From Paenibacillus sp. FSL W8-0186 (GTDB taxonomy: Bacteria > Bacillota > Bacilli > Paenibacillales > Paenibacillaceae), in assembly GCF_037969765.1 (NCBI RefSeq), contig NZ_CP150207.1, positions 4,967,501 to 5,031,500 of the forward strand: a stretch of 64,000 nt of DNA. The letters are read 5' to 3'. Below are positions 1-64,000 of the stretch, piece by piece (the stretch's first letter is position 1; each line of letters begins with the position of its first letter). Under the pieces are notes generated by a model. The model saw only the letters and a program-made list of their open reading frames with translations, made no database searches and was not told where the DNA came from. The translations under genes and the position numbers were made by a program.

Positions 1-1380
1 TGTTCACTCTTCGCCTGTTCCAGCGCCGCCTGCCCTTCCGACTCAATCGTCTGCAGCGCCTCGTCGAGTGTTTTTTTCTTATCCAGCACCAACATCATTT
101 CCCGCTCAGAAAGCTTGAACAATTCATTCGCTACTCCCGGAGGCGCATCATCCATAATAATGCCATCGCCAAGCTTAGGCTTAAGCATATAAAACTTCTC
201 CAGGCTATGTCCATGAAACTCCTTAGAATAATCCATTCTCGACAATAGCCCATTATTTATGGTTCTCGATCTTATCCGCGCATAGTCCTCACCGTTAATG
301 AATTTGATCCATTCCCATGCTGCATCCACACGAGGTGAATCAGCTCGAATCGAATAAATGCCTCGTAGCGAAATATCACGGGTATATTCTGGAGCTGCCG
401 GATCAACGGGACCTGCGACCATTCCTACCTCAAACACATCAATATCCCTAACGTTCTGACGGGCTGCATCCAATCTGCTAAGCAGAGATTGGTCGCCTAC
501 GACCATCGCGATTCGTCCCATTAAGAAAAGCTGCCTTCTATAATAGTCCTCCATCGACCCATCCCCTAAAGAAAGGGAGTCCCTCTTAGTATAAATGGCC
601 CCCGACTCCCAGCCTTTCAAGGCAAGTTGGTAGATATTCTTCCAAGCGGGCGTGTTGATGCTCAGCTTCCCGGTCTGTTCATTCTGCAGCTTCAAGCCAT
701 ATGTGGAGTTCATCGTGAGGATCAAGCTTTCCCAAGATAATGGATATTGATCGCCAAAACCATATATCCGGGTATTCTCATCCCCTTCCACAGGAAACCG
801 GCGAGCGGTGTCGATAACCTCTTGCCAGGTCATGCCATCATGCGGAAACTCAACGCCGTACCGGGTGAACAAATCTGCATTATAATAAAGAACACTCCCC
901 TGGAAAACAGGAGTAAGACCATAGAGCCGGCCCCTCGCCTTTTTCCTTTAATAGCTCAACTAGATTCGGGAAAATGGAATCTACATCATATTGATCCCGC
1001 TGAATAAGCGGCTCAAGTTCTAGGAGCTTGCCGCTGGGAGACAGCTGTTCGAATTGCCTTGAATCTAACATAAGAACGTCTGGCTGCTCTCTCTCGATAA
1101 ATTTCTCTAGCGCTTGCTTCGAATCCCCACCTTTTTGAAGCTCCCAGGTGCTCACAACCTCAACCTCAATATGGGGATACTTCATCGCAAACAAATCGCC
1201 GAAACTGTTAAAATACGAAGTCTCATCCCAATACATGACCTTTATCGCTGTCTTCTGGTTAGTATCCGGGTTTCCTTGCTCTTTTCCACAAGCGGAGACT
1301 AGCAGCAGCGAGAGTAAGAATATAGGGATAAACCATTTGCTAACAATCTGTATGCTATTCCGATGGATTTTTCTATACAT
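1..1380 (-). pseudogene. Extracellular solute-binding lipoprotein, frameshifted and cut by the window edge
   Basis: The protein is an ABC-importer type substrate-binding lipoprotein, probably for sugars. The start at 1380 follows AGAGG with 5-base spacing. A signal peptide ends in a lipobox (V-S-A-C). Reading breaks at a run of four C on the plus strand (931-934). Upstream of it the frame ends ...LLKEKGEG; downstream the protein continues one frame over with RLYGLTP and stays open to base 1. Removing one base of the run restores alignment with the intact paralogue at 2876-4372 (shared words IYGF, MSWYD/MTWQE, MGRAAM/MGRIAM, NNGLLSRM). It is either a recent pseudogene or a sequencing error in a homopolymer. 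No permease or ATPase gene is adjacent, so the transporter partner is unknown. The C-terminus lies outside the window. Confidence 0.8.
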
Positions 1381-1423
1381 GACAACCTCTCAGTACTACG
1401 ATTAGATTAGTTTAATATGACAA

Positions 1424-1460
1424 ATAAAAAAGGCTAATCCTAACTTCAAGAGGATTAACC
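1424..1460 (-). terminator. Intrinsic terminator after the MFS gene
   Basis: The arms 1432-1441 and 1451-1460 form a 10-bp stem with one G-T pair and a 9-base loop. On the minus strand it is followed by six T (1426-1431). It lies just past the MFS transporter stop and ahead of the frameshifted lipoprotein gene, so the two are separate units or read through weakly. Confidence 0.75.
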
Positions 1461-1478
1461 AGATGTGGTTTATGAAAT

Positions 1479-2663
1479 TCAAATATCCATTGATTTAAGC
1501 AGTTTTTCTCTCTTTTCCCTTGACTCCGCATATTTCAACAGCGCAACCACACTACCTGCCAACAATATAAATCCTGACGCAATACGCAGAGCAATATCAT
1601 AATCCGCTGTCAGAGCCCCTATTCCCGAGGAACCTGCTACGACGCCAAGCGAGAAGAACGCGTAAAACAAGCCGAATGCTCTTCCCTTGAATTCCTCGCT
1701 AACATTCTTAACTAGTAAAGAATTCAAAGACGGAAATAGCAAGGAAAATCCAAGCCCATAGAAAGCCATGACAGCAAACATGGCTGCCTGCTGATGAAAA
1801 AATGATAGCAGCAGCAGCGCCAGCATGATGACTGTCCCGCCAGAAAACATCAGCAGGAGCGAAGACAGTCGATCAAACCAGCGATTACTTGGCATAACGA
1901 ATACAACGATCGCAACTATGCCAAACGTGCTTAGCATCAGCCCTGAGGCTTGTGCCGGGAAGCCAAGCTCATCCGCTTTCAGAGGCAAGGCATAGGTTAA
2001 AGCCCCCATCGCAAACATAAGCGAAAATGCTCCAATATAAGATTGCAGCACCGGCCCCTTGCGAAGCATAGCCCCGAGCCCTTCCACCGAACGAGAGAGC
2101 TGAAGCCTCCGGGTAATCCGTTTCGCTTGTGACGCCGGGATCGTCACCCCCACCAATAAACCACCAAGCATCAGCAGCGTGGCCGTCCCCCAAAATAAAG
2201 GAGGAAGGCCCAGCTTAGCCTTCGTGATCCCGGCTACAGCCGGGCCTACAATCGCCGCCGCTCCGACAGCCGCACCGGAGAGAGCCATCGCTCTACCCGG
2301 CTGCTGAGTCGAAGCAAAATGCGAGATTAAAGTAAAGGCGCTGGGCACTAAGAGTCCACCAGTCAAACCATGAACAAAACGTACGATGACCAAATGCCAG
2401 GGCTGACTAACTAGAGGATATAGCATCATAACGACAGCCGTCAGAACAAATCCCAGCAGTAAAATATTTCGTGCTCCGTAGCGGTCAATCCAGTAGCCTG
2501 CCGCAATATTTCCGAACATATTGGTCAGCGAATACAATCCAACGGCAAGACCAATAATGAATGACCCGGCGCCAAGGCTCTTGGCGAACGGTCCCATGAC
2601 AGGCAGCTGTATAAACAAGTCCATAAAGCAAAGCATAACGATGCCGTACAATAGTCGTTTCAT
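1479..2663 (-). CDS. MFS family transporter
   Basis: This is a major facilitator superfamily membrane transporter of about 394 residues with 12 predicted hydrophobic segments. The MFS signature between segments 2 and 3 is visible as GYWIDRYGARNILL (G-x-x-x-D-R-x-G-x-R). The N-terminal half (LVPSAFTLISH) resembles drug/sugar exporters of the YfcJ/Bcr type, but the substrate cannot be told. The ATG at 2663 follows GGATGG by 6 bases; a GTG two codons upstream is the alternative start. It sits between two paralogous solute-binding lipoproteins on the same strand and has its own terminator at 1424-1460. A functional link to those lipoproteins is not evident. Confidence 0.85.
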   Translation of the reverse strand: MKRLLYGIVMLCFMDLFIQLPVMGPFAKSLGAGSFIIGLAVGLYSLTNMFGNIAAGYWIDRYGARNILLLGFVLTAVVMMLYPLVSQPWHLVIVRFVHGLTGGLLVPSAFTLISHFASTQQPGRAMALSGAAVGAAAIVGPAVAGITKAKLGLPPLFWGTATLLMLGGLLVGVTIPASQAKRITRRLQLSRSVEGLGAMLRKGPVLQSYIGAFSLMFAMGALTYALPLKADELGFPAQASGLMLSTFGIVAIVVFVMPSNRWFDRLSSLLLMFSGGTVIMLALLLLSFFHQQAAMFAVMAFYGLGFSLLFPSLNSLLVKNVSEEFKGRAFGLFYAFFSLGVVAGSSGIGALTADYDIALRIASGFILLAGSVVALLKYAESREKREKLLKSMDI

Positions 2664-2833
2664 ATACACCCATCCGTTCTTCCATAGCGGCCCGGTTCAC
2701 CAGATCATTCCGTCAGCATTCATTGTGACAGCCTCATTCTCTCCCAATCTGCGGGAGCTCTAGGATAGTTCGCCTTACATCGAATCCTGCTCGCTCTTCT
2801 CGATTGTGTTAATTATAGAGCACTCGAAGAGTT

Positions 2834-2857
2834 TAAAAAATAAGGGAGTTCCCTATT
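2834..2857 (-). terminator. Intrinsic terminator after the intact solute-binding lipoprotein gene
   Basis: An 8-bp stem (2840-2847 with 2850-2857) and a tiny loop are followed on the minus strand by a run of T at 2835-2840. It lies just downstream of the stop at 2876. Confidence 0.6.
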
Positions 2858-2875
2858 CGAGTCAGAGTCTTCGGG

Positions 2876-4372
2876 TTAGCCTTCGTTCGCGCTGTTTTCC
2901 GCTGAGCCTTCCGCTCCGTCAGAGCCTTCGCTGGAGTCTGCGGTTCCCGCGGAATCATCAGCAGACCCTTCACTGGAGCCGCCTTGGGCTTCCTCTTCTT
3001 TCTTCTTCTCTTCCTGTTCCTTCAGCGCTTGATCCAAAGCGACTTGGCCTTCGGCCTCAATCTTAGCCAAAGCTTCATCCAAGGATTTGGCGTTATCTTC
3101 AACGGCCTTCAGCTCCGTATCAAGCAGAGGCTGGAATTTCTCATAAAATCCGTTAGGGATTTTTCTCATTCCCGAGTAATCCGTCGGCAGCGGCTTCAAT
3201 TTATAATAAGCCTCAAGACTGATGCCGTTATATTCGTCGGTATATCCCATCCGGGACAACAATCCATTGTTCAGGCTTCTCGACTTAATCTTGGCGAACT
3301 GGTCACCATTAACGAATTTGATGAATTCCCAAGCAGCATCCGCGTTCGGAGAATTTGCCGAAATGGCGAATACTTCGCTTATGCCGATGTTTCTGGATTT
3401 ATCCGGGTCAGTAGATGATGCCGGTCCTGCCACGATGCCGATTTCAAAAGGCTTGTAATCCTTCAAGGCATCCGCAGCTTCCTTCAAATTGCGAAGCACA
3501 TACGTGTCGCCGGTCGTCATTGCGGCTCTTCCCATTAGAAACGGCTGGCTTTGATAATACTCCTCCATCGAACCGCCTCTGAAGCCATCTTCTCCAGGAT
3601 TATAAAATACATTGGATTTCATGGCATCAAGAGCGGTCTGATAGATTTTTTTCCATGATTCGGTATTCAACGTAAGCTTCATGGAATTCGTATCGATCTG
3701 CTCAATTCCTTCAGACGAGGAAATCATCGAGGCAAGCTGCGTCATATTGATTCCCCAGTTATTGTCGAAGCCGTATATTCGAGTCTTCTCATCGCCCTCG
3801 GTAGGAAACTGCTTGGCCAACTCAATAATGTCGTACCAGCTCATGCCGTCGCGCGGCAATTCCACACCATGCTTGGCAAACAAATCCGCGTTATACAAAA
3901 TCGCCGAACCGTAGAAATTCGGAGTCAGACCGTAAATCTTATTATCCCCGCGTTCCTTCAGAAGCTCGATCAATGCGGGGTAAATCGTATCGATACTGTA
4001 TTTGTCCCGCTCAATCAGAGTATCTAGCTCACGGATTTTGCCTTCGGAAATATAAGTCTCCATCTGATCAATGCTTACCATGAGCACGTCCGGTTGTTCC
4101 TTATCGATAAAATCCTTAAAAGCCTTATCATAATCCCCATCCGGACCCATATCTCTATAGATATTATTAGTGCTTACAACTTCGATCTCAATATTAGGGT
4201 GCTGCATAGTAAATAAATCGCCGTATTGTTGGAAAAAGTAGTTTTCATCCCAGAACATTACTCTCAAGCTTTGCTGCTCGGGCTCTTTGGAACCGGGATT
4301 GCTAGTACATCCCGCCACAAGCACGAGGCACATGATCAAGAACAGCGCCTTCTTCATTCCTTTAATAGACAT
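2876..4372 (-). CDS. Extracellular solute-binding lipoprotein (family 1 type)
   Basis: This is a complete substrate-binding lipoprotein of about 498 residues, paralogous to the frameshifted gene at 1-1380. The ATG at 4372 follows GGAGG by 6 bases; a TTG four codons upstream overlaps that site and is rejected. The signal peptide ends at a lipobox (L-V-A-G-C) followed by TSN, so the mature protein should be lipid-anchored to the outer face of the membrane. The core shows family 1 words (VEVVST-like strand, YGLTPN, MSWYDIIELAKQFP, DAAWEFIKFVNGDQF). The last 45 or so residues are a low-complexity tail rich in Glu, Ser, Gly and Ala, unusual for the family and probably a flexible extension. No ABC permease genes are adjacent, so the ligand is unknown. 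Confidence 0.85.
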   Translation of the reverse strand: MSIKGMKKALFLIMCLVLVAGCTSNPGSKEPEQQSLRVMFWDENYFFQQYGDLFTMQHPNIEIEVVSTNNIYRDMGPDGDYDKAFKDFIDKEQPDVLMVSIDQMETYISEGKIRELDTLIERDKYSIDTIYPALIELLKERGDNKIYGLTPNFYGSAILYNADLFAKHGVELPRDGMSWYDIIELAKQFPTEGDEKTRIYGFDNNWGINMTQLASMISSSEGIEQIDTNSMKLTLNTESWKKIYQTALDAMKSNVFYNPGEDGFRGGSMEEYYQSQPFLMGRAAMTTGDTYVLRNLKEAADALKDYKPFEIGIVAGPASSTDPDKSRNIGISEVFAISANSPNADAAWEFIKFVNGDQFAKIKSRSLNNGLLSRMGYTDEYNGISLEAYYKLKPLPTDYSGMRKIPNGFYEKFQPLLDTELKAVEDNAKSLDEALAKIEAEGQVALDQALKEQEEKKKEEEAQGGSSEGSADDSAGTADSSEGSDGAEGSAENSANEG

Positions 4373-4500
4373 TTTTACCTCCAAAATTTGTATTTTCTCT
4401 AGTTCACCATTATAAACGTATTTGATGGCAACATGGTTACATTTTGGAAGCTTTTTATATGAGAAAAATTTATAAAGCCTGCTAGAGCCTATATTTAAAT

Positions 4501-4538
4501 ATAAAAAATACCCCCAGCAAGTGGCTGCTTGCTGAGGG
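4501..4538 (-). terminator. Intrinsic terminator after ligA
   Basis: The arms CCCYCAGCAAG and CTTGCTGAGGG (4511-4537) form an 11-bp stem with a TGGCTG-type loop. On the minus strand it is followed by a T-rich run at 4502-4510. It closes the pcrB-pcrA-ligA unit. Confidence 0.85.
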
Positions 4539-4582
4539 ATATTCCCACTTTCTTAATTCAATCCAGCATGATGTCCTGCGTT

Positions 4583-6607
<2,025 letters not shown>

Positions 6608-6617
6608 CTAAATATGA

Positions 6618-8936
6618 TTACTCTTCCACTTTCGTGATCGGCGCGAAGCCCGCAAGCAGCCGCTTCACTCCTGTCGGCGCAGGGAAGGCAATTTGCAATT
6701 CCATATCGTTCCCCGTGCCCTTAACCGCTACAATCGTCCCGATGCCCCACTTGCCATGGGCCACTTTATCGCCCGCATTGAAGTCGGCAGGATCTGCCTT
6801 CTTCGCAGTCTGGGCTCCGGTAACACCGGTGGTCACGGTTACGCCGCTCGAGGCCGGCGCAGACGTTCGTGTCCCTCCCCGGTCGGCAGACCGGTGGCCA
6901 AAGTTGCTTCCTGCTCCTGCGCCGAATCCGCGGCCGCTGTATGCCCCGCCAATCCCTGCGCCCCGCCGGTAGCGGTCGCGGGCCATTTCGGTATCCTCCT
7001 TCAGCTCCTCTGGAATCTCCTCTAGGAACCGGGACGGAGCATTGGCCGTTGTCCGGCCAAAGAGCGTGCGCATCTGCGCGCAGGTGAGAAACAAACGCTC
7101 CTCCGCTCTCGTTATGCCAACATAAGCAAGACGGCGTTCCTCTTCCAGCTCTTCATTATCTTGAAACGCACGGCTGTGCGGGAAGACCCCTTCCTCCATG
7201 CCGATAATGAAGACGACAGGGAACTCCAGTCCCTTAGCGCTATGCATAGTCATCAAGATAACCGCGTCTCCAGGCTGATCCTCCTCCTCATCGTTCATCG
7301 TATCGATATCGGAAATCAGCGCCAAATCGGTCAGGAAGGCAACAAGCGTCTTGTCTTCGTTATTCTTCTCAAACTCCATCGTCACGGAGAGGAACTCATC
7401 GATATTCTCCAACCGGGAGCGAGATTCGATCGTATTCTCATTTTGCAGCTCCAGCCGGTACTGCGTCATTTCCAGCAGCTTCTCCGTCAGCTCGGTCACG
7501 GATAAATATTCGACCATTTGATGCAGCGCAGCAAGCATGTCATAGAACTCGACGAGCGCATTCCGCGTCCGTCCGGAAAATCCGAGGTCGTCCACTGTAT
7601 AGAGCAGGCGGAAAATCGATACTCCCCGCTCCGCAGCCGCAGCCGCCAGCTTGCCAACGGTTGTATCGCCGATGCCCCTTTTGGGCACATTGATAATTCG
7701 CGTCAGGCTGATATCGTCATCTGGATTGGACAGCAGCCGCAAATAAGCGAGTAAGTCCTTGATCTCTTTGCGGTCGTAGAACTTGATCCCGCCGACAATT
7801 TGATAAGGAATATCCGATTTGATCAGCGTTTCCTCGATCACCCGGGACTGCGCGTTTGTCCGGTACAAAATAGCATGGTCCCGATAGCTTCTGCCTCTTT
7901 TGATGCTATTATGAATTTCCGAGGTGACGAAGTAGCCTTCGTCGTGCTCGGAGCTTGCGCGATATACTTTAATTTTGTCGCCGTCGCCTTTGTCGGTCCA
8001 CAGGTTCTTGGGCTTGCGGCCCGTATTCAAGGCAATGACAGCATTGGCCGCATTGAGGATATTCGAGGTAGAGCGATAGTTCTGCTCCAGGAAAATGGTT
8101 GTTGCCTCAGGATAATCCTCTTCGAAGTTGAGAATGTTAGTAATGTCTGCTCCACGCCAGCGGTAGATGGACTGGTCGCTGTCACCCACGACGCAGATGC
8201 GGTGATGCTTGTTGGCCAGCAGCTTGCAGAGCATATATTGGGCCCGGTTCGTATCCTGATATTCATCGACATGAATATAGGAAAATTTCTTCTGATAGAA
8301 GTCGAGCACATCGGGTACTTCCTTGAACAGTTCGATCGTCTTCATGATCAGGTCGTCGAAATCCAGGGAATTGTTCTGGCGCAGCCGTTTCTGATACATG
8401 GTATACACTTTGGCCACGATGCCCTCGAAGTAGTCCCCTATCTTCTGCTCATACTGCTGAGGGGTGATCAGTTCGTTCTTGGCGGTGCTAATCATCGCTT
8501 GGACAGCCTTTGGCTCAAACTTCTTCGTATCGATATTCAGATCCTTCATGCAATTGCGAATGACGGACAGCTGGTCGGTCGAATCGAGAATAGAGAAGCT
8601 CGAAGAAAAGCCAATCCGCTCAATATCCCGACGCAAAATCCGAACGCACATCGAGTGGAAGGTCGAAACCCAAATGTCCTTGCCTTCTTGTCCTACCAGC
8701 TGAGAAACGCGCTCCTGCATTTCCCGGGCCGCCTTGTTGGTAAACGTAATCGCCAGAATGGCCCACGGCGGAGCTTTGCGCGTAGCTATAAGATAAGCGA
8801 TCCGATGCGTAAGCACCCGCGTCTTACCGCTGCCTGCCCCCGCCATAATGAGCAGCGGTCCCTCGGTCGTTACCACGGCTTTGCGCTGCTCGGGATTTAG
8901 TTTTGTTATCGCATCTTGTATGTTCACAGGTTGCAT
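6618..8936 (-). CDS. pcrA: ATP-dependent DNA helicase PcrA (UvrD/Rep family)
   Basis: PcrA is a superfamily 1A 3'-5' helicase needed for repair, rolling-circle replication and clearing of transcription-replication conflicts. The start at 8936 (MQPVNIQDA) follows AAAGGAG by 8 bases; the frame is open upstream but has no support. The 772 residues carry Walker A AGAGSGKT (Lys38), Walker B VDEYQDTN, motif [17 protein letters not shown], motif IV EQNYRS, motif [15 protein letters not shown] and motif [13 protein letters not shown] Gly/Ala/Thr-rich linker near residues 665-720 leads to the C-terminal Tudor-like RNA polymerase-binding domain ([17 protein letters not shown]). It lies between pcrB and ligA. 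Confidence 0.98.
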
Positions 8937-8988
8937 AGAGATACTCCTTTCCTTCAGTTCAGAACGCCGGGCAGATATAGACAGCTGC

Positions 8989-9687
8989 CTACACTCGTCT
9001 TGGCTTAACCGCAGCCACCGTTGACAGCGCCTGCTCCAGATCGCTGTACAGCGCATTGCCAACCACGATCGTATCGCAGGCCCCAGCGGCCAGCCGCGCC
9101 GTGCCGGCATCCTTGATCCCACCGCCATAGAACAGCTGCGAACCGCTCAATGAGCGATGGACGGCGGAGACCAGATCCAGATTGCCGAACATGCCGCTAT
9201 ATTCCACATAAACAATCGGCAGATGCAGCAGTTTGTCGGCGATTTCCGCATATGCCGCCGCCTCGGATTCCGTCAGGGCTGCATTCGCCTCGGAGACGGC
9301 TGCCGCGGTGCAATCCGGGTTCAAAATGACATAGCCCTCAGGAATCAACTGCTCCCAAGGGATCAAATAGCTATATTTATGGGCGGCTCGCGCATGATGA
9401 CCGATCAGCCAATCGGGGTGCTTCGTATTCAGCACCATCGGAATCATGTATAAATCAAAGCCGGGAACGACCGCTTCCAGGCTGGATACCTCCAGCACGC
9501 AAGGAACCTCGAACTGTCGGACACGCGATAGAAGCTCTACCGTATTATCATAGGTAACGCCGCTTGAGCCTCCGATCATGACGGCGTCGGTACCGGACAG
9601 GCAGATCGCCTCCAGGGCCGCATCATCCAAATTGCGGTCGGGGTCTATTTTGAACACATGTCGCCAGGTCGATATCGTTTGCTTCAA
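8989..9687 (-). CDS. pcrB: Heptaprenylglyceryl phosphate synthase PcrB
   Basis: PcrB transfers a heptaprenyl group from heptaprenyl diphosphate to sn-glycerol-1-phosphate, giving an archaeal-type ether lipid precursor. Its TIM-barrel family signs are [33 protein letters not shown], the YGGGIKD phosphate loop and VVGNALY. The chosen start is TTG at 9687, giving [11 protein letters not shown]; it lies 7 bases after GGAGG and matches the short N-terminus of known PcrB. An ATG at 9693 is also in frame, but it nearly abuts the GGAGG and is less likely. It is the first gene of the pcrB-pcrA-ligA unit, about 50 bases ahead of pcrA. Confidence 0.93.
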
Positions 9688-9850
9688 TCCCATTCCTCCC
9701 ACATCGGCACGAAAAACGGGGCCTGCCACACGCCCCGCCACCTTAAATTCCCATTATTCATGATGTCTATTCAATCGCGATATAACCGCTTCATTCCTAG
9801 TCTAAGTGACGAAGGATACCGTGTCAATGTTCGCATGAAAGGGGAACAGA

Positions 9851-10708
9851 TCATGAGGCAGAATCCGCTTGGTCCCCAGCCAGAAAATCGCTGTAGAAGC
9901 CATAGACGCCCATTTTTTTATAGTCGGACACCAGCTTCATATCATTGATTGTATGGACATAAGTCGGTATTCCAGCCCGCTTCAAGGATTTAACCAGCTG
10001 CTCGTTAACACGCCCCTCGGAGACGGTCACTGCTGCGATTCCGTTGCTCCTAGCAAAATTGACCACTTGCCGGTCACTGTCCTGCGATTGATAGAGCGTA
10101 TAGATCACAGAATCAAAAGGATAATATTGCTTGATTTGCCCAAGCATCGGCTGGTTGTAGATTTGCGGCACGATGCGCTCCAACAGGTTCGGATCCTTGC
10201 GCTTCGTACTGTCAACGATTTTGGCAAAAATACTGTCGATTTCCTCAGGCTTAATCTGCTTCGTATCTGTCACAATATAGATATCCGGATATTCGGCCAG
10301 CAGTTCTACGATATCGTCCCAAAATAACGGCTCGTATCTTCCGTCGACTTTGGCCTGTTTGAATTCCTCTGCCGACCAAACAGCCCCGGACCGCTCCTCG
10401 CTGATCCCGTCCTGCTGACGGAGCATGTTCGTGAAAAATTGTCCCCATTCATGACGAGCAATCAACTGATCATCCTTGCTCAGCAGCAGGTCCACTTCAA
10501 ACACCCGGGTACCCTTCTCGTAGTTGGCTATAAAAGCGTCTCGTGTATTCGTGTAGGTCATGTCTTCAATGCCGCCCATGGCATGGGCGATGATGCGGTG
10601 AGCTTTGAAGCCGGTGAATGATGGCTCTGCCGGCCGCTGCCATATCGCAAGCAGCACGATTCCTAGCGCACAGACGACCAGCAGACTATATAACAGCTTG
10701 TTTCTCAT
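9851..10708 (-). CDS. Membrane-anchored glycerophosphodiester phosphodiesterase-like protein
   Basis: The protein is 285 residues with one N-terminal hydrophobic anchor (LLYSLLVVCALGIVLLAIW) and a TIM-barrel phosphodiesterase domain facing outside. GDPD/PI-PLC-like residues are visible: H in AHAMGGI, the N-T pair in TYTNTRDAF, E-V-D, and H-E in ARHEWGQF. The late strands (VTDTKQ, VTVSEGR, YVHTIND) fit the barrel. Family members cleave glycerophosphodiesters. Here the substrate might be a lipid or a teichoic-acid-like polymer, which is inferred only from the neighbouring wall-polysaccharide genes. It stands 35 bases before the sugar-phosphotransferase stop, in the same direction, and may be the last gene of that unit. 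No clear terminator was seen. Confidence 0.8.
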   Translation of the reverse strand: MRNKLLYSLLVVCALGIVLLAIWQRPAEPSFTGFKAHRIIAHAMGGIEDMTYTNTRDAFIANYEKGTRVFEVDLLLSKDDQLIARHEWGQFFTNMLRQQDGISEERSGAVWSAEEFKQAKVDGRYEPLFWDDIVELLAEYPDIYIVTDTKQIKPEEIDSIFAKIVDSTKRKDPNLLERIVPQIYNQPMLGQIKQYYPFDSVIYTLYQSQDSDRQVVNFARSNGIAAVTVSEGRVNEQLVKSLKRAGIPTYVHTINDMKLVSDYKKMGVYGFYSDFLAGDQADSAS

Positions 10709-10743
10709 CGTCTAACAACATCCTTTGGTTCACGAAGTTTGGT

Positions 10744-12150
10744 CTAGTAAGCATTTTTGTTCACGAAGCCGTGAATGATCGTCCGCAGAATGATTTTGAT
10801 ATCCAGCAGCATCGACCAATTCTCGATATAGAAAATATCATGCTGAATCCGCTCTTCTATCGATGTGTCCCCGCGCAGCCCATGCGTTTGCGCCCAACCG
10901 GTAATGCCCGGGCGGACATGGTGCTTCACCATGTATTTCGGCACTTCCTCCCGGAACTGCTCCACAAAGTAAGGCCGCTCCGGACGGGGTCCTACGACGC
11001 TCATATGCCCCGCAAGCACGTTGAAGAACTGCGGCAGCTCGTCGATACTCGTCTTGCGGATAAATGCCCCGAACTTCGTCCGCCGCGGATCGTTCTCCGT
11101 CGTCCAGCCCGTGTCAACGGCCCCTTCGGGCAGCACATTCATCGAACGGAACTTATACATTTGGAAGGTCCGGCGATTCAACCCAACTCGTTCTTGTTTG
11201 AAAATAACCGGGCCCGGCGAAGTTAGCTTGATTCCGATCACGACGAAGAGCATCACGGGCAAGGTTATAATAATAGCCGCTATGGAAAATACGATGTCAA
11301 AGGCCCGCTTCACTAGACGGTTCCCCGCCATATCAAGCGGGATGTCGCGCACGTTGATCATCGGCATGCCCGCGAAATTGTCGAAATACGGCCTTGCCGG
11401 CAAATAGTCAAAAAAGTCGGGGATAATCAGCGCCCGTACGCCGGCCTTCTCGCAAGCGGCGATGATTCTCGCGTATTTGGAATGCGCGTCCAGCGGCAGA
11501 GCCAGCACCACTTCATCAACGAGCTTGCTTTCCAGAATTTCTACGAGTTGATCGACTGTTCCGAGAATTGGGCTGTATTTGCCCTTTTCATTGGGATGCC
11601 ACTGCTGATAGTCGTCAAGAAATCCGATGATTTCGTAACCGAGCTCCGGATACAACTTCAAGTTGTCATGGAATTTGCGGCCGAGCGATCCCGCTCCGAT
11701 AATGAGCACGAACTGCTTGTTATAGCCCTTGCGGCGGAGCTGTTTTAGCGATCTTTTTAGAAAATAACGGTATAGCATAATAAACAGCAGATTAAAGCCC
11801 ATATAAATCGCCAGATAGTACCTTGAAATGTCGACCTGCTTCACGAAGAACATCAAGCTGAGCAGGATAACGAGGCTTGTGAAATGCACTTGAATGATCT
11901 TCAGCACTTCATCGGCGAACCGTTTCTTGCGTTTGGGCGAATAAAAGGAAATTAGGATGCCCACGAGGATGGTTACAGCGCCGTAAACCAGGCTCCAGAA
12001 TGCATAAATCTCCATAGGCAGCGGCTGCTCGTAAGGAATAATGCCGCTCTCGAACTTCACCCACCAAGCCAATAGAAAAGCGAGCTGGACGAACATGAAA
12101 TCAGCCAAAATATACAGTTGGGTCAGAAAATGCTGATTTTTCCGGATCAT
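10744..12150 (-). CDS. Undecaprenyl-phosphate sugar phosphotransferase (polyisoprenyl-phosphate hexose-1-phosphate transferase)
   Basis: The enzyme attaches the first sugar-1-phosphate to undecaprenyl phosphate and so starts assembly of an exopolysaccharide repeat unit. At 468 residues it has the WbaP/CpsE/WcaJ architecture: four or five N-terminal membrane helices, a central Rossmann-like CoA-binding-type domain (LIIGAGSLGRKFHDNL), a fifth re-entrant helix, and the C-terminal bacterial sugar transferase domain (KRAFDIVFS, SPGPVIFKQERVG, MYKFRSM, DELPQFFNVL, SVVGPRPERP). The sugar is likely glucose or galactose, but the sequence cannot decide. Its ATG overlaps the end of the glycosyltransferase at 12147 by 4 bases, so translation is probably coupled. 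Confidence 0.93.
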   Translation of the reverse strand: MIRKNQHFLTQLYILADFMFVQLAFLLAWWVKFESGIIPYEQPLPMEIYAFWSLVYGAVTILVGILISFYSPKRKKRFADEVLKIIQVHFTSLVILLSLMFFVKQVDISRYYLAIYMGFNLLFIMLYRYFLKRSLKQLRRKGYNKQFVLIIGAGSLGRKFHDNLKLYPELGYEIIGFLDDYQQWHPNEKGKYSPILGTVDQLVEILESKLVDEVVLALPLDAHSKYARIIAACEKAGVRALIIPDFFDYLPARPYFDNFAGMPMINVRDIPLDMAGNRLVKRAFDIVFSIAAIIITLPVMLFVVIGIKLTSPGPVIFKQERVGLNRRTFQMYKFRSMNVLPEGAVDTGWTTENDPRRTKFGAFIRKTSIDELPQFFNVLAGHMSVVGPRPERPYFVEQFREEVPKYMVKHHVRPGITGWAQTHGLRGDTSIEERIQHDIFYIENWSMLLDIKIILRTIIHGFVNKNAY

Positions 12151-13091
12151 CGTCTCACCTCCATGTTACTGTCGGTTTCTTGGGTCATCTGAGTTGAGGC
12201 TGACGCAGGCAGCGGCCGAGTTGCCGGCTTGCCCGGCTTCAATTTGTTGCTGGCTAAGGACAGCATGAATTTTACTGCGATCCCCAAGTAAATGATGGCA
12301 TTGGTCAGCCACGAATAATGGCGCTTATAATGCTTGCGGTGGAATACCCACATCGCCCGGTGGAATTCATAGATGATTTTAAAAGGCTTGCGGCGGCTGC
12401 TCGCTCCTTTATAGTGAACAATGTATGTAGCTGGCTCATACTGAATACCCCAGCCCGCTTCCTTGATCCGGTAGCACCAGTCGACATCCTCGCCATACAT
12501 AAAAAAGGTCTCGTCCAGGCCGCCGATTTGCTGAATGACCTCTCGCCGCACGAGCATGAAGGCCCCCATCAGGCAGTCGACCGGATAAGCCTCGTCCGGA
12601 TCGAGATAACCTAACTGGTATTGATTGAAGCGCGGCGTATTGGGAAACAGTCTGGAGAAGCCAAACGCATAATAGAACGAGGCCGATGGCGTAGGGAACC
12701 CCCGGCGGCAGGCTTTGTCCAGCGAGCCGTCGGGAAGAATGATTTTGCAGCCTGCTGCGCCAAGATCAGACCGCTCATCCATGAGGGATATCATCGTTTG
12801 CAGCGTCTCCGGCTGAATGATCGTGTCCGAATTAAGCAGCAGCACATAGCGGCCATTAGCGATCTCCATCGCCTGATTGTTCGCTTTGGCGAAGCCGGTA
12901 TTCTCCTCATTGGCGATAAGAATCACCTGCGGGAACTCGCGTGAAATCGCCTCTACGGAATCGTCCGAAGAAGCGTTATCGACTACAAAAACTTCATATT
13001 GATAAGCCGTCCTGGAGTCGAACACCGATTGCAGGCAATCGAGCGTTAGGCGGCAGGTATTGTAACTAACGATGATGATGCTTAAGTCCAT
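12147..13091 (-). CDS. Family 2 glycosyltransferase (rhamnosyltransferase-like)
   Basis: This is a GT-A fold inverting glycosyltransferase of about 314 residues. Motifs: the start strand LSIIIVSYNT, VDNASSDDSVEAI for nucleotide binding, LLNSDTIIQPETL (the D-x-D-type site) and FFMYGEDVDWCYRIKEAG near the catalytic base. This combination is common in rhamnosyl transferases. The ATG at 13091 is preceded by AGGGG; a TTG seven codons upstream overlaps that site and is not used here. The C-terminus has one hydrophobic stretch and a Lys/Pro-rich tail. It overlaps the next gene by 4 bases, pairing it with the initiating sugar transferase, so it likely adds the second sugar. Confidence 0.9.
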   Translation of the reverse strand: MDLSIIIVSYNTCRLTLDCLQSVFDSRTAYQYEVFVVDNASSDDSVEAISREFPQVILIANEENTGFAKANNQAMEIANGRYVLLLNSDTIIQPETLQTMISLMDERSDLGAAGCKIILPDGSLDKACRRGFPTPSASFYYAFGFSRLFPNTPRFNQYQLGYLDPDEAYPVDCLMGAFMLVRREVIQQIGGLDETFFMYGEDVDWCYRIKEAGWGIQYEPATYIVHYKGASSRRKPFKIIYEFHRAMWVFHRKHYKRHYSWLTNAIIYLGIAVKFMLSLASNKLKPGKPATRPLPASASTQMTQETDSNMEVRR

Positions 13092-13167
13092 TATAAAACG
13101 CGCCCCTGACAAAAATAGTAATCTATCGACATTATAACATATAGATAGAGTTACTTTATATTAAACG

Positions 13168-13218
13168 AAAAAAGAAGCGGCCTTTCATAGGTTTGCACCG
13201 ATGAAAGCCGCTTCTTCT
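13168..13218 (-). terminator. Terminator after the S-layer-homology protein gene
   Basis: The long inverted repeat AAGAAGCGG.CTTTCAT / ATGAAAG.CCGCTTCTT has a loop near 13191-13200. On the minus strand a run of six T follows, so it fits the S-layer-homology gene ending at 13259. It could also act on the plus strand. Confidence 0.85.
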
Positions 13219-13258
13219 AAAAACTAACTTGACTGAAGCTATGAATTTTTATTGCTTA

Positions 13259-16186
13259 TTATAGATTTGCAAGAGCGGCCAGCAGAGACTGCAGGGCGGC
13301 AATTTTGGCCGTTAAGTCAGCGCCGTTCCCAAGTGCATCTTCAACAGCTTGAATTTCACCCGCAAGCTCTGGTCTGCCCAATGCTGCAGCGTTGGCTTTT
13401 GCCTCAATGAGCAAAACATCCAACGTCGGCAGTTCAATATCAATCCAGCTGGTAACTGTGAAGCCGCCTCTGCTCAGCTCAACCTCCGCATTGTAGAATA
13501 CCGGTCCTCCAGTGTTGTTATACTGGCTGAGTATAACCTTGCTTAGATCCGGACTCTTCGTCAAATAGACATCATCAGTTACAGAGCTAGGGAACAGACT
13601 CCGTATTTTAACCTCTGTGTCATCCAGCAAGGATTCGCCTGGATACGTTAAGGATAACGCCTCACCAGGTTGCGTATTGTACGTTACGGTCGTAACAGAA
13701 GCCAGCTTATTCTTTTCCTGCTGCAGAAGCGCGTATTCTGCGCTTGGCTCGGATACAGAACCGCTAGGGGCGGTATCTACAAGCAGGTTTTTGTCGATGA
13801 ACTCAATGTTGGCGCCTTCGATTTTCATATCGAAAACATGCCAGTAGAGTTCAGTACCTTCTCCCGTAGGGATATGGTAAGTTGCCAGCGGATTGCCGGT
13901 TGCATCGTAAACTTCTACCTTCGCGGTAGATTTGCGCAAAGTTTCCTTGCCATCAAAGCCGTTCCGGGAATAGTTATGCACGTAGAATGTATAAATCCCG
14001 TCGACTCTTTTACGAATGGTTGTCGTCTCCGGACCATAGGAATCGACATCATCATGATCCAAATCAGCGTACACTTCGCCGTTAAAGCGATGTACTTTAT
14101 CTGCATACCAGGTGTGGAAATTGTCCCCAGCCGGTGTAGGGCCAATAAGGTGGGAATCCTCATCCCGAGGCTTCTCGCCCCATGTCAGTACAATGCGAAG
14201 CTCCCCAGATTCCGGCACTTTAATTGCCGTAGCATCCTCATTCTGGTTGAACGTATCGGTAACCGATACTCCAACAACATATCCTTTAATAAACCCAGCT
14301 TTGTTCAACTCACCTGTATAAACGCCGGCAGGCAGGTTGACCAAATACCGTCCGTTCTGATCGGTTACTACTGTAGCAGCTACAGCGCCGTTTGTATTGG
14401 CAAGACCTCTGCGGAATTTAATCGTCATGTCTGCCACCGGTTGATCGTCTACATCAACAATTGTACCGGCGAAGCCTTCAAGACGCACGCTTCCGCTTAA
14501 TGTCCCGCTAAATTTAGTTACTCCTTCTTCAGGAGTTACCTCTACAACCAATTGCTTGCCATAATGCTCTGCCAACGATAGAGGATCAAAGGAGAGCTCG
14601 TTAGCCAAGCCATCAAAAGCAACATTCTCCAAGCTGACAGCATCTCCCGCAACCGTCGCAGCGACATTCAAATCCGCAAGCTCCAGGCCAGAGACTGTAC
14701 TAATGAACTTCAAGCTTACTTTACCGTTCGTTACGATGAGATGATTGCGCTCAGGCTGAGTCGAACCGCCGCCGTTATTGCCGCTGTTACCTGAACCGGA
14801 TCCACTTGAATTCCCTGTGCTGCCTGAGGATAACTGTCCGCCAATGTTAGCGGAGCTATTGTTATTGTAGCTTATGATTCCCGGACGCTGTGCCAGGGTT
14901 GAACCGGGAGCATTAATTGTAGCATGCCCGATCGAGCCTTGTCCGCCCACATTCGTCGCTGCGTTCAGGATCAGCGAGGAAATGAGCGCCGAAGCACCGA
15001 TTTGGATGTTGTTGCCCGCCGCTTGATCGCCGATGGCCAGCTCACCGATGGAGCCCGAGGTCAAGTTGATGTGCAGTGAAGTCGCCACCACGTCAACTGT
15101 CTCGAATTGACCTGCGAGAGATACTTCTGCTCCCGCCGGAATTTGCTCCGAGAGGATCAGATCCCGGAATCCCGAGCCGCTCAATCCCGCTTCTTCGAGT
15201 ATTGCGCCCGACTGCAGAGTAACCTGAGACACTACGCTGTTGCCTTCAGCCACAATACGAACGCTTCCGTCTTTTTTATTGACAATGACCGTAATTAGCA
15301 CGGAATCTACGACATGAATACTATTCTTGCCGCCGCCCTCGACGATTGTGGATCCTTTTACGGTAACATTGTCCAGGGTAACATCCCCTTCTCCGATACC
15401 CTCTCCAAGCAGCAGATCGCCTTCAATGATCAAATTATTCAGAGTTACATCTGCTGTCGTAATATGTACTGAGCCCTTGATGGTCTCGGATCCAGTGCTT
15501 GGTCCATAGCTTCCCGCCTTATTGTAGGTTACGATAGCTTGACTGGACGATTGCTTCAGTGCACGATCCAGCACACTTACAACTTCTGCACGGGTTGCCG
15601 ATGCGAGGGGGGTGAAATTCCCGTCATTCCCCTTCATAAGTCCGCTGTTCGCTACAGCACCGATCGCCCCTTTGCTCCAAGCCGGACTGTTCGCCGTATC
15701 CTTGAAGGAATTGGAAGCGTCGGAAGGCTTAAGCCCCAGCAATGACGTTAAAATAACCGCCAGCTCTTGACGGCTAACGTTGGCATTTGGCTTAAAGGTT
15801 CCGTCCTCATAACCTTTCATGTAACCTTTGGCCGCTGCCTTGGCTACATCCTTGTAGTACCAAGCCTCTGCCTTAACATCGCTGTAAGAGACCGTCTTGG
15901 ACTCTTCCAGCTGAAATGAACGGTTGATCAATGCCGCCAGTTGAGCCCGGGTTACTTTCCCATCCGGCTGCAGATTGCCCTGCTCATCTCCCTTTATGTA
16001 TCCTTTGTCCTGCCATTCTTTCAGGACTGTTCCTGCCCAATGCTGCTGAAGGCTGTTCGCCTTGGCTGCTGACTCGGCGCTTGCCTGTGCTGGTGCAGCA
16101 AACGATCCCACTGCGGATGAAACCAGCAATGAAAGTCCGAGAACCAGGCTCAGGAATTTGTTGCTTTTTCTTCTAAGCTGTTTCAA
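13259..16186 (-). CDS. S-layer-homology (SLH) domain surface protein with carboxypeptidase-regulatory-like domain
   Basis: This is a secreted cell-surface protein of about 975 residues. The chosen start is TTG at 16186 (MKQLRRKSNKF), downstream of GGAGG; the frame is open further up but has no ribosome site. A signal peptide ends near AAPAQASA. Three SLH domains follow at about residues 44-92, 102-152 and 160-212 (for example GYIKGDEQGNLQPDGKVTRA); these bind pyruvylated wall polysaccharide. Next come a beta-rich repeat region, a Ser/Gly/Asn linker (about 452-479), a carboxypeptidase-regulatory-like domain (about 568-640, GTIVDVDDQPVAD), a YfaP/DUF2135-like domain (RIVLTWGEKPRDEDSH) and a helical C-terminus. 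It probably anchors to the polymer made by the flanking genes. The function beyond anchoring is unknown. Confidence 0.88.
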   Translation of the reverse strand: MKQLRRKSNKFLSLVLGLSLLVSSAVGSFAAPAQASAESAAKANSLQQHWAGTVLKEWQDKGYIKGDEQGNLQPDGKVTRAQLAALINRSFQLEESKTVSYSDVKAEAWYYKDVAKAAAKGYMKGYEDGTFKPNANVSRQELAVILTSLLGLKPSDASNSFKDTANSPAWSKGAIGAVANSGLMKGNDGNFTPLASATRAEVVSVLDRALKQSSSQAIVTYNKAGSYGPSTGSETIKGSVHITTADVTLNNLIIEGDLLLGEGIGEGDVTLDNVTVKGSTIVEGGGKNSIHVVDSVLITVIVNKKDGSVRIVAEGNSVVSQVTLQSGAILEEAGLSGSGFRDLILSEQIPAGAEVSLAGQFETVDVVATSLHINLTSGSIGELAIGDQAAGNNIQIGASALISSLILNAATNVGGQGSIGHATINAPGSTLAQRPGIISYNNNSSANIGGQLSSGSTGNSSGSGSGNSGNNGGGSTQPERNHLIVTNGKVSLKFISTVSGLELADLNVAATVAGDAVSLENVAFDGLANELSFDPLSLAEHYGKQLVVEVTPEEGVTKFSGTLSGSVRLEGFAGTIVDVDDQPVADMTIKFRRGLANTNGAVAATVVTDQNGRYLVNLPAGVYTGELNKAGFIKGYVVGVSVTDTFNQNEDATAIKVPESGELRIVLTWGEKPRDEDSHLIGPTPAGDNFHTWYADKVHRFNGEVYADLDHDDVDSYGPETTTIRKRVDGIYTFYVHNYSRNGFDGKETLRKSTAKVEVYDATGNPLATYHIPTGEGTELYWHVFDMKIEGANIEFIDKNLLVDTAPSGSVSEPSAEYALLQQEKNKLASVTTVTYNTQPGEALSLTYPGESLLDDTEVKIRSLFPSSVTDDVYLTKSPDLSKVILSQYNNTGGPVFYNAEVELSRGGFTVTSWIDIELPTLDVLLIEAKANAAALGRPELAGEIQAVEDALGNGADLTAKIAALQSLLAALANL

Positions 16187-16222
16187 ATCTTCCTTCCTCC
16201 CCTGTGATTGATAAACAAAACT

Positions 16223-16242
16223 ACGCCTAACCTTATAGGCGT
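16223..16242 (-). promoter_or_regulatory. Hairpin in the 5' leader of the SLH protein gene
   Basis: A perfect inverted repeat (ACGCCTA, 6-base loop, TAGGCGT) lies about 40 bases upstream of the TTG start. It has no T run, so it is not a terminator. It may stabilise the transcript or be a binding site; this is inference. Confidence 0.4.
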
Positions 16243-16358
16243 TTATCTTATTATACATACTAAAGACTTAGTTGAATATAAAATTTTAATATTCTCATAG
16301 GACTAACAGACCACAAAAGTAATCATTTTTCATCTTAACCAATATATTTCAAAAGTTG

Positions 16359-16386
16359 AAAAAAGAACTCATCCTAAGATGAGTTC
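16359..16386 (-). terminator. Intrinsic terminator ending the polysaccharide operon
   Basis: A perfect 9-bp stem GAACTCATC/GATGAGTTC (16365-16373 with 16378-16386) has a 4-base loop and is followed on the minus strand by six T. It lies 10 bases past the stop of the glycosyltransferase at 16396. Confidence 0.9.
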
Positions 16387-16395
16387 GCAGGTGGT

Positions 16396-17373
16396 TTAGA
16401 GCCTGTCTTTATTTTGAATTATATTGCGAATCGCCTGCCGTTTCTGCCTGAGTACGGGCAACTGCTCCCAAAAACTCTTCCATGCGCTTAACACCCTCGG
16501 TTCCCTTAGTAAAATATACCCGTGAGTCAGCAGCTCATAGGCTAGCAGTTTAGGGAGCTGACGCAGCCAACTGCTCCCGCGCAGATTCTTGTAAAGCATT
16601 TTATAGCGGTTTATATAGGACATTCTGCGAATGAAAATAGACTGCTGCCTGCGGCTGCCTTTTTTCCAGCCCCGTTCATGCAACCCGACCGCCTCAGCGC
16701 AATAATAGGCCTTCCAGCCAAGCTGCCTAGCCCGCCAAGCGACGTCCACGTCCTCTTTATAAGCAAAAAAGTCCGCATCAAAAAATTCATCCTGAATCGA
16801 AATGTCCTTGATCATCGTTCGAGCATATAAGGCAGCCGCTCCCGATACACCAAACACTTCACCTGACTCACGCCACTTTAAAGCGGGTTCTCCAGCCCCC
16901 CGGTCGAAGGCACGCCATATCCCGTTCATCACGATGCCGGAACTGTCGACAGTATCAGGAGCGGACTTCAGAAGAAGCAGCCCTGTAGCACTGCCAACAT
17001 CGGGATGCTGCTCCATGTATTCAACTAGTCGTTCGACATAATTCGGCCGAAGCTGCACATCCGGATTCAACACCAACACGTAGTCGGTATCCGTAAGCTG
17101 GATCGCCTGATTATGAGCCGGGGCAAATCCGGTATTCTCGGGATTCGGAACTAGCAGAATTTCAGTGTTTGTCTTGCCGGCGATAATATAGCCAGCATTT
17201 TGGACACGTTTTATAAATGATCTGACGCAATCCACCGTGCCATCTGAAGAAGCATTGTCGATAATAACCACCTGATGGATTCCATAGGTTTGCTGCATGA
17301 CAGCTTCAAGGCATTCCTTAATATCATCTGCACTGTTATAAGTTACGATATGTACGCTAACGGTAGGTGACAT
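16396..17373 (-). CDS. Family 2 glycosyltransferase (rhamnosyltransferase-like)
   Basis: This 325-residue GT-A glycosyltransferase shows VSVHIVTYNSADDI, VIIDNASSDGTVDC, LVLNPDVQLRPNYV as the metal/nucleotide site and FFAYKEDVDVAWRARQLGW near the catalytic base. The RxRR-rich C-terminal half (HERGWKKGSRRQQ) is typical of bacterial rhamnosyl transferases, which suits its place after the four dTDP-rhamnose genes. A possible terminator at 17407-17439 separates it from rfbD, so it may have its own promoter. A strong terminator follows. Confidence 0.88.
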   Translation of the reverse strand: MSPTVSVHIVTYNSADDIKECLEAVMQQTYGIHQVVIIDNASSDGTVDCVRSFIKRVQNAGYIIAGKTNTEILLVPNPENTGFAPAHNQAIQLTDTDYVLVLNPDVQLRPNYVERLVEYMEQHPDVGSATGLLLLKSAPDTVDSSGIVMNGIWRAFDRGAGEPALKWRESGEVFGVSGAAALYARTMIKDISIQDEFFDADFFAYKEDVDVAWRARQLGWKAYYCAEAVGLHERGWKKGSRRQQSIFIRRMSYINRYKMLYKNLRGSSWLRQLPKLLAYELLTHGYILLREPRVLSAWKSFWEQLPVLRQKRQAIRNIIQNKDRL

Positions 17374-17406
17374 AGGCTAGATCCTTTTCTATGATAATCA
17401 TAAGAT

Positions 17407-17439
17407 AAGAAAAGAGCACCGCTAGACTCTCAGTGCTCT
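17407..17439 (-). terminator. Probable terminator after rfbD
   Basis: The arms AGAGCAC (17413-17419) and GTGCTCT (17433-17439) enclose a 13-base loop. On the minus strand TTTTCTTATC follows. The stem is short, so termination may be partial. Confidence 0.55.
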
Positions 17440-17498
17440 GTACGATTGATCCCGGAGGGATTAGAGTTGTGCTTGTGATTTAATTATAACAAACCGGA

Positions 17499-18392
17499 CT
17501 AACGGGTGCTATATGATTTGGCCTCGTCGCTCTCGCCAAGCTCTCGCAAAAAAGCCTGCAGTCCTTCCCGCCAAGGGCGAAGATCCTTAAGTCCATTTGT
17601 TCGAATGGCCAAATGTTCCATCACCGAGTTGCTGGGCCGCGGAGCCGGGCGAGGAAATTCCTCTGTAGTACAAGGCTCTACCCGTACAGGGTAGTCTTCT
17701 CTAAAAATACGCTCCGCCTCATCAAAAATCGCCTTGGCAAATTCAAACCAAGTGCATTCCCCTGTGTTAGAAGCATGATAAATTCCGTACTTCTCCGTCT
17801 GGGTAAGCTCGAGCAAAAACTGCGCCAAATCAACGGTATAGGTCGGGGATCCCTTCTGATCATTAACCACCTTCAACTCAGGTTTCTCCGCACCTAATTT
17901 CAGCATGGTTTTCACAAAATTATGTCCATGCAGCCCGTATACCCAAGAGGTTCGCACGATAAAAAAAGCGGACGATAAGCTCTGTACCAATACCTCACCA
18001 GCCCGCTTCGATTTGCCGTAAATACTCTGCGGGTTCGTGTTGTCATATTCGTGGTAAGGAGCCTTCGCGGTCCCGTCAAACACATAATCCGTGCTGATAT
18101 AGCAGAATTTCGCGCCTACGCTTTGAGCTGCCAGCACCATATTTCTAGTGCCGGAGGCATTAACAGCATACGCTGTATCCACATCGCTCTCGGCTTGATC
18201 TACCGCTGTATACGCTGCACAATGTATGACAACGTCCGGCTTGAATGCTTCTGTACGCTCCAAGCAATTCTCGTAGTCAGTTATATCCAATGTCTCTCGG
18301 CCACAAGGCAGCACGATATGGCCAGCATTTTGAAATACACGAAGAACGTCCTGCCCTAGCTGTCCGCCAGCCCCGGTTACAAGAACTCTCAT
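17499..18392 (-). CDS. rfbD: dTDP-4-dehydrorhamnose reductase
   Basis: This enzyme performs the last step of dTDP-L-rhamnose synthesis, NADPH reduction of dTDP-4-keto-rhamnose. At 297 residues it is the standard length. An N-terminal Rossmann loop VTGAGGQLGQDV, the STDYVFDGT strand, the catalytic Y-x-x-x-K in IYGKSKRAGE and RTSWVYG are visible. It overlaps rfbB by 4 bases and is the fourth gene of rfbA-rfbC-rfbB-rfbD, so the whole dTDP-rhamnose pathway is present. Confidence 0.96.
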   Translation of the reverse strand: MRVLVTGAGGQLGQDVLRVFQNAGHIVLPCGRETLDITDYENCLERTEAFKPDVVIHCAAYTAVDQAESDVDTAYAVNASGTRNMVLAAQSVGAKFCYISTDYVFDGTAKAPYHEYDNTNPQSIYGKSKRAGEVLVQSLSSAFFIVRTSWVYGLHGHNFVKTMLKLGAEKPELKVVNDQKGSPTYTVDLAQFLLELTQTEKYGIYHASNTGECTWFEFAKAIFDEAERIFREDYPVRVEPCTTEEFPRPAPRPSNSVMEHLAIRTNGLKDLRPWREGLQAFLRELGESDEAKSYSTR

Positions 18393-19411
18393 GCACGCTC
18401 ACCGAGGCGCTCGCCATACTGCTTGGCATAATACTCCTGGTATGCCCCGGATTGGATGCGAGTCCACCACTCTTTATTCTGTAAGTACCACGCAATCGTC
18501 TCTTTAATTCCTGTCTCAAAGTTATGTTTCGGCTTCCAACCAAGCTCACTCATAATCTTAGTTGGATCAATGCCATAACGGCGGTCATGGCCTGGGCGAT
18601 CTTTTACGAAAGTCATTAGTGACTCCGGCTTGCCCAATTGTTCTAAAATAGTTTTAACAATTTGTATATTGGTTCGCTCATTATGACCACCAACGTTATA
18701 TACTTCGCCATTTTTCCCTTTATGAATCACAAGATCAATTGCGCTGCAGTGATCTTCAACGTATAACCAATCCCGAACATTCAAGCCATCACCATAGATT
18801 GGAAGCGACTCATCGGCCAAAGCTTTAGAGATCATAAGGGGGATCAGCTTCTCCGGGAATTGATATGGGCCGTAGTTGTTGGAGCAGCGCGTAATATTTA
18901 CAGGAAGACCAAAAGTCTCGTGATAAGCACGGACTAGTAAATCTCCTCCTGCTTTACTTGAGGAGTACGGACTATTAGGTTCAAGCGGCGTCTTCTCCGT
19001 GAAAAACCCCGTATCTCCGAGGGTACCGTACACTTCATCTGTAGAGACTTGAACAAACTTTGTAATCTCATACTTACGGGCGGCATCCAACAACACTTGG
19101 GTACCCAGCACATTCGTCTTCACGAAAACGTCCGGCTCCAGGATGCTCCGGTCCACGTGGGATTCAGCTGCAAAATTCACGATGACATCAACACCTTGAC
19201 TTACGAGCTCATCCATGGCCTTAGCGTCCGTAATGTCGGCCTTAACAAACGTATGCTTCGGATTATTCTCCACCGATTTTAAATTTTCCAAATTACCTGC
19301 GTACGTCAGAGAGTCCACATTTATAATTTCATACTCCGGGTACTGCTGTAGCATATATAGCACAAAATTGCTGCCGATAAATCCGGCACCACCTGTAACC
19401 AGCAATTTCAT
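18389..19411 (-). CDS. rfbB: dTDP-glucose 4,6-dehydratase
   Basis: The enzyme converts dTDP-glucose to dTDP-4-keto-6-deoxyglucose using bound NAD+. That product is the shared precursor of dTDP-rhamnose and of the 4-amino sugar predicted from the gene at 20766. The start at 19411 (MKLLVTGGAGFIGS) lies 9 bases after GGAGG. Visible are GGAGFIGSNF, the STDEVYGTL strand carrying the T/D/E catalytic residues, Y-S-S-S-K and the RCSNNYGPYQFPEKL signature. The length is 340 residues. It overlaps rfbD by 4 bases and follows rfbC closely. Confidence 0.97.
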   Translation of the reverse strand: MKLLVTGGAGFIGSNFVLYMLQQYPEYEIINVDSLTYAGNLENLKSVENNPKHTFVKADITDAKAMDELVSQGVDVIVNFAAESHVDRSILEPDVFVKTNVLGTQVLLDAARKYEITKFVQVSTDEVYGTLGDTGFFTEKTPLEPNSPYSSSKAGGDLLVRAYHETFGLPVNITRCSNNYGPYQFPEKLIPLMISKALADESLPIYGDGLNVRDWLYVEDHCSAIDLVIHKGKNGEVYNVGGHNERTNIQIVKTILEQLGKPESLMTFVKDRPGHDRRYGIDPTKIMSELGWKPKHNFETGIKETIAWYLQNKEWWTRIQSGAYQEYYAKQYGERLGERA

Positions 19412-19424
19412 GAATTGAGACCTC

Positions 19425-19973
19425 CTAGTCAAAGTTCATTTCTGCATCCGCAAATGTCGGGTGATTCCGATCTTTACCGGATAGCAATGGTTCGCCAACC
19501 GGCCAGTCAATGTTCAAAGCCGGATCATTCCATAATATGCCGCGGTCATGTTCCGGGGAATAATATTCGTCCACTTTATAAAAGACTTGCGTATTTGGCA
19601 CCAAGGTACAGAATCCATGGGCAAATCCTTTAGGTACTAAAAGTTGACGCTTATTATGCTCGCTGAGTATGACTCCGATCCATTGTCCAAAAGTAGGGGA
19701 GCTGCGACGAATATCCAGAATTACATCATAGATTGCCCCCGTGAGCACCCGGATCAGCTTGGTTTGTGCTTTAGGGTTCAACTGGTAATGCAGTCCGCGC
19801 AAAACACCAGGCTCTGCAGATAGCGATTGGTTATCTTGGATGAATTGATGATTGACTCCAAGCTGCTTCATAACCTGTTCATTGTAACTCTCCATAAAAA
19901 AACCCCGGTGATCGCCATGTACCACCGGTTCTAGCAGGCTGGCGCCTTCTAACCTTAAAGGAGTTAATTTCAT
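19425..19973 (-). CDS. rfbC: dTDP-4-dehydrorhamnose 3,5-epimerase
   Basis: The enzyme epimerises carbons 3 and 5 of dTDP-4-keto-6-deoxyglucose. At 182 residues it is a typical cupin-fold RmlC: GDHRGFFMESYNEQ, the catalytic His region RGLHYQLNPKAQTKL, VLDIRRSSPTFGQW and the GFAHGFCTL strand. Its ATG has a GGAGG-type site upstream. It sits between rfbA and rfbB on the same strand. Confidence 0.97.
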   Translation of the reverse strand: MKLTPLRLEGASLLEPVVHGDHRGFFMESYNEQVMKQLGVNHQFIQDNQSLSAEPGVLRGLHYQLNPKAQTKLIRVLTGAIYDVILDIRRSSPTFGQWIGVILSEHNKRQLLVPKGFAHGFCTLVPNTQVFYKVDEYYSPEHDRGILWNDPALNIDWPVGEPLLSGKDRNHPTFADAEMNFD

Positions 19974-19997
19974 GGATGACTCTCCTCCTTATATTTA

Positions 19998-20741
19998 CTA
20001 CAACTTAAGTTTACCAAACTCTTCGCCAAACACGATATCTTGCGCCAAATCATGGGCCCGGGCTAAGGATGCATGGGTTCCAGCATCTGTCCACCAGCCT
20101 TGCAAAGTGTCAAAAGTAAGCTCGCCTCGTTCAATATATGCATTATTGACGTCTGTGATTTCCAATTCGCCTCGAGCAGATGGCTTCAGCGTCTTAATTA
20201 TATCAAATACCTTATGATCAAACATATATATGCCGGTAACGGCGTAATTCGATTTAGGTTGCTTAGGCTTCTCCTCAATTGATATGATTCGATCGCCGTC
20301 CAATTCAGGGACACCGAATCGGGTTGGATCAGATACCTGCTGAATCAGAATTTTTGCACCGGCCTGCTGCTGCCGGAAATTAGCTACAAATGGTGAAATA
20401 TCATCTGCAAACACGTTATCGCCCAAAATAACCACCATTTGATCATCACCAACAAATTGTTCAGCCAAATCAAGCGCTTGGGCAATCCCCCCAGCTTCGT
20501 CTTGAACCTTGTAAGTGAATGTGACGCCCATCTCATGACCGCTTCCGAGCAAGTTAACGACGTCGCCCATATGGTCTTTACCGGTAACAATCAAGATATC
20601 AGTGATTTCTGCTTGTTTTAATTTATGTACCGCATGAAAAATCATAGGGTATTTACCTACAGGTAAAAGGTGTTTGTTCGTTACTTTAGTTAATGGATAT
20701 AAGCGGGAGCCTGTACCGCCTGCTAGAATTATGCCTTTCAT
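19998..20741 (-). CDS. rfbA: Glucose-1-phosphate thymidylyltransferase
   Basis: The enzyme makes dTDP-glucose from dTTP and glucose-1-phosphate, the entry step for both dTDP sugars of this locus. At 247 residues it is of the short RmlA type. Visible are the nucleotide loop LAGGTGSRLYPLT, KHLLPVGKYPMI, VVILGDNVF (catalytic Asp), IEEKPKQPKSNYAVTGIY and GWWTDAGT. It lies 25 bases downstream of the transaminase stop in the same direction, so the amino-sugar and rhamnose genes appear co-transcribed. Confidence 0.96.
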   Translation of the reverse strand: MKGIILAGGTGSRLYPLTKVTNKHLLPVGKYPMIFHAVHKLKQAEITDILIVTGKDHMGDVVNLLGSGHEMGVTFTYKVQDEAGGIAQALDLAEQFVGDDQMVVILGDNVFADDISPFVANFRQQQAGAKILIQQVSDPTRFGVPELDGDRIISIEEKPKQPKSNYAVTGIYMFDHKVFDIIKTLKPSARGELEITDVNNAYIERGELTFDTLQGWWTDAGTHASLARAHDLAQDIVFGEEFGKLKL

Positions 20742-20765
20742 TTGAAGTCACTTCCTTTAGGTTAT

Positions 20766-21893
20766 TTAAATGTAGAATTTATATATACTATCTACAACCT
20801 TATCAAGATCATCATTAGCAAAATTATAATATAAAGGAAGCCTTAATAGTTTTTCACTCTCAATGGTAGTATAATTATCTTTACCGTTGAACCTACCAAA
20901 TTGTTTTCCGGCATTAGAAGAATGCAAAGGAATATAGTGAAAAACTGATTGAACTCCTCGTTCTTTTAGAAACTGTATTAATCTCGTTCTTTCGTCTAGA
21001 GAACGGCACTTCAAATAATACATATGAGCGTTATGGGAACACTCATTTGGAATAGTTGGTAGTTGAACATACCCTCTCTTTTCTAAGTCGGCCAAACCAA
21101 TGTGGTACCTATTCCAACTTTGCATACGATTATTGTTAATTTCCTCCGCTTGCTCCAACTGAGCGTATAGAAAAGCTGCATTGATTTCACTAGGTAAGTA
21201 AGACGAGCCAAGGTCAACCCATGTATACTTATCTACCTGTCCTCTAAAAAATCTTGATCTATTCGTCCCTTTCTCGCGAATTATTTCAGCCCTTTCAACA
21301 TAACTTTCATGATTTACTAGTATAGCTCCACCTTCTCCAGAATTATAATTTTTAGTTTCATGAAAACTATAACAACCTATATGGCCTATCGTTCCTAGAT
21401 AGCGCCCCTTATATTGACTCATGACACCTTGAGCAGCATCCTCAATGACAACTATGTTATGCTTGTTCGCTATCTCAAGGATTTTATCCATATCGCATGC
21501 AACACCAGCATAGTGTACCGGTACGATTGCCTTGGTTTTTGAAGTTATCGCCTCTTCAATTAATGATTCATCAATATTCATTGTATCAGGCCGAATATCC
21601 ACAAATACAATTCTTGCTCCCCTCAATACAAAGGCATTAGCGGTAGAGACGAATGTATAAGAGGGCATAATAACCTCATCGCCTTCCTTAATATCAGCTA
21701 AAATTGCTGACATTTCTAGTGCGTGAGTACAGGATGTTGTTAACAAGGATTTTTGAACATCGAATTTATCTTCAAACCAGCCGTTGCATAATTTTGTGAA
21801 TTTTCCATCTCCCGAGAGATGCCCCTCTTTAATAGCCTCATTTATATATATCGATTCATTACCTGTTGTAGTGGGGACATTAAATAGAATCAT
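20766..21893 (-). CDS. dTDP-4-amino-4,6-dideoxygalactose transaminase-like (RffA/WecE type, DegT family)
   Basis: This is a PLP-dependent aminotransferase of the DegT/DnrJ/EryC1/StrS fold, about 375 residues. The N-terminus MILFNVPTTTGNE and the HLSGDGKFTK segment match RffA/WecE proteins, which aminate dTDP-4-keto-6-deoxyglucose at C4 to give dTDP-Fuc4N. PLP-binding words are TTSCTHALEMSA, VIEDAAQG and SFHETKNYNSGEGG, with Schiff-base Lys in the last. The ATG at 21893 is used; a TTG two codons up sits closer to AAGGAG and is possible. The substrate would come from rfbA and rfbB next door. Its codon use is AT-rich, unlike the rfb genes. Confidence 0.88.
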   Translation of the reverse strand: MILFNVPTTTGNESIYINEAIKEGHLSGDGKFTKLCNGWFEDKFDVQKSLLTTSCTHALEMSAILADIKEGDEVIMPSYTFVSTANAFVLRGARIVFVDIRPDTMNIDESLIEEAITSKTKAIVPVHYAGVACDMDKILEIANKHNIVVIEDAAQGVMSQYKGRYLGTIGHIGCYSFHETKNYNSGEGGAILVNHESYVERAEIIREKGTNRSRFFRGQVDKYTWVDLGSSYLPSEINAAFLYAQLEQAEEINNNRMQSWNRYHIGLADLEKRGYVQLPTIPNECSHNAHMYYLKCRSLDERTRLIQFLKERGVQSVFHYIPLHSSNAGKQFGRFNGKDNYTTIESEKLLRLPLYYNFANDDLDKVVDSIYKFYI

Positions 21894-22076
21894 TGTCAAA
21901 TTCTCTCCTTTATGACTACTGCCGGCATCCTACCGTAATAGAGTAGGCAGGAATACCGTTAAATGAGAACACTATGAATAATCACATATTCGGTAATCTC
22001 AGTATTTTAAAACAATAAGTAGCAACAACTGAGTTTCCTTAGAAATTCCTTCCTATATGCAGCAAGACGACGGTCT

Positions 22077-22406
22077 TCATATATTAAAAACAATTACTCC
22101 TACTATTATAAATAGTGTTGATATAAGCTTCTGTTTTGTATAAGTTTCTTTTAATATAAGAATGGAGAGTATAAAAGCAACAACATAATTTAAAGCCACT
22201 ACTATGGTTAAACTTTTAAAATTAATAAGTTGCATTAAATACACCGACAAAATAGTAGATATCATAAAAAGCAAGTAACCACTGGCGGTTTGAATACTGA
22301 TTCTAGTAAAAAGAATGGTTCTAGTAGGAGCTGTCGCTCCAATTTTTAAGAGAATTTGAGCAAAACTATTAATTAGTACCAGTATCAAAATTACAAGAGC
22401 ACTCAT
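22077..22406 (-). CDS. Small EamA/SMR-type membrane protein (ArnF-like flippase subunit)
   Basis: This 109-residue protein has four predicted membrane helices, the size of one SMR/ArnF unit. Its N-terminus (NSFAQILLKIGA) and the last helices (YVVAFILSILILKETYTKQK) match the short EamA-like proteins that pair to flip undecaprenyl-phosphate-linked sugars. It overlaps the partner gene by 4 bases (ATGA), so the two are probably made in equal amounts as a heterodimer. The assignment rests on size, topology and the ArnC-like neighbour. Confidence 0.7.
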   Translation of the reverse strand: MSALVILILVLINSFAQILLKIGATAPTRTILFTRISIQTASGYLLFMISTILSVYLMQLINFKSLTIVVALNYVVAFILSILILKETYTKQKLISTLFIIVGVIVFNI

Positions 22407-22768
22407 TTAGATGCCCACTTTAAGTTTTGTATAGCAACCCCTATCATAATTATAATCACCCCAAGAATATTATAAAAAGAAATTTGTTCCTTAAAAATAA
22501 TATAACTGAAAGTAAGTATAAACACAGTGTTCAGAGCAGTCAGTGGATAGGCAATTGAAAGTTCTACTTTCTTAAGTGTCAATTGCCAGAAAACAGCCTG
22601 CAATACAAGACAAACTAATGCAGCCAAGTAATATACATTACTAATTAATAAAAATATATTACCACTCGTCAAATTCATAGAAGCAAACTTCATCAGTATA
22701 GATGAGATTGATTGGAATAGAATACTTAAGACCAAATAAAAATAATCAAAATTCACACGCATTCTCAT
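22403..22768 (-). CDS. Small EamA/SMR-type membrane protein (ArnE-like flippase subunit)
   Basis: This four-helix membrane protein has about 121 residues. The start at 22768 (MRMRVNFDYF) follows GGTGGAG by about 5 bases; the upstream open frame lies inside the preceding gene. The motifs SSILMKFASMNL and AYPLTALNTVFILTFSYIIFKEQIS resemble ArnE/EamA halves. It overlaps the WbqC-like gene end by about 23 bases and the ArnF-like gene by 4. It likely forms a pair with the latter to translocate the lipid-linked sugar made by the transferase at 24023. Confidence 0.7.
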   Translation of the reverse strand: MRMRVNFDYFYLVLSILFQSISSILMKFASMNLTSGNIFLLISNVYYLAALVCLVLQAVFWQLTLKKVELSIAYPLTALNTVFILTFSYIIFKEQISFYNILGVIIIMIGVAIQNLKWASK

Positions 22769-23459
22769 TATTTCTCCACCCCCAAATATAATATGGGGCA
22801 TCCGAACCTGTATGAAATAACAAATCAAATATTGTTACATAATCATCAAAAGGAGGATGGAATTGAGCATACTTAGGATAGTTATTATAATCCTTATACA
22901 CTAACCTGATTCCCTCATTTTCGAACCGATCTTCGATAATGTATTCTCTAGCAGCAGGACCAGATATGTATGTTTTCGCATTAACTTCCTTTAATATGCT
23001 TAACAATCTATCCAATTTTTTACCTTCACTTTTAATTTCTCGAGAATTCAAAAAACCTGTAGAGATGCCAAGATAATTTTTAGAAATATATTTAATCAAA
23101 TATTGATTGAGCTCAGAAAGATGTACCCATTTTCGTTCTAAGTAGACGTATTCTAAAAAAGGCTTGAAATTTTTAAAGTAAGGAGCTTTAGAATATAGTG
23201 CTTCAAGTGTTTTAAAATGCTTTACAGCCCAATTATTATTCGGTAGAACAACATCACATATTAACATATCACTTGCAGCATTTACTGGTATCGTCAACCA
23301 TTGAGATCCGCTCGACGTTTTTACTTTATTCCTATTTCTCCAATCGTTCTTAGTGTATTGAACATCATCATAAAATATAAACTGATCTACGTCTTGAATG
23401 ATGTCAAAGTAACCTTTCCATGGTATATAGTTGGACTGAAGCACTGCAACTCTACTCAT
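22746..23459 (-). CDS. WbqC family protein
   Basis: A 237-residue soluble protein with the WbqC family N-terminus: VAVLQSNYIPWKGYFD, FIFYDDVQYTKNDWRNRN and LTIPV. WbqC proteins occur in O-antigen and amino-sugar clusters beside DegT transaminases. Their exact reaction is not something I can state; a role in acylating or otherwise finishing the 4-amino group is a guess from context. It overlaps the acetyltransferase gene by 8 bases upstream and the ArnE-like gene downstream. Confidence 0.8.
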   Translation of the reverse strand: MSRVAVLQSNYIPWKGYFDIIQDVDQFIFYDDVQYTKNDWRNRNKVKTSSGSQWLTIPVNAASDMLICDVVLPNNNWAVKHFKTLEALYSKAPYFKNFKPFLEYVYLERKWVHLSELNQYLIKYISKNYLGISTGFLNSREIKSEGKKLDRLLSILKEVNAKTYISGPAAREYIIEDRFENEGIRLVYKDYNNYPKYAQFHPPFDDYVTIFDLLFHTGSDAPYYIWGWRNNENACEF

Positions 23460-24030
23460 TTTTACTCTCTTTTCTATGATATATTGTACCCGCTTTAATA
23501 AAAGAGTTTTCTTTCACGTTATTTCCGTTAATTATTACGGATGAAGCTCCCAGAAAGCAATTATCCCCAACTTCAACAAAACCACAAATATTGACTTGGG
23601 GTGATAAGTAACAATTTGATCCTATCCGACAATCATGATTTACAGTAACGCTCGGCCAAATAAAAGTTGCTTCTCCAATGACTACATTATAATCTATGAT
23701 AGATCCAACAGAAATTATTGTTCCTCTTCCTACCTTTGCAGTTTTATGGACATATGCTCCGGGATGGATAAGAGAAATTACTTCATATCCTTCATTTACA
23801 ACTCTATTGTATACCTTCCATCTTGCAGCAAGATTATTATAACCAATTGCAATAACAATTTTATATTCAACTGCACTATAGTTCTTCATAACCTCATCAA
23901 AAGAGCCTAATACATAATCTCCTTGATTGTAGTCGTCAATGTATCCTATAAAATGATGTCCACATTCCAGAACGATCTCTTTTACATAATGTGCAAACTG
24001 TTGTGATCCATAGATAATAACTTTACTCAT
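23452..24030 (-). CDS. Sugar O/N-acetyltransferase, NeuD/PglD family
   Basis: This 192-residue protein has an N-terminal nucleotide-sugar-binding Rossmann part (KVIIYGSQQFAHYVKEI...FIGYIDD) and a C-terminal left-handed beta-helix of hexapeptide repeats (VGRGTIISVGSIID, VTVNHDCRIGSN, VNICGFVEVGDNCF). The family His is in NHDC. PglD/NeuD relatives transfer acetyl from acetyl-CoA to a 4-amino or hydroxyl group. With the RffA-type transaminase the likely product is dTDP-4-acetamido-4,6-dideoxyhexose, which is inference. It overlaps the ArnC-like gene and the WbqC-like gene by 8 bases each, indicating tight coupling. Confidence 0.85.
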   Translation of the reverse strand: MSKVIIYGSQQFAHYVKEIVLECGHHFIGYIDDYNQGDYVLGSFDEVMKNYSAVEYKIVIAIGYNNLAARWKVYNRVVNEGYEVISLIHPGAYVHKTAKVGRGTIISVGSIIDYNVVIGEATFIWPSVTVNHDCRIGSNCYLSPQVNICGFVEVGDNCFLGASSVIINGNNVKENSFIKAGTIYHRKESKNE

Positions 24031-24970
24031 TCAGCTTTTCCCCATTCTGAAGACCATAAATTGCTTTTACAATGGTAATTGGCCGATCCTTTGTTTCATT
24101 ATAAATTTTTGTAATATAAATACCTAATGTTCCCAAAGAAAACAAAATGAGCCCACTTAGAAACCATACCGAAACCATCAGACTTGTCCATCCACCTATA
24201 ACTGATGAATTTAGTACTTTTCGGAAAATGAGATATATTGCATACACAAATGAAACCGAAGAAAAGGTTAGCCCGGTAATCATAATTAAACTAAGAGGCT
24301 TACTACTAAAAGAAGTTATTGCTTCAGTCATTAAAGCAATTTTTTTAAATAAATTATATGACGAGCTTCCTTTATAAGTTTTATTAATAATTACAGGCAT
24401 TTGCTCAAAACCTGTCTTTTCAAATAACGCCGCCAAAAAAACATTTTTATCCTTAAATCTTAGTAAACTATCAACATACCCTTTTGTCATTAATCGTACA
24501 GTGCATATATTTTCAGATATATGTACATCTGATAAATAATTAAATAACTTATAAAATAACGAGCCTGCGATTCTTTTATAAAAAGTACCGCTTCTGTTTT
24601 CTTGGACACCAAAAATAACATCATATTTTCTTTCATTATTTTCCCATATTGAATAAAATTGACCTAGTAGTTCAGGTTCTTCTTCTAAATCACAATCTAT
24701 TAGAAAAACTAAATCCCCAGTAGCAAATGATAATCCGGTTAAAATAGCTTTATGATGACCGAAATTTTTTGATAATTCTATAACCATTACATGAGAATCC
24801 TGTTTTTGAATATTTTTGGCTACTTCCAACGAATTGTCAGGAGACCCGTCACTAACCATAATTATTTCATATGAAAATTCTAATTCCTCTATGCTTCTCT
24901 TTATTCTGCTGTAAAACTCTTGAAGATAAATAGACGAATTATACATAGTTGTAACTACAGAGATTTTCAC
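24023..24970 (-). CDS. Polyprenyl-phosphate glycosyltransferase, ArnC/GtrB-like
   Basis: This is a 315-residue family 2 glycosyltransferase with two C-terminal membrane helices, the layout of ArnC, GtrB, CsbB and DPMS enzymes that load one sugar on undecaprenyl phosphate. Motifs: SVVTTMYNSSIY, EIIMVSDGSPDNS, LSKNFGHHKAILTG, and the metal site FLIDCDLEEEPELL. The helices span about residues 230-255 and 265-290. It is the first gene of the overlapped set transferase-acetyltransferase-WbqC-ArnE-ArnF-RffA, so the sugar is probably the 4-amino-derived one. A stem-loop at 25024-25058 separates it from the yfhO-like gene. Confidence 0.88.
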   Translation of the reverse strand: MKISVVTTMYNSSIYLQEFYSRIKRSIEELEFSYEIIMVSDGSPDNSLEVAKNIQKQDSHVMVIELSKNFGHHKAILTGLSFATGDLVFLIDCDLEEEPELLGQFYSIWENNERKYDVIFGVQENRSGTFYKRIAGSLFYKLFNYLSDVHISENICTVRLMTKGYVDSLLRFKDKNVFLAALFEKTGFEQMPVIINKTYKGSSSYNLFKKIALMTEAITSFSSKPLSLIMITGLTFSSVSFVYAIYLIFRKVLNSSVIGGWTSLMVSVWFLSGLILFSLGTLGIYITKIYNETKDRPITIVKAIYGLQNGEKLNE

Positions 24971-25023
24971 AAAAAAAATCTTCCTTTCAGTATAACTGTT
25001 TTAAAAGTATTGAACTGGCCATT

Positions 25024-25058
25024 TAGGGGAGTATTCTTTTAAAAAAGATACTCCCCTA
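25024..25058 (-). other. Strong intra-operon stem-loop
   Basis: An 11-bp stem (TAGGGGAGTAT at 25024-25034 with ATACTCCCCTA at 25048-25058), extendable inward through A/T pairs, sits between the yfhO-like gene and the ArnC-like gene. No T run follows on the minus strand beyond TAAAT, so it is more likely a processing or stability element, or a weak terminator, than a full stop. Confidence 0.5.
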
Positions 25059-25080
25059 GCATCAAACTACATGAAAATAC

Positions 25081-27795
25081 CTATAACATCTTTTTCATCC
25101 TCGAGTAGAAGAAGTACATTAGCAGTAAAATCAACGTAATCATTGATGTGTATAAACCGATTTTAAATAAGGGAGGATCATAAGTAAGTTCTATTGTATA
25201 ATAACCAGCTTCTAATGGGATTCCTAAAAATCCAATATTTATCTTTCTAATTGGAACGTTAATTCCATTAACCTTAGCTTTCCAGCCTTCATCGTAAGGG
25301 ATGGACAAAAATAACATTTTTTCTTTTGTTACATGTATACTTCCTCTTATAGAGTCATTTGTAAACTTATCTACTTGCAATACTTCCTCAGACAACTTCT
25401 TGCTTTGTTCAATAAATTCATCTATATCATATTCAATATAGGATAGCTCAGCTTTTTTTAATACAACATCCTTTTTTTCATTTGTTGGATCAATCCTGAG
25501 TGAATCAAAACTAATATTACCAAGGTCAACTTTGTAAGTGCCCTCTCCCCTTTTTATATTCAATTTTTTTGAATTTATTTCTTTAAACTGAAGCTGCTCC
25601 GCCCAAAAAATTTGCAATTCTGTATCAGAAGGACTATCTATGGATAAAATAATACTTGATGTTCTTGGAGATAACATTTTATCCATAGTTACTACGATTT
25701 GCGGATCTGTATTCTCCACCTTTAAGCTTATACCTTCTGAGTTATTTGAATTTACTTGTTTAGCATTTGCTATCTTGCTTACCTTCTCAAAAAGATTAAT
25801 CGTCTTATTTGATAAGCCCTTATAATTAACCTTATTAAAATAACTAAATTCTTCCTGTTCTTTATTCATAACAAAAGAATTCATTAAAATCACATCTTTT
25901 TCGTATGAGGGAAACTTAACGAAGTCTTCATAATCAATAACAGTATCATAGGTAAAACCAAATGGAAGGTAATAATTATTCTCCCATATGCTAACATCAC
26001 CCGTTTTATATATTAAATTAGATTCATCAGAAATAACATTTTCTTTATCCAAAATGTATTTAACGCTTAGCAAAGCATATAATTCCCTTCTTGAATCTAA
26101 ACCGGTTAAATAATTCAAATGGTCTCTTCGCTTAAAAGGAACTTCTAAAGTTTTAAGGAAATCTATATAACTTGGGTGATTTAACGAGTTGTATCCCTTT
26201 ACACCAGCATACCCTTGCATTACCGGGTCATTAAGAAAAATAGAATCATATGTCTTATCAACTCTGTATGCGGTCGCGTCTGTATCATTTATATATGTTA
26301 TAGCCTCTGTAGTGTAGTCATTATATCCTTGTTTTTGAGTTAAAACTTCTTTCTTAAGTAGAACTCTATTTAAGTTAACTGATAAATAAGCAAAAGAGCT
26401 TAACTCTGTTAAAGCCAAAACTAAGATGCCAATTATGGGTAATACTTTTCTTTTATCTCTGAGGGATAATCTTAGAATAAAAAAATAACAAACAAATAAT
26501 CCTGAAGTTACTGTGAATAAAAATATCAGTTGTTTAACTACTCCTATACTCCAGTCAAAATACTTCAAACAGCATAATATTGTAAATAGCCCTCCAAAGA
26601 TAAAAAACAAATAATATGGAAAGCGCATTTTGCAACCATTTTTTTCAAAAATCAAGTCCAATGCTCTAGCCGCTAAAAAACAGATATATAAAATAATTAC
26701 AAAAGTCCATCGATATGATTTTATACTGAAGAAGTTAAACATATATGAAAAAAAAGGGGATATTAAAAATAGCAACAATACACCCGAAAATACTGAATAT
26801 ATTATTTTGCTTTTTTTAGTAGAATAAATAAAAAAGCATGGAATAACCACTAGGCAAAGAATTCCGCTGTATAGGATTGGACTCTCATAATAATTATGAT
26901 AGCCTACGAATGTAGAAGCCGTTCCTAATAAATCATTCGACATCAATCTAAAGATCATTGTTGTATATTCAATTATATTGGCAAAACTAAATATAGGAGG
27001 AAACGCAGTACTAATTCTAGGACTACTCAAAACAACATATAGTGCCGGAAATAACGCAGCAGCACTTAGGAAAACGCCGCAAAGATATAAGATTAGTGAT
27101 TTTACAAGAGTCTTAAGAATATGGCTAAAGGAGAATTGGTTTAGCTCTAAATATCTAAAAATCGCATAAATAAATAGGTAAATAGAAAACATATACAAAA
27201 AATAATAGCTATACATTGATAAGCAAGCAATACTCACAATAAAGTATCTTTTCTTACCTTGTTGCAAAAATCTCTCAAAACCATATAGAACTAAAGGAAG
27301 TATAACCATCAAGGTGGCAAATTGATAATGCTGCCCCCATAAAACAATATAACCATTAAACCCATAAATCAGGGAAATAACCAAAGAAGATCTATTTGAG
27401 ATATTTATAGTTTTTAGATACTTATAAAACAGATACCCTGCTGCAATATTTTTAAGAGCTGCAATATACGGCAATAATAACGGCAAATTTGTTTTCCCAA
27501 ATAAAAATAATATCCAGTTAAAAGGGTCAAATAGAAGTAAGCTTAAGGAAAATATATTATTCCCTGTCCCAAAACTATTTGACCAAAATGAAATATCTCC
27601 AGACCACAGCATTTCTGAAATATAAGATAAATAAGGCCAATATGAATTTTGAGTATCACTTCCGATATCGGAGTAAATATATAGCTCCTCACCAAAAATG
27701 AAATTTTTGTATACTATCAAGCTTATAGAAAATAAACAACTTACTAAAATCAAAACATGCTTATCTAGCTTATTGAACTTAAGCAACCTTCTCAA
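25081..27795 (-). CDS. YfhO family membrane glycosyltransferase (GT-C fold)
   Basis: This is a 904-residue integral membrane protein. The first 500 or so residues hold a dozen hydrophobic helices with an early acidic outer loop (IYSDIGSDTQNSYWPYLSY) typical of GT-C enzymes. The rest is a beta-rich extracellular part (LSIPYDEGWKAKVNG, GYYTIELTYDPP) followed by a last helix. YfhO proteins take a sugar from undecaprenyl phosphate on the outer face and pass it to a wall polymer. With CsbB- and flippase-type partners this is known for lipoteichoic acid decoration in Bacillus. Here the donor should be the product of the ArnC-like enzyme downstream. Confidence 0.85.
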   Translation of the reverse strand: MRRLLKFNKLDKHVLILVSCLFSISLIVYKNFIFGEELYIYSDIGSDTQNSYWPYLSYISEMLWSGDISFWSNSFGTGNNIFSLSLLLFDPFNWILFLFGKTNLPLLLPYIAALKNIAAGYLFYKYLKTINISNRSSLVISLIYGFNGYIVLWGQHYQFATLMVILPLVLYGFERFLQQGKKRYFIVSIACLSMYSYYFLYMFSIYLFIYAIFRYLELNQFSFSHILKTLVKSLILYLCGVFLSAAALFPALYVVLSSPRISTAFPPIFSFANIIEYTTMIFRLMSNDLLGTASTFVGYHNYYESPILYSGILCLVVIPCFFIYSTKKSKIIYSVFSGVLLLFLISPFFSYMFNFFSIKSYRWTFVIILYICFLAARALDLIFEKNGCKMRFPYYLFFIFGGLFTILCCLKYFDWSIGVVKQLIFLFTVTSGLFVCYFFILRLSLRDKRKVLPIIGILVLALTELSSFAYLSVNLNRVLLKKEVLTQKQGYNDYTTEAITYINDTDATAYRVDKTYDSIFLNDPVMQGYAGVKGYNSLNHPSYIDFLKTLEVPFKRRDHLNYLTGLDSRRELYALLSVKYILDKENVISDESNLIYKTGDVSIWENNYYLPFGFTYDTVIDYEDFVKFPSYEKDVILMNSFVMNKEQEEFSYFNKVNYKGLSNKTINLFEKVSKIANAKQVNSNNSEGISLKVENTDPQIVVTMDKMLSPRTSSIILSIDSPSDTELQIFWAEQLQFKEINSKKLNIKRGEGTYKVDLGNISFDSLRIDPTNEKKDVVLKKAELSYIEYDIDEFIEQSKKLSEEVLQVDKFTNDSIRGSIHVTKEKMLFLSIPYDEGWKAKVNGINVPIRKINIGFLGIPLEAGYYTIELTYDPPLFKIGLYTSMITLILLLMYFFYSRMKKML

Positions 27796-27862
27796 AGTTT
27801 ATCCTCCCACAATAAATTCGGACATTATGGTTAAAGAATACGCTCTACTAACTATCTAAATA

Positions 27863-29179
27863 CTAATTCACGATTTTTACTTTATCTTTTTTTCGTCCAA
27901 TACCAAGATAAGTTACACTCTCATCATGCATCAATCCCAAGCAATTCCTTCCATCAATAATTACAGGCTTCTTCATTAGACTAGCAAGACTGTTCCAATC
28001 CTGCTCAATGATCTCTTTCCATTCAGTAACAATAACCGCTACATCAGTATCTCTAACAGCGTCTTTAACAGAATGACAGTAATCAACTGAGCTTGGTAAT
28101 TGATTACTGGCTTCTTCCATTGATATTGGGTCATACACCTTAATATGAATGTGACCGTTCGTTATGTTATATAATTCATTAATAATTTTTATTGACGGAG
28201 CTTCTCGAAGATCATTTGTATTAGGCTTGAATGACAAACCTAAAATAGATACAGTCTTACCACTGAGTTTAGGGTAAACTGACTGTAGCTTTTCAATTAC
28301 TTTATAAAATTGCTTCTTATTAACTTCTACTACTTCCTTCATGATTGCAAAATCGTGCCCAACCTGTTCCGCAATACTAATTAATCCAAGCGTGTCTTTA
28401 GGAAAACAGGCCCCTCCAAATCCAATGCCAGCATTTAGGAACTTATTTCCGATTCTACTGTCGCTGCCAATACCTTTAGCAACCTCTAGAACATCAGCGC
28501 CAACCTTTTCAGCCAAATTTGCTATTTCATTAATAAAAGATATTTTCATTGCCAAAAAGGAATTTGCTGCATATTTAATTAGTTCAGCACTACGAATATC
28601 TGTAACTTGAATCGGAATATTGAAAGGTGCGTGTGTATTTATTAAAACATCCTTTGCATTTTCTGAGTCTACTCCTATGACTATGCGCTCCCCATTTAAT
28701 ATATCGTTCACGGCTGAACCTTCTCTTAAAAATTCCGGGACTGATGCTACATCAAATGGGATATTGGTGCAACTCTGAATAATGTGACGAACTTTATCTG
28801 CTGAACCTACTGGAACAGTACTTTTGTTAACAATTATTTTGTAGTTATTGATTGATTTTCCAATTTTGCGAGCAACCTCTTCCACATAAAACATGTCAAC
28901 ACTACCGTCAGGAAGTGACGGAGTACCTACAGCAATCATAACGATATCAGCCAGCTTAACAGCTTCATCAATATCTGTAGTAAAAGATAAATTTCCTTTC
29001 GAACTATTTTTAATTATGAGTTCCTTTAATCCAGGCTCGTAGATTGGGCATTCATTACTTTTCAGTTGATCAATTTTCTCTTCATCAATATCGGCACAAA
29101 TCACCGTATGTCCCATCTCCGAATAGCATACTCCAGAAGTTAATCCAACATATCCTGTGCCTATCATTGTAATTTTCAT
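27863..29179 (-). CDS. UDP-glucose 6-dehydrogenase
   Basis: The enzyme oxidises UDP-glucose to UDP-glucuronate with two NAD+, supplying an acidic sugar. At 438 residues it shows ITMIGTGYVGLTSGVCYSEMGH for NAD, EPGLKELI, STVPVGSADKVRHI, PEFLREGSAV and the catalytic Cys in GIGFGGACFPKDT (about residue 259). The C-terminal domain is VSILGLSFKPNTNDLREAPS. It overlaps the upstream multidomain glycosyltransferase gene by 4 bases. The TuaD and Ugd names are both used for relatives. Its UDP-glucose should come from GalU at 39933. Confidence 0.95.
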   Translation of the reverse strand: MKITMIGTGYVGLTSGVCYSEMGHTVICADIDEEKIDQLKSNECPIYEPGLKELIIKNSSKGNLSFTTDIDEAVKLADIVMIAVGTPSLPDGSVDMFYVEEVARKIGKSINNYKIIVNKSTVPVGSADKVRHIIQSCTNIPFDVASVPEFLREGSAVNDILNGERIVIGVDSENAKDVLINTHAPFNIPIQVTDIRSAELIKYAANSFLAMKISFINEIANLAEKVGADVLEVAKGIGSDSRIGNKFLNAGIGFGGACFPKDTLGLISIAEQVGHDFAIMKEVVEVNKKQFYKVIEKLQSVYPKLSGKTVSILGLSFKPNTNDLREAPSIKIINELYNITNGHIHIKVYDPISMEEASNQLPSSVDYCHSVKDAVRDTDVAVIVTEWKEIIEQDWNSLASLMKKPVIIDGRNCLGLMHDESVTYLGIGRKKDKVKIVN

Positions 29180-32100
29180 ATGTCCTCCAATTTATGTTGT
29201 CCTTTTACCAAATTACTCATTAATATGTTTCGAAATACGTCCGCACGCTTTAAAAATGTATGCTTACGATGAATAAACTCTTTTGCTTTTGAAGCAATTT
29301 CCTTTCGATCAGCTTCATGAGTTAAATAATATTGTATCAAAGAATTTAATTCCTCTTTACTTTGATAAATAAGCACGTGCTCACTAAATGTTTCTTGAAT
29401 TTCAGGAGCATTATTAGCAATAACTAATGCTCCACTAGCCATTGCCTCATATATCCGTAAATTTATTGTTCCGCGGTTAAAGGGCGCTATATCCTCTATC
29501 ACTATTTTACTTCTTTGATATAATTCAGGAAGGTGAGAATAAGCAATGTTACCATGATGATACTTTTCCCATGGATGGTTCACTTGCCCAGTTTCCAATC
29601 TTCCATAGAAGTTGAATTTAATATTCGTACTTATATCTAGATTTTCTACAATATCACGTTGAATATGAAATATATTACCTACAAAAGTGACATCAATATC
29701 CCTATTTAATGCAGGAGCATCAATTTTAAACATATTTGTGTTCGCAGCTAGGGGAAGTATTCCCCATAACTTTGATGAATCAACTATTTTTTCAAATTCA
29801 TTTCGGGCATAAGCTGATGAAGTAATCAGTCCGTCAAACAAATTAATCCACTTGTTTGATTTCCAATCGTTGATAAATCCCCGAATCCAAGCGATAAGAA
29901 TGGCTCCTTCCGGAATATTCATATTGCCAATATCACAGTCATGAAGCATGGAAATAATGATATCTGCAGACTTTGGGATTTCACTCCATTCATATTCCGG
30001 CCTTCTTGCCAAATAACTAATTCGATAACCGAATTTCTGCCTTAAAGAATCTCCCAAACCACGTGCAGAAAAGTAATCTCCTGCCGTTGTCGTCATTTCA
30101 TTTTCAGTTACTAGAAAAACAATGTGCAATGGCCCCTCTGTCCAATAGTTAGTCTGGGATAAAAGCTTCTCTTCCCAGATGAAGGAGGTTAGCTTCTCTC
30201 CCCATGAAGATAAAAATAGTTGTTGATTCCTAACTCTTGATTTTTTAACAAGAGAATGGCTCTGTTTTATTTGGGAGGAGAATTCCCTATGAAATAACAA
30301 AGCTCTAGTAGATACCGCAATTCTCTTACCCTTCGCAAGAACTCTTAGGCAATAGTCAACATCTTCCCTTCCAAACCAATATTGTTCATCAAATCCACCT
30401 ATTTGCAGAAAAGTATCTCTATCGGTAAGTAAACAAGCAGCCGTTACAGCAGGCACCAGTCTTTCCACTTGTGAATCTTCTTCAAATAACGGACTTCTAT
30501 TCTTACCTATATTCACAGGAACCGGGCCTGTCCGATTCCATTTGAATTTAATACCATCATGCTGAATTGAACAACCAGGATATATTACTTCTTTAATTTT
30601 CATTCTCGAAGCAGTTAACTCGTTATAAATTAATCTCGCCCCGACCACACCTACTTCATTTTGGCTTACAAATGTCTTAAGCATTTCATCCAGCCATCCA
30701 TATAAAGGTATAACATCATTATTCAAGAATAGTAAGTATTTACCTGTAGCCTTTGAGACCCCAAAATTAATGCTTTGAGAAAAATTAAGATTTTGCTGAG
30801 TATTAAAATAACGAATGTTTACACTGTTTTTCCATGAATCGAGATACTCTTTGGTTTTATCTTTACTATCATTATCAACAATGATTATTTCATAATTTGA
30901 ATACAATGTATTCTTTTTAAGTGCTGGAAAAAGATATTCAAAATGGCTCTTGCCATTTTTTGTAGGTATAATAATGCTAATTAATGAATTTACCTTATTA
31001 TTTTCTATAGGAGTAGCAATATTTTGAGCAAGAGCCCTTATCTCAGATTCTGTGGACATATTTAAGAGCAACTTCTGTTTTTCCCTATTAGCTTTCCTCC
31101 CAAGTTTCTTTCCCAGCTTTTTTATAATAAACTTCATATTTTTACCGCTAAGATACACTCTTCGCACTGCACGATAGGTTTTTCCATAACCAAGGCTTTT
31201 AAGCAGCAATCGCTTTCCAATATCTTTTACCGAATATTGGATATTATCACCCTTATTGACTACTTTTGATTGAATTTTATTATCAAGTTCCCTCTTATAT
31301 TTTATTAGCATTGTTGACAACTGCTGAACTCTCTGCACCACGGTATGTTCGGAAATTACTTCATTATAAAGTTGTTCGGAGATTTTCCGGTACTTCTCTT
31401 CGTTAACACGGATATCATGCAAAATCCAATTTAGCTGTTCTTTATCAGAATAAGTTAATGCAGATGGAAAGATATTTTTCAATTCATTGTGATCATCATT
31501 GATTACTATTGCTTTACAAGCTGCTGCATCAAAAAAACGATTGTTTATAAAACCATGGTTTCGCATATCCTCCCAATGGTCATTTAGCAATACATGACAC
31601 GATGAATATAGTTCATTCAATTTTTCATTAGAGAACCATCTTGAATGAATATACTTTTTTTGAATAATATCTTCCCACCCGGAACCAATAATCTTTAATT
31701 CATCTGATGCTTCACTGGCATCTTTTACAATTTTTCGATACACCCCACGCGAGTTTCCTACAAACAGCAAGGGAAAACGTAGTTCATCGTTTAACTTAGG
31801 ATAAAAGACAGATAAATCCGTAAATTGCAAAAAAACTTCCACAGGGACACGTATTTTATTTTTTAATTGCTCCGCAAACATTTGCGAAGAAACCAAAACC
31901 ATATCATATTGTTCGAATTCCTCAATGCTAATATCATCAGGGTGCGATATATTCCACATAATATTAAAATGCCCGGGTTTAACCTTATAACGGGAGAGAC
32001 CACGAAAATGAATGACTATATCATCTTGCGAATCTTCTCCTAAATCCCATTCAGGCAGAATTTGAATATGGCATTTATGCCCGTTTCTAATTAGCTCATC

Positions 32101-32193
32101 AGATAAACTTTTTGCTAAATAATAATCGCCCCACTTTTTTAATTGTGATCGTGTGGGAACTCCAATTTTAATACAAAAATTATATTTTACCAT
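29176..32193 (-). CDS. Multidomain glycosyltransferase: CgeB-like - GT2 - CgeB-like
   Basis: A 1005-residue cytoplasmic enzyme with three transferase units in one chain. Residues 1-310 are a GT-B-like CgeB-type domain (KWGDYYLAKSL, FRGLSRYKV, FNIMWNISHPDD). About 400-660 is a GT2 domain (SLISIIIPTKNGK, IIIVDNDSKDKTKEY, LFLNNDVIPL, WFGREDVDYCLRVL). About 690-1000 is a second CgeB/GT-B domain (HQRDIVEN, GTINLRIYEAMASGALVI). A basic helical linker lies at 320-390. The start at 32193 follows GGAG by 6 bases. It probably builds an oligosaccharide or polymer with more than one linkage. It overlaps ugd by 4 bases. Confidence 0.88.
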   Translation of the reverse strand: MVKYNFCIKIGVPTRSQLKKWGDYYLAKSLSDELIRNGHKCHIQILPEWDLGEDSQDDIVIHFRGLSRYKVKPGHFNIMWNISHPDDISIEEFEQYDMVLVSSQMFAEQLKNKIRVPVEVFLQFTDLSVFYPKLNDELRFPLLFVGNSRGVYRKIVKDASEASDELKIIGSGWEDIIQKKYIHSRWFSNEKLNELYSSCHVLLNDHWEDMRNHGFINNRFFDAAACKAIVINDDHNELKNIFPSALTYSDKEQLNWILHDIRVNEEKYRKISEQLYNEVISEHTVVQRVQQLSTMLIKYKRELDNKIQSKVVNKGDNIQYSVKDIGKRLLLKSLGYGKTYRAVRRVYLSGKNMKFIIKKLGKKLGRKANREKQKLLLNMSTESEIRALAQNIATPIENNKVNSLISIIIPTKNGKSHFEYLFPALKKNTLYSNYEIIIVDNDSKDKTKEYLDSWKNSVNIRYFNTQQNLNFSQSINFGVSKATGKYLLFLNNDVIPLYGWLDEMLKTFVSQNEVGVVGARLIYNELTASRMKIKEVIYPGCSIQHDGIKFKWNRTGPVPVNIGKNRSPLFEEDSQVERLVPAVTAACLLTDRDTFLQIGGFDEQYWFGREDVDYCLRVLAKGKRIAVSTRALLFHREFSSQIKQSHSLVKKSRVRNQQLFLSSWGEKLTSFIWEEKLLSQTNYWTEGPLHIVFLVTENEMTTTAGDYFSARGLGDSLRQKFGYRISYLARRPEYEWSEIPKSADIIISMLHDCDIGNMNIPEGAILIAWIRGFINDWKSNKWINLFDGLITSSAYARNEFEKIVDSSKLWGILPLAANTNMFKIDAPALNRDIDVTFVGNIFHIQRDIVENLDISTNIKFNFYGRLETGQVNHPWEKYHHGNIAYSHLPELYQRSKIVIEDIAPFNRGTINLRIYEAMASGALVIANNAPEIQETFSEHVLIYQSKEELNSLIQYYLTHEADRKEIASKAKEFIHRKHTFLKRADVFRNILMSNLVKGQHKLEDI

Positions 32194-32243
32194 TGTATTC
32201 TCCATTCAATTGCTAGGTAGACCTTTGTAGTAAAAAGGTATTT

Positions 32244-35200
32244 TTAGCTTTGAGCATCCATAGGAGTTTTAAGAGAGACACCTTTATATAACTCAAGATA
32301 TTCTTTAGACATATCTTTTGCAGTCTTTATATGAACCTTTTTTAACCTATCTAACATTCTATCGTACCCGTCATGATCAATTGATAACTCTATAATTTTC
32401 TTGTATGACTCATTAGGATTCCTATAATCGATGAACCAACCACAACCTGTTTCGTTTACTCGCTCTTCTACAGCGCCAAGTTTTGTGGCTAAAACAGGTA
32501 TTTCACACTGCCAAGCCTCAGTAAGCGTATGGCAATATGTTTCAGGCCAAATTGAAAAAATACCAATAAAAGAAGGTTTTATAGCCTTGACCCTATCATA
32601 AAATTCATGACGATGATATGATCCATGATCTATTCCATATTCTTTTAATGAGGATTGTATATTTCCAAGAAAATGAAATTCAAGCCTATTTTCTGTATCA
32701 ATATTTTTAAGATCTTTAATAAATTCCGAGCCTTTATTTAAACCAATATTCCCAGGTATTAATATTTTGATAGGCTTTCCTTTGACTGGTCGCTCGTGAA
32801 ATGTTTCATTCCGAGTAAATTCAACTAAATCATCTCTGCCATGTTCAATTACTCTAAAATCATACTCTTTTAGCATTGGAAATGTAGTAGTGTATACGTC
32901 TTTTGTACTCTTAGAAGTCGTAACAAAGGCATCGCAGACTTTGAACATTTCCTGTACCAATCCCCTCCACACTAATACCCAGTTATGCTTCAATGTTGGC
33001 GGGTTGGGAATCCAGGAACTTGGCGGAGAACAAACGCCCGTTCCCTCTGTACAACGACCTCCGCAATAATTATTATTATTGTCCAGTAGATGAATAGTAG
33101 GGCAAACATAATAAAAATCATGAAAAGAGAGTATCAACTTTCTACCTAGCCTATTCGCCAAATAAGCAATGTCAAAGGTATGCGCTAATAAATGTCTAAT
33201 ATGCACAAGCGATATATTCCATTTCAATAATACCTCAAAATAAATTTCTGAAAAATCATCGCGGGAAGTATGCGTTACTTCCCATTCTTCTTTTAGATCC
33301 CAAGTATTTAGTACTTGAAAAGATTTATCTTTAAATTTATATAGCGTTAAGCTCCTCTTATTGGAAATAAGAACAAAGCACTCGTATTCGGATTCGACAT
33401 AAGTCATCAGATCTTTGTTTGTATTAGGTGTACCACCGGATCCATCGTGAAGGACATACAACACCTTCTTTGTTGTTTTTTCAAATTTTAAGTCTTCGTC
33501 TTTTAAGTGAAATTTAACATTATTACGTATTTTCAATAGTTTTTCAGATTCGAACGCTTCCTTTACCATTGCTGTATATTCGGGATGTAATTCGTTTAAC
33601 ACAGCCCTGTTTCTTTTAATAAGTTCCTTTTTCTCTTCAGAAAATGAAGCACTCCGTTTATGATAAATATAAGTCGCATCATCAATAATATGCTTCCATC
33701 CCGCTTTAAGGGCCCTCATACAAAAATCATTTTCTTCTCCATAACCACGTTTAAAACGTATCGAATCCATTAACCCAATTGAATTAATAAGTTCCCGTTT
33801 TATATAAATACAAAAACCATTCCCAGTAGGTACGATTGGGTACACTCTTTCTGATACGTCTTCAACTAACTTAGCCATTCCATCGATTCCAAGTGTTTTT
33901 GGTATTTCATTAACCTCACCAGCACTCGGTACTGAGAAAGCTCCTGCTGCATTTGAAAGTGGAGTGACAGTACCTACTCTTTTAATAGAATATGCTGCAT
34001 ATTTTAATTTCTCTAACCAACCAGCTGTGACTATTGTGTCACTGTTCAATAAAATTACATCTGAGGTGCTATTCCTCATTCCAATATTAACACTTTCGAC
34101 ATAGCCTAAATTAGTTTCATTATTAATGATTAGATAATTCGGCAACTTTGTTTTAGTCTCTAGAAATTGTTCTATTCTCGGATCCGTACTACAGTCATTT
34201 ACAATTATTATTTTATAAGGCAGCACGGTATGTCTCTCTATACTTTCAATACAATTAATAAAATCATCCGCTGCATTGTACACAGGAACAATTATTGAAG
34301 TAAACAATTGATTAAAAAAAGACTCCATTGTCCCCTGATTTGAAGACTCTACTAATTCATTGTTACTAGTTACCTTTTTAGGCTCAACCATTTGCCTGGT
34401 GGATTCCACTTTAGGAATATTTTGTTCTATAGCAGTATTTCCATTCCTCTTTTTTCTTGCCCTTGCCACAAGCTTAAACAAGCTGCCTGGCAATCTAATA
34501 AACTTGCTCGGGCTAGTTATTGAATTTATTAATATATCTCCCAACTGATATCTAATAGAGTTAAGATGAACATTTGAAGCTCGATTTGCTGCCTGGACAC
34601 GTTGTTCCAATTGCTTTTTCTCTGTGTGGGCATTAATTTTAAACGTGCTTAATTCTTTTTCCATTTCCTTAAGTTTATTAGTAAGATGGTTATTTTGTTG
34701 ATCAAATTCATTATTCTCTAATATTTGTTTCTTCAAATTGCTAACTTCATTTTTTAATTCTAAATTGTTCTCGAACAGCTTATGCTTGTTCTCGGTTAGT
34801 TTCTTATTATCCTTTTGCAGTGACGTAATTTCATCTAATAGATGTCGGATATGAATTTGTATGGATTCAATATCATTGTTTTCAGAAGATGGAACACTTA
34901 ATTGGCGACTGATTTCATTCAGTTTAATCACAAGCTGCTTATTATCTCTTTTAAGCTTTTCCTTTTCTTTCTTTGCCGTATTCAACTTAATGCTCTGTTC
35001 AATCCGCTCCATTTCCAGAGCAGTAATTAATTTTGAAGAAATTAATATATTTTGTTCATTAATAAATTCAATTAACTCTTTATACTCACTATGAACAAGT
35101 ATTCCTAGGCCATTGAATCCCGAAAATAAAAAAAACTCAAACTCCATATCCGACTGGTCTATAAAATCTTCTACTGCAGTCAAAACGCCATTCTTCGGAT

Positions 35201-35726
35201 TATTCTCATAAATGGCGTTGAATAAGTGTTCATTAATTCCATTCTCATCAGTTAAGGAATGACAAGTTGGACTAATACCTGCCTTTTTATAGGGCTGACG
35301 AAAAATTGGAGGGATGTTTTCTGGATTATAGTACAGATCCCTTCTTGCATAGGGCCAGCCAACATCATGAATAAAAACAATTGGGAAGTGTTCCTTGAAA
35401 TTATGTTCAAGAATTTTCAACTCATTGAAGACCGTATACCAGTTATGATCCCCATCAATTAATATTGCTTCAAACGCATCTATGTTAGGAAGGACAGACA
35501 AGCTCAAATCTTTAAATAGCTTGAAACTAGCCCCGTATTTATCCATAAGTAAATTTTCATCGAATTTTGGAAAGGGATCAATGGCATACAATATACCATC
35601 TTTTTTTTGACAATACTCAGCTAATTTCCAAGTATTATCTCCATATAAACATCCAATTTCAACGATATTTGATACTTGCTGCTTTTCCAAGACTGGTTTA
35701 ATTACGCTATCCCAGTATCTATGCAT
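32244..35726 (-). CDS. Giant fusion: methyltransferase-like - coiled coil - GT2 - GT4
   Basis: A 1160-residue protein. Residues 1-235 look like a class I SAM methyltransferase (VEIGCLYGDNTWKLAEYC, then IDGDHNWYTVFNELKILE). Residues about 245-390 are a long charged coiled coil with many Lys/Glu/Asn and few prolines. About 475-700 is a GT2 domain (TSIIVPVYNAADDF, VNDCSTD, LLNSDTIVTAGWLEKL, RGYGEENDFCMRAL). About 750-1145 is a GT4-like domain (LSFHDFYYVCP, KILIPGNIGLNKG, FIGIFSIWPETYCHTL, ETG near the end). The ATG at 35726 follows GGAGG by 9 bases. Methyltransferases on coiled coils cap and measure polymer length in the WbdD system, so a chain-length role before ABC export is possible, as inference. 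Confidence 0.87.
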   Translation of the reverse strand: MHRYWDSVIKPVLEKQQVSNIVEIGCLYGDNTWKLAEYCQKKDGILYAIDPFPKFDENLLMDKYGASFKLFKDLSLSVLPNIDAFEAILIDGDHNWYTVFNELKILEHNFKEHFPIVFIHDVGWPYARRDLYYNPENIPPIFRQPYKKAGISPTCHSLTDENGINEHLFNAIYENNPKNGVLTAVEDFIDQSDMEFEFFLFSGFNGLGILVHSEYKELIEFINEQNILISSKLITALEMERIEQSIKLNTAKKEKEKLKRDNKQLVIKLNEISRQLSVPSSENNDIESIQIHIRHLLDEITSLQKDNKKLTENKHKLFENNLELKNEVSNLKKQILENNEFDQQNNHLTNKLKEMEKELSTFKINAHTEKKQLEQRVQAANRASNVHLNSIRYQLGDILINSITSPSKFIRLPGSLFKLVARARKKRNGNTAIEQNIPKVESTRQMVEPKKVTSNNELVESSNQGTMESFFNQLFTSIIVPVYNAADDFINCIESIERHTVLPYKIIIVNDCSTDPRIEQFLETKTKLPNYLIINNETNLGYVESVNIGMRNSTSDVILLNSDTIVTAGWLEKLKYAAYSIKRVGTVTPLSNAAGAFSVPSAGEVNEIPKTLGIDGMAKLVEDVSERVYPIVPTGNGFCIYIKRELINSIGLMDSIRFKRGYGEENDFCMRALKAGWKHIIDDATYIYHKRSASFSEEKKELIKRNRAVLNELHPEYTAMVKEAFESEKLLKIRNNVKFHLKDEDLKFEKTTKKVLYVLHDGSGGTPNTNKDLMTYVESEYECFVLISNKRSLTLYKFKDKSFQVLNTWDLKEEWEVTHTSRDDFSEIYFEVLLKWNISLVHIRHLLAHTFDIAYLANRLGRKLILSFHDFYYVCPTIHLLDNNNNYCGGRCTEGTGVCSPPSSWIPNPPTLKHNWVLVWRGLVQEMFKVCDAFVTTSKSTKDVYTTTFPMLKEYDFRVIEHGRDDLVEFTRNETFHERPVKGKPIKILIPGNIGLNKGSEFIKDLKNIDTENRLEFHFLGNIQSSLKEYGIDHGSYHRHEFYDRVKAIKPSFIGIFSIWPETYCHTLTEAWQCEIPVLATKLGAVEERVNETGCGWFIDYRNPNESYKKIIELSIDHDGYDRMLDRLKKVHIKTAKDMSKEYLELYKGVSLKTPMDAQS

Positions 35727-35743
35727 GAATTCTCTCCTCCAAC

Positions 35744-36484
35744 TCAATCTTGATTCTTGAATTTCTCTAAAACTTCTACAGTTTCACCAATCATTTTAAG
35801 CTCGCCCTTTTCCAACCATAAGGTTCGATTGCACAATTTTTCAATCTCGCCAAGCGAGTGCGAAACAAAAAGCACCGTCGTACCCCCACCCAACAATTCC
35901 TGCATGCGAACTTGACACTTCTGTTGAAACTTAAAATCGCCTACAGATAATACTTCATCAACAATTAGAACATCCGGATTTATGCAGGTAGCTATTGAAA
36001 ACCCCAGCCTTGCTTTCATACCTGAAGAGTAATTCTTAATAGGAACGTCAATAAACTCTCCCAACTCTGCAAATTCAATAATTGCAGCCTCTTGTTCTTT
36101 CATGAACTTATTAGAATGCCCAAGAAGAGAACCGTTCAGGTAGATGTTTTCTCTACCCGTTAGATGCTCGTCAAAGCCCGCTCCAAGCTCTATAAGAGGA
36201 GCCATTCTCCCGTTAACCTTAATACTCCCTACAGTAGGCTTCAGAATACCTGCTACAATTTTCAACAAGGTGCTTTTGCCTGCGCCATTCAATCCAATGA
36301 CTCCCATGATTTCTCCCTTGTTAACTTGGAAAGAAACATTACTTAGTGCCTTGTATTCCTTATACTGCAGTTCCTGCTTAACCATCTTAACGAAGTATTC
36401 TTTTATGGAATCAACTTTTTCCTTGTACATCCGATAGGTCATTGAAATATCAGCCACATCTATTACTATATGATCACTATTCAT
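35744..36484 (-). CDS. ABC transporter ATPase for polysaccharide/teichoic acid export (TagH/Wzt type)
   Basis: This is the ATP-binding half of an ABC-2 exporter that moves a lipid-linked polymer across the membrane. It has 246 residues: Walker A GLNGAGKSTLLK, Q-loop region APLIELGAGFDEHLTGRENIYLNGSLLG (family-specific), signature YSSGMKARLGFS, Walker B VLIVDEVLSVGD and the switch His in FVSHSLGE. It ends soon after the nucleotide-binding domain, with no C-terminal carbohydrate-binding domain as in long Wzt, nor the extended tail of B. subtilis TagH. That suggests end-cap recognition is absent or is done by another protein. It follows the permease gene by 18 bases. Confidence 0.93.
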   Translation of the reverse strand: MNSDHIVIDVADISMTYRMYKEKVDSIKEYFVKMVKQELQYKEYKALSNVSFQVNKGEIMGVIGLNGAGKSTLLKIVAGILKPTVGSIKVNGRMAPLIELGAGFDEHLTGRENIYLNGSLLGHSNKFMKEQEAAIIEFAELGEFIDVPIKNYSSGMKARLGFSIATCINPDVLIVDEVLSVGDFKFQQKCQVRMQELLGGGTTVLFVSHSLGEIEKLCNRTLWLEKGELKMIGETVEVLEKFKNQD

Positions 36485-36502
36485 AGTTTCCCTCGTATTT
36501 CC

Positions 36503-37336
36503 TCAAAGATATAATATAAAGTCGTTCTGTTTTTTCTGGAAAACAAAAAGTCCTAGTGCTAGCGACAACAATGATACTCCCATACATATCAAATGAGTGT
36601 TCAAATCGCCAAAATTTCCGTTCAATACGATATCTCGGAATAAGCTAATGTAGTAATACATAGGATTGGCCTCAATAATGGCCCTATATTTATCAGGAAT
36701 AATATCAATCGGATAAATAATCGGGGTTAAGTACATCCATGCTGTAGTGACTACGCCATATAGATGATTTAAATCTTTAAAGAACACAGCATATGCCGAT
36801 AACAAAAGTCCAAAACCAACAGCAAATACAAATAAGTATATTATAGGTATTGGAAAAAGGAGAACAGTCCAAGACCAGTCTATATTAGAAACCATCATAA
36901 TCACGAATAGTATAATTAATGTAAAAGCTAAATTAATTAAAGAGAAAATAGATTTAGATAGCGGGAACAAGTACCTTGGTACGTAAATTTTCCTAATTAA
37001 AGCGGCATTCCCGTTAATCGCCCTCATTGCCGAACTTGTTGATTCTGAGAAAAAGTCAAACATCAGTTTCCCTGTTAACAGATATAAAATGTAGTTTGGA
37101 ATATGGCGGTTAAACAATGTCGAAAAAACGATTGATAGCACCATTATCATTAACAGAGGATTCAGCAGGCTCCATAAAACACCAAGTCTCGACCTTCTGT
37201 ATTTGAATTTAAAGTCTTTCTTCACTAATTCTTTAAGAAAATGCCTATACTTCAGAAAGTTATTAACGTAGCTTCTCATGAGCTTCTCATACCTCATCAT
37301 TTCATTGAATAATCTATTGAAACTGGTCTCTACCAT
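36503..37336 (-). CDS. ABC-2 type polysaccharide/teichoic acid export permease (TagG/Wzm type)
   Basis: This 277-residue protein has six predicted helices and the ABC-2 coupling start (LKELVKKDFKFKYRRSRLGVLWSLLNPLLM). The typical YLTPIIYPIDIIPDKYR motif and the MYYYISLFRDIV stretch are present. With the ATPase next door it exports a polymer made on undecaprenyl diphosphate. The start at 37336 has a poor ribosome site; internal ATG codons at MMRYEKLM are alternatives. It is the first gene of the long minus-strand operon, and only 52 bases separate it from the divergent ligase-like gene, so the two promoters must overlap. Confidence 0.9.
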   Translation of the reverse strand: MVETSFNRLFNEMMRYEKLMRSYVNNFLKYRHFLKELVKKDFKFKYRRSRLGVLWSLLNPLLMIMVLSIVFSTLFNRHIPNYILYLLTGKLMFDFFSESTSSAMRAINGNAALIRKIYVPRYLFPLSKSIFSLINLAFTLIILFVIMMVSNIDWSWTVLLFPIPIIYLFVFAVGFGLLLSAYAVFFKDLNHLYGVVTTAWMYLTPIIYPIDIIPDKYRAIIEANPMYYYISLFRDIVLNGNFGDLNTHLICMGVSLLSLALGLFVFQKKQNDFILYL

Positions 37337-37388
37337 AGAACCTATGCTAAAATAATTACCGTATCTACAAGCAAAGGAGATTGTAACC

Positions 37389-39845
37389 TTGTCGAATCCA
37401 GTATACGGGAAAAAGGCCTCAGCGTCGAGAAATGGAGAGAAATTATCGGTTGCTGCATGGCTGTTAAAGATTGGTATTGTATTTCTGATGATCTGGGCGC
37501 CCTTTCAGGCCGGCTTATTCAACGGCCTCATTCTACAATTTGAGAAGCCCATCTACTGGTCTGTCATTATCGGCAGCTTCCTGCTGCTGATCTGGCTTGC
37601 CGCTTACTACAAAAATATTAAACTGGACGATCAGCGCAGTTGGACAGCCGCCTTTGTGCTGCTTGTGCCTATCACGTACCTGCTCTCGCTCCTATCAGCG
37701 GCTTCCCACTATTTTGCAATGAACATGGTACTTATCCAGTGCCTGTACGCCATCCTATTTATTATAGGCCTATATTTGCTGCAAAATAAACAAGGCAACC
37801 GCTTTGTCGAAATAACGACAATTACTGCCGCTTACATCATCGTTATGTTCGGTTTGCTGAATTGGCTTGGCCAAGGCAGAACCGTGTCAGCGCTCGTCGG
37901 GTGGTTTTCGAGCACGGTATATAATGGAGTGTATAACCAGGCTGTCTGGATTGACGCTAACGGTCCGCGGCTGGCATCGGTGTTCCAATATCCGAACACA
38001 TATGCCGCCTTCCTGATGGCTTTCTTCTTTGTTGCGGTGTTCGCCATTACGCGTTCCCGGAAATGGTATGAGCAAGCGATCCATGGCTTCATGCTCGTAC
38101 CGATGGCGCTTTCCATCCTGCTGACTCTATCACGCGGTGGTTTAGTTTTCCTTCCGGTCGTATTTATCGTACTTCTGCTATTCTTAAAACCGGCAAAGCA
38201 GGTTCTTTGGATTCTGTACTGTTTGATTTCCGGTATCGGCACACTGCTAATTGCGAAACCTGTAACTGAGTTAGGACAGCAATTTCACCAAGGTCTCATC
38301 CAGGATCCAGCCAAAGGCTGGGGTTACGTGTTGGCTGCATCCGTTATCGTTGCAGCTCTTGCCTGGCTGATCCAGCGTTTCCTGGCTCCTAAGCTGGAAC
38401 AGCGCCTGAGCGGCTTGTCTGTGCGCAAGCTGTCTAACCTATGGCTGCCGATCGGCTCCATCGTAGCGGTTGTCATTATTGCAGCAGTTTTCCTTGGAAC
38501 AAATGCCAAGCATCTATTGCCAGGTAATATCGGCGAGCGCCTCGAGAACATCAACTTCCAGCAGCACAGTGTGCTCGAGCGTCTAACCTTCTATAAAGAT
38601 GCCCTTAAAGTCATGAAGGACTATCCCGTCATCGGTGCGGGCGGTGGTGCATGGGCTGCTCTATATGAAAAATACCAGAACAACCCTTATCTTAGCCGGC
38701 AGGCGCACAGCTTTGTTATGCAGTATTTAGTCGAAGTCGGGATTTTGGGCTTTGCGGTATTTATGGCTTTCATTCTGTTTATTTTCTACAAATATATTAA
38801 AGGTTATATTCGTTCATCAGAAGAACAGCGCGAATCTCATTTCATTTACTTCATCCTCGTATTCTCGTTGTTCATTCACAGCTTGATGGACTTCAATATG
38901 AGCTACATTTATATCGGTATTATCGTATTCCTGGGATTGGCCGGCATGGCGGCAGCGATGGATAATGAGCCCGTGAAGCGCCTAGCCTTGAAACCATCCG
39001 CAGCTCGCGGGTTGTATAGCGCAGTGGCGGTCATTGCTTCACTCGTACTCATCTTTACCTCGATTCGCTACATCCAAGCCAATGATGAAGTAACTAGAGG
39101 ACGAGAACTCATGGGCACAAGCTCCGACTTCCAGGAGATCCAAGCACCGCTGGATCGTGCGCTTCAGAAACGTGCCCACCAGCCTGATGCTGTACTAAAT
39201 ATGTCCGTGCTTCTGAAAGCAGGATATGAACAGACACAGAATGAGACTTTCTATACGGCAAGCTATGATCTGTTAACGAATGCCTTGAAAAAGGAACCAT
39301 TTAATAAGAACATCTATAACCAGCTTATCGCCCTGCACCAGCTAAAAGGAGAAGACGAGCAGGCGTATGCTATATATAGAGACAACGCAGACAAGTATGC
39401 CTGGGACATGAATTGGTATGATCAACTGATCTATCAATCCTATGAGCTCGGTTATCAGGCACTTGGCCAGGCTAATATCGCCGAAAAAGAGCAGTACTTC
39501 AAAACCGGGCTGAATGCTTACCAGCATGTGGTTGAGGGAGTCGAGCATTTAAAAACCCTCCCTCCGGGACAATTCCAAGGCGGAGAGTTCTACATCACAC
39601 CGCAGATGACGTTAAGTGCCGGTAAAATGCAGTTTATGATGAATGAACCGGAGCAGGCAGCTGCTGTTCTGAAAAATGGCCTGACGGGAGACTTGCATGA
39701 TTCAACCATGCAAGAAATCGCTGTCTGGTATTTGGCTGCATTGCAGAAAACCGGAGCAAGCGATCAGGCCGTTTACGACCAATTGATTCAAATTAACCCA
39801 TCTGAACAGGAAACCATTACTCAGCTCGCAAAACTGCAATTCTAG
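37389..39845 (+). CDS. O-antigen ligase/polymerase family membrane protein with TPR tail
   Basis: This 818-residue protein has a TTG start at 37389, 9 bases after AAGGAG. Residues about 25-560 hold a dozen helices and the Wzy_C-type region (FQYPNTYAAFLMAFFF; ALKVMKDYPVIGAGGGAW; QAHSFVMQYLVEVGILGF). About 575-818 is a soluble domain with TPR-like helical pairs (DEQAYAIYRDNADKYAWDMNWYDQL, EPEQAAAVLKNGL). Relatives ligate or polymerise polysaccharide chains, or attach glycans to proteins, on the outer face. It is the only plus-strand gene of the locus and GC-richer than the minus-strand genes beside it, so it may be native and the island inserted next to it. Confidence 0.88.
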   Translation: MSNPVYGKKASASRNGEKLSVAAWLLKIGIVFLMIWAPFQAGLFNGLILQFEKPIYWSVIIGSFLLLIWLAAYYKNIKLDDQRSWTAAFVLLVPITYLLSLLSAASHYFAMNMVLIQCLYAILFIIGLYLLQNKQGNRFVEITTITAAYIIVMFGLLNWLGQGRTVSALVGWFSSTVYNGVYNQAVWIDANGPRLASVFQYPNTYAAFLMAFFFVAVFAITRSRKWYEQAIHGFMLVPMALSILLTLSRGGLVFLPVVFIVLLLFLKPAKQVLWILYCLISGIGTLLIAKPVTELGQQFHQGLIQDPAKGWGYVLAASVIVAALAWLIQRFLAPKLEQRLSGLSVRKLSNLWLPIGSIVAVVIIAAVFLGTNAKHLLPGNIGERLENINFQQHSVLERLTFYKDALKVMKDYPVIGAGGGAWAALYEKYQNNPYLSRQAHSFVMQYLVEVGILGFAVFMAFILFIFYKYIKGYIRSSEEQRESHFIYFILVFSLFIHSLMDFNMSYIYIGIIVFLGLAGMAAAMDNEPVKRLALKPSAARGLYSAVAVIASLVLIFTSIRYIQANDEVTRGRELMGTSSDFQEIQAPLDRALQKRAHQPDAVLNMSVLLKAGYEQTQNETFYTASYDLLTNALKKEPFNKNIYNQLIALHQLKGEDEQAYAIYRDNADKYAWDMNWYDQLIYQSYELGYQALGQANIAEKEQYFKTGLNAYQHVVEGVEHLKTLPPGQFQGGEFYITPQMTLSAGKMQFMMNEPEQAAAVLKNGLTGDLHDSTMQEIAVWYLAALQKTGASDQAVYDQLIQINPSEQETITQLAKLQF

Positions 39846-39914
39846 GCATAAGAAAAACGACTATCGTCGTGATGGTTCAGCTTCATTGAAATTTTTATCA
39901 ATTCTCTAATCTTA

Positions 39915-39951
39915 AGAAAAACGGCTTCTCGTTTAACGAGAGGCCGTTTTT
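39915..39951. terminator. Bidirectional terminator between the ligase-like gene and galU
   Basis: The arms AAAACGGC and GCCGTTTT with inner TTCTCG/CGAGAG form a long stem and a TTTAA loop. A-tracts and T-tracts on both sides let it serve both convergent genes. It overlaps the last codons of galU. Confidence 0.85.
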
Positions 39952-40826
39952 GTTTGTTGGTTTCGGTCGATGATCTGCGCCATGTACTCCAGCAGCTGAT
40001 CTCTCAACTCTTCGCTCTGCAAGGCATAGTGTATCGTCGTTTCAATGAATCCTAGCTTCTCGCCCACATCATGGCGGATTCCCTCAAAATTATAAGCAAT
40101 GATTTGCTCATATTCTTTAAGCCTGGATATGGCGTCCGTTAACTGAATTTCGCCGCCTACGCCGACACGCTGCTCCTCCAATATGCCAAAGATAGCAGGG
40201 GTTAAAATATATCTTCCCATAATCGCCAAATTGGACGGCGACTTCTCCATTTCCGGCTTCTCGACTAGCTGATTAGCTATGTAAACACGATCTCCGATTT
40301 CCGTGCCATCCACGATGCCGTAACGCGACACTTCGCTCCATGGCACCGGCTGAACGCCTACGATGGATGATTTCTGCTCATTATATACTTCAATCATTTG
40401 TCTTAGGCAAGGCTTCTCTGATTCGACGATATCATCCCCGAGGAGCACAGCGAACGGCTCGTCTCCAATGAACTTTCTCGCGCACCAAATCGCGTGCCCC
40501 AAGCCCTTCGGCTCCTTCTGCCTAATATAGTGGATGTCTGCCATCTCGGAGGATTTACGAACCTCCTCCAGCAGCTTCCACTTGCCTTTCTCATGCAAAT
40601 TAAATTCAAGCTCGAACGAATTATCAAAATGATCCTCAATAGCACGTTTGTTCTTGCCAGTTACAATGATAATATCCTCAATTCCTGAGGCTACTGCCTC
40701 CTCAACGATATATTGAATCGTCGGTTTATCCACAATCGGCAGCATTTCTTTAGGCATTGCCTTCGTTGCCGGCAAGAAGCGCGTTCCTAATCCTGCCGCA
40801 GGTATAATGGCTTTACGTATCTTCAT
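39933..40826 (-). CDS. galU: UTP-glucose-1-phosphate uridylyltransferase
   Basis: GalU makes UDP-glucose from UTP and glucose-1-phosphate, feeding the UDP-glucose dehydrogenase at 27863 and wall or lipid glycosylation. The chosen start at 40826 ([12 protein letters not shown]) lies 7 bases after AAGGGG; the frame is open 18 codons further but has no site. About 297 residues, with [63 protein letters not shown] and the [14 protein letters not shown] segment. Several paralogues are usual in these bacteria, so the gene may be gtaB-like. It is monocistronic, with the terminator at its 3' end. Confidence 0.94.
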
Positions 40827-40942
40827 CCCGAATCCCCTTCTAAATAAAGACCTGAAATAACATATGCCTATTATACACAAAAAATGGGCATGTACGCGAC
40901 CAAACTGTAGCAGCCTGTATTATACCCGGGTTCTTGATCCAG

Positions 40943-40982
40943 AAAAAAGACGGTCCCCCTCGTTAGGCGAGGATCACCGTCT
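40943..40982 (-). terminator. Minus-strand intrinsic terminator upstream of galU
   Basis: The stem is AGACGGT (40948-40954) with ACCGTCT (40976-40982) plus an inner CCTCG/CGAGG. A T6 run follows on the minus strand. It can only stop transcripts arriving from 40.99 kb upward, which implies a small minus-strand gene or gene remnant there. Confidence 0.75.
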
Positions 40983-40986
40983 GCTG

Positions 40987-41112
40987 CTACATTATGCTGA
41001 CTTTTCTGTCCAACTGGTCCGGGGCCCAATATTCTTCAGGCCAGATGGCTGCTGCTTTATTGGCACCAGATTTTGAATATAGAGAAGCGACGAGACTGTG
41101 ATGGGCATTCAT
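40987..41112 (-). CDS. Possible very small protein or gene remnant (41 residues)
   Basis: A 41-codon frame from MNAHHSLVASLYSKSG to QLDRKVSIM* ends four bases before the intrinsic terminator at 40943-40982. That placement is the main reason to list it. No good ribosome site precedes the ATG, and no family is recognised. It could be the 3' end of a decayed gene. Confidence 0.3.
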   Translation of the reverse strand: MNAHHSLVASLYSKSGANKAAAIWPEEYWAPDQLDRKVSIM

Positions 41113-41164
41113 TCTTTTATAGGTGATGGGAAAATAGTGCCTAGGGGGAGACGGGGACTTTGAT

Positions 41165-41320
41165 ATGAGTATAGAAACCCGAGCACCTTCCAATGCTTAC
41201 GTTACTATAAACTTTTATCTAGATGAAGATAACCATAGAGTGTTTGAACCAAAAACAGATACAAAGCAACTCCTTGGTTCAGTAGTTATTTTTAATGAAT
41301 CCGCTGTTGTGAGATGGTAA
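41165..41320 (+). CDS. Possible small hypothetical protein (51 residues)
   Basis: The frame runs from MSIETRAPSNAYVTINFYLD to NESAVVRW*. Alternating hydrophobic residues suggest beta strands and the composition looks protein-like. The upstream GGGGAC is a weak ribosome site 6 bases off. No family is recognised. It may be a fragment of a longer lost gene, as it sits among other tiny frames. Confidence 0.3.
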   Translation: MSIETRAPSNAYVTINFYLDEDNHRVFEPKTDTKQLLGSVVIFNESAVVRW

Positions 41321-41352
41321 GAACAAATTTCAAGGGAATATTTACTGCATAA

Positions 41353-41496
41353 TTAGATGGTCGGCATAGCATCGGCCCCCATCTTTAATCTTCCATAACA
41401 TTCGTTTCCGATACGTTCAGAGATCGCATCTAAGTCAATGATCTTACCTTTGTTCACAAGTAATTTGGATATTGACTGAATGTCAGCGAAGAACAC
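41353..41496 (-). CDS. Possible small protein coupled to the upstream 70-residue gene (47 residues)
   Basis: A GTG start at 41496 shares a base with the TAG of the gene at 41496-41708 (TAGTG), a layout that allows translational coupling. The sequence (VFFADIQSISKLLVNKGKII...) is plausible amphipathic protein and ends MPTI*. No separate ribosome site is seen. It may instead be the frameshifted 3' part of its neighbour. Confidence 0.35.
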   Translation of the reverse strand: MFFADIQSISKLLVNKGKIIDLDAISERIGNECYGRLKMGADAMPTI

Positions 41497-41708
41497 TATT
41501 TTTTATCAATGACATTGCAATGTTCTGACAATCGGAAATCGGTAGGATCATTAACTTGCATTGAATTTAAATGTTTTGTATACAACTGAGCAACATTCTC
41601 GTAAAATTCGCGGTCTTCAGGGTGGCAATTTAAAACACGTTTTGCTAATTGGCATATTTCGATTCGTAAAGATAATAATCGCTCCATATAAGATTTTTGT
41701 TGTTCCAT
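41496..41708 (-). CDS. Small hypothetical protein (70 residues)
   Basis: A good GGAGG lies 6 bases before the ATG at 41708 (MEQQKSYMERLL). The protein is mainly helical and charged (SLRIEICQLAKRVLN, EDREFYENVAQLYTKHLNSM), with no signal peptide or membrane segment. I recognise no family. It is divergent from the cell-wall hydrolase at 41957, with about 250 bases between them. Confidence 0.6.
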   Translation of the reverse strand: MEQQKSYMERLLSLRIEICQLAKRVLNCHPEDREFYENVAQLYTKHLNSMQVNDPTDFRLSEHCNVIDKK

Positions 41709-41956
41709 AATCATCCTCCAATCTTGTCCTCTATCTTTTAAAGTGAAGAGTAGTTTACGTTAAACAACCACATTTTTATATTCCTCCAATAAATAAACTA
41801 AATTAAAAAATGTTTATAAAGGTTGTTTTCAAAATTTAAATTCACACTTTAATAATATGAGAACGAGAGATCAGTGAAGATCAGTACTGGATGAACTGAT
41901 TACACTGACATCCACACGTCTCCAATCTCATAATAAAATTAATAGGAGGAATTGTA

Positions 41957-42436
41957 ATGGCGGCAGGAGCTTGTTTAACAAATAAAACAGGTTTAACTGA
42001 ATTTGATGGGCTTGATAGTGTTGATATTTTAGCACGACTGATTTTTTCAGAGGCTGAAGGGGAGTCTCTGACAGGGAAAAGAGGAGTTTACCATGTCGTA
42101 GTGAACCGCAAAGCTAAAAACTCAACTGAGTTCGGCGGTAATACAATATCTGGTATAGCACTTAAGAGTGGAGCTTTTGATGGCATGACAACTAATAGGG
42201 CTCGTTGTCCTGATACTGATAGCACGGCTTGGAAGGACTCGCTAAGTATTGCGACTAATGGTGGTACCAATCCTATTGGTAAATGCCTATGGTTTAATGG
42301 AAACGATACGTATGCAGCGAAATCCAAAACAGAAAATAAGGTAGAGAAATATTCCTTTAACGGAAAAGACTACACGGAAGTTGTCGAAAAAGTAGTAATT
42401 GGTGGACATACCTTCTTCCGTCTAAGTGGATATTAA
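41957..42436 (+). CDS. Cell wall hydrolase (SleB/CwlJ-like, hydrolase_2 domain)
   Basis: The protein is 159 residues, consisting of almost nothing but the catalytic domain. It starts 7 bases after AGGAGG. The signature ILARLIFSEAEGES is the SleB/CwlJ-type motif (A-R-x-I-x-x-E-A-x-G-E), with Glu32 the likely catalytic acid, followed by VYHVVVNR and later CLWFNGND. Such enzymes cut peptidoglycan, most often spore cortex. Unlike SleB it lacks a signal peptide and a peptidoglycan-binding repeat, which resembles CwlJ. A strong terminator follows at once. Its flanks are accessory genes rather than spore genes. Confidence 0.85.
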   Translation: MAAGACLTNKTGLTEFDGLDSVDILARLIFSEAEGESLTGKRGVYHVVVNRKAKNSTEFGGNTISGIALKSGAFDGMTTNRARCPDTDSTAWKDSLSIATNGGTNPIGKCLWFNGNDTYAAKSKTENKVEKYSFNGKDYTEVVEKVVIGGHTFFRLSGY

Positions 42437-42455
42437 TAGGTAGAATACGAAGAAC

Positions 42456-42489
42456 AAAAAAGAATCAGCATTTAAGCTGATTCTTTTTT
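42456..42489. terminator. Bidirectional terminator between the hydrolase and lipoprotein genes
   Basis: A perfect AGAATCAGC/GCTGATTCT stem with loop ATTTAA has A6 before and T6 after, serving both convergent genes. Confidence 0.92.
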
Positions 42490-42491
42490 GT

Positions 42492-43187
42492 TTAGTTATT
42501 AACTTCCGTAATAACTAAATCTGCAGCATTTAGATCCTGATCATATTCAATTTTTACAGTTGCCACAACTAGCGAAGGGCTTACTGCCCCTAGGAGGGTA
42601 GCAGTAATTTTATTATCCTCGATTTCATACTTGATGTGGTTAATGTAACTCACTTCATCAAACCACAAACCCGCATCTTCCTCTTTAAAAATTTTTTCTA
42701 CTACCTGTTGAGAATTAGCTTGGATATGAATGTTTACTATTCCATCTGATTTTTTTATTGTTGATTTTGTATTTTGATTCGTATAAGTAAGAGGATCTTC
42801 AATGTGTAACTCTGTTAAATCTTGTGATTTTAAAACATGTAGGTCTTGTACATTTATATCACTTCCAGTATAACGGGTAGTAATGATTACAATTTCATCT
42901 GTACCATCATCATTAATATCTAGTTTTTCAACCCTTGGATAGTACGTTGCATTGTTTGATGTTTGCCAATTAAAGCTTTGGGATTTATCTCGCATTTGTA
43001 CAACAACTTCATTAAAGGAACCCTCTTTCTCATTGTTCCCTAATAATATCACATCTTCTAACTTTGCTATTTCTACACCTGTACGGTTACCTTCTTCTTC
43101 AGTCTTATACATATTAGAACCATCACCAGTATTTCCGCATCCAGCCAACAAAAATACCAATATTAATAAAACAGTTCCTTTTTTCAC
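42492..43187 (-). CDS. Putative lipoprotein with a VCBS-like calcium motif
   Basis: The protein has 231 residues. A GTG start at 43187 is preceded by GGAGGG. The signal peptide (KKGTVLLILVFLLAGC) ends in a clear lipobox, so it should be lipid-anchored outside. In the middle KLDINDDGTDEIVIITTRY looks like an FG-GAP/VCBS repeat, a calcium-binding loop seen in beta-propellers, but only one is present. No other family is recognised. It lies downstream of the split sigma factor genes on the same strand, about 265 bases on, and could be one of their targets. Confidence 0.75.
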   Translation of the reverse strand: MKKGTVLLILVFLLAGCGNTGDGSNMYKTEEEGNRTGVEIAKLEDVILLGNNEKEGSFNEVVVQMRDKSQSFNWQTSNNATYYPRVEKLDINDDGTDEIVIITTRYTGSDINVQDLHVLKSQDLTELHIEDPLTYTNQNTKSTIKKSDGIVNIHIQANSQQVVEKIFKEEDAGLWFDEVSYINHIKYEIEDNKITATLLGAVSPSLVVATVKIEYDQDLNAADLVITEVNN

Positions 43188-43451
43188 TGCTATCCCTCCG
43201 GAAGTTGATTTTATATAACAGTCTCACATATAATATACACATTTGGAATATATTAGTTGTGCCGTCACATAAATTCCCTTGAGTTTAATATTAGTCAATC
43301 ATTAGTCCCTCCCCTGAATATAGCCAAGTTTTTAAGCATATAAAAAAGGAGTCCCCCTATACCTCGAAAGTGCTGGTAACAACCCAAACACGGAGATAAT
43401 TGGACGAACTCCTATACATATCACGACACGATAGCCTATTTACTTTAGATA

Positions 43452-43706
43452 TCACGATTTATAATTACCCTGTGTTTTTTGTAGAACTATAAAGAAAGTA
43501 GAGAAATCAGGGACTTGGGTTAAGTCATAAGATAAAATTTTTTTGATAAGTGTCACCATAATTTCTTGTTCAAGATCATCTCTGTTATTATGCTCTATCT
43601 TGTTCCGCGCACTTTTTATAACTGGTAATATAATTTTTATTACTTCATATACTGCCTCACGGTCGCCCTTTTGTGCCTGGAGGACCAGATCAAATAGTTC
43701 ATCCAT
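43452..43706 (-). CDS. RsoA (YvrHa)-like sigma-factor accessory subunit
   Basis: The protein has 84 residues, beginning MDELFDLVLQAQKGDREAVYEVI, with a region-2-like helical fold (NRDDLEQEIMVTLIKKILSY). It matches the pattern of RsoA from B. subtilis, which supplies the sigma region 2 function missing from its partner SigO. GGGGAGG lies 6 bases before this ATG; a second ATG directly upstream is possible. It follows a YvrJ-like gene, which follows a SigO-like gene, all overlapping or abutting. Its assignment is by pattern and gene order, not by search. Confidence 0.7.
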   Translation of the reverse strand: MDELFDLVLQAQKGDREAVYEVIKIILPVIKSARNKIEHNNRDDLEQEIMVTLIKKILSYDLTQVPDFSTFFIVLQKTQGNYKS

Positions 43707-43881
43707 CATTACCCTCCCCACTCACTTTTTTATGAATTACCTCAATAAGTTTTGATATGGTTTGTGTTAAAAGCTCTAGTTTTTTTTCAAAGCGAAGAAG
43801 TAAATAACCTGTTAGTACAATCGGAAATCCTACCTGACTAATAGCTGTAAATATAAAAGCTAGGGGTTGATTATTTTCCAT
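43699..43881 (-). CDS. YvrJ family small membrane protein
   Basis: The protein has 60 residues. The start at 43881 lies 6 bases after GGGGTG and overlaps the end of the SigO-like gene by 11 bases. The motif ISQVGFPIVLTGYLLLRFEKKLELL is the YvrJ family pattern: one membrane helix, then an amphipathic tail. B. subtilis yvrJ lies beside sigO-rsoA. The helix plus charged tail also resembles small phage holins of the BhlA/UviB type, a second option. Its last codons overlap the rsoA-like start region. Confidence 0.75.
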   Translation of the reverse strand: MENNQPLAFIFTAISQVGFPIVLTGYLLLRFEKKLELLTQTISKLIEVIHKKVSGEGNDG

Positions 43882-44488
43882 CAGGGTCACCCCCCTTCTG
43901 GATGATGAGTCGTAATCTTCGCAGTGCTGTATTTCTAGTTTTGCACACAGCTTGCTGTGAAATACCAAATAAGCGGGAAATTTCAACATCCTTGTAGCAT
44001 AAAACATAGCTGTAGGTAATAATTTGTTGTTGTTTGCTGGTGAGGAGAGAAAAAGCCTTCGATAGATGATCATTGGTTATGGAATCTGGAAAAGTAGCGA
44101 GACTGCAATTTGGTATGTCGGAAGATTGAGTTGCATGTTTGCTAAGAAGTAATTCCCCGTAAGTTACAGACGTATCCTTATCTGATATCGGACTATCAAA
44201 TATAAGCAGATTTCTTTTCTTCATTTTGTGGTTTTGCCTCATATGATCAATTGCACAATAATGCACAGTAGAAACCAAGTACTTCGTAAAACGAACTCTA
44301 AAAAAATACTTACGAAATTTATCGTTTAGTTCAGGTAAATATTTTTGTTCATGGTCTACTGCTTTTAGTAAAAGAACAATGTTCTCTTCATTTTGAAAAA
44401 AACTACTGACTATACCATTTGAAAATACAGCTGCATTTTTTCGATAATAATGATCAAAAGTTCTTTTTTGAGATTTAGTTAGAATCAC
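43871..44488 (-). CDS. SigO (YvrI)-like RNA polymerase sigma factor, region 4 subunit
   Basis: The protein has 205 residues. A GTG start lies 6 bases after GGGGGTG. The C-terminal third is a sigma region 4 helix-turn-helix: LTSKQQQIITYSYVLCYKDVEISRLFGISQQAVCKTRNTALRRLRLII. The N-terminal half has no recognisable region 2, as in SigO (YvrI) of B. subtilis, which works only with RsoA. The RsoA-like and YvrJ-like genes follow directly. In B. subtilis this pair turns on oxalate decarboxylase genes under acid or wall stress; no oxdC is seen here. No anti-sigma gene of YvrL type was recognised nearby. Confidence 0.78.
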   Translation of the reverse strand: MILTKSQKRTFDHYYRKNAAVFSNGIVSSFFQNEENIVLLLKAVDHEQKYLPELNDKFRKYFFRVRFTKYLVSTVHYCAIDHMRQNHKMKKRNLLIFDSPISDKDTSVTYGELLLSKHATQSSDIPNCSLATFPDSITNDHLSKAFSLLTSKQQQIITYSYVLCYKDVEISRLFGISQQAVCKTRNTALRRLRLIIQKGGDPDGK

Positions 44489-44607
44489 TCAAAACACCCC
44501 CTGAATCCCCTTTATATTACTAAAGTGTAATAAAAGAACATTAAAACAACCTGTTGAACCATTAGTCCTTTGAATTGTCATAAAGTATATAAGTGTTGTC
44601 TCTCTGC

Positions 44608-44628
44608 ATATTACCATTATGGTAATAT
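44608..44628. promoter_or_regulatory. Palindromic operator-like site 1
   Basis: A perfect 21-base palindrome built on ATTACCAT/ATGGTAAT lies in the divergent gap between the SigO-like gene and the unknown gene at 44824. A second related palindrome follows about 42 bases on. It is probably a dimeric regulator site; the regulator is unknown. Confidence 0.5.
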
Positions 44629-44640
44629 TTAGTCAATAAT

Positions 44641-44679
44641 AGCCCTATTAAATTACCTTAATGGCAATTTAATAGGGCT
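44641..44679. promoter_or_regulatory. Palindromic operator-like site 2 within a 14-bp hairpin
   Basis: The arms AGCCCTATTAAATT and AATTTAATAGGGCT pair perfectly around 11 bases. The centre, TTACC-TTAA-TGGCAA, resembles site 1. No T run follows, so a terminator role is less likely. The rest of the 335-base gap 44489-44823 shows no gene. Confidence 0.5.
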
Positions 44680-44823
44680 TGAACATAAAAAACTCAAGTA
44701 TTTTTAAAACTAGGTTGTGAAACGCCTTCTATAAATACCTTTCTATTATGAGAGGGAAGATTGTGGACTTGCCATGGATTGTCCTCTCTTTTCCCAAAAA
44801 CATAACGAAAAGAGGTAATCGAA

Positions 44824-45462
44824 ATGGAAGAGTATGCAAAAGTTCTGCGATGGTCAACGGATGTGGGTGTATATGGGCTAAGAACTACCATTCAGCTTCC
44901 CAAGAGCGCAACTTTCGAGAAAAATGTAGGCTTCATCAACTTCTACTTGGGTGTCTTTGGCGCAAATGTCCATTACGAATGCGGACTATCCACCAAACCC
45001 GCAGAAGCAGCAAATGACAACTGGCACTGGTTCTGGAATACCGGATTTGCCAACGATGGGGGGCCTTGGATGATAAAGGGAGGATCGGTGGTGCCGATCG
45101 AACTATCCCTGAATTGCAACGGACAGCTGGAGTTCAAGGTTGCCGGCGAGGTCGTGAAGACCTTCCTGGCTGAGGATGAACCCTTCGGTGCATTGACTAC
45201 TGCCAGGCTTGTTGTTGCCGCTTGTGATCAGAAATTCGAGATTGTGCCTGACCCGCTTCCGGAATGGACGACCCGCCACGACGCCGTCGTGTGCGATTGC
45301 TTCAGCTACAAGGACAGCAGCGGCACTTGGACGACGTTGTCGGCGGCGAATTCTTCTCCGCCGGAAGCTACGATATTCTGGCCGACGGGTTATGACCATA
45401 CCGGAACGCCCGCCGACTATACCACAGCCATTTCTGCAGGTAAAATCATTGCCACGCTATAA
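44824..45462 (+). CDS. Hypothetical protein (212 residues)
   Basis: The start follows AGAGG by 8 bases. It has no signal peptide or membrane helix. Rich in beta-prone and aromatic residues (NDNWHWFWNTGF, GGPWMIKGGSVVPIELSLNCNGQLEF), it looks like a lectin- or jelly-roll-type beta sandwich. A possible similarity to the YrpD family came to mind but I cannot confirm it. It is divergent from the SigO-like gene, with two palindromes between, and its GC content is higher in its 3' half than in the genes beside it. The function is unknown. Confidence 0.65.
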   Translation: MEEYAKVLRWSTDVGVYGLRTTIQLPKSATFEKNVGFINFYLGVFGANVHYECGLSTKPAEAANDNWHWFWNTGFANDGGPWMIKGGSVVPIELSLNCNGQLEFKVAGEVVKTFLAEDEPFGALTTARLVVAACDQKFEIVPDPLPEWTTRHDAVVCDCFSYKDSSGTWTTLSAANSSPPEATIFWPTGYDHTGTPADYTTAISAGKIIATL

Positions 45463-45540
45463 TTGTAGTAGATGTTTGGGGACGCTCATCGTAAGGTAGA
45501 GACTTCGCCATCTTGTAGCAAAACTTTGCTGCTGAGCGCA

Positions 45541-45780
45541 AGTCGTGAAGCATGAGAGTGAACTTGCAAGCACCCGGGCAGGACATAGAGTTAAAGTGAG
45601 GCAGGGGCCTAGATCTGACCTAGAACTGTGGCACGAGGCGAGGCACACGTGAGACCTCGGACGTGACATTGAGACGAAGCATTGAGATACGACACCGGGG
45701 CACAACAGCAAGACGTGACTCCTAGGGAGATGCGACACCAAGGCTTAGACCCTGATGGTGACCGTGATCCTGACCTTGAC
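45541..45780. repeat. Degenerate purine-rich repeat tract
   Basis: This non-coding tract is made of drifting variants of words such as GACGTGACA, GCATTGAGA and GGCACACGTGAGAC with no exact period. It fills most of the gap after the gene at 44824 and runs into the 185-bp element. Confidence 0.4.
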
Positions 45781-45788
45781 CGCGGCTT

Positions 45789-45973
45789 CTAACGAATCTC
45801 ACAATTACTATTCGGTTAAAATAAGCTCTTGAGAAAATGTAACGGTTGCAGGTAACGTTATTTTATACTTTCACTGCCCCAAACAGCAGATAAACCGTAA
45901 ATAGAGTCGATGATAACCGTTAAATTCAAAATAATCGCAAATATGTACAAATAACGTGGCTGAGATTCGTTAG
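45789..45973. repeat. 185-bp dispersed element, copy 1
   Basis: The element opens with CTAACGAATCTCA and closes with its complement TGAGATTCGTTAG. A second copy of identical length is at 52813-52997, colinear throughout (shared words AAAATGTAACG, CCAAACAGCAG, TAAACCG, AATATGTACAAATAACGTG). No open frame of note. It may be a MITE-like or structured intergenic repeat. Confidence 0.7.
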
Positions 45974-46121
45974 ACCGCTGACAGGCGGTCGCCTCCTTCG
46001 AAGTGCATGTGGGATAAGCCCACACAGGGAACACCTGGCCTTATCACTGCAGAACTTGCTTAATAAGTTCCAGCGACAAGAACAGACGAAAGCTCCAAAA
46101 TTTCTACTTTTTACCAACTCT

Positions 46122-46165
46122 AAAAGCCCCTCCTCCGCTTAATTTCGAAGCGTCAGAGGGGCTTT
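46122..46165. terminator. Intrinsic terminator downstream of the U32 peptidase gene
   Basis: The outer stem is AAAGCCCCTC/GAGGGGCTTT with an inner CGCTT/AAGCG. It is about 130 bases past the stop at 46298 on the minus strand and followed by TTTTAGAG. Confidence 0.75.
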
Positions 46166-46297
46166 GGTTAGTTATTTCCTATAGATCGGTCGGCTAGCTT
46201 GCCCTTCGTCGTGCACTTGGCTTGAGCCGCCCAGTTTACTTTAGTTGGTTTATTCAATTCGTCGCTTCACGTAGTTGGCTGGTTAACTTCAGCCAGC

Positions 46298-48880
46298 TTA
46301 CTTGATCAGCTGTCCACGCGTCACGCCGAGCTGGTTCGTCGCCTTGAGCGTCTTCCATACCTGGGTGCCGCTAATTTCACCGCGTAGGGCTTGGGTGTAG
46401 AGACGGATGACCTCATGCACCTTCTCCGGCGTTTCCTCCAAGAATTCGACACGATAGCTCCGTACCCCAAGCTCCAGGAAGTTCCGCAAATATTCCGCAC
46501 CCGACTGCTCGATCGCATTATATACCGTATTGCGGCAGCCTTCATCAACACGAACCGGATGGGACATGCCGATACGGTCCTGCAGGGATGCTCTATGCTG
46601 CTCGCATGGGCGGCCGCAGTTCGTATAGTCCGTACCCTCGCTCAGGAAGGTGCAGTAGACGCAATGCTCCGTATGGAACATCGGCAAGTGCTGGTGAATG
46701 ACGATCTCCATATTACCAGCCAGGCTCTGGCTGTTGCCCAGCAAATCCACCATCTGCTGGATGTTGAGATCGTAGGATGGCGTAACGATATCGCAGCCGG
46801 TCTCCAGAAACAGCTCCACGGTCTTGTGGTTGGCAATATTCAGCGAGAAGTCGCCGATCAGTTGCGGATGCTTCGCGTCCGGATTCTCCTGCCGGTGGCG
46901 CAAATAATAGTACAGCGCCCCGGTGTTGCGCACCAGCACCGCATCGGGCTCAAGCCGCAGGATGTTGTTATGGTAGCCGTTCTCGCCCGGCATATGGATG
47001 CGCGGCGTCGCGAGCGCGATTCGTTTGCCAGCAGCCCGAACGGCTTCCACCGCTGCCGGAAACTGCTTGATGAATTCAAAGTCGGCGTAGATCATCCCTA
47101 CGCCGGCCTCCAGCGCAGCCTGCACCTGCGGCAGGCTGCGGCACAGCGCGGTGAGCTCCGCTTCACCGCGCAAGGCGCGGCGCGCGGCCAAGCCCGCGCC
47201 GCCTACGGGCGCACCCGCTGCGCGTGGTGCGCCAGCGCCCGCCGCGCCCAGCACAGCTGTGGCGGCGGTGGCGGCGTCCGCCCGTTTCACGTAAACGGGC
47301 GGCTTTGGCCGTTCGCCGGCGAGCAGCTCCACTGCGCGCCGGCGGATGCTGTTCAGCTCTCGCATCGGCAGGATCACATCGCCATGCAGCGATGCATCCA
47401 GCTGTTCGAGCTGAAACAGCGTGCCGCCGAGACGGCCGAACTGCTCTTCGAGCAGGGCGCCGTCCATCGGCCGCTTTTGCGCCGTCTCGAGCAGCAGCTC
47501 GGAGTCGACGCGCACCGTTGTTCCCTTCTGCACATCCGTCCAGAAGGTCGCCAGCGGCTCGCCAGCCCGCCCTGCAGCGCGGACATGCACCGGGAATACC
47601 CGGTATGGCTTGTCCGTCTCGAACGTCTGGCGCAGTCTTTTATCCAGCGCGGGATCGCTCGTCTTCCAAATGCGGTCGCCGACGTGAACCTTGCGCAGAT
47701 CGACGTCATTGCGTCCCGGTATGATATCGACGATCCACTTCTCGTCCGCTTCGCCTTCCAGCCTCACACCTTTGCGGCGCAAATCATAGACACGTCCGCC
47801 TTCTTCTTTTTTCGTCGGATCCCCGGCATCGAAGACAATCCCGTCTCCGCGCTTCACAGGAGCCTCCAGGCGGCAGACCACGCCGTCGCGCAGCACCTGC
47901 TCCACCCGGCCCAAATACACGCCCCGGCTCTTCGGAAACGTACCCTCCACGAGCTTCTTATTGTTCGTGCCCTCCAGGAATCCATGCGTAAAGCCCCGCG
48001 AGAAGCTCTGCTGCAGCTCCCGAACCTCCTCCTTCGACGGCCGGGCATCCTCCCCGTCAAAATAACGGTCAATCGCCTTGCGGTATTTGCTCACAACGTT
48101 AGCTACGTATTCCGGGCTTTTTAAGCGCCCTTCGATTTTAAAAGACGTCACACCCGCCTCGATCAGCTCCGGCATCAAATCAATCGCTGCCAGGTCTTTG
48201 GGAGACAATAAATACGCCACATCCCCCATCGGCTTCTGCTCCCCGTCCACGATCAGGTCATACGGGAGACGACAGGCCTGAGCGCATTCCCCCCGGTTCG
48301 CGGAGCGCCCGCCCCACATCTCCGAGGTCAGGCATTGTCCCGAATACGATACGCAAAGCGCCCCGTGAACAAACACTTCCATCGGCAGCTTTGCCTGTTC
48401 TCCGATTTTCTGGATTTGCTTCAAATTGTTCTCGCGGCCCAGCACGACACGTTCCATATTCCATGGCTTCGTGAACTCGACTGCTTCCGGCGAAGTAATC
48501 GTCATCTGGGTCGAGCCGTGAATCGGAAAGTCCGGCGACATTTCGCGAATCATTTTGACCAGTCCCAAATCCTGCACGATCACCGCGTCTACGCCCGCAT
48601 CGATGCAGGCCTCGATCAACTCCGCCGCATCCCGCAGCTCATCCTCGAATACGAGAATATTAAAAGTCAGGAATCCCTTAACCCCGTAGCTGTGCAAAAA
48701 GGCCATAATCTCCGGAAGCTCGTCCATGCGAAAATTGTTCGCCCGGGCTCTGGCGTTGAATTTCTCGACTCCAAAAAAAATCGCGTCCGCCCCATTCGCC
48801 ACCGCGGCCCGCATACAGTCCCAATCGCCCGCCGGCGCCAAGAGTTCCACGTCCTGCCGCGTTAATGTTGTGCTGCTCAT
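46298..48880 (-). CDS. U32 family peptidase / RlhA-TrhP-type hydroxylation protein
   Basis: The start at 48880 (MSSTTLTRQDVELLAPAGDW) follows GGAGG by 5 bases. About 860 residues. The N-terminal U32 domain has ELLAPAGDWDCMRAA, AIFFG and the Cys cluster CLTSEMWGGRSANRGECAQACRLPY. A DUF3656-like middle comes next, then a second U32-like part with CVYCTF, NCGRPCEQH. E. coli relatives RlhA and TrhP hydroxylate rRNA or tRNA and likely carry an iron-sulfur cluster; true peptidase activity is doubtful. Between the halves lies an Ala/Gly/Pro/Arg-rich insert of about 40 residues, encoded by a very GC-rich patch (47.15-47.3 kb). Confidence 0.9.
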   Translation of the reverse strand: MSSTTLTRQDVELLAPAGDWDCMRAAVANGADAIFFGVEKFNARARANNFRMDELPEIMAFLHSYGVKGFLTFNILVFEDELRDAAELIEACIDAGVDAVIVQDLGLVKMIREMSPDFPIHGSTQMTITSPEAVEFTKPWNMERVVLGRENNLKQIQKIGEQAKLPMEVFVHGALCVSYSGQCLTSEMWGGRSANRGECAQACRLPYDLIVDGEQKPMGDVAYLLSPKDLAAIDLMPELIEAGVTSFKIEGRLKSPEYVANVVSKYRKAIDRYFDGEDARPSKEEVRELQQSFSRGFTHGFLEGTNNKKLVEGTFPKSRGVYLGRVEQVLRDGVVCRLEAPVKRGDGIVFDAGDPTKKEEGGRVYDLRRKGVRLEGEADEKWIVDIIPGRNDVDLRKVHVGDRIWKTSDPALDKRLRQTFETDKPYRVFPVHVRAAGRAGEPLATFWTDVQKGTTVRVDSELLLETAQKRPMDGALLEEQFGRLGGTLFQLEQLDASLHGDVILPMRELNSIRRRAVELLAGERPKPPVYVKRADAATAATAVLGAAGAGAPRAAGAPVGGAGLAARRALRGEAELTALCRSLPQVQAALEAGVGMIYADFEFIKQFPAAVEAVRAAGKRIALATPRIHMPGENGYHNNILRLEPDAVLVRNTGALYYYLRHRQENPDAKHPQLIGDFSLNIANHKTVELFLETGCDIVTPSYDLNIQQMVDLLGNSQSLAGNMEIVIHQHLPMFHTEHCVYCTFLSEGTDYTNCGRPCEQHRASLQDRIGMSHPVRVDEGCRNTVYNAIEQSGAEYLRNFLELGVRSYRVEFLEETPEKVHEVIRLYTQALRGEISGTQVWKTLKATNQLGVTRGQLIK

Positions 48881-49073
48881 ATATTCCTCCCCGAGCGGCC
48901 GAGCGGCCCTCGTATATTGATTTCCCTTAAATTTAAATTGAAACGACGATAACTTATTTATTTTATCAGACATTCCCTGCAGACTCTAGCTTTAATCCCT
49001 TCCAAAGGATGAACTTCTTTCGTATAGCTTGAGATCAAATTATGACATAATATAAACATCTTATTAAATAGAA

Positions 49074-49102
49074 TTGACCAATCATCAAATATTGTTTATA
49101 TT
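49074..49102 (+). promoter_or_regulatory. Predicted sigma-A promoter for the quorum-sensing regulator gene
   Basis: TTGACC (49074-49079), 17 bases, then TATATT (49097-49102) gives near-consensus boxes and optimal spacing. A leader of about 105 bases precedes the ATG at 49213. The rest of the gap 48881-49212 is AT-rich with no gene. Confidence 0.55.
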
Positions 49103-49212
49103 TGTAATATACTAGAAATCAAAGAATAAAAAGACATATTTCGAAGACAAGGGCCTTTCCATTTTCTAAACACTTACAGTTTGACAAGAAATACTGAAGA
49201 AGGATGATTTGC

Positions 49213-50604
49213 ATGAGCTATACATCTTCAGTTCTCCAGCATATCGTCGATTTCATGAACCAGGAAAATATGAATCTAAGGAAATTAGCAAGTAGCTCCA
49301 ATATTAACGCAGGCACACTGAGTTCCATATTAAATAAAAACAAAACATTAACAGTAGATCATTTGGATCGCCTTACAAGGGTCATGAATTACCCTGAGGG
49401 ATATTTTTACGAGCAATATATTAAAGACCATTTGAGCCAAAACATTCCCAACTGGCGAAGATTCAAGCCGTTCTTATACCGCTGTGCAGACCTCGATAAA
49501 TTGGACTGTATAAAGCAAGTGATCAGCTTGTTAATGGATAATCTGATGTACTCTCCCCTTCTATTCGAAGTAGCGGAAGACCTTTACCAGCAGAACAAGC
49601 GCAAAGCAGCAGAACTATTGTTTGAAAATGTGGCATTAAGCGAGAAGCATCAGCATTCAGAACGGCTCGCCTTCTGCCAATATCGACTATTTTCAATCCG
49701 CTTGGGAAGCAATCAAGAGGATAATTATAAAGCAGCTATTCTGTTCGAGCCCTATGTAGAAAGATTGGATGAACTTGTTCAATTAGATGCTTTGAGAGAC
49801 TTAGGAAATGTATACCGTTTTTTACACCAGTGGGATAAAGTAGAAATGATAGCAAACAGACTGGGTTATTTGGCCAGAACTTTATACTTCACGGCGCGAC
49901 CTGTGAAGATTCAAGAAAAATCTAAACCTAGCAGGCCGCTGTTTACATATATAGCATTGGCCAACTTATTTCACGCTGATGTTTGTGATGCACGAAGAGA
50001 TTATAAGCAGGCACTACACTATACCTCCTACTATGCTGATTTTAGCTGGGTTAAAGAAGATGATGAGAACACCCGGCACTGGAAAGGTGTCTTTCTGGAA
50101 TGGGCAAAGGCCAATACATATGTGATTAAGCTAATGTGTGGTGATACCAGTGTACTCCCAGAGTACGTTGCATATATCGAAAAAGAACAAGATGAACTTA
50201 TCCCAGCTTTATTTAATATTATGGAAGCAGCTAATCAATACCATTTCAATGTAGATCATATTCTTAAGCATTTTGAGTCTGAACTTGCAGCTTATGTGAA
50301 TAAGGACAAGACTGTTGATATCAACAAAAACCATTATAGCGAAAACCTTTTGTCTCTATTATTACACAATTTAGCTTACTATTATCTTAAGAAGGAAATT
50401 TACACCGCGGGGTTCGTGAATTTGCTAAAAGGACTTGAAAAATCCTCCTATATAAATAACAAAAAGTGTATGCTTAAATGTATGGGATTATTCGAACGAT
50501 ATAGAGATATGGCATCCCAAGAAACCTTGCTAAAATATAAAACTATAGTAAAAGGAGTTTATGAGAATGAAGAAAAAAATCCTGTTACTTCTTTTGACAG
50601 CTAG
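49213..50604 (+). CDS. HTH-TPR regulator, RRNPP type (candidate Alo/AimR-like peptide receptor)
   Basis: The protein has 463 residues from the ATG at 49213 (MSYTSSVLQHI), 9 bases after a GAAGG. An ATG three codons earlier is possible. Residues about 10-65 are a helix-turn-helix of Xre type (LRKLASSSNINAGTLSSILNKNKTLTVDHLDRL). The rest is all helical, with TPR-like pairs (KRKAAELLFENVALSEKHQHSERLAFCQYRLF; DALRDLGNVYRFLHQWDKVEMIANRL). This is the layout of RRNPP receptors (Rap, PlcR, AimR and the Paenibacillus AloR group), which bind re-imported peptides. Its stop lies inside the propeptide gene that starts at 50567, the gene order typical of such pairs. A recognised promoter lies upstream. Confidence 0.85.
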   Translation: MSYTSSVLQHIVDFMNQENMNLRKLASSSNINAGTLSSILNKNKTLTVDHLDRLTRVMNYPEGYFYEQYIKDHLSQNIPNWRRFKPFLYRCADLDKLDCIKQVISLLMDNLMYSPLLFEVAEDLYQQNKRKAAELLFENVALSEKHQHSERLAFCQYRLFSIRLGSNQEDNYKAAILFEPYVERLDELVQLDALRDLGNVYRFLHQWDKVEMIANRLGYLARTLYFTARPVKIQEKSKPSRPLFTYIALANLFHADVCDARRDYKQALHYTSYYADFSWVKEDDENTRHWKGVFLEWAKANTYVIKLMCGDTSVLPEYVAYIEKEQDELIPALFNIMEAANQYHFNVDHILKHFESELAAYVNKDKTVDINKNHYSENLLSLLLHNLAYYYLKKEIYTAGFVNLLKGLEKSSYINNKKCMLKCMGLFERYRDMASQETLLKYKTIVKGVYENEEKNPVTSFDS

Positions 50605-50686
50605 CTTTGCATTTACTTTATTTATTCCTACCCAATACTCATCAGACAGTAAAATAACGAGCAATTCAGCACTGCACGGAACGTAG
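50567..50686 (+). CDS. Secreted signalling propeptide (candidate AloP/Phr-type)
   Basis: The protein has 39 residues. The ATG at 50567 is 9 bases after AAGGAG (another ATG at 50561 is only 3 bases off). It overlaps the 3' end of the regulator gene by 38 bases in another frame. The N-terminus is a signal peptide: MKKK, then a hydrophobic run ILLLLLTASFAFTLF. The polar rest ends with ...ITSNSALHGT*. In Phr, PapR and AimP systems the active 5-8-residue peptide is cut from this C-terminus; here SALHGT or NSALHGT would fit. A long hairpin terminator follows. The gene is short enough to be missed by routine annotation. Confidence 0.8.
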   Translation: MKKKILLLLLTASFAFTLFIPTQYSSDSKITSNSALHGT

Positions 50687-50742
50687 AGTTGAATCCTGAC
50701 CCTAATAGTTCATCTCAGTTACATTAGTAAATTGCATCAAAT

Positions 50743-50785
50743 AACCCATCGTTAGGAACAAATCCTATGCGATGGGTTTCCTTAT
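50743..50785 (+). terminator. Terminator after the regulator-propeptide pair
   Basis: A two-part stem, AACCCATCG/CGATGGGTT outside and TAGGA/TCCTA inside with loop ACAAA, is followed by TTCCTTATTCTTA on the plus strand. It closes the two-gene unit. Bases 50786-50974 hold no further gene. Confidence 0.85.
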
Positions 50786-50974
50786 TCTTAGCTTACATAA
50801 AAATAATATAGTCTATACCATTGGCTCCGGTAGAATACAGGAGTCTTTTTCTCTTCCACCCGAAAAATCGTACCCGAAATTCGAGACCTACCCAAACCGG
50901 CAAAATTAGGACTATATTAAGGCTGAATGTCCACTTTGACTACCTCAACTTCAACCGAAAGGTGTGAGCAAGCA

Positions 50975-52687
50975 ATGTACAGAGACGATGGACGGGTAAA
51001 AGGCTACTTGCGTGCCGAAGGCCAGCGAATTGTGAACGGAGACGGGCAGGAGCTGCTGCTGCGCGGCGTGGGGCTGGGAAACTGGCTGCTGCCGGAAGGT
51101 TATATGTGGAAGTTCCCGCCGACCAACGCCGATCGGCCAAGACGAATCGAGAAGCTCGTCACGGACTTGATCGGGGAAGCCGCTGCCAAGGAGTTTTGGG
51201 TTACATTTCGCGAACGGTTTATAACCGAGGATGACGTGCGCCAAATCGCTGCGGAGGGCTTGAACTCCATTCGACTGCCAATCAATGCGCGCTGGCTGTT
51301 GGAGGAGGGCGATCCTGTAAGATTCAACCCGGATACCCTCGCTTTAATTGATCGTTTTATTGGCTGGTGCAAAAAATACAGCCTGTACGTCATCCTTGAT
51401 CTGCACGGAGCACCAGGCGGGCAAACGGGAGCGAATATCGACGACTCCGAACATGATCAGCCGGAGCTGTTCACTAACGAGGATTACTGGCGGCGTACCG
51501 TCGAGCTGTGGAGAATGCTAGCCGACCGTTATAAGGATGAATGGATCGTCGGCGGCTACGATCTGCTGAACGAGCCGCTTCCGGAATGGTTCAACATGCA
51601 TAACGGCAAGCTCATGCCGCTCTACAAGGAAATCACCGCCGCGATCCGCGAGGTCGACGACAAGCATATGATTATCATTGAAGGCGCCCATTGGGCAACC
51701 GACTGGTCGATGTTTACCGCCGAAGATATGTTCGACGACAATCTTTTGCTGCAATTCCACAAGTACTGGAGCAGTCCTGACCAAGAAGGAATCGCCCCCT
51801 ATTTAGAGAAGCGGGAAATGCTGAACATGCCTATATACATGGGTGAAGGCGGTGAGAACAGCTTGGGCTGGTATGCTGGAGCCTTTGGTTTATATGAGGA
51901 TCATCATATTTCATGGAACTTCTGGACCTGGAAAAAACTCGACACAGTTAACTCCCCTTGCTCCATCCGCCGGCCACATCACTGGGATCTTATTTTGAAC
52001 TATGTGGATGGCAGCGGCGAGAAACCAGATCAAGCAGCTTCAGCAGCCATCCTTAACGAATACCTGGACAACATTCTGCTTGGCAACTGCGACTATCTCC
52101 CAGGCGTGCTGCGAGCCGTTCAGCGTAAGCTGCCGCTTCGCATGCCTGCCGAGCATTATGGTCATCGGGGCCAAAACATTAGCTGGGGCGCCACCGCTGA
52201 CAGCGAAAGAGAGCAAGCTGGCCTGCAAGCTTTAACGTCCAAGGAGCAGCCTAACGTATTTCGTCCAGATGACGGCATCCACGTCGGGTTCCTCATGGCC
52301 CAGGATGGTACGCCAAATTATCATTTGAAGCCGGAAGAGGAATGGAACGAAGAGCATCGCCTCTGCGTGACACTTACTGCGGGAGATTGGGTCGCATACC
52401 CGTTCTTGTGTGAGTCTCCCGCCGCTTACACGCTGCAAATCAAGCTGCGCGCCTTGACCGAGAGTGCTGACAAGGGTACTCACGAGGGTATCGACGAGAT
52501 TGCTGAACTCGTTGTGCATACGGATCGTTATAGGCACCAGACCATCAACGTGTCCTCACAAGATTGGAGCATCATCTCGGCGGGGCAGCAAACGATATCC
52601 TCCAGCGGAGAGTTCGATTTAAAAATAGAGGTCATAAGCGGCACTATCGTCATCGATTGGCTGGAATGGCTGCCGGTCGGTCAATGA
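50975..52687 (+). CDS. GH5 family glycoside hydrolase (cellulase-like)
   Basis: The protein has 570 residues from the ATG at 50975 (MYRDDGRVKGYLRAEG), 9 bases after AAAGGTG; the frame is open upstream without a better site. The (beta/alpha)8 domain spans about residues 15-370: LRGVGLGNWLLPEGYM, INARWLLEEGD, VILDLHGAPGGQ, the acid/base Glu200 in YDLLNEPLPEW, and the likely nucleophile Glu291 in YMGEGGENS. A C-terminal beta-rich part (about 430-570, LCVTLTAGDWVAYPF) could be a carbohydrate-binding module. It has no signal peptide, so it may act inside the cell on imported oligosaccharides, or be exported another way. It is monocistronic. Confidence 0.9.
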   Translation: MYRDDGRVKGYLRAEGQRIVNGDGQELLLRGVGLGNWLLPEGYMWKFPPTNADRPRRIEKLVTDLIGEAAAKEFWVTFRERFITEDDVRQIAAEGLNSIRLPINARWLLEEGDPVRFNPDTLALIDRFIGWCKKYSLYVILDLHGAPGGQTGANIDDSEHDQPELFTNEDYWRRTVELWRMLADRYKDEWIVGGYDLLNEPLPEWFNMHNGKLMPLYKEITAAIREVDDKHMIIIEGAHWATDWSMFTAEDMFDDNLLLQFHKYWSSPDQEGIAPYLEKREMLNMPIYMGEGGENSLGWYAGAFGLYEDHHISWNFWTWKKLDTVNSPCSIRRPHHWDLILNYVDGSGEKPDQAASAAILNEYLDNILLGNCDYLPGVLRAVQRKLPLRMPAEHYGHRGQNISWGATADSEREQAGLQALTSKEQPNVFRPDDGIHVGFLMAQDGTPNYHLKPEEEWNEEHRLCVTLTAGDWVAYPFLCESPAAYTLQIKLRALTESADKGTHEGIDEIAELVVHTDRYRHQTINVSSQDWSIISAGQQTISSSGEFDLKIEVISGTIVIDWLEWLPVGQ

Positions 52688-52812
52688 TTTCTAAAACCTC
52701 GAGACGAATCGTTCACCATCTCGCCAGCGACAATGACTGATTACTGCTGATCACAAGCGGCAGGCAAACTGTGATTCTGAACCTGCAAGCCCCGAGACCG
52801 AGGCCGAGATTT

Positions 52813-52997
52813 CTAACGAATCTCACAACCGCTATTTGTAGAAAAATCACCCCTTTCAAAATGTAACGAATCCAGGGTACGTTATTTCAGTCTATTACCG
52901 CTCCAAACAGCAGTTAAACCGCAAATAGCGTGGCTGACATTCGTTAGATTCAGAATCAACGCTAATATGTACAAATAACGTGAATGAGATTCGTTAG
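52813..52997. repeat. 185-bp dispersed element, copy 2
   Basis: It has the same length and the same terminal sequences as copy 1 at 45789-45973. In this copy the internal inverted repeat is clearer: CTAACGAAT..CGCTATTTG near the start pairs with CAAATAGCG..ATTCGTTAG ending near 52947. A third ATTCGTTAG closes the element. Confidence 0.7.
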
Positions 52998-53035
52998 ACT
53001 CGGGGTATCGGAGGTATCAGGCGAACGGGCTACCA

Positions 53036-53145
53036 GGTAACGGGTTAACGGGGTATTGGGCTACGGGCTACGGGGTAACGGACTTACGGACTTATGGACT
53101 TACGAACTTACGGATTTACGGATTTATAGACTAACGGACAACGCT
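53036..53145. repeat. Degenerate 8-bp tandem repeat
   Basis: About a dozen units vary around GGTAACGG and then ACTTACGG (for example ACGGACTT ACGGACTT ATGGACTT ACGAACTT). It lies directly after the 185-bp element, in the gap after the GH5 gene. Confidence 0.7.
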
Positions 53146-53174
53146 AACCTGCGAATGCTTCCTTCCACTTGCCA

Positions 53175-53212
53175 AACACACACAAACGGCGTCCCTGCCG
53201 TTTGTGTGTGTT
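53175..53212 (+). terminator. Perfect 16-bp hairpin, probable terminator
   Basis: AACACACACAAACGGC pairs with GCCGTTTGTGTGTGTT around GTCCCT. ATTTATG follows on the plus strand. It is nearly 500 bases past the GH5 stop, so what it ends is unclear. Confidence 0.6.
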
Positions 53213-53264
53213 ATTTATGAACCCACGGGTACCGACTTCCATAATTCTCATCTCACATGAAATT

Positions 53265-53300
53265 GAAAAAACACCCTGTTCCCGTAACGAAACAAAGTGT
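53265..53300 (-). terminator. Terminator after the small membrane protein gene
   Basis: An ACACTTTGTTTC/GGAACAGGGTGT stem with a bulge and G-T pairs is followed by T6 on the minus strand, just past the stop at 53319. Confidence 0.6.
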
Positions 53301-53318
53301 CTTCTGCTCATTTTGTAT

Positions 53319-53531
53319 TTATTTAAACCAGCCGCTAATCATCACAGCATCCGATGCCAGGAAAACGAGCAAACTTACGATGCCGAAACCGATTGCAAAC
53401 AAATTCTTCTTCGGACGAGCGACCATCAGCCGAACCACGCCGATAAAAATAATTACTGTAAACAGCAGCATAAAAATATCGAACCCGTTGAAGTTTGATG
53501 TATTCTCTGCCGCTTCTGCGAGCAGTCGCAT
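53319..53531 (-). CDS. Small membrane protein, DUF2759-like
   Basis: The protein has 70 residues. GGGGG lies about 7 bases before the ATG. Two hydrophobic helices (FDIFMLLFTVIIFIGVVRLMV and a second near GIVSLLVFLASDAVMI) flank the loop ARPKKNLFAIGFG. The K-NLFA-GF pattern recalls DUF2759 proteins of Bacillales (B. subtilis YqgW). The role is unknown. It is monocistronic, with its own terminator. Confidence 0.75.
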   Translation of the reverse strand: MRLLAEAAENTSNFNGFDIFMLLFTVIIFIGVVRLMVARPKKNLFAIGFGIVSLLVFLASDAVMISGWFK

Positions 53532-53711
53532 GCCGTAACCCCCTTCTTAAAAATCACGTATATACACATCTCCCTATATGTTATCTTCCCCAGGGTTTGG
53601 ATGCAAGGGGAACAGCAAATAAAAAATGAATTTGTCACAATTTAGACAATATTTTGGCGTGGTTTACTGAATTAAAGTAACCACTTTCCTTGACTTTCAC
53701 AGTTTAGACAA

Positions 53712-53751
53712 AAGAAAAGCCCCCTAAACCACTTAAAGTGATTCAGAGGGT
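53712..53751 (-). terminator. Terminator after uvrA
   Basis: A long stem (CCCTCTGAATCACT with AGTGGTTTAGGGGG, minus strand) and a TTA loop are followed by TTTTCTTTTG. It lies 54 bases past the uvrA stop. Confidence 0.85.
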
Positions 53752-53804
53752 CATTCCATATAACTCTATGCTGTGCTCCTGCCAATCTCTTCGGCTATCG
53801 CTGA

Positions 53805-56663
53805 TCAGCCTTGAAGCTGCAGCTCCCGGGTTCGCTTCGTATCGCGCTCCAGGATCGGCTTCAGGTAACGCCCCGTATAGGATTGCTCATTCTTGGCGAG
53901 CTCCTCCGGCGTGCCTGTGCCGATAATGGTACCGCCGCCGCTGCCCCCCTCGGGGCCTAGATCGATAAGATAATCCGCCGTCTTGATCACGTCGAGATTA
54001 TGTTCGATCACAAGCACGGTTTCGCCAGAATCAACCAACCGGTGCAGCACCTTGAGCAGGCGGTCGATGTCATCGACATGCAGCCCGGTCGTCGGCTCGT
54101 CCAAAATGTAGATCGTCTTGCCCGTGCTCCGGCGATACAGCTCGGAAGCCAGCTTCACCCGCTGGGCTTCCCCGCCGGACAGCGTCGTCGCCGGCTGGCC
54201 CAGCTTGATGTAGCCAAGCCCAACATCAAGCAGAGTCTCCAGCTTGCGGTGAATCTTCGGAATGTTCTGGAAGAAGTCCGTTGCCACTTCTACCGTCATT
54301 TCCAGCACGTCCGCAATGCTCTTGCCTTTGTACTTCACTTCAAGCGTCTCGCGATTGTATCGTTTTCCTTTACATACTTCACAAGGCACGTACACATCCG
54401 GAAGGAAGTGCATCTCGATCTTGATAATCCCGTCTCCGCGGCACGCCTCACAGCGCCCTCCCTTAATGTTGAAGCTGAAGCGCCCCTTCTTGTAGCCGCG
54501 AACCTTTGCTTCCGTCGTTTGGGAGAACAGATCGCGAATATCATCAAATACGCCTGTATACGTTGCCGGGTTCGACCGCGGCGTGCGGCCGATCGGCGAC
54601 TGGTCAATATCAACGACCTTCTCGACATGCTCCAGCCCTTTGATTTCCCGGTATTGACCCGGACGTACCTTAGCGCGATTCAAATCGCGGGCGAGCGTTT
54701 TATATAAAATTTCATTTACGAGCGTCGATTTCCCCGATCCAGACACACCCGTCACGGCGCTGAACACACCAATTGGGAATTTCACGTTAATATTCTTAAG
54801 ATTATTCTCCTTGGCGCCCTTGATTTCCAACCAGCGGCCGTTCGGCTTCCGGCGCTCCGTATTAACCGGAATAAACCTCTTGCCGCTCAAGTATTGGCCG
54901 GTCAGAGAGTTCGGATCGTCCATTACCTCCTGCGGCGTCCCTTGAGCGACAACCTGTCCGCCATGCATGCCGGCGCCAGGGCCGATATCGATAATGTAAT
55001 CAGCAGCCATCATTGTGTCCTCGTCATGCTCCACGACAATCAGCGTGTTGCCTAGATCGCGCATATGGGCCAACGTAGAAATGAGCCGGTCGTTGTCTCT
55101 CTGATGCAGCCCGATGCTCGGCTCGTCCAGAATATAAAGTACCCCCATCAGGCTCGACCCGATCTGCGTAGCAAGTCTGATGCGCTGGGCTTCGCCTCCG
55201 GACAACGTTCCCGCTGCGCGGCTCATTGTCAAATAGTCGAGGCCGACATTGACCAGGAAGCCGAGACGGCTGTTGATTTCCTTGAGAATCATATGGGCAA
55301 TCGTCGTCTCTTTCTCGCTTAAGCTCAGATTATCAAAGAAAGCCCGTGCCTCTCCAATCGACAGACTGGTCACATAAGCCATGTTCCGTTCATTGATCGT
55401 TACTGCCAGGCTCTCCTTCTTCAAACGATGTCCCTTGCAAGTCCCGCACGGCTTGGAGCCCATGAATTCCTCAATAAACTCGCGAATGCCTTCGGAAGAC
55501 GTCTCCCGGTAACGGCGCTCCAAATTGTGTACGATTCCTTCAAACGTGACAAAGGCGTCCTTGCTCATGCCGAAGTCGTTCGTATAACGGAAACGGACTT
55601 TGGTGCTGCCCGTGCCGTAGAGCAGCGTATCCATCTGCTCCTTATTCAGCTCGCTGACCGGCACGTCCTGCGGAATATCGTAATGCTCGCACACTGATTT
55701 GAGAAATTGCGGATAATAGTTCGACGTGCTTCCCGCCCAAGCCTCGAACGCGCCTTCTTCAATGCTCTTGTTCGGATTCGGTATGAGCAGATCGGGGTCA
55801 ATAATCATCTTCGCCCCAAGCCCGTCACATTCCGGACAGGCGCCGAACGGACTGTTAAAGGAGAACATCCGCGGAGACAGCTCCTCAATGCTGAAACCGC
55901 AGATCGGGCAGGCAAAATTCGAGCTGAACCGCAGCTCCTCCTGGCCGATGATGTCGACGAGCAGCTGTCCCCCAGACATTTTCAGAGCCGTCTCGATCGA
56001 ATCCGCCAGCCTGCTTCGCACGTCCTCCTTAATGACGATCCGGTCCACGATCACCTCGATCGAATGCTTCTTATTTTTCTCCAGCTCAATATTTTCGGAC
56101 AGGTCACGCTGCTCACCGTCGACTCGCACCCGTACGAAGCCCTGCTTGGCGATTTCCGTGAACAAGCTTTTATGCTCGCCCTTCTTGCCAGAAATGACGG
56201 GCGACAAAATCTGCAGCCTCGTTCTCTCCGGATATTGCATAATCCGGTCCACCATCTGCTCTACGGTTTGCGAGGTAATTTCGATGCCGTGTTCGGGACA
56301 ATGGGGATGTCCAACCCTGGCGAATAATAAGCGCAAATAGTCGTAAATTTCCGTCACGGTACCTACCGTGGAGCGCGGGTTCCGGCTCGTCGTCTTCTGG
56401 TCGATTGAAATCGCCGGGGACAAGCCTTCGATGGAATCCACATCCGGTTTCTCCATCTGCCCCAAAAATTGGCGCGCATAGGCGGAAAGGGATTCTACAT
56501 AGCGGCGCTGTCCTTCCGCATAAATCGTGTCGAATGCCAATGAGGATTTTCCTGATCCGCTGAGCCCGGTTAGCACCACGAACTTGTCGCGCGGAATCGT
56601 AATATCTATATTTTTTAAATTGTGCGCCCTGGCGCCTTTAATGACTATATTCTCAATGGCCAA
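53805..56663 (-). CDS. uvrA: Excinuclease ABC subunit A
   Basis: UvrA is the damage-sensing ATPase of nucleotide excision repair. At 952 residues it is the normal length. The start is TTG at 56663, about 10 bases after AAGGAG. Two ABC modules: Walker [13 protein letters not shown] and [13 protein letters not shown], signatures [12 protein letters not shown] and [12 protein letters not shown], Walker [12 protein letters not shown] and [11 protein letters not shown]. Zinc sites are CPICGFS...CPEC and CEACRGDG...CEVC. It follows uvrB by 35 bases in the usual uvrB-uvrA unit. Confidence 0.98.
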
Positions 56664-56698
56664 TAGATTTCATCTCCTTGATACTAGCTTAAAATATA

Positions 56699-58693
56699 TT
56701 ACTCCGCCTTGAGCTCGAGAATAGCGTCGCGCAGCTCTGCGGCGCGTTCGAATTGCAGGTTCTTCGCCGCTTCCTTCATCTCCGCCTCCAGGCGTCCGAT
56801 CATCGCCTCGCGATCGCGCTTGGACATCTTGCCTTTGCCTACGTCGGCCAGGTACTCGCTCTTGCTCTCGGCCACACGCGTCGCCTCGATGACATCACGC
56901 ACCTTCTTGCGAATCGTCTGCGGTGTGATGCCATGCTTCTCATTATAGGCGATCTGAATCGCACGGCGGCGTTCCGTCTCCTTGATCGCTTTGTCCATCG
57001 ACTCCGTAATCTGGTCGGCGTACATGAGCACGCGTCCCTCGGAGTTCCGGGCAGCACGACCAATCGTCTGGATCAAAGAGCGCTCCGAGCGAAGGAAGCC
57101 TTCCTTATCCGCATCCAGTATCGCTACTAGCGACACCTCAGGCAGGTCGAGCCCTTCCCGCAGCAGGTTGATGCCGACAAGCACATGGAAGGTGCCCAGC
57201 CGCAGATCCCGCAGGATGCTCATCCGCTCCAGCGTCTTGATGTCGGAATGCAGATAGCGCACCTTAATGCCGATTTCTTTTAAATAATCCGTCAGATCCT
57301 CGGCCATCTTCTTCGTAAGCGTCGTGACCAGCACCCGCTCATCCTTCTCCAGCCGATCCTGGATCTCGCCGATCAGATCGTCGATTTGCCCCTTCGTCGG
57401 ACGGACCTCAATGATCGGGTCAAGCAGCCCGGTCGGGCGGATGATTTGCTCCACCATTTTATCCGTATGCTCAATCTCGTAAGGGCCTGGCGTCGCAGAC
57501 ACATAAATCAGCTGATTCGCCTTCTCCTCGAACTCCTCGAATTTCAGCGGACGGTTATCCAGCGCCGAAGGCAGCCGGAACCCATGCTCAACAAGCACTG
57601 TTTTCCGCGCCTGGTCACCGTTGTACATCGCCCTGATCTGCGGCAAGGTAACGTGCGACTCATCCACCACGATCAGCAAATCGTCCGGGAAATAATCCAG
57701 CAAAGTATATGGGGTAGCCCCGCGCTCCCGGAAAGTCAGCGGTCCCGAGTAGTTCTCGATCCCCGAGCAAAAGCCGACTTCCTTCATCATTTCAATATCG
57801 TAACGCGTACGCTGCTCCAGGCGCTGTGCTTCCAGCAGCTTGCCCTGCGAGCGGAACAGCTCGAGCTGCTCCTCCAATTCCCGTTCGATATTCTGGATCG
57901 CAATGCGCATCGTCTCTTCCTGGGTAACGAAGTGAGAGGCCGGGAAAATAGCCACATGCTCGCGTTCTCCCACCAATTCCCCGGTCAGCACATCGATTTC
58001 CGTGATCCGCTCGATCTCATCCCCGAAGAACTCGATCCGCACCGCCTGCTCCCCTTTGGAAGCCGGGAAGATCTCCAGGACATCGCCGCGCACCCGAAAC
58101 GTGCCCCGCACGAAGTTGATATCGTTCCGCTGATACTGAATATCCACCAGCCGGCTCAATATCTGATTGCGCGGCCGCTCCATGCCAACCCGCAAAGAAA
58201 GGACGAGATCGCGGTACTCCATTGGCGAACCGAGACCGTATATGCAGGACACACTGGCTACGATGATGACATCGCGCCGTTCGAACAGCGAGCTCGTCGC
58301 CGAGTGTCTAAGCTTGTCGATCTCTTCGTTAATGCTGGAGTCTTTTTCAATATAGGTGTCGGAGGATGGGATATAGGCTTCAGGCTGATAGTAGTCATAG
58401 TAACTAACGAAGTAATCTACGGAGTTGTTCGGAAAAAAATCTTTGAACTCGCTCGCAAGCTGAGCTGCCAGCGTCTTGTTATGGGCGATCACAAGCGTCG
58501 GGCGACCGAGTCTGGCGATCGTATGGGCAATCGTGAACGTCTTCCCGGTGCCCGTCGCGCCGAGCAGCGTCTGATGGCGCTTGCCTTGCTTAACACCCTC
58601 TACCAGCTGGTCGATAGCCGACGGCTGGTCGCCCTGGGGAGAGAAATCGGAAACAATCTCGAATTTATTGTTGCTAAAGACAATATCACTCAT
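56699..58693 (-). CDS. uvrB: Excinuclease ABC subunit B
   Basis: UvrB verifies DNA damage handed over by UvrA and recruits UvrC. At 664 residues: Walker [15 protein letters not shown], the beta-hairpin [23 protein letters not shown] region (positions near 95-115) that locks the strands, helicase motifs [20 protein letters not shown] and [14 protein letters not shown], and the C-terminal UVR coiled coil ([23 protein letters not shown]) that binds UvrC. AAGGGTG lies upstream of the ATG. It is the first gene of the uvrBA unit and divergent from motA. Confidence 0.98.
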
Positions 58694-58761
58694 TGTCCAA
58701 CATCACCCTTATCGTCTAAAATGAAATACTAGGGAATGAAAATATCTTCATTATTTCCAAA

Positions 58762-58782
58762 AAGGAGGACAAAAGCCTCCTT
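58762..58782. other. Short inverted repeat in the uvrB-motA gap
   Basis: AAGGAGG and CCTCCTT enclose ACAAAAG, followed on the plus strand by a TATAAT-like hexamer (58782-58787). It may lie at a motAB promoter, though no clear -35 or SigD-type site was seen. Confidence 0.35.
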
Positions 58783-58967
58783 ATAATATTAACCCAAATC
58801 TATATACTTAAGAAAAGAATACGTAAATGACAAGCCAAATGTTCTCAGAACCCGAATTCCCAATTCCACAATTACGCAAAATAGGAATGGGTGTTCCCAT
58901 GTCATTATACCTTTTTCATCCTCTGGATGCAATCGGTAAGTATAGGATAGGAGCTGTCGACAAATCT

Positions 58968-59804
58968 ATGGATATCGCAACAATTATCGGCATTATCATT
59001 GGACTGGCCGCCTTGATCGGCGGATTTTTATGGGAGGGCGGGGAGGTCGGTGGCCTCATGCAGCTTACGGCTGCTCTGATCGTTTTCGGCGGCACGTTTG
59101 CCGCGGTTATGATCAGCTTCCCTCTGCGCAGATTAAAGACGATTCCCCGGGCTTTGAAGCTCGCTTTTACATCCGCGAACGCGAGCGCGGGGCAACTGGT
59201 TGAAGACATCGTCGATATGGCTATGACGGCGAGACGCGAAGGCGTTCTCTCCCTGGAGAAGAAAATTATCGATCATTCCGACGCCTATTTGCGCGAAGGG
59301 ATTCAGCTTGTCGTTGACGGCACGGACCGGGAAATGGTGCAGCAGATTATGGAATACGAAATGGATGCGACCCAACAGAAGTACGAAAGCTATGCCAAAA
59401 TATTCGAATCCGCCGGCGGTTATGCCCCGACGATGGGGATCATTGGCACGGTCATGGGGCTCATCCATGTCCTGGGCAGTCTGACGGAGCCTACGGCACT
59501 CGGCCCTTCGATCGCCTTGGCTTTTACAGCTACACTTTACGGGGTCGCCAGCGCCAACCTCATCTTCCTGCCGATCGCCTCCAAGATCAAAGCTCGCGGA
59601 GAAGACGATATCAGCCGCATGGAAATGATCCTGGAAGGCGTATTGTCCGTGCAAAATGGAGATCATCCGCTGCTCGTACGGCGGAAAATGGAGTCCTTCT
59701 TGGCCGGTATCAACGACGGCCTGCCAGCTTCTGCGCCTTCAGCTTCTGCTTCGTCTTCGTCCAGGTCTTCATCATCAACTTCCTTTATGGAGAATGACCT
59801 ATGA
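58968..59804 (+). CDS. motA: Flagellar motor stator protein MotA
   Basis: MotA forms the proton-conducting stator ring with MotB and pushes the rotor. The start at 58968 (MDIATIIGIIIGLAALIGG) matches the family N-terminus, though the GGAG is 14 bases upstream, longer than usual; the frame is open for 47 further codons upstream with non-family sequence. About 278 residues with four helices, the ALIVFGGTFAAVMISFP segment, a cytoplasmic loop, and the paired helices GGYAPTMGIIGTVMGLIHVL and LGPSIALAFTATLYGVASANL. The C-terminus ends in a Ser-rich tail of about 25 residues, uncommon for MotA. Its stop overlaps the motB start (ATGA). Confidence 0.95.
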   Translation: MDIATIIGIIIGLAALIGGFLWEGGEVGGLMQLTAALIVFGGTFAAVMISFPLRRLKTIPRALKLAFTSANASAGQLVEDIVDMAMTARREGVLSLEKKIIDHSDAYLREGIQLVVDGTDREMVQQIMEYEMDATQQKYESYAKIFESAGGYAPTMGIIGTVMGLIHVLGSLTEPTALGPSIALAFTATLYGVASANLIFLPIASKIKARGEDDISRMEMILEGVLSVQNGDHPLLVRRKMESFLAGINDGLPASAPSASASSSSRSSSSTSFMENDL

Positions 59805-60667
59805 GGCAGCGCAACAACAGACAACGCCGAAGAGAAGGAGCAGAGACCAAGGACCGCTGGCTGATTACTTATGCCGACCTGATCACACTGCTGCTGATTT
59901 TCTTTGTGATTATGTATGCCATGAGCCGCCTTGATATTGAAAAATATGAAGAGGTGACCGCTTCACTGCAGCAGACGTTCAAAAGCGGGGACTCGGTTCT
60001 GGAAAATGGCAGCGGGATTCTCGGCTCGGCCGACCGCTTCACGCATCGCAACCCTCCATCCGAAGGAGAGCTCGGTACGAATCAGAAGGGAAACAACGGC
60101 AAGGACGCTCAGGGCCCCGATCAAAACCAAGGCAGCGACCCGACGCTGGGAGCATCCCCGCAAGGACCGCTTACAGAGCGTGAGCTCGCCTTCCGCAAGC
60201 AGGAGGAGGAGCTGCTCAATTTAATGAAAATGATCGAAGCTTATATAAAAGATAACGGACTGGAGGATCAAATCACGGTAGCCGATCTGCCCAAGGGCAT
60301 CTCCATCACATTAAGCGATCGCTTCCTGTTCGACGTAGGCAAAGCCGAACTCAAGGAAGGCTCAGCCAAAACGTTGGCCAAGCTCGCCAGCCTGTTCGGC
60401 ACGCTTGACACGGTCATCAGCATCGAAGGGCACACGGACAATCTGCCGATCGTCCATGCCTCGAAATACAAGGATAACTGGGAGTTGTCTGGAGCCAGAG
60501 CCTTGTCCGTGCTTCGCTATTTCGTCGACACAGAGAAGCTCGACCCGAACGGGTTTCAATATGCCGGATATGCGGACACCCGTCCCGATGCCGACAACTC
60601 CACCGAAGCCGGGCGCCAGAAAAATCGCCGCGTCGAAATCACTGTGCTGCGCCAGCTACAGCAATAG
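59801..60667 (+). CDS. motB: Flagellar motor stator protein MotB
   Basis: MotB anchors the stator to peptidoglycan and carries the proton-binding Asp. At 288 residues it has a basic N-terminus, one helix with Asp26 in TYADLITLLLIFFVIMYAMS, a plug and linker rich in Gly/Asn/Ser (about 60-125), then an OmpA-like domain (FLFDVGKAELKEGS, ISIEGHTDNLPI, NWELSGARALSVLRYF, NRRVEITV). It overlaps motA by 4 bases. A strong terminator follows. Confidence 0.97.
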   Translation: MRQRNNRQRRREGAETKDRWLITYADLITLLLIFFVIMYAMSRLDIEKYEEVTASLQQTFKSGDSVLENGSGILGSADRFTHRNPPSEGELGTNQKGNNGKDAQGPDQNQGSDPTLGASPQGPLTERELAFRKQEEELLNLMKMIEAYIKDNGLEDQITVADLPKGISITLSDRFLFDVGKAELKEGSAKTLAKLASLFGTLDTVISIEGHTDNLPIVHASKYKDNWELSGARALSVLRYFVDTEKLDPNGFQYAGYADTRPDADNSTEAGRQKNRRVEITVLRQLQQ

Positions 60668-60702
60668 TTAGCTTAGCTTGTTCATTTCATATGACTTTCC
60701 TT

Positions 60703-60743
60703 CGCACCGCGTGCACATCATATTGCTCGCGGTGCGTTTTTTT
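60703..60743 (+). terminator. Terminator after motAB
   Basis: A perfect CGCACCGCG/CGCGGTGCG stem with a 16-base loop is followed by seven T. Confidence 0.95.
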
Positions 60744-60914
60744 GTTTATATCCTAACTCGAGCAACGCAAGCACAGAACGACCGAGCTAATAAACAGCTA
60801 GCGACTCTCGGCAATCCTCGTGATATCCCGCCTTTCGGCTGTTGGCATTGGGGTTTGTTAGAAAATTGCCGGGCGTTGGTGACTGCCGTCCAGCCCTTTG
60901 GTTTTACTCGGTCA

Positions 60915-61270
60915 ATTTTAAACTAAATGTATTTTATACAGCTAGATAAGCTTTTTTAAAGAAAATACTTGCGCTAAGTGTAAAACATGCAGCTAGTTTA
61001 CCCGAATAAAGCTAACTCGTCGAAATTGCTTAAAACTAAATGCAGTTTTTGCAGTTAGTTCCCTCTAACACGGTCAAAATCGATGAACTAACTGCATGAA
61101 ATACATCTAGTTACCTCATCGTGGCCATTTAGTCATAATCAGTAGACTAGTTTATTAGAGTGAAAGACTCCACTTTTTTTAGGGGACCGGGCCGCTTTTG
61201 CATCATTTTCGCCTAATATGTACCTCAATAAGATAAAATCCTGTATTTTCGCAGTTTTATTGGAACTCGC
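60915..61270. repeat. Cluster of short AT-rich palindromic repeats
   Basis: Several imperfect copies of a unit like AACTAAATGCATTTTNTGCAGTTAGTT occur in both orientations (near 60921, 60986, 61038, 61090, 61235). No gene is supported here. Related units reappear at 63300-63450. Confidence 0.6.
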
Positions 61271-61370
61271 AACTTGCAAACGACCCTGATCTTCCCCAAG
61301 ACGAGACTTATTGAAAATACCAGCTGTTAAATCGACAAGCAATCCATTTCCCGCATAAAACGCACACACT

Positions 61371-61411
61371 AAAAAAGGCAGTTCAAGAGGAATGCCTCTG
61401 AACTGCCCTTT
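61371..61411. terminator. Bidirectional hairpin terminator
   Basis: GGCAGTTCA and TGAACTGCC form the outer stem with GAGG/CCTC inside. T6 follows on the minus strand and CTTT on the plus strand. It is about 235 bases past the stop of the PDZ protein gene at 61641. Confidence 0.75.
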
Positions 61412-61429
61412 GCAGCTTCTATCCAGTCT

Positions 61430-61600
61430 TCAAGTCTACAACCCTACAAGCCTTATCTAAGCCTTATCAGTCTATAGACCAGATAAGCTCTTCAAGCCAC
61501 TAACCTGATAAGCCAAGCCTCATAAGCCCAACAGGTCATATAAGCCTCATAACCGATAAGCCCGAAAACCCTGCACCGCCTATAAGCCCTGAAAACTCAG
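61430..61600. repeat. Degenerate ATAAGCC-word repeat
   Basis: The word ATAAGC/CTTATC recurs at least six times with irregular spacing, mostly followed by C. No gene is seen in this stretch. Confidence 0.6.
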
Positions 61601-61640
61601 CGAACCCGCTGCAGGTCCACGGCTCCCGCTAGGCTAAACG

Positions 61641-63002
61641 CTAGCCTTCCGTCTCGGCCCCCAGCTCCTGCTGGGGCGGCTGCGGCTTGTCCGCCAGCTT
61701 CTTGCCCCTTTGCCTTCCGGCAGATCGGCTAGCGCCGCCACGGAACGACTCTCCCTCGCGGCGCGGGCGGAGCAGATGCAAAAGCGCGATCGGCCGCATC
61801 CGCACAGCAACAGGCGCTTGATCGTCCGGCGCCAGAATGGCGCCCAGCTGATGGTGCTCGCCTGCGTAAATTGCGCGCTGCAGGAACTTGCTCTCGCCCG
61901 CGAGGTTGCGCACCTCCAGCTTGCAGAAGGCGGGATTCATGCGCAGCCCGGCATGAAGCTCCTCTTTCGTAGCCACCGGAGTGCCGTTCACCTTGATGAT
62001 CGTCTCGCCAGCCTGGATGCCAAGCTCCTCGGCAGGGCTTCCCGGCAGCACCGCTAGCACTCTGAGCCCGTCAACAGGATGGACGAACAGCGGACTGCGC
62101 TTCTGCTCCTCGAAACGGCTGAGCCAAACCAGTCCTTCATGTAAAAGAATGGCCGCCAGCGCAGCGGCAATCGTCAGCGGACTCCACCATGCGCTTAACA
62201 GCGCCAACACCAGCATAATCGTCCCATAGCCGAGCAAACGGCCAGAAGACACCTTTGCTTTAGCCCGCGGCAGCAGTCCCGTAGTTACCTCCGAAAAGCC
62301 AATCATAATAGGTAATGCAATCCACTGAAAGCCTTCCTGCCAGGCTTCCCCGCCGAATAACGGAGTCCATGGCAGCATAGCCCCCGTCGTGTGCGCCGGT
62401 ATCATCAGAAACAGCGGAACCGGCCACAAGCTTTGCAATTGGTAGCCGCCAACCAGCTTGCCGCGCTTCCCTTCAAAAAACAACGGCCCCGCAAAGGATG
62501 CCCCCTGCCAGCGCACCAGAAACCCTTCAGCTACATGCAGCACGGCTACCAGGCATAAAAGAGCCGGGATATTAAGCTCCCGGATCACGCGCAATATCTC
62601 AGCAGTCCATCCCTGGCCTTGCAAGCCCGGAGCCAAATTAATAATAAACTGGGCTATGCCAAGCAGCCCCACTGCATAAGCCAGACATAAGTAGCGGACG
62701 CGGAATAACAGGAGGAGCAGCGTAACAGCCCAAATGCAGATAATTCCTTCCACCGTTAAAGTCATACCGGTAAACAGCGAGACAAGCGAAACGAAGAGTC
62801 CTGCCAAGAGTCCTCCCAGAACCGTACGCCAGGTCTGTACGCCCCAACTGTGCAGCCTGACATGAAACAGCTTGCGCTCCAGCAGCACCTGACGTCTATA
62901 AATAAGCATCATTAGAATAATCGCAATATAATAGAACGGCTGCAAGAGAAGCTGCCCTGCCGCTTCAGCCAGCATCCACAGAACTTCAAGCACGGTATCC
63001 AA
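61641..63002 (-). CDS. PDZ-domain membrane protein, MinJ-like
   Basis: The protein has 453 residues. Six or more N-terminal helices (FYYIAIILMMLIYRR onward) precede a PDZ domain at about residues 310-385 (GLRVLAVLPGSPAEELGIQAGETIIKVNG). The C-terminus is basic with Arg/Gln/Pro. The layout, the motif RKLFHVRLHSW after the first helix, and the position between a ctp protease gene and uvrBA match MinJ of B. subtilis, which links DivIVA to MinCD in division-site choice. The second transcription unit here (motAB) sits in between. A name as MinJ is by order and layout only. Confidence 0.75.
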   Translation of the reverse strand: MDTVLEVLWMLAEAAGQLLLQPFYYIAIILMMLIYRRQVLLERKLFHVRLHSWGVQTWRTVLGGLLAGLFVSLVSLFTGMTLTVEGIICIWAVTLLLLLFRVRYLCLAYAVGLLGIAQFIINLAPGLQGQGWTAEILRVIRELNIPALLCLVAVLHVAEGFLVRWQGASFAGPLFFEGKRGKLVGGYQLQSLWPVPLFLMIPAHTTGAMLPWTPLFGGEAWQEGFQWIALPIMIGFSEVTTGLLPRAKAKVSSGRLLGYGTIMLVLALLSAWWSPLTIAAALAAILLHEGLVWLSRFEEQKRSPLFVHPVDGLRVLAVLPGSPAEELGIQAGETIIKVNGTPVATKEELHAGLRMNPAFCKLEVRNLAGESKFLQRAIYAGEHHQLGAILAPDDQAPVAVRMRPIALLHLLRPRREGESFRGGASRSAGRQRGKKLADKPQPPQQELGAETEG

Positions 63003-63059
63003 AAGGTATTCACGCTCCCATCCGTTTTACAAAAGGACATTCAGTATCAATCATTCATA

Positions 63060-63245
63060 ACTTTCCAAGATTACTCATGACTACTCATGGCTGCTCATGA
63101 CTACCCGGGTCTACTTAGGTCTACTTAGGTCTATTAGGTCTGTTAGGTCTGTTAGGTCTACTTTGGTCTACTTTGGTCTACTTTAATCTTCTTAGATCTA
63201 CTTAAATCTTCTTAGATCTACTTAGATCTGCTCAGCTGAGTTCAG
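63060..63245. repeat. Degenerate 10-bp tandem repeat
   Basis: Units of the type GGTCTACTTA recur about fifteen times, drifting to AGATCTACTT and CTACTCATGA at the ends. It lies directly upstream of the MinJ-like gene. Confidence 0.7.
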
Positions 63246-63299
63246 CTCAGCTCTACTTCGCGATTTAACTGTATTACTTGTGTCTATTTTATCATTTTG

Positions 63300-63450
63300 C
63301 GCCGATTTGATAAAAATAGCTGTATTTTCTGTATCTAAACCACTGTTTGTTACTTTACTGTCCTGCAAGGCACATTTTAAGTACAGGAAATCCAGCTAAT
63401 TATACGTTAAACGTTAAAGTGCAGCTTTTAAATACAACAAATCCACTTAA
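63300..63450. repeat. Short palindromic repeats, second cluster
   Basis: Words such as AGCTGTATTTTCTGTATCTAA and GTGCAGCTTTTAAATACAACAAATCCACTT resemble the units at 60915-61270. No gene is seen. Confidence 0.45.
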
Positions 63451-63633
63451 ATTCTAACAGTTACTCCAGCTACCGTCCTGACAGTTACCCCGGCAACCAC
63501 CCTAAAGTTACCCCATCAAGTATCCTAACTCCACTAGCAGTCATTCTAAAGTTTTGATCAGCAAGGTCCTAACGGCTCCAGTGGCAGCCATCATACCGCC
63601 CCCACCTTTTAACGCTCCTGCAAAAACATAGGT

Positions 63634-63746
63634 CCCTACCATTTATCGCTCTTCAGGACCCATCATAACGCCCTACCATTAACCGTTCTCCAGGATCCAT
63701 CATAGCTCCCTACCATTTAACCGTTCCTCAGAACACCATCATAGCG
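63634..63746. repeat. 37-39-bp tandem repeat, three clear copies
   Basis: Units start at 63634, 63671 and 63708. Each begins CCCTACCATT and ends near CATCATARCG. A fourth degraded unit continues to about 63785, and weaker copies lie from about 63460. Non-coding. Confidence 0.75.
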
Positions 63747-63829
63747 CCCTGCTAATTGAGCCCGTCTCCAGCAATCATCCTAACGTTCTCTGACAATCAC
63801 CTTGACGGCCCATCAACAATCCATCCTAA

Positions 63830-63857
63830 GAAAAAAGAAGGCTGAAATCAGCCCTCT
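63830..63857 (-). terminator. Terminator after the ctp-type protease gene
   Basis: AAGGCTGA/TCAGCCCT with a two-base loop is followed on the minus strand by TTCTTTTTTCTT. It abuts the stop codon. Confidence 0.8.
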
Positions 63858-64000
63858 TATGGTTTCGACGCCGCTTGGGTTATTTCCTTCCGGATTTCCT
63901 CCAGGGCACGGTTCAATTGTGCATCATTCTTCGGATCGCGGATCAGCTCAATCAACTTGCTCTCCAGCTTCTCAGCTGTCTTGGCATCCAATTCGCCATC
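63857..64000 (-). CDS. C-terminal end of a carboxyl-terminal processing protease (CtpB-like), partial
   Basis: Only the last 47 residues are in the window: DGELDAKTAEKLESKL, then LIRDPKNDAQLNRALEEIRKE and a short tail. The D-G-x-x-D-x-x-T-A piece is the end of a peptidoglycan-binding repeat, and the RDPKND-QL--AL helix is typical of Paenibacillus/Bacillus S41 (CtpA/CtpB) proteases. The place next to a MinJ-like gene supports ctpB. The catalytic part lies beyond the window. Confidence 0.7.
   Translation of the reverse strand, partial: DGELDAKTAEKLESKLIELIRDPKNDAQLNRALEEIRKEITQAASKP

Follow-up and report, generated by a model that had tools for sequence, protein, structure and literature searches.

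The AloR-AloP pair of Paenibacillus sp. FSL W8-0186 and signs of modularity in its family

The AloR-AloP pairs of Paenibacillus polymyxa ATCC 842 represent a published RRNPP family of the Paenibacillaceae, and the study describing them gives SHGRGG as the mature signal of AloP13 and describes how this peptide shuts down a promoter that is activated by its AloR (PMC7425212). The order of receptor and then peptide gene and the TPR sensor fold are shared with NprR-NprX, PlcR-PapR and Rap-Phr, and AimR-AimP likewise consists of an HTH and TPR receptor followed by a peptide gene. For ComR-ComS of Streptococcus suis, one study reports DNA-binding domains that are identical between two strains and a C-terminal half that varies together with the peptide (PMC4072589), and for Rap-Phr a search for recombination is reported to have given no evidence (PMC5199041). 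The window analysed here, a stretch of 64,000 nucleotides from Paenibacillus sp. FSL W8-0186 (NZ_CP150207.1, positions 4,967,501 to 5,031,500), contains a pair that belongs, judged by sequence homology, to the AloR-AloP family (Table 1). The type of pair is already known, and what is added here is evidence of modularity in AloR-AloP.

Table 1. Coordinates of the pair, its candidate control elements and its neighbours in the window
Feature	Position	Strand	Basis or remark
aloR, HTH + TPR receptor	49213..50604	+	463 aa, ORF call
aloP, 39-aa secreted-type propeptide	50567..50686	+	ORF, conserved position; overlaps the last 38 nt of aloR (50567-50604)
aloP ribosome-binding site AAAGGAG	50551..50557	+	9 nt before the ATG at 50567
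Predicted mature signal, codons of the last six residues SALHGT	50666..50683	+	by analogy with AloP13 SHGRGG
Terminator-like hairpin 3' of aloP	50743..50778	+	folding energy, orthologue alignment
Conserved HSERLA motif, codons 148-153	49654..49671	+	just before the module junction; invariant in 13/13 rows
Conserved DNA-binding module, residues 1-158	49213..49686	+	99% aa identical to G022
Divergent candidate specificity cassette (aloR sensor half, aloP, terminator)	49687..50829	+	block differs from G022
aloR promoter candidate TTGACC-17-TATATT	49074..49102	+	-35 at 49074-49079, -10 at 49097-49102
19-bp palindrome CAAATAT-N5-ATATTTG, candidate AloR operator	49086..49104	.	between -35 and -10; putative binding site
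U32 peptidase family gene, divergent neighbour	46298..48973	-	context
GH5 family gene, downstream neighbour	50927..52687	+	context

Family membership and predicted receptor fold

The original prediction of an RRNPP-type pair is borne out, and the kind is specifically AloR-AloP, one of the groups named at the time, as shown by full-length homology of the receptor to AloR proteins. The published criterion for AloR is an MMseqs2 match with E < 1e-10 and at least 250 aa (PMC7425212), in place of which BLASTP was used here. The window receptor aligns over its full length (44% identity over 463 positions) with WP_029515185.1, a plasmid-encoded receptor of P. polymyxa ATCC 842 whose gene is overlapped by an annotated ORF of 43 aa, and over 437 aa (34%, E 6e-85) with the receptor adjoining an exact copy of the AloP13 propeptide; the latter receptor is 46% identical to L003, a paralogue in the window genome. 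The AloP13 propeptide given in PMC7425212 was located in three of the 394 family genomes, with 100, 96 and 83% identity. The best named receptor match is that of P. woosongensis 12CR55 (99%), likewise of the Paenibacillaceae, and P. woosongensis is taken as the species of the window. Family matches with an E of 1e-20 or lower are present in 237 of 394 Paenibacillaceae genomes, in five of 19 genera. As in the pairs of ATCC 842, an HTH is combined with a TPR domain and a peptide gene with a hydrophobic signal sequence lies at or overlaps the 3' end of the receptor gene; AloP falls within the range of short ORFs (32-50 aa) with a hydrophobic N-terminus, and shares with AloP13 the HG in its C-terminus. 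By contrast, the window pair has no adjoining spo0E. Three Alo loci exist in the window genome, and their small ORFs end in NSALHGT, PLIHGLGG and GLEHGGGY. An AloR-like receptor from another family of the order (L027) is accompanied by a peptide ORF in which the end SHGDGY occurs twice.

Pfam and NCBIfam give only weak HTH matches for the receptor, such as HTH_26 at E 5e-4, just under Pfam's cut-off, and against the PDB the HTH was the sole part of the receptor sequence that was matched, while a profile of the AloR family found HTH controller proteins at E 1e-4 and otherwise weak helical-repeat matches. A phage regulator family was matched in PHROGs (E 5e-7), and PADLOC returned weak N-terminal matches alone, to RmrA and others. 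The AlphaFold model (pLDDT 89.1, pTM 0.81) places helices at residues 7-57 in the HTH region and predicts a C-terminal TPR-like superhelix, in line with the peptide-binding TPR groove that had been expected of the receptor; NprR, Rap and PlcR are among the structure matches of the model, but unrelated TPR proteins score better. Rap proteins are not known to have an HTH or other DNA-binding domain, and assignment to Rap-Phr was rejected because the window receptor has an HTH according to the profile matches and the model. NprR-NprX was rejected as well, the peptide reaching 14 bits against the NF033801 cut-off of 33.

Layout, control elements and setting of the pair

The description of a 463-residue HTH/TPR regulator that is overlapped for 38 nt by a 39-residue secreted-type gene proved right, including its coordinates; an alternative in-frame ATG at 49204 would lengthen the receptor to 466 aa. 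AloP, MKKKILLLLLTASFAFTLFIPTQYSSDSKITSNSALHGT, begins with MKKK, continues with a hydrophobic stretch and has a polar tail ending in SNSALHGT, and a further in-frame ATG at 50561 (41 aa) is spaced just 3 nt from the ribosome-binding site. That this frame is fortuitous, with a real receptor that senses something else, could be argued from its shortness and from the 25 of 110 loci at which the scan found no small ORF. However, a secreted-type small ORF with a ribosome-binding site was present at the receptor's end, within -75 to +60 of its stop, in 85 of the 110 loci (some of which are one gene taken from two collections) and in 81 of the 101 loci with enough flank, an undercount in that the wrong frame was picked at five or more loci (at least L009, L010, L012, L018 and L019) despite a visible ORF, whereas the identical scan, moved to seven other same-strand offsets (-1200 to +900), gave only 0-2 of 100-110 at each, and at eight offsets on the opposite strand 0-5 of 100-110. 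Moreover, the last eight peptide residues contain HG in 55 of the 81 loci, all five close orthologues (70-84% receptor identity) have the ATG at the same place, 38 nt ahead of the end of the receptor gene, with an open frame, where loss or decay of the frame would have spoken against a signal gene, a small ORF is annotated in the plasmid copy of ATCC 842, and fragments of nine of 14 such peptides were contained in the medium, according to the Alo study (PMC7425212). A chance frame is therefore highly improbable.

The setting of the pair bears on two further alternatives. Of five relatives, 12CR55, G022, P. bouchesdurhonensis and P. ihumii have U32 upstream and uvrA downstream of it; the fifth, P. 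fonticola, has U32 and then a second aloR, and the examined stretch did not reach uvrA. An arbitrium (AimR-AimP) system left by a decayed prophage, for which it can be said that seven of 53 relatives match the AimR profile NF038310 with E down to 5e-6 and that Brevibacillus phage SecTim467 carries an AloR-like gene, is hardly credible given this setting, since the window receptor reaches 20.6 bits against the cut-off of 70 and aligns with profile positions 4-98 only, and just two of 50,697 phage records match, at 25-27% identity. The locus is thus chromosomal rather than phage-borne, as had been supposed. Control of the adjacent GH5 gene by the pair is suggested by the downstream, same-strand position that GH5 has in the window, 12CR55 and G022, and by Alo13, in which the next gene, spo0E, is the target (PMC7425212). 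Yet the stretches examined in P. bouchesdurhonensis, P. ihumii and P. fonticola gave no GH5 match, the gene is set apart from the pair by a terminator-like hairpin and 148 nt, and no palindrome copy with up to one mismatch precedes it, so that GH5, which had been offered as a possible target, is an unlikely one. U32, the other gene offered, is weakened as a target by the palindrome, which in P. ihumii and P. fonticola still adjoins aloR even though U32 comes no closer than 1.3-1.4 kb. Spo0E was considered and rejected, as none of the three spo0E-like genes of the genome adjoins an Alo locus.

The promoter and the terminator proposed to frame the pair are both retained as candidates. The promoter match alone means little because the number of promoter-like sites in 48600-51400 is not higher than in shuffles (9 against a mean of 6.8, sd 2.5), but the window and five of five aligned orthologues share the whole conserved block of TTGACC, palindrome and TATATT. 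The palindrome is exact in five of the six aligned sequences (window included) and differs at the first base in P. bouchesdurhonensis, and in the 5.66-Mb genome the exact sequence occurs once, at aloR. This suggests an operator for AloR itself and, at the least, autoregulation of the pair. Sites with one mismatch number three in the genome, two of them inside long open frames, against one for the reversed control pattern, and on these counts no regulon is claimed. In most other AloR genes examined, upstream palindromes with arms of at least 7 were missing or single and unshared, and therefore no operator is proposed for the other AloR classes. The hairpin downstream of aloP has a folding energy of -20.7 kcal/mol (z -5.2), which none of 200 shuffles equalled, and its stem recurs in orthologues with changes that keep the pairing. 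It is plausibly the terminator of the pair; its T tract is poor, and a simple terminator scan does not report it. Rfam gave no matches in 48000-53000.

It is very probable that the locus is a quorum-sensing AloR-AloP pair built from two evolutionary modules. AloP would be translated from the end of the aloR transcript, secreted by means of its signal sequence and cut down to a short peptide from its C-terminus, probably SALHGT, which an oligopeptide permease would take up (the window genome encodes eight OppA-type proteins). The peptide would then bind the TPR groove of AloR and alter the action of the HTH half on DNA, with the palindrome of the receptor's own promoter as the likeliest first site. 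Export, trimming, uptake, binding and the change in transcription are proposed on the model of the Alo family, as presented in PMC7425212. A mature signal at the C-terminus is consistent with the variable, HG-containing end and, by analogy, with AloP13, from which the predicted length derives (PMC7425212). The promoter and the DNA-binding half would form one module, and the sensor half with the signal gene the other; whether recombination replaces the latter or old alleles of it persist, the same DNA-binding end would come to obey different signals in different strains.

In the window outside the pair, Pfam detects a YvrJ domain and a sigma-70 region 4 in overlapping ORFs at 43699-44488 on the minus strand, which resemble the yvrJ/sigma neighbourhood of Bacillus, and a 212-aa ORF at 44824-45462 on the plus strand has no Pfam match at E 0.1. 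The GH5 frame of 12CR55 (L036:5715-7472) appears, from the frame coordinates, to be split by one in-frame stop. The Alo family also occurs on plasmids (34 of 72,556 records), and SecTim467 (L246) has, besides its AloR-like gene (27%), a putative spo0E and a small ORF that overlaps the AloR-like gene and lacks a clear signal sequence.

Divergence of the sensor half and the signal gene

G022, a genome of the same genus that the genome collection does not list as the same species and whose receptor is named P. woosongensis by NCBI, appears to represent a natural exchange at the locus of the pair. Nucleotide identity between the two is 97-100% per 100-base step in 48400-49699, promoter included, falls to 57-93% in each step of 49700-50899, with the last mismatches of the block near 50829-50846, and returns to 96-100% from 50900 to 51499; other diverging stretches, mainly intergenic, lie at 52900-53199 and 53600-53799. 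Residues 1-150 of the receptor are 99-100% identical (dS 0.07-0.10), while the four segments behind residue 150 show 55-89% amino acid identity and a dS of 0.26-0.85, compared with 0.11-0.14 for the neighbouring genes and a median of 0.083 for 203 genes of 400 kb. The two AloP peptides share 44% identity across 34 aligned codons and end in SNSALHGT in the window and in SYFLQHGA in G022. AloR has the ninth lowest identity and the 16th highest dS among 201 syntenic genes and the second largest within-gene contrast among 132 long genes; the gene that ranks first in this contrast, like several further divergent ones, resembles surface-polysaccharide genes when the first residues are inspected by eye. 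The second Alo locus diverges in like manner (N half 0.975, C half 0.706), whereas the third shows no such contrast (0.948 and 0.961).

The same asymmetry is found throughout the family. Among 234 protein pairs drawn from 220 receptors with either half at least 90% identical, the N half is more than 12 points more alike in 101 and the C half in none. Since this could reflect a slower N half, the DNA level was examined: of 52 pairs whose N halves reach 90% protein identity or more, 18 show an N-half dS below 0.5 and a C-half dS more than 2.5 times as high, and among 125 AloRs compared as nucleotides, 22 pairs combine an N-half identity of at least 0.90 with a C-half identity of at most 0.80, as opposed to none in reverse. 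These 22, which do not include the window/G022 pair (C half 0.82), are spread over seven of 20 groups linked by the N half. The contrast also exists within single genomes, as in P. brasilensis, where L197 and L200 (the same genes as L071 and L099) are 0.97 identical before and 0.56 behind residue 172, and in G117, where L224 and L225 show 0.99 and 0.72 with a break at residue 170; the likeness starts about 150 nt upstream of the gene in L224/L225 and spans all 200 upstream nucleotides examined in L071/L099. The junction lies behind the HSERLA motif, for which the 13 rows were chosen without regard to the motif, while its invariance in later named loci is partly by construction, as these were fetched by the motif itself. 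The peptide was expected to vary with the receptor, and over 90 loci the similarity of its last eight residues indeed tracks the sensor half only (partial rank correlation 0.27, p 0.0005, against -0.01, p 0.59, for the N half). Physical linkage alone would make aloP travel with the C half, so that this correlation indicates joint descent rather than specificity.

Alternatively, rapid evolution in place, whether neutral or under positive selection, could have made the C half diverge without exchange. C halves are generally less conserved, and DNA trees of eight rows show no firm conflict, as such a process would allow. On the other hand, dS rises too, from 0.08 to 0.55 in window/G022 and from 0.01 to 1.45 in L224/L225, a synonymous divergence that protein-level selection by itself leaves unexplained. 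In addition, a single-break likelihood ratio of at least 100 was obtained in 15 of the 44 pairs listed (P. brasilensis, G117), and the best break lies at residues 150-172 in 12 of these strongest 15, although many of the 12 share a member; the remaining three, all with L196, break at 302-323. Change in place is thus improbable. The N-half tree rejects G022 with P0010 (p-AU 4e-6), which the C-half tree joins at only 73/52; for the C half, window with G022 and P0001 is not rejected (p-AU 0.18), and P0003 with P0010 (N half 0.98, C half 0.78 alike) is near the limit (p-AU 0.064). These trees did not point decisively to a donor of the cassette. The divergent block may be a replacement from a distant donor or a set of long-kept old alleles, and under both the sensor half and the signal gene vary as one block.

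We consider it rather likely that AloR systems in general are two exchangeable cassettes joined behind HSERLA, that exchange rewires the promoter to a new signal, that P. woosongensis has pherotypes at two of its three Alo loci and that in genomes with many loci several peptides feed into one DNA-binding specificity. A fixed DNA-binding half with a replaceable sensor and signal would give a direct and testable answer to why there are so many Alo systems. This pattern contrasts with Rap-Phr and resembles the ComR-ComS pherotypes of S. suis, which belong to another family, while the Alo pattern is found between paralogues of one genome as well. No report of it was found in the literature searched, which leaves most subscription journals outside and is weak evidence of absence; PMC7425212 does not mention swapping and has recombination only in a single reference, while neither term appears in the main texts of PMC9765709 and PMC10075063.

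Seven AloR-like proteins of about 290 aa have no HTH and match the receptor from about residue 184 (L118, L121, L216, L217, L219, L236 and L237), representing a Rap-like architecture inside the Alo family. An overlapping secreted-type small ORF starts 44-59 nt before the stop in seven of 13 such loci scanned, a count that has no control scan beside it, and the peptides end, for example, with NHGADH, FYHGANH or NHGMNH.
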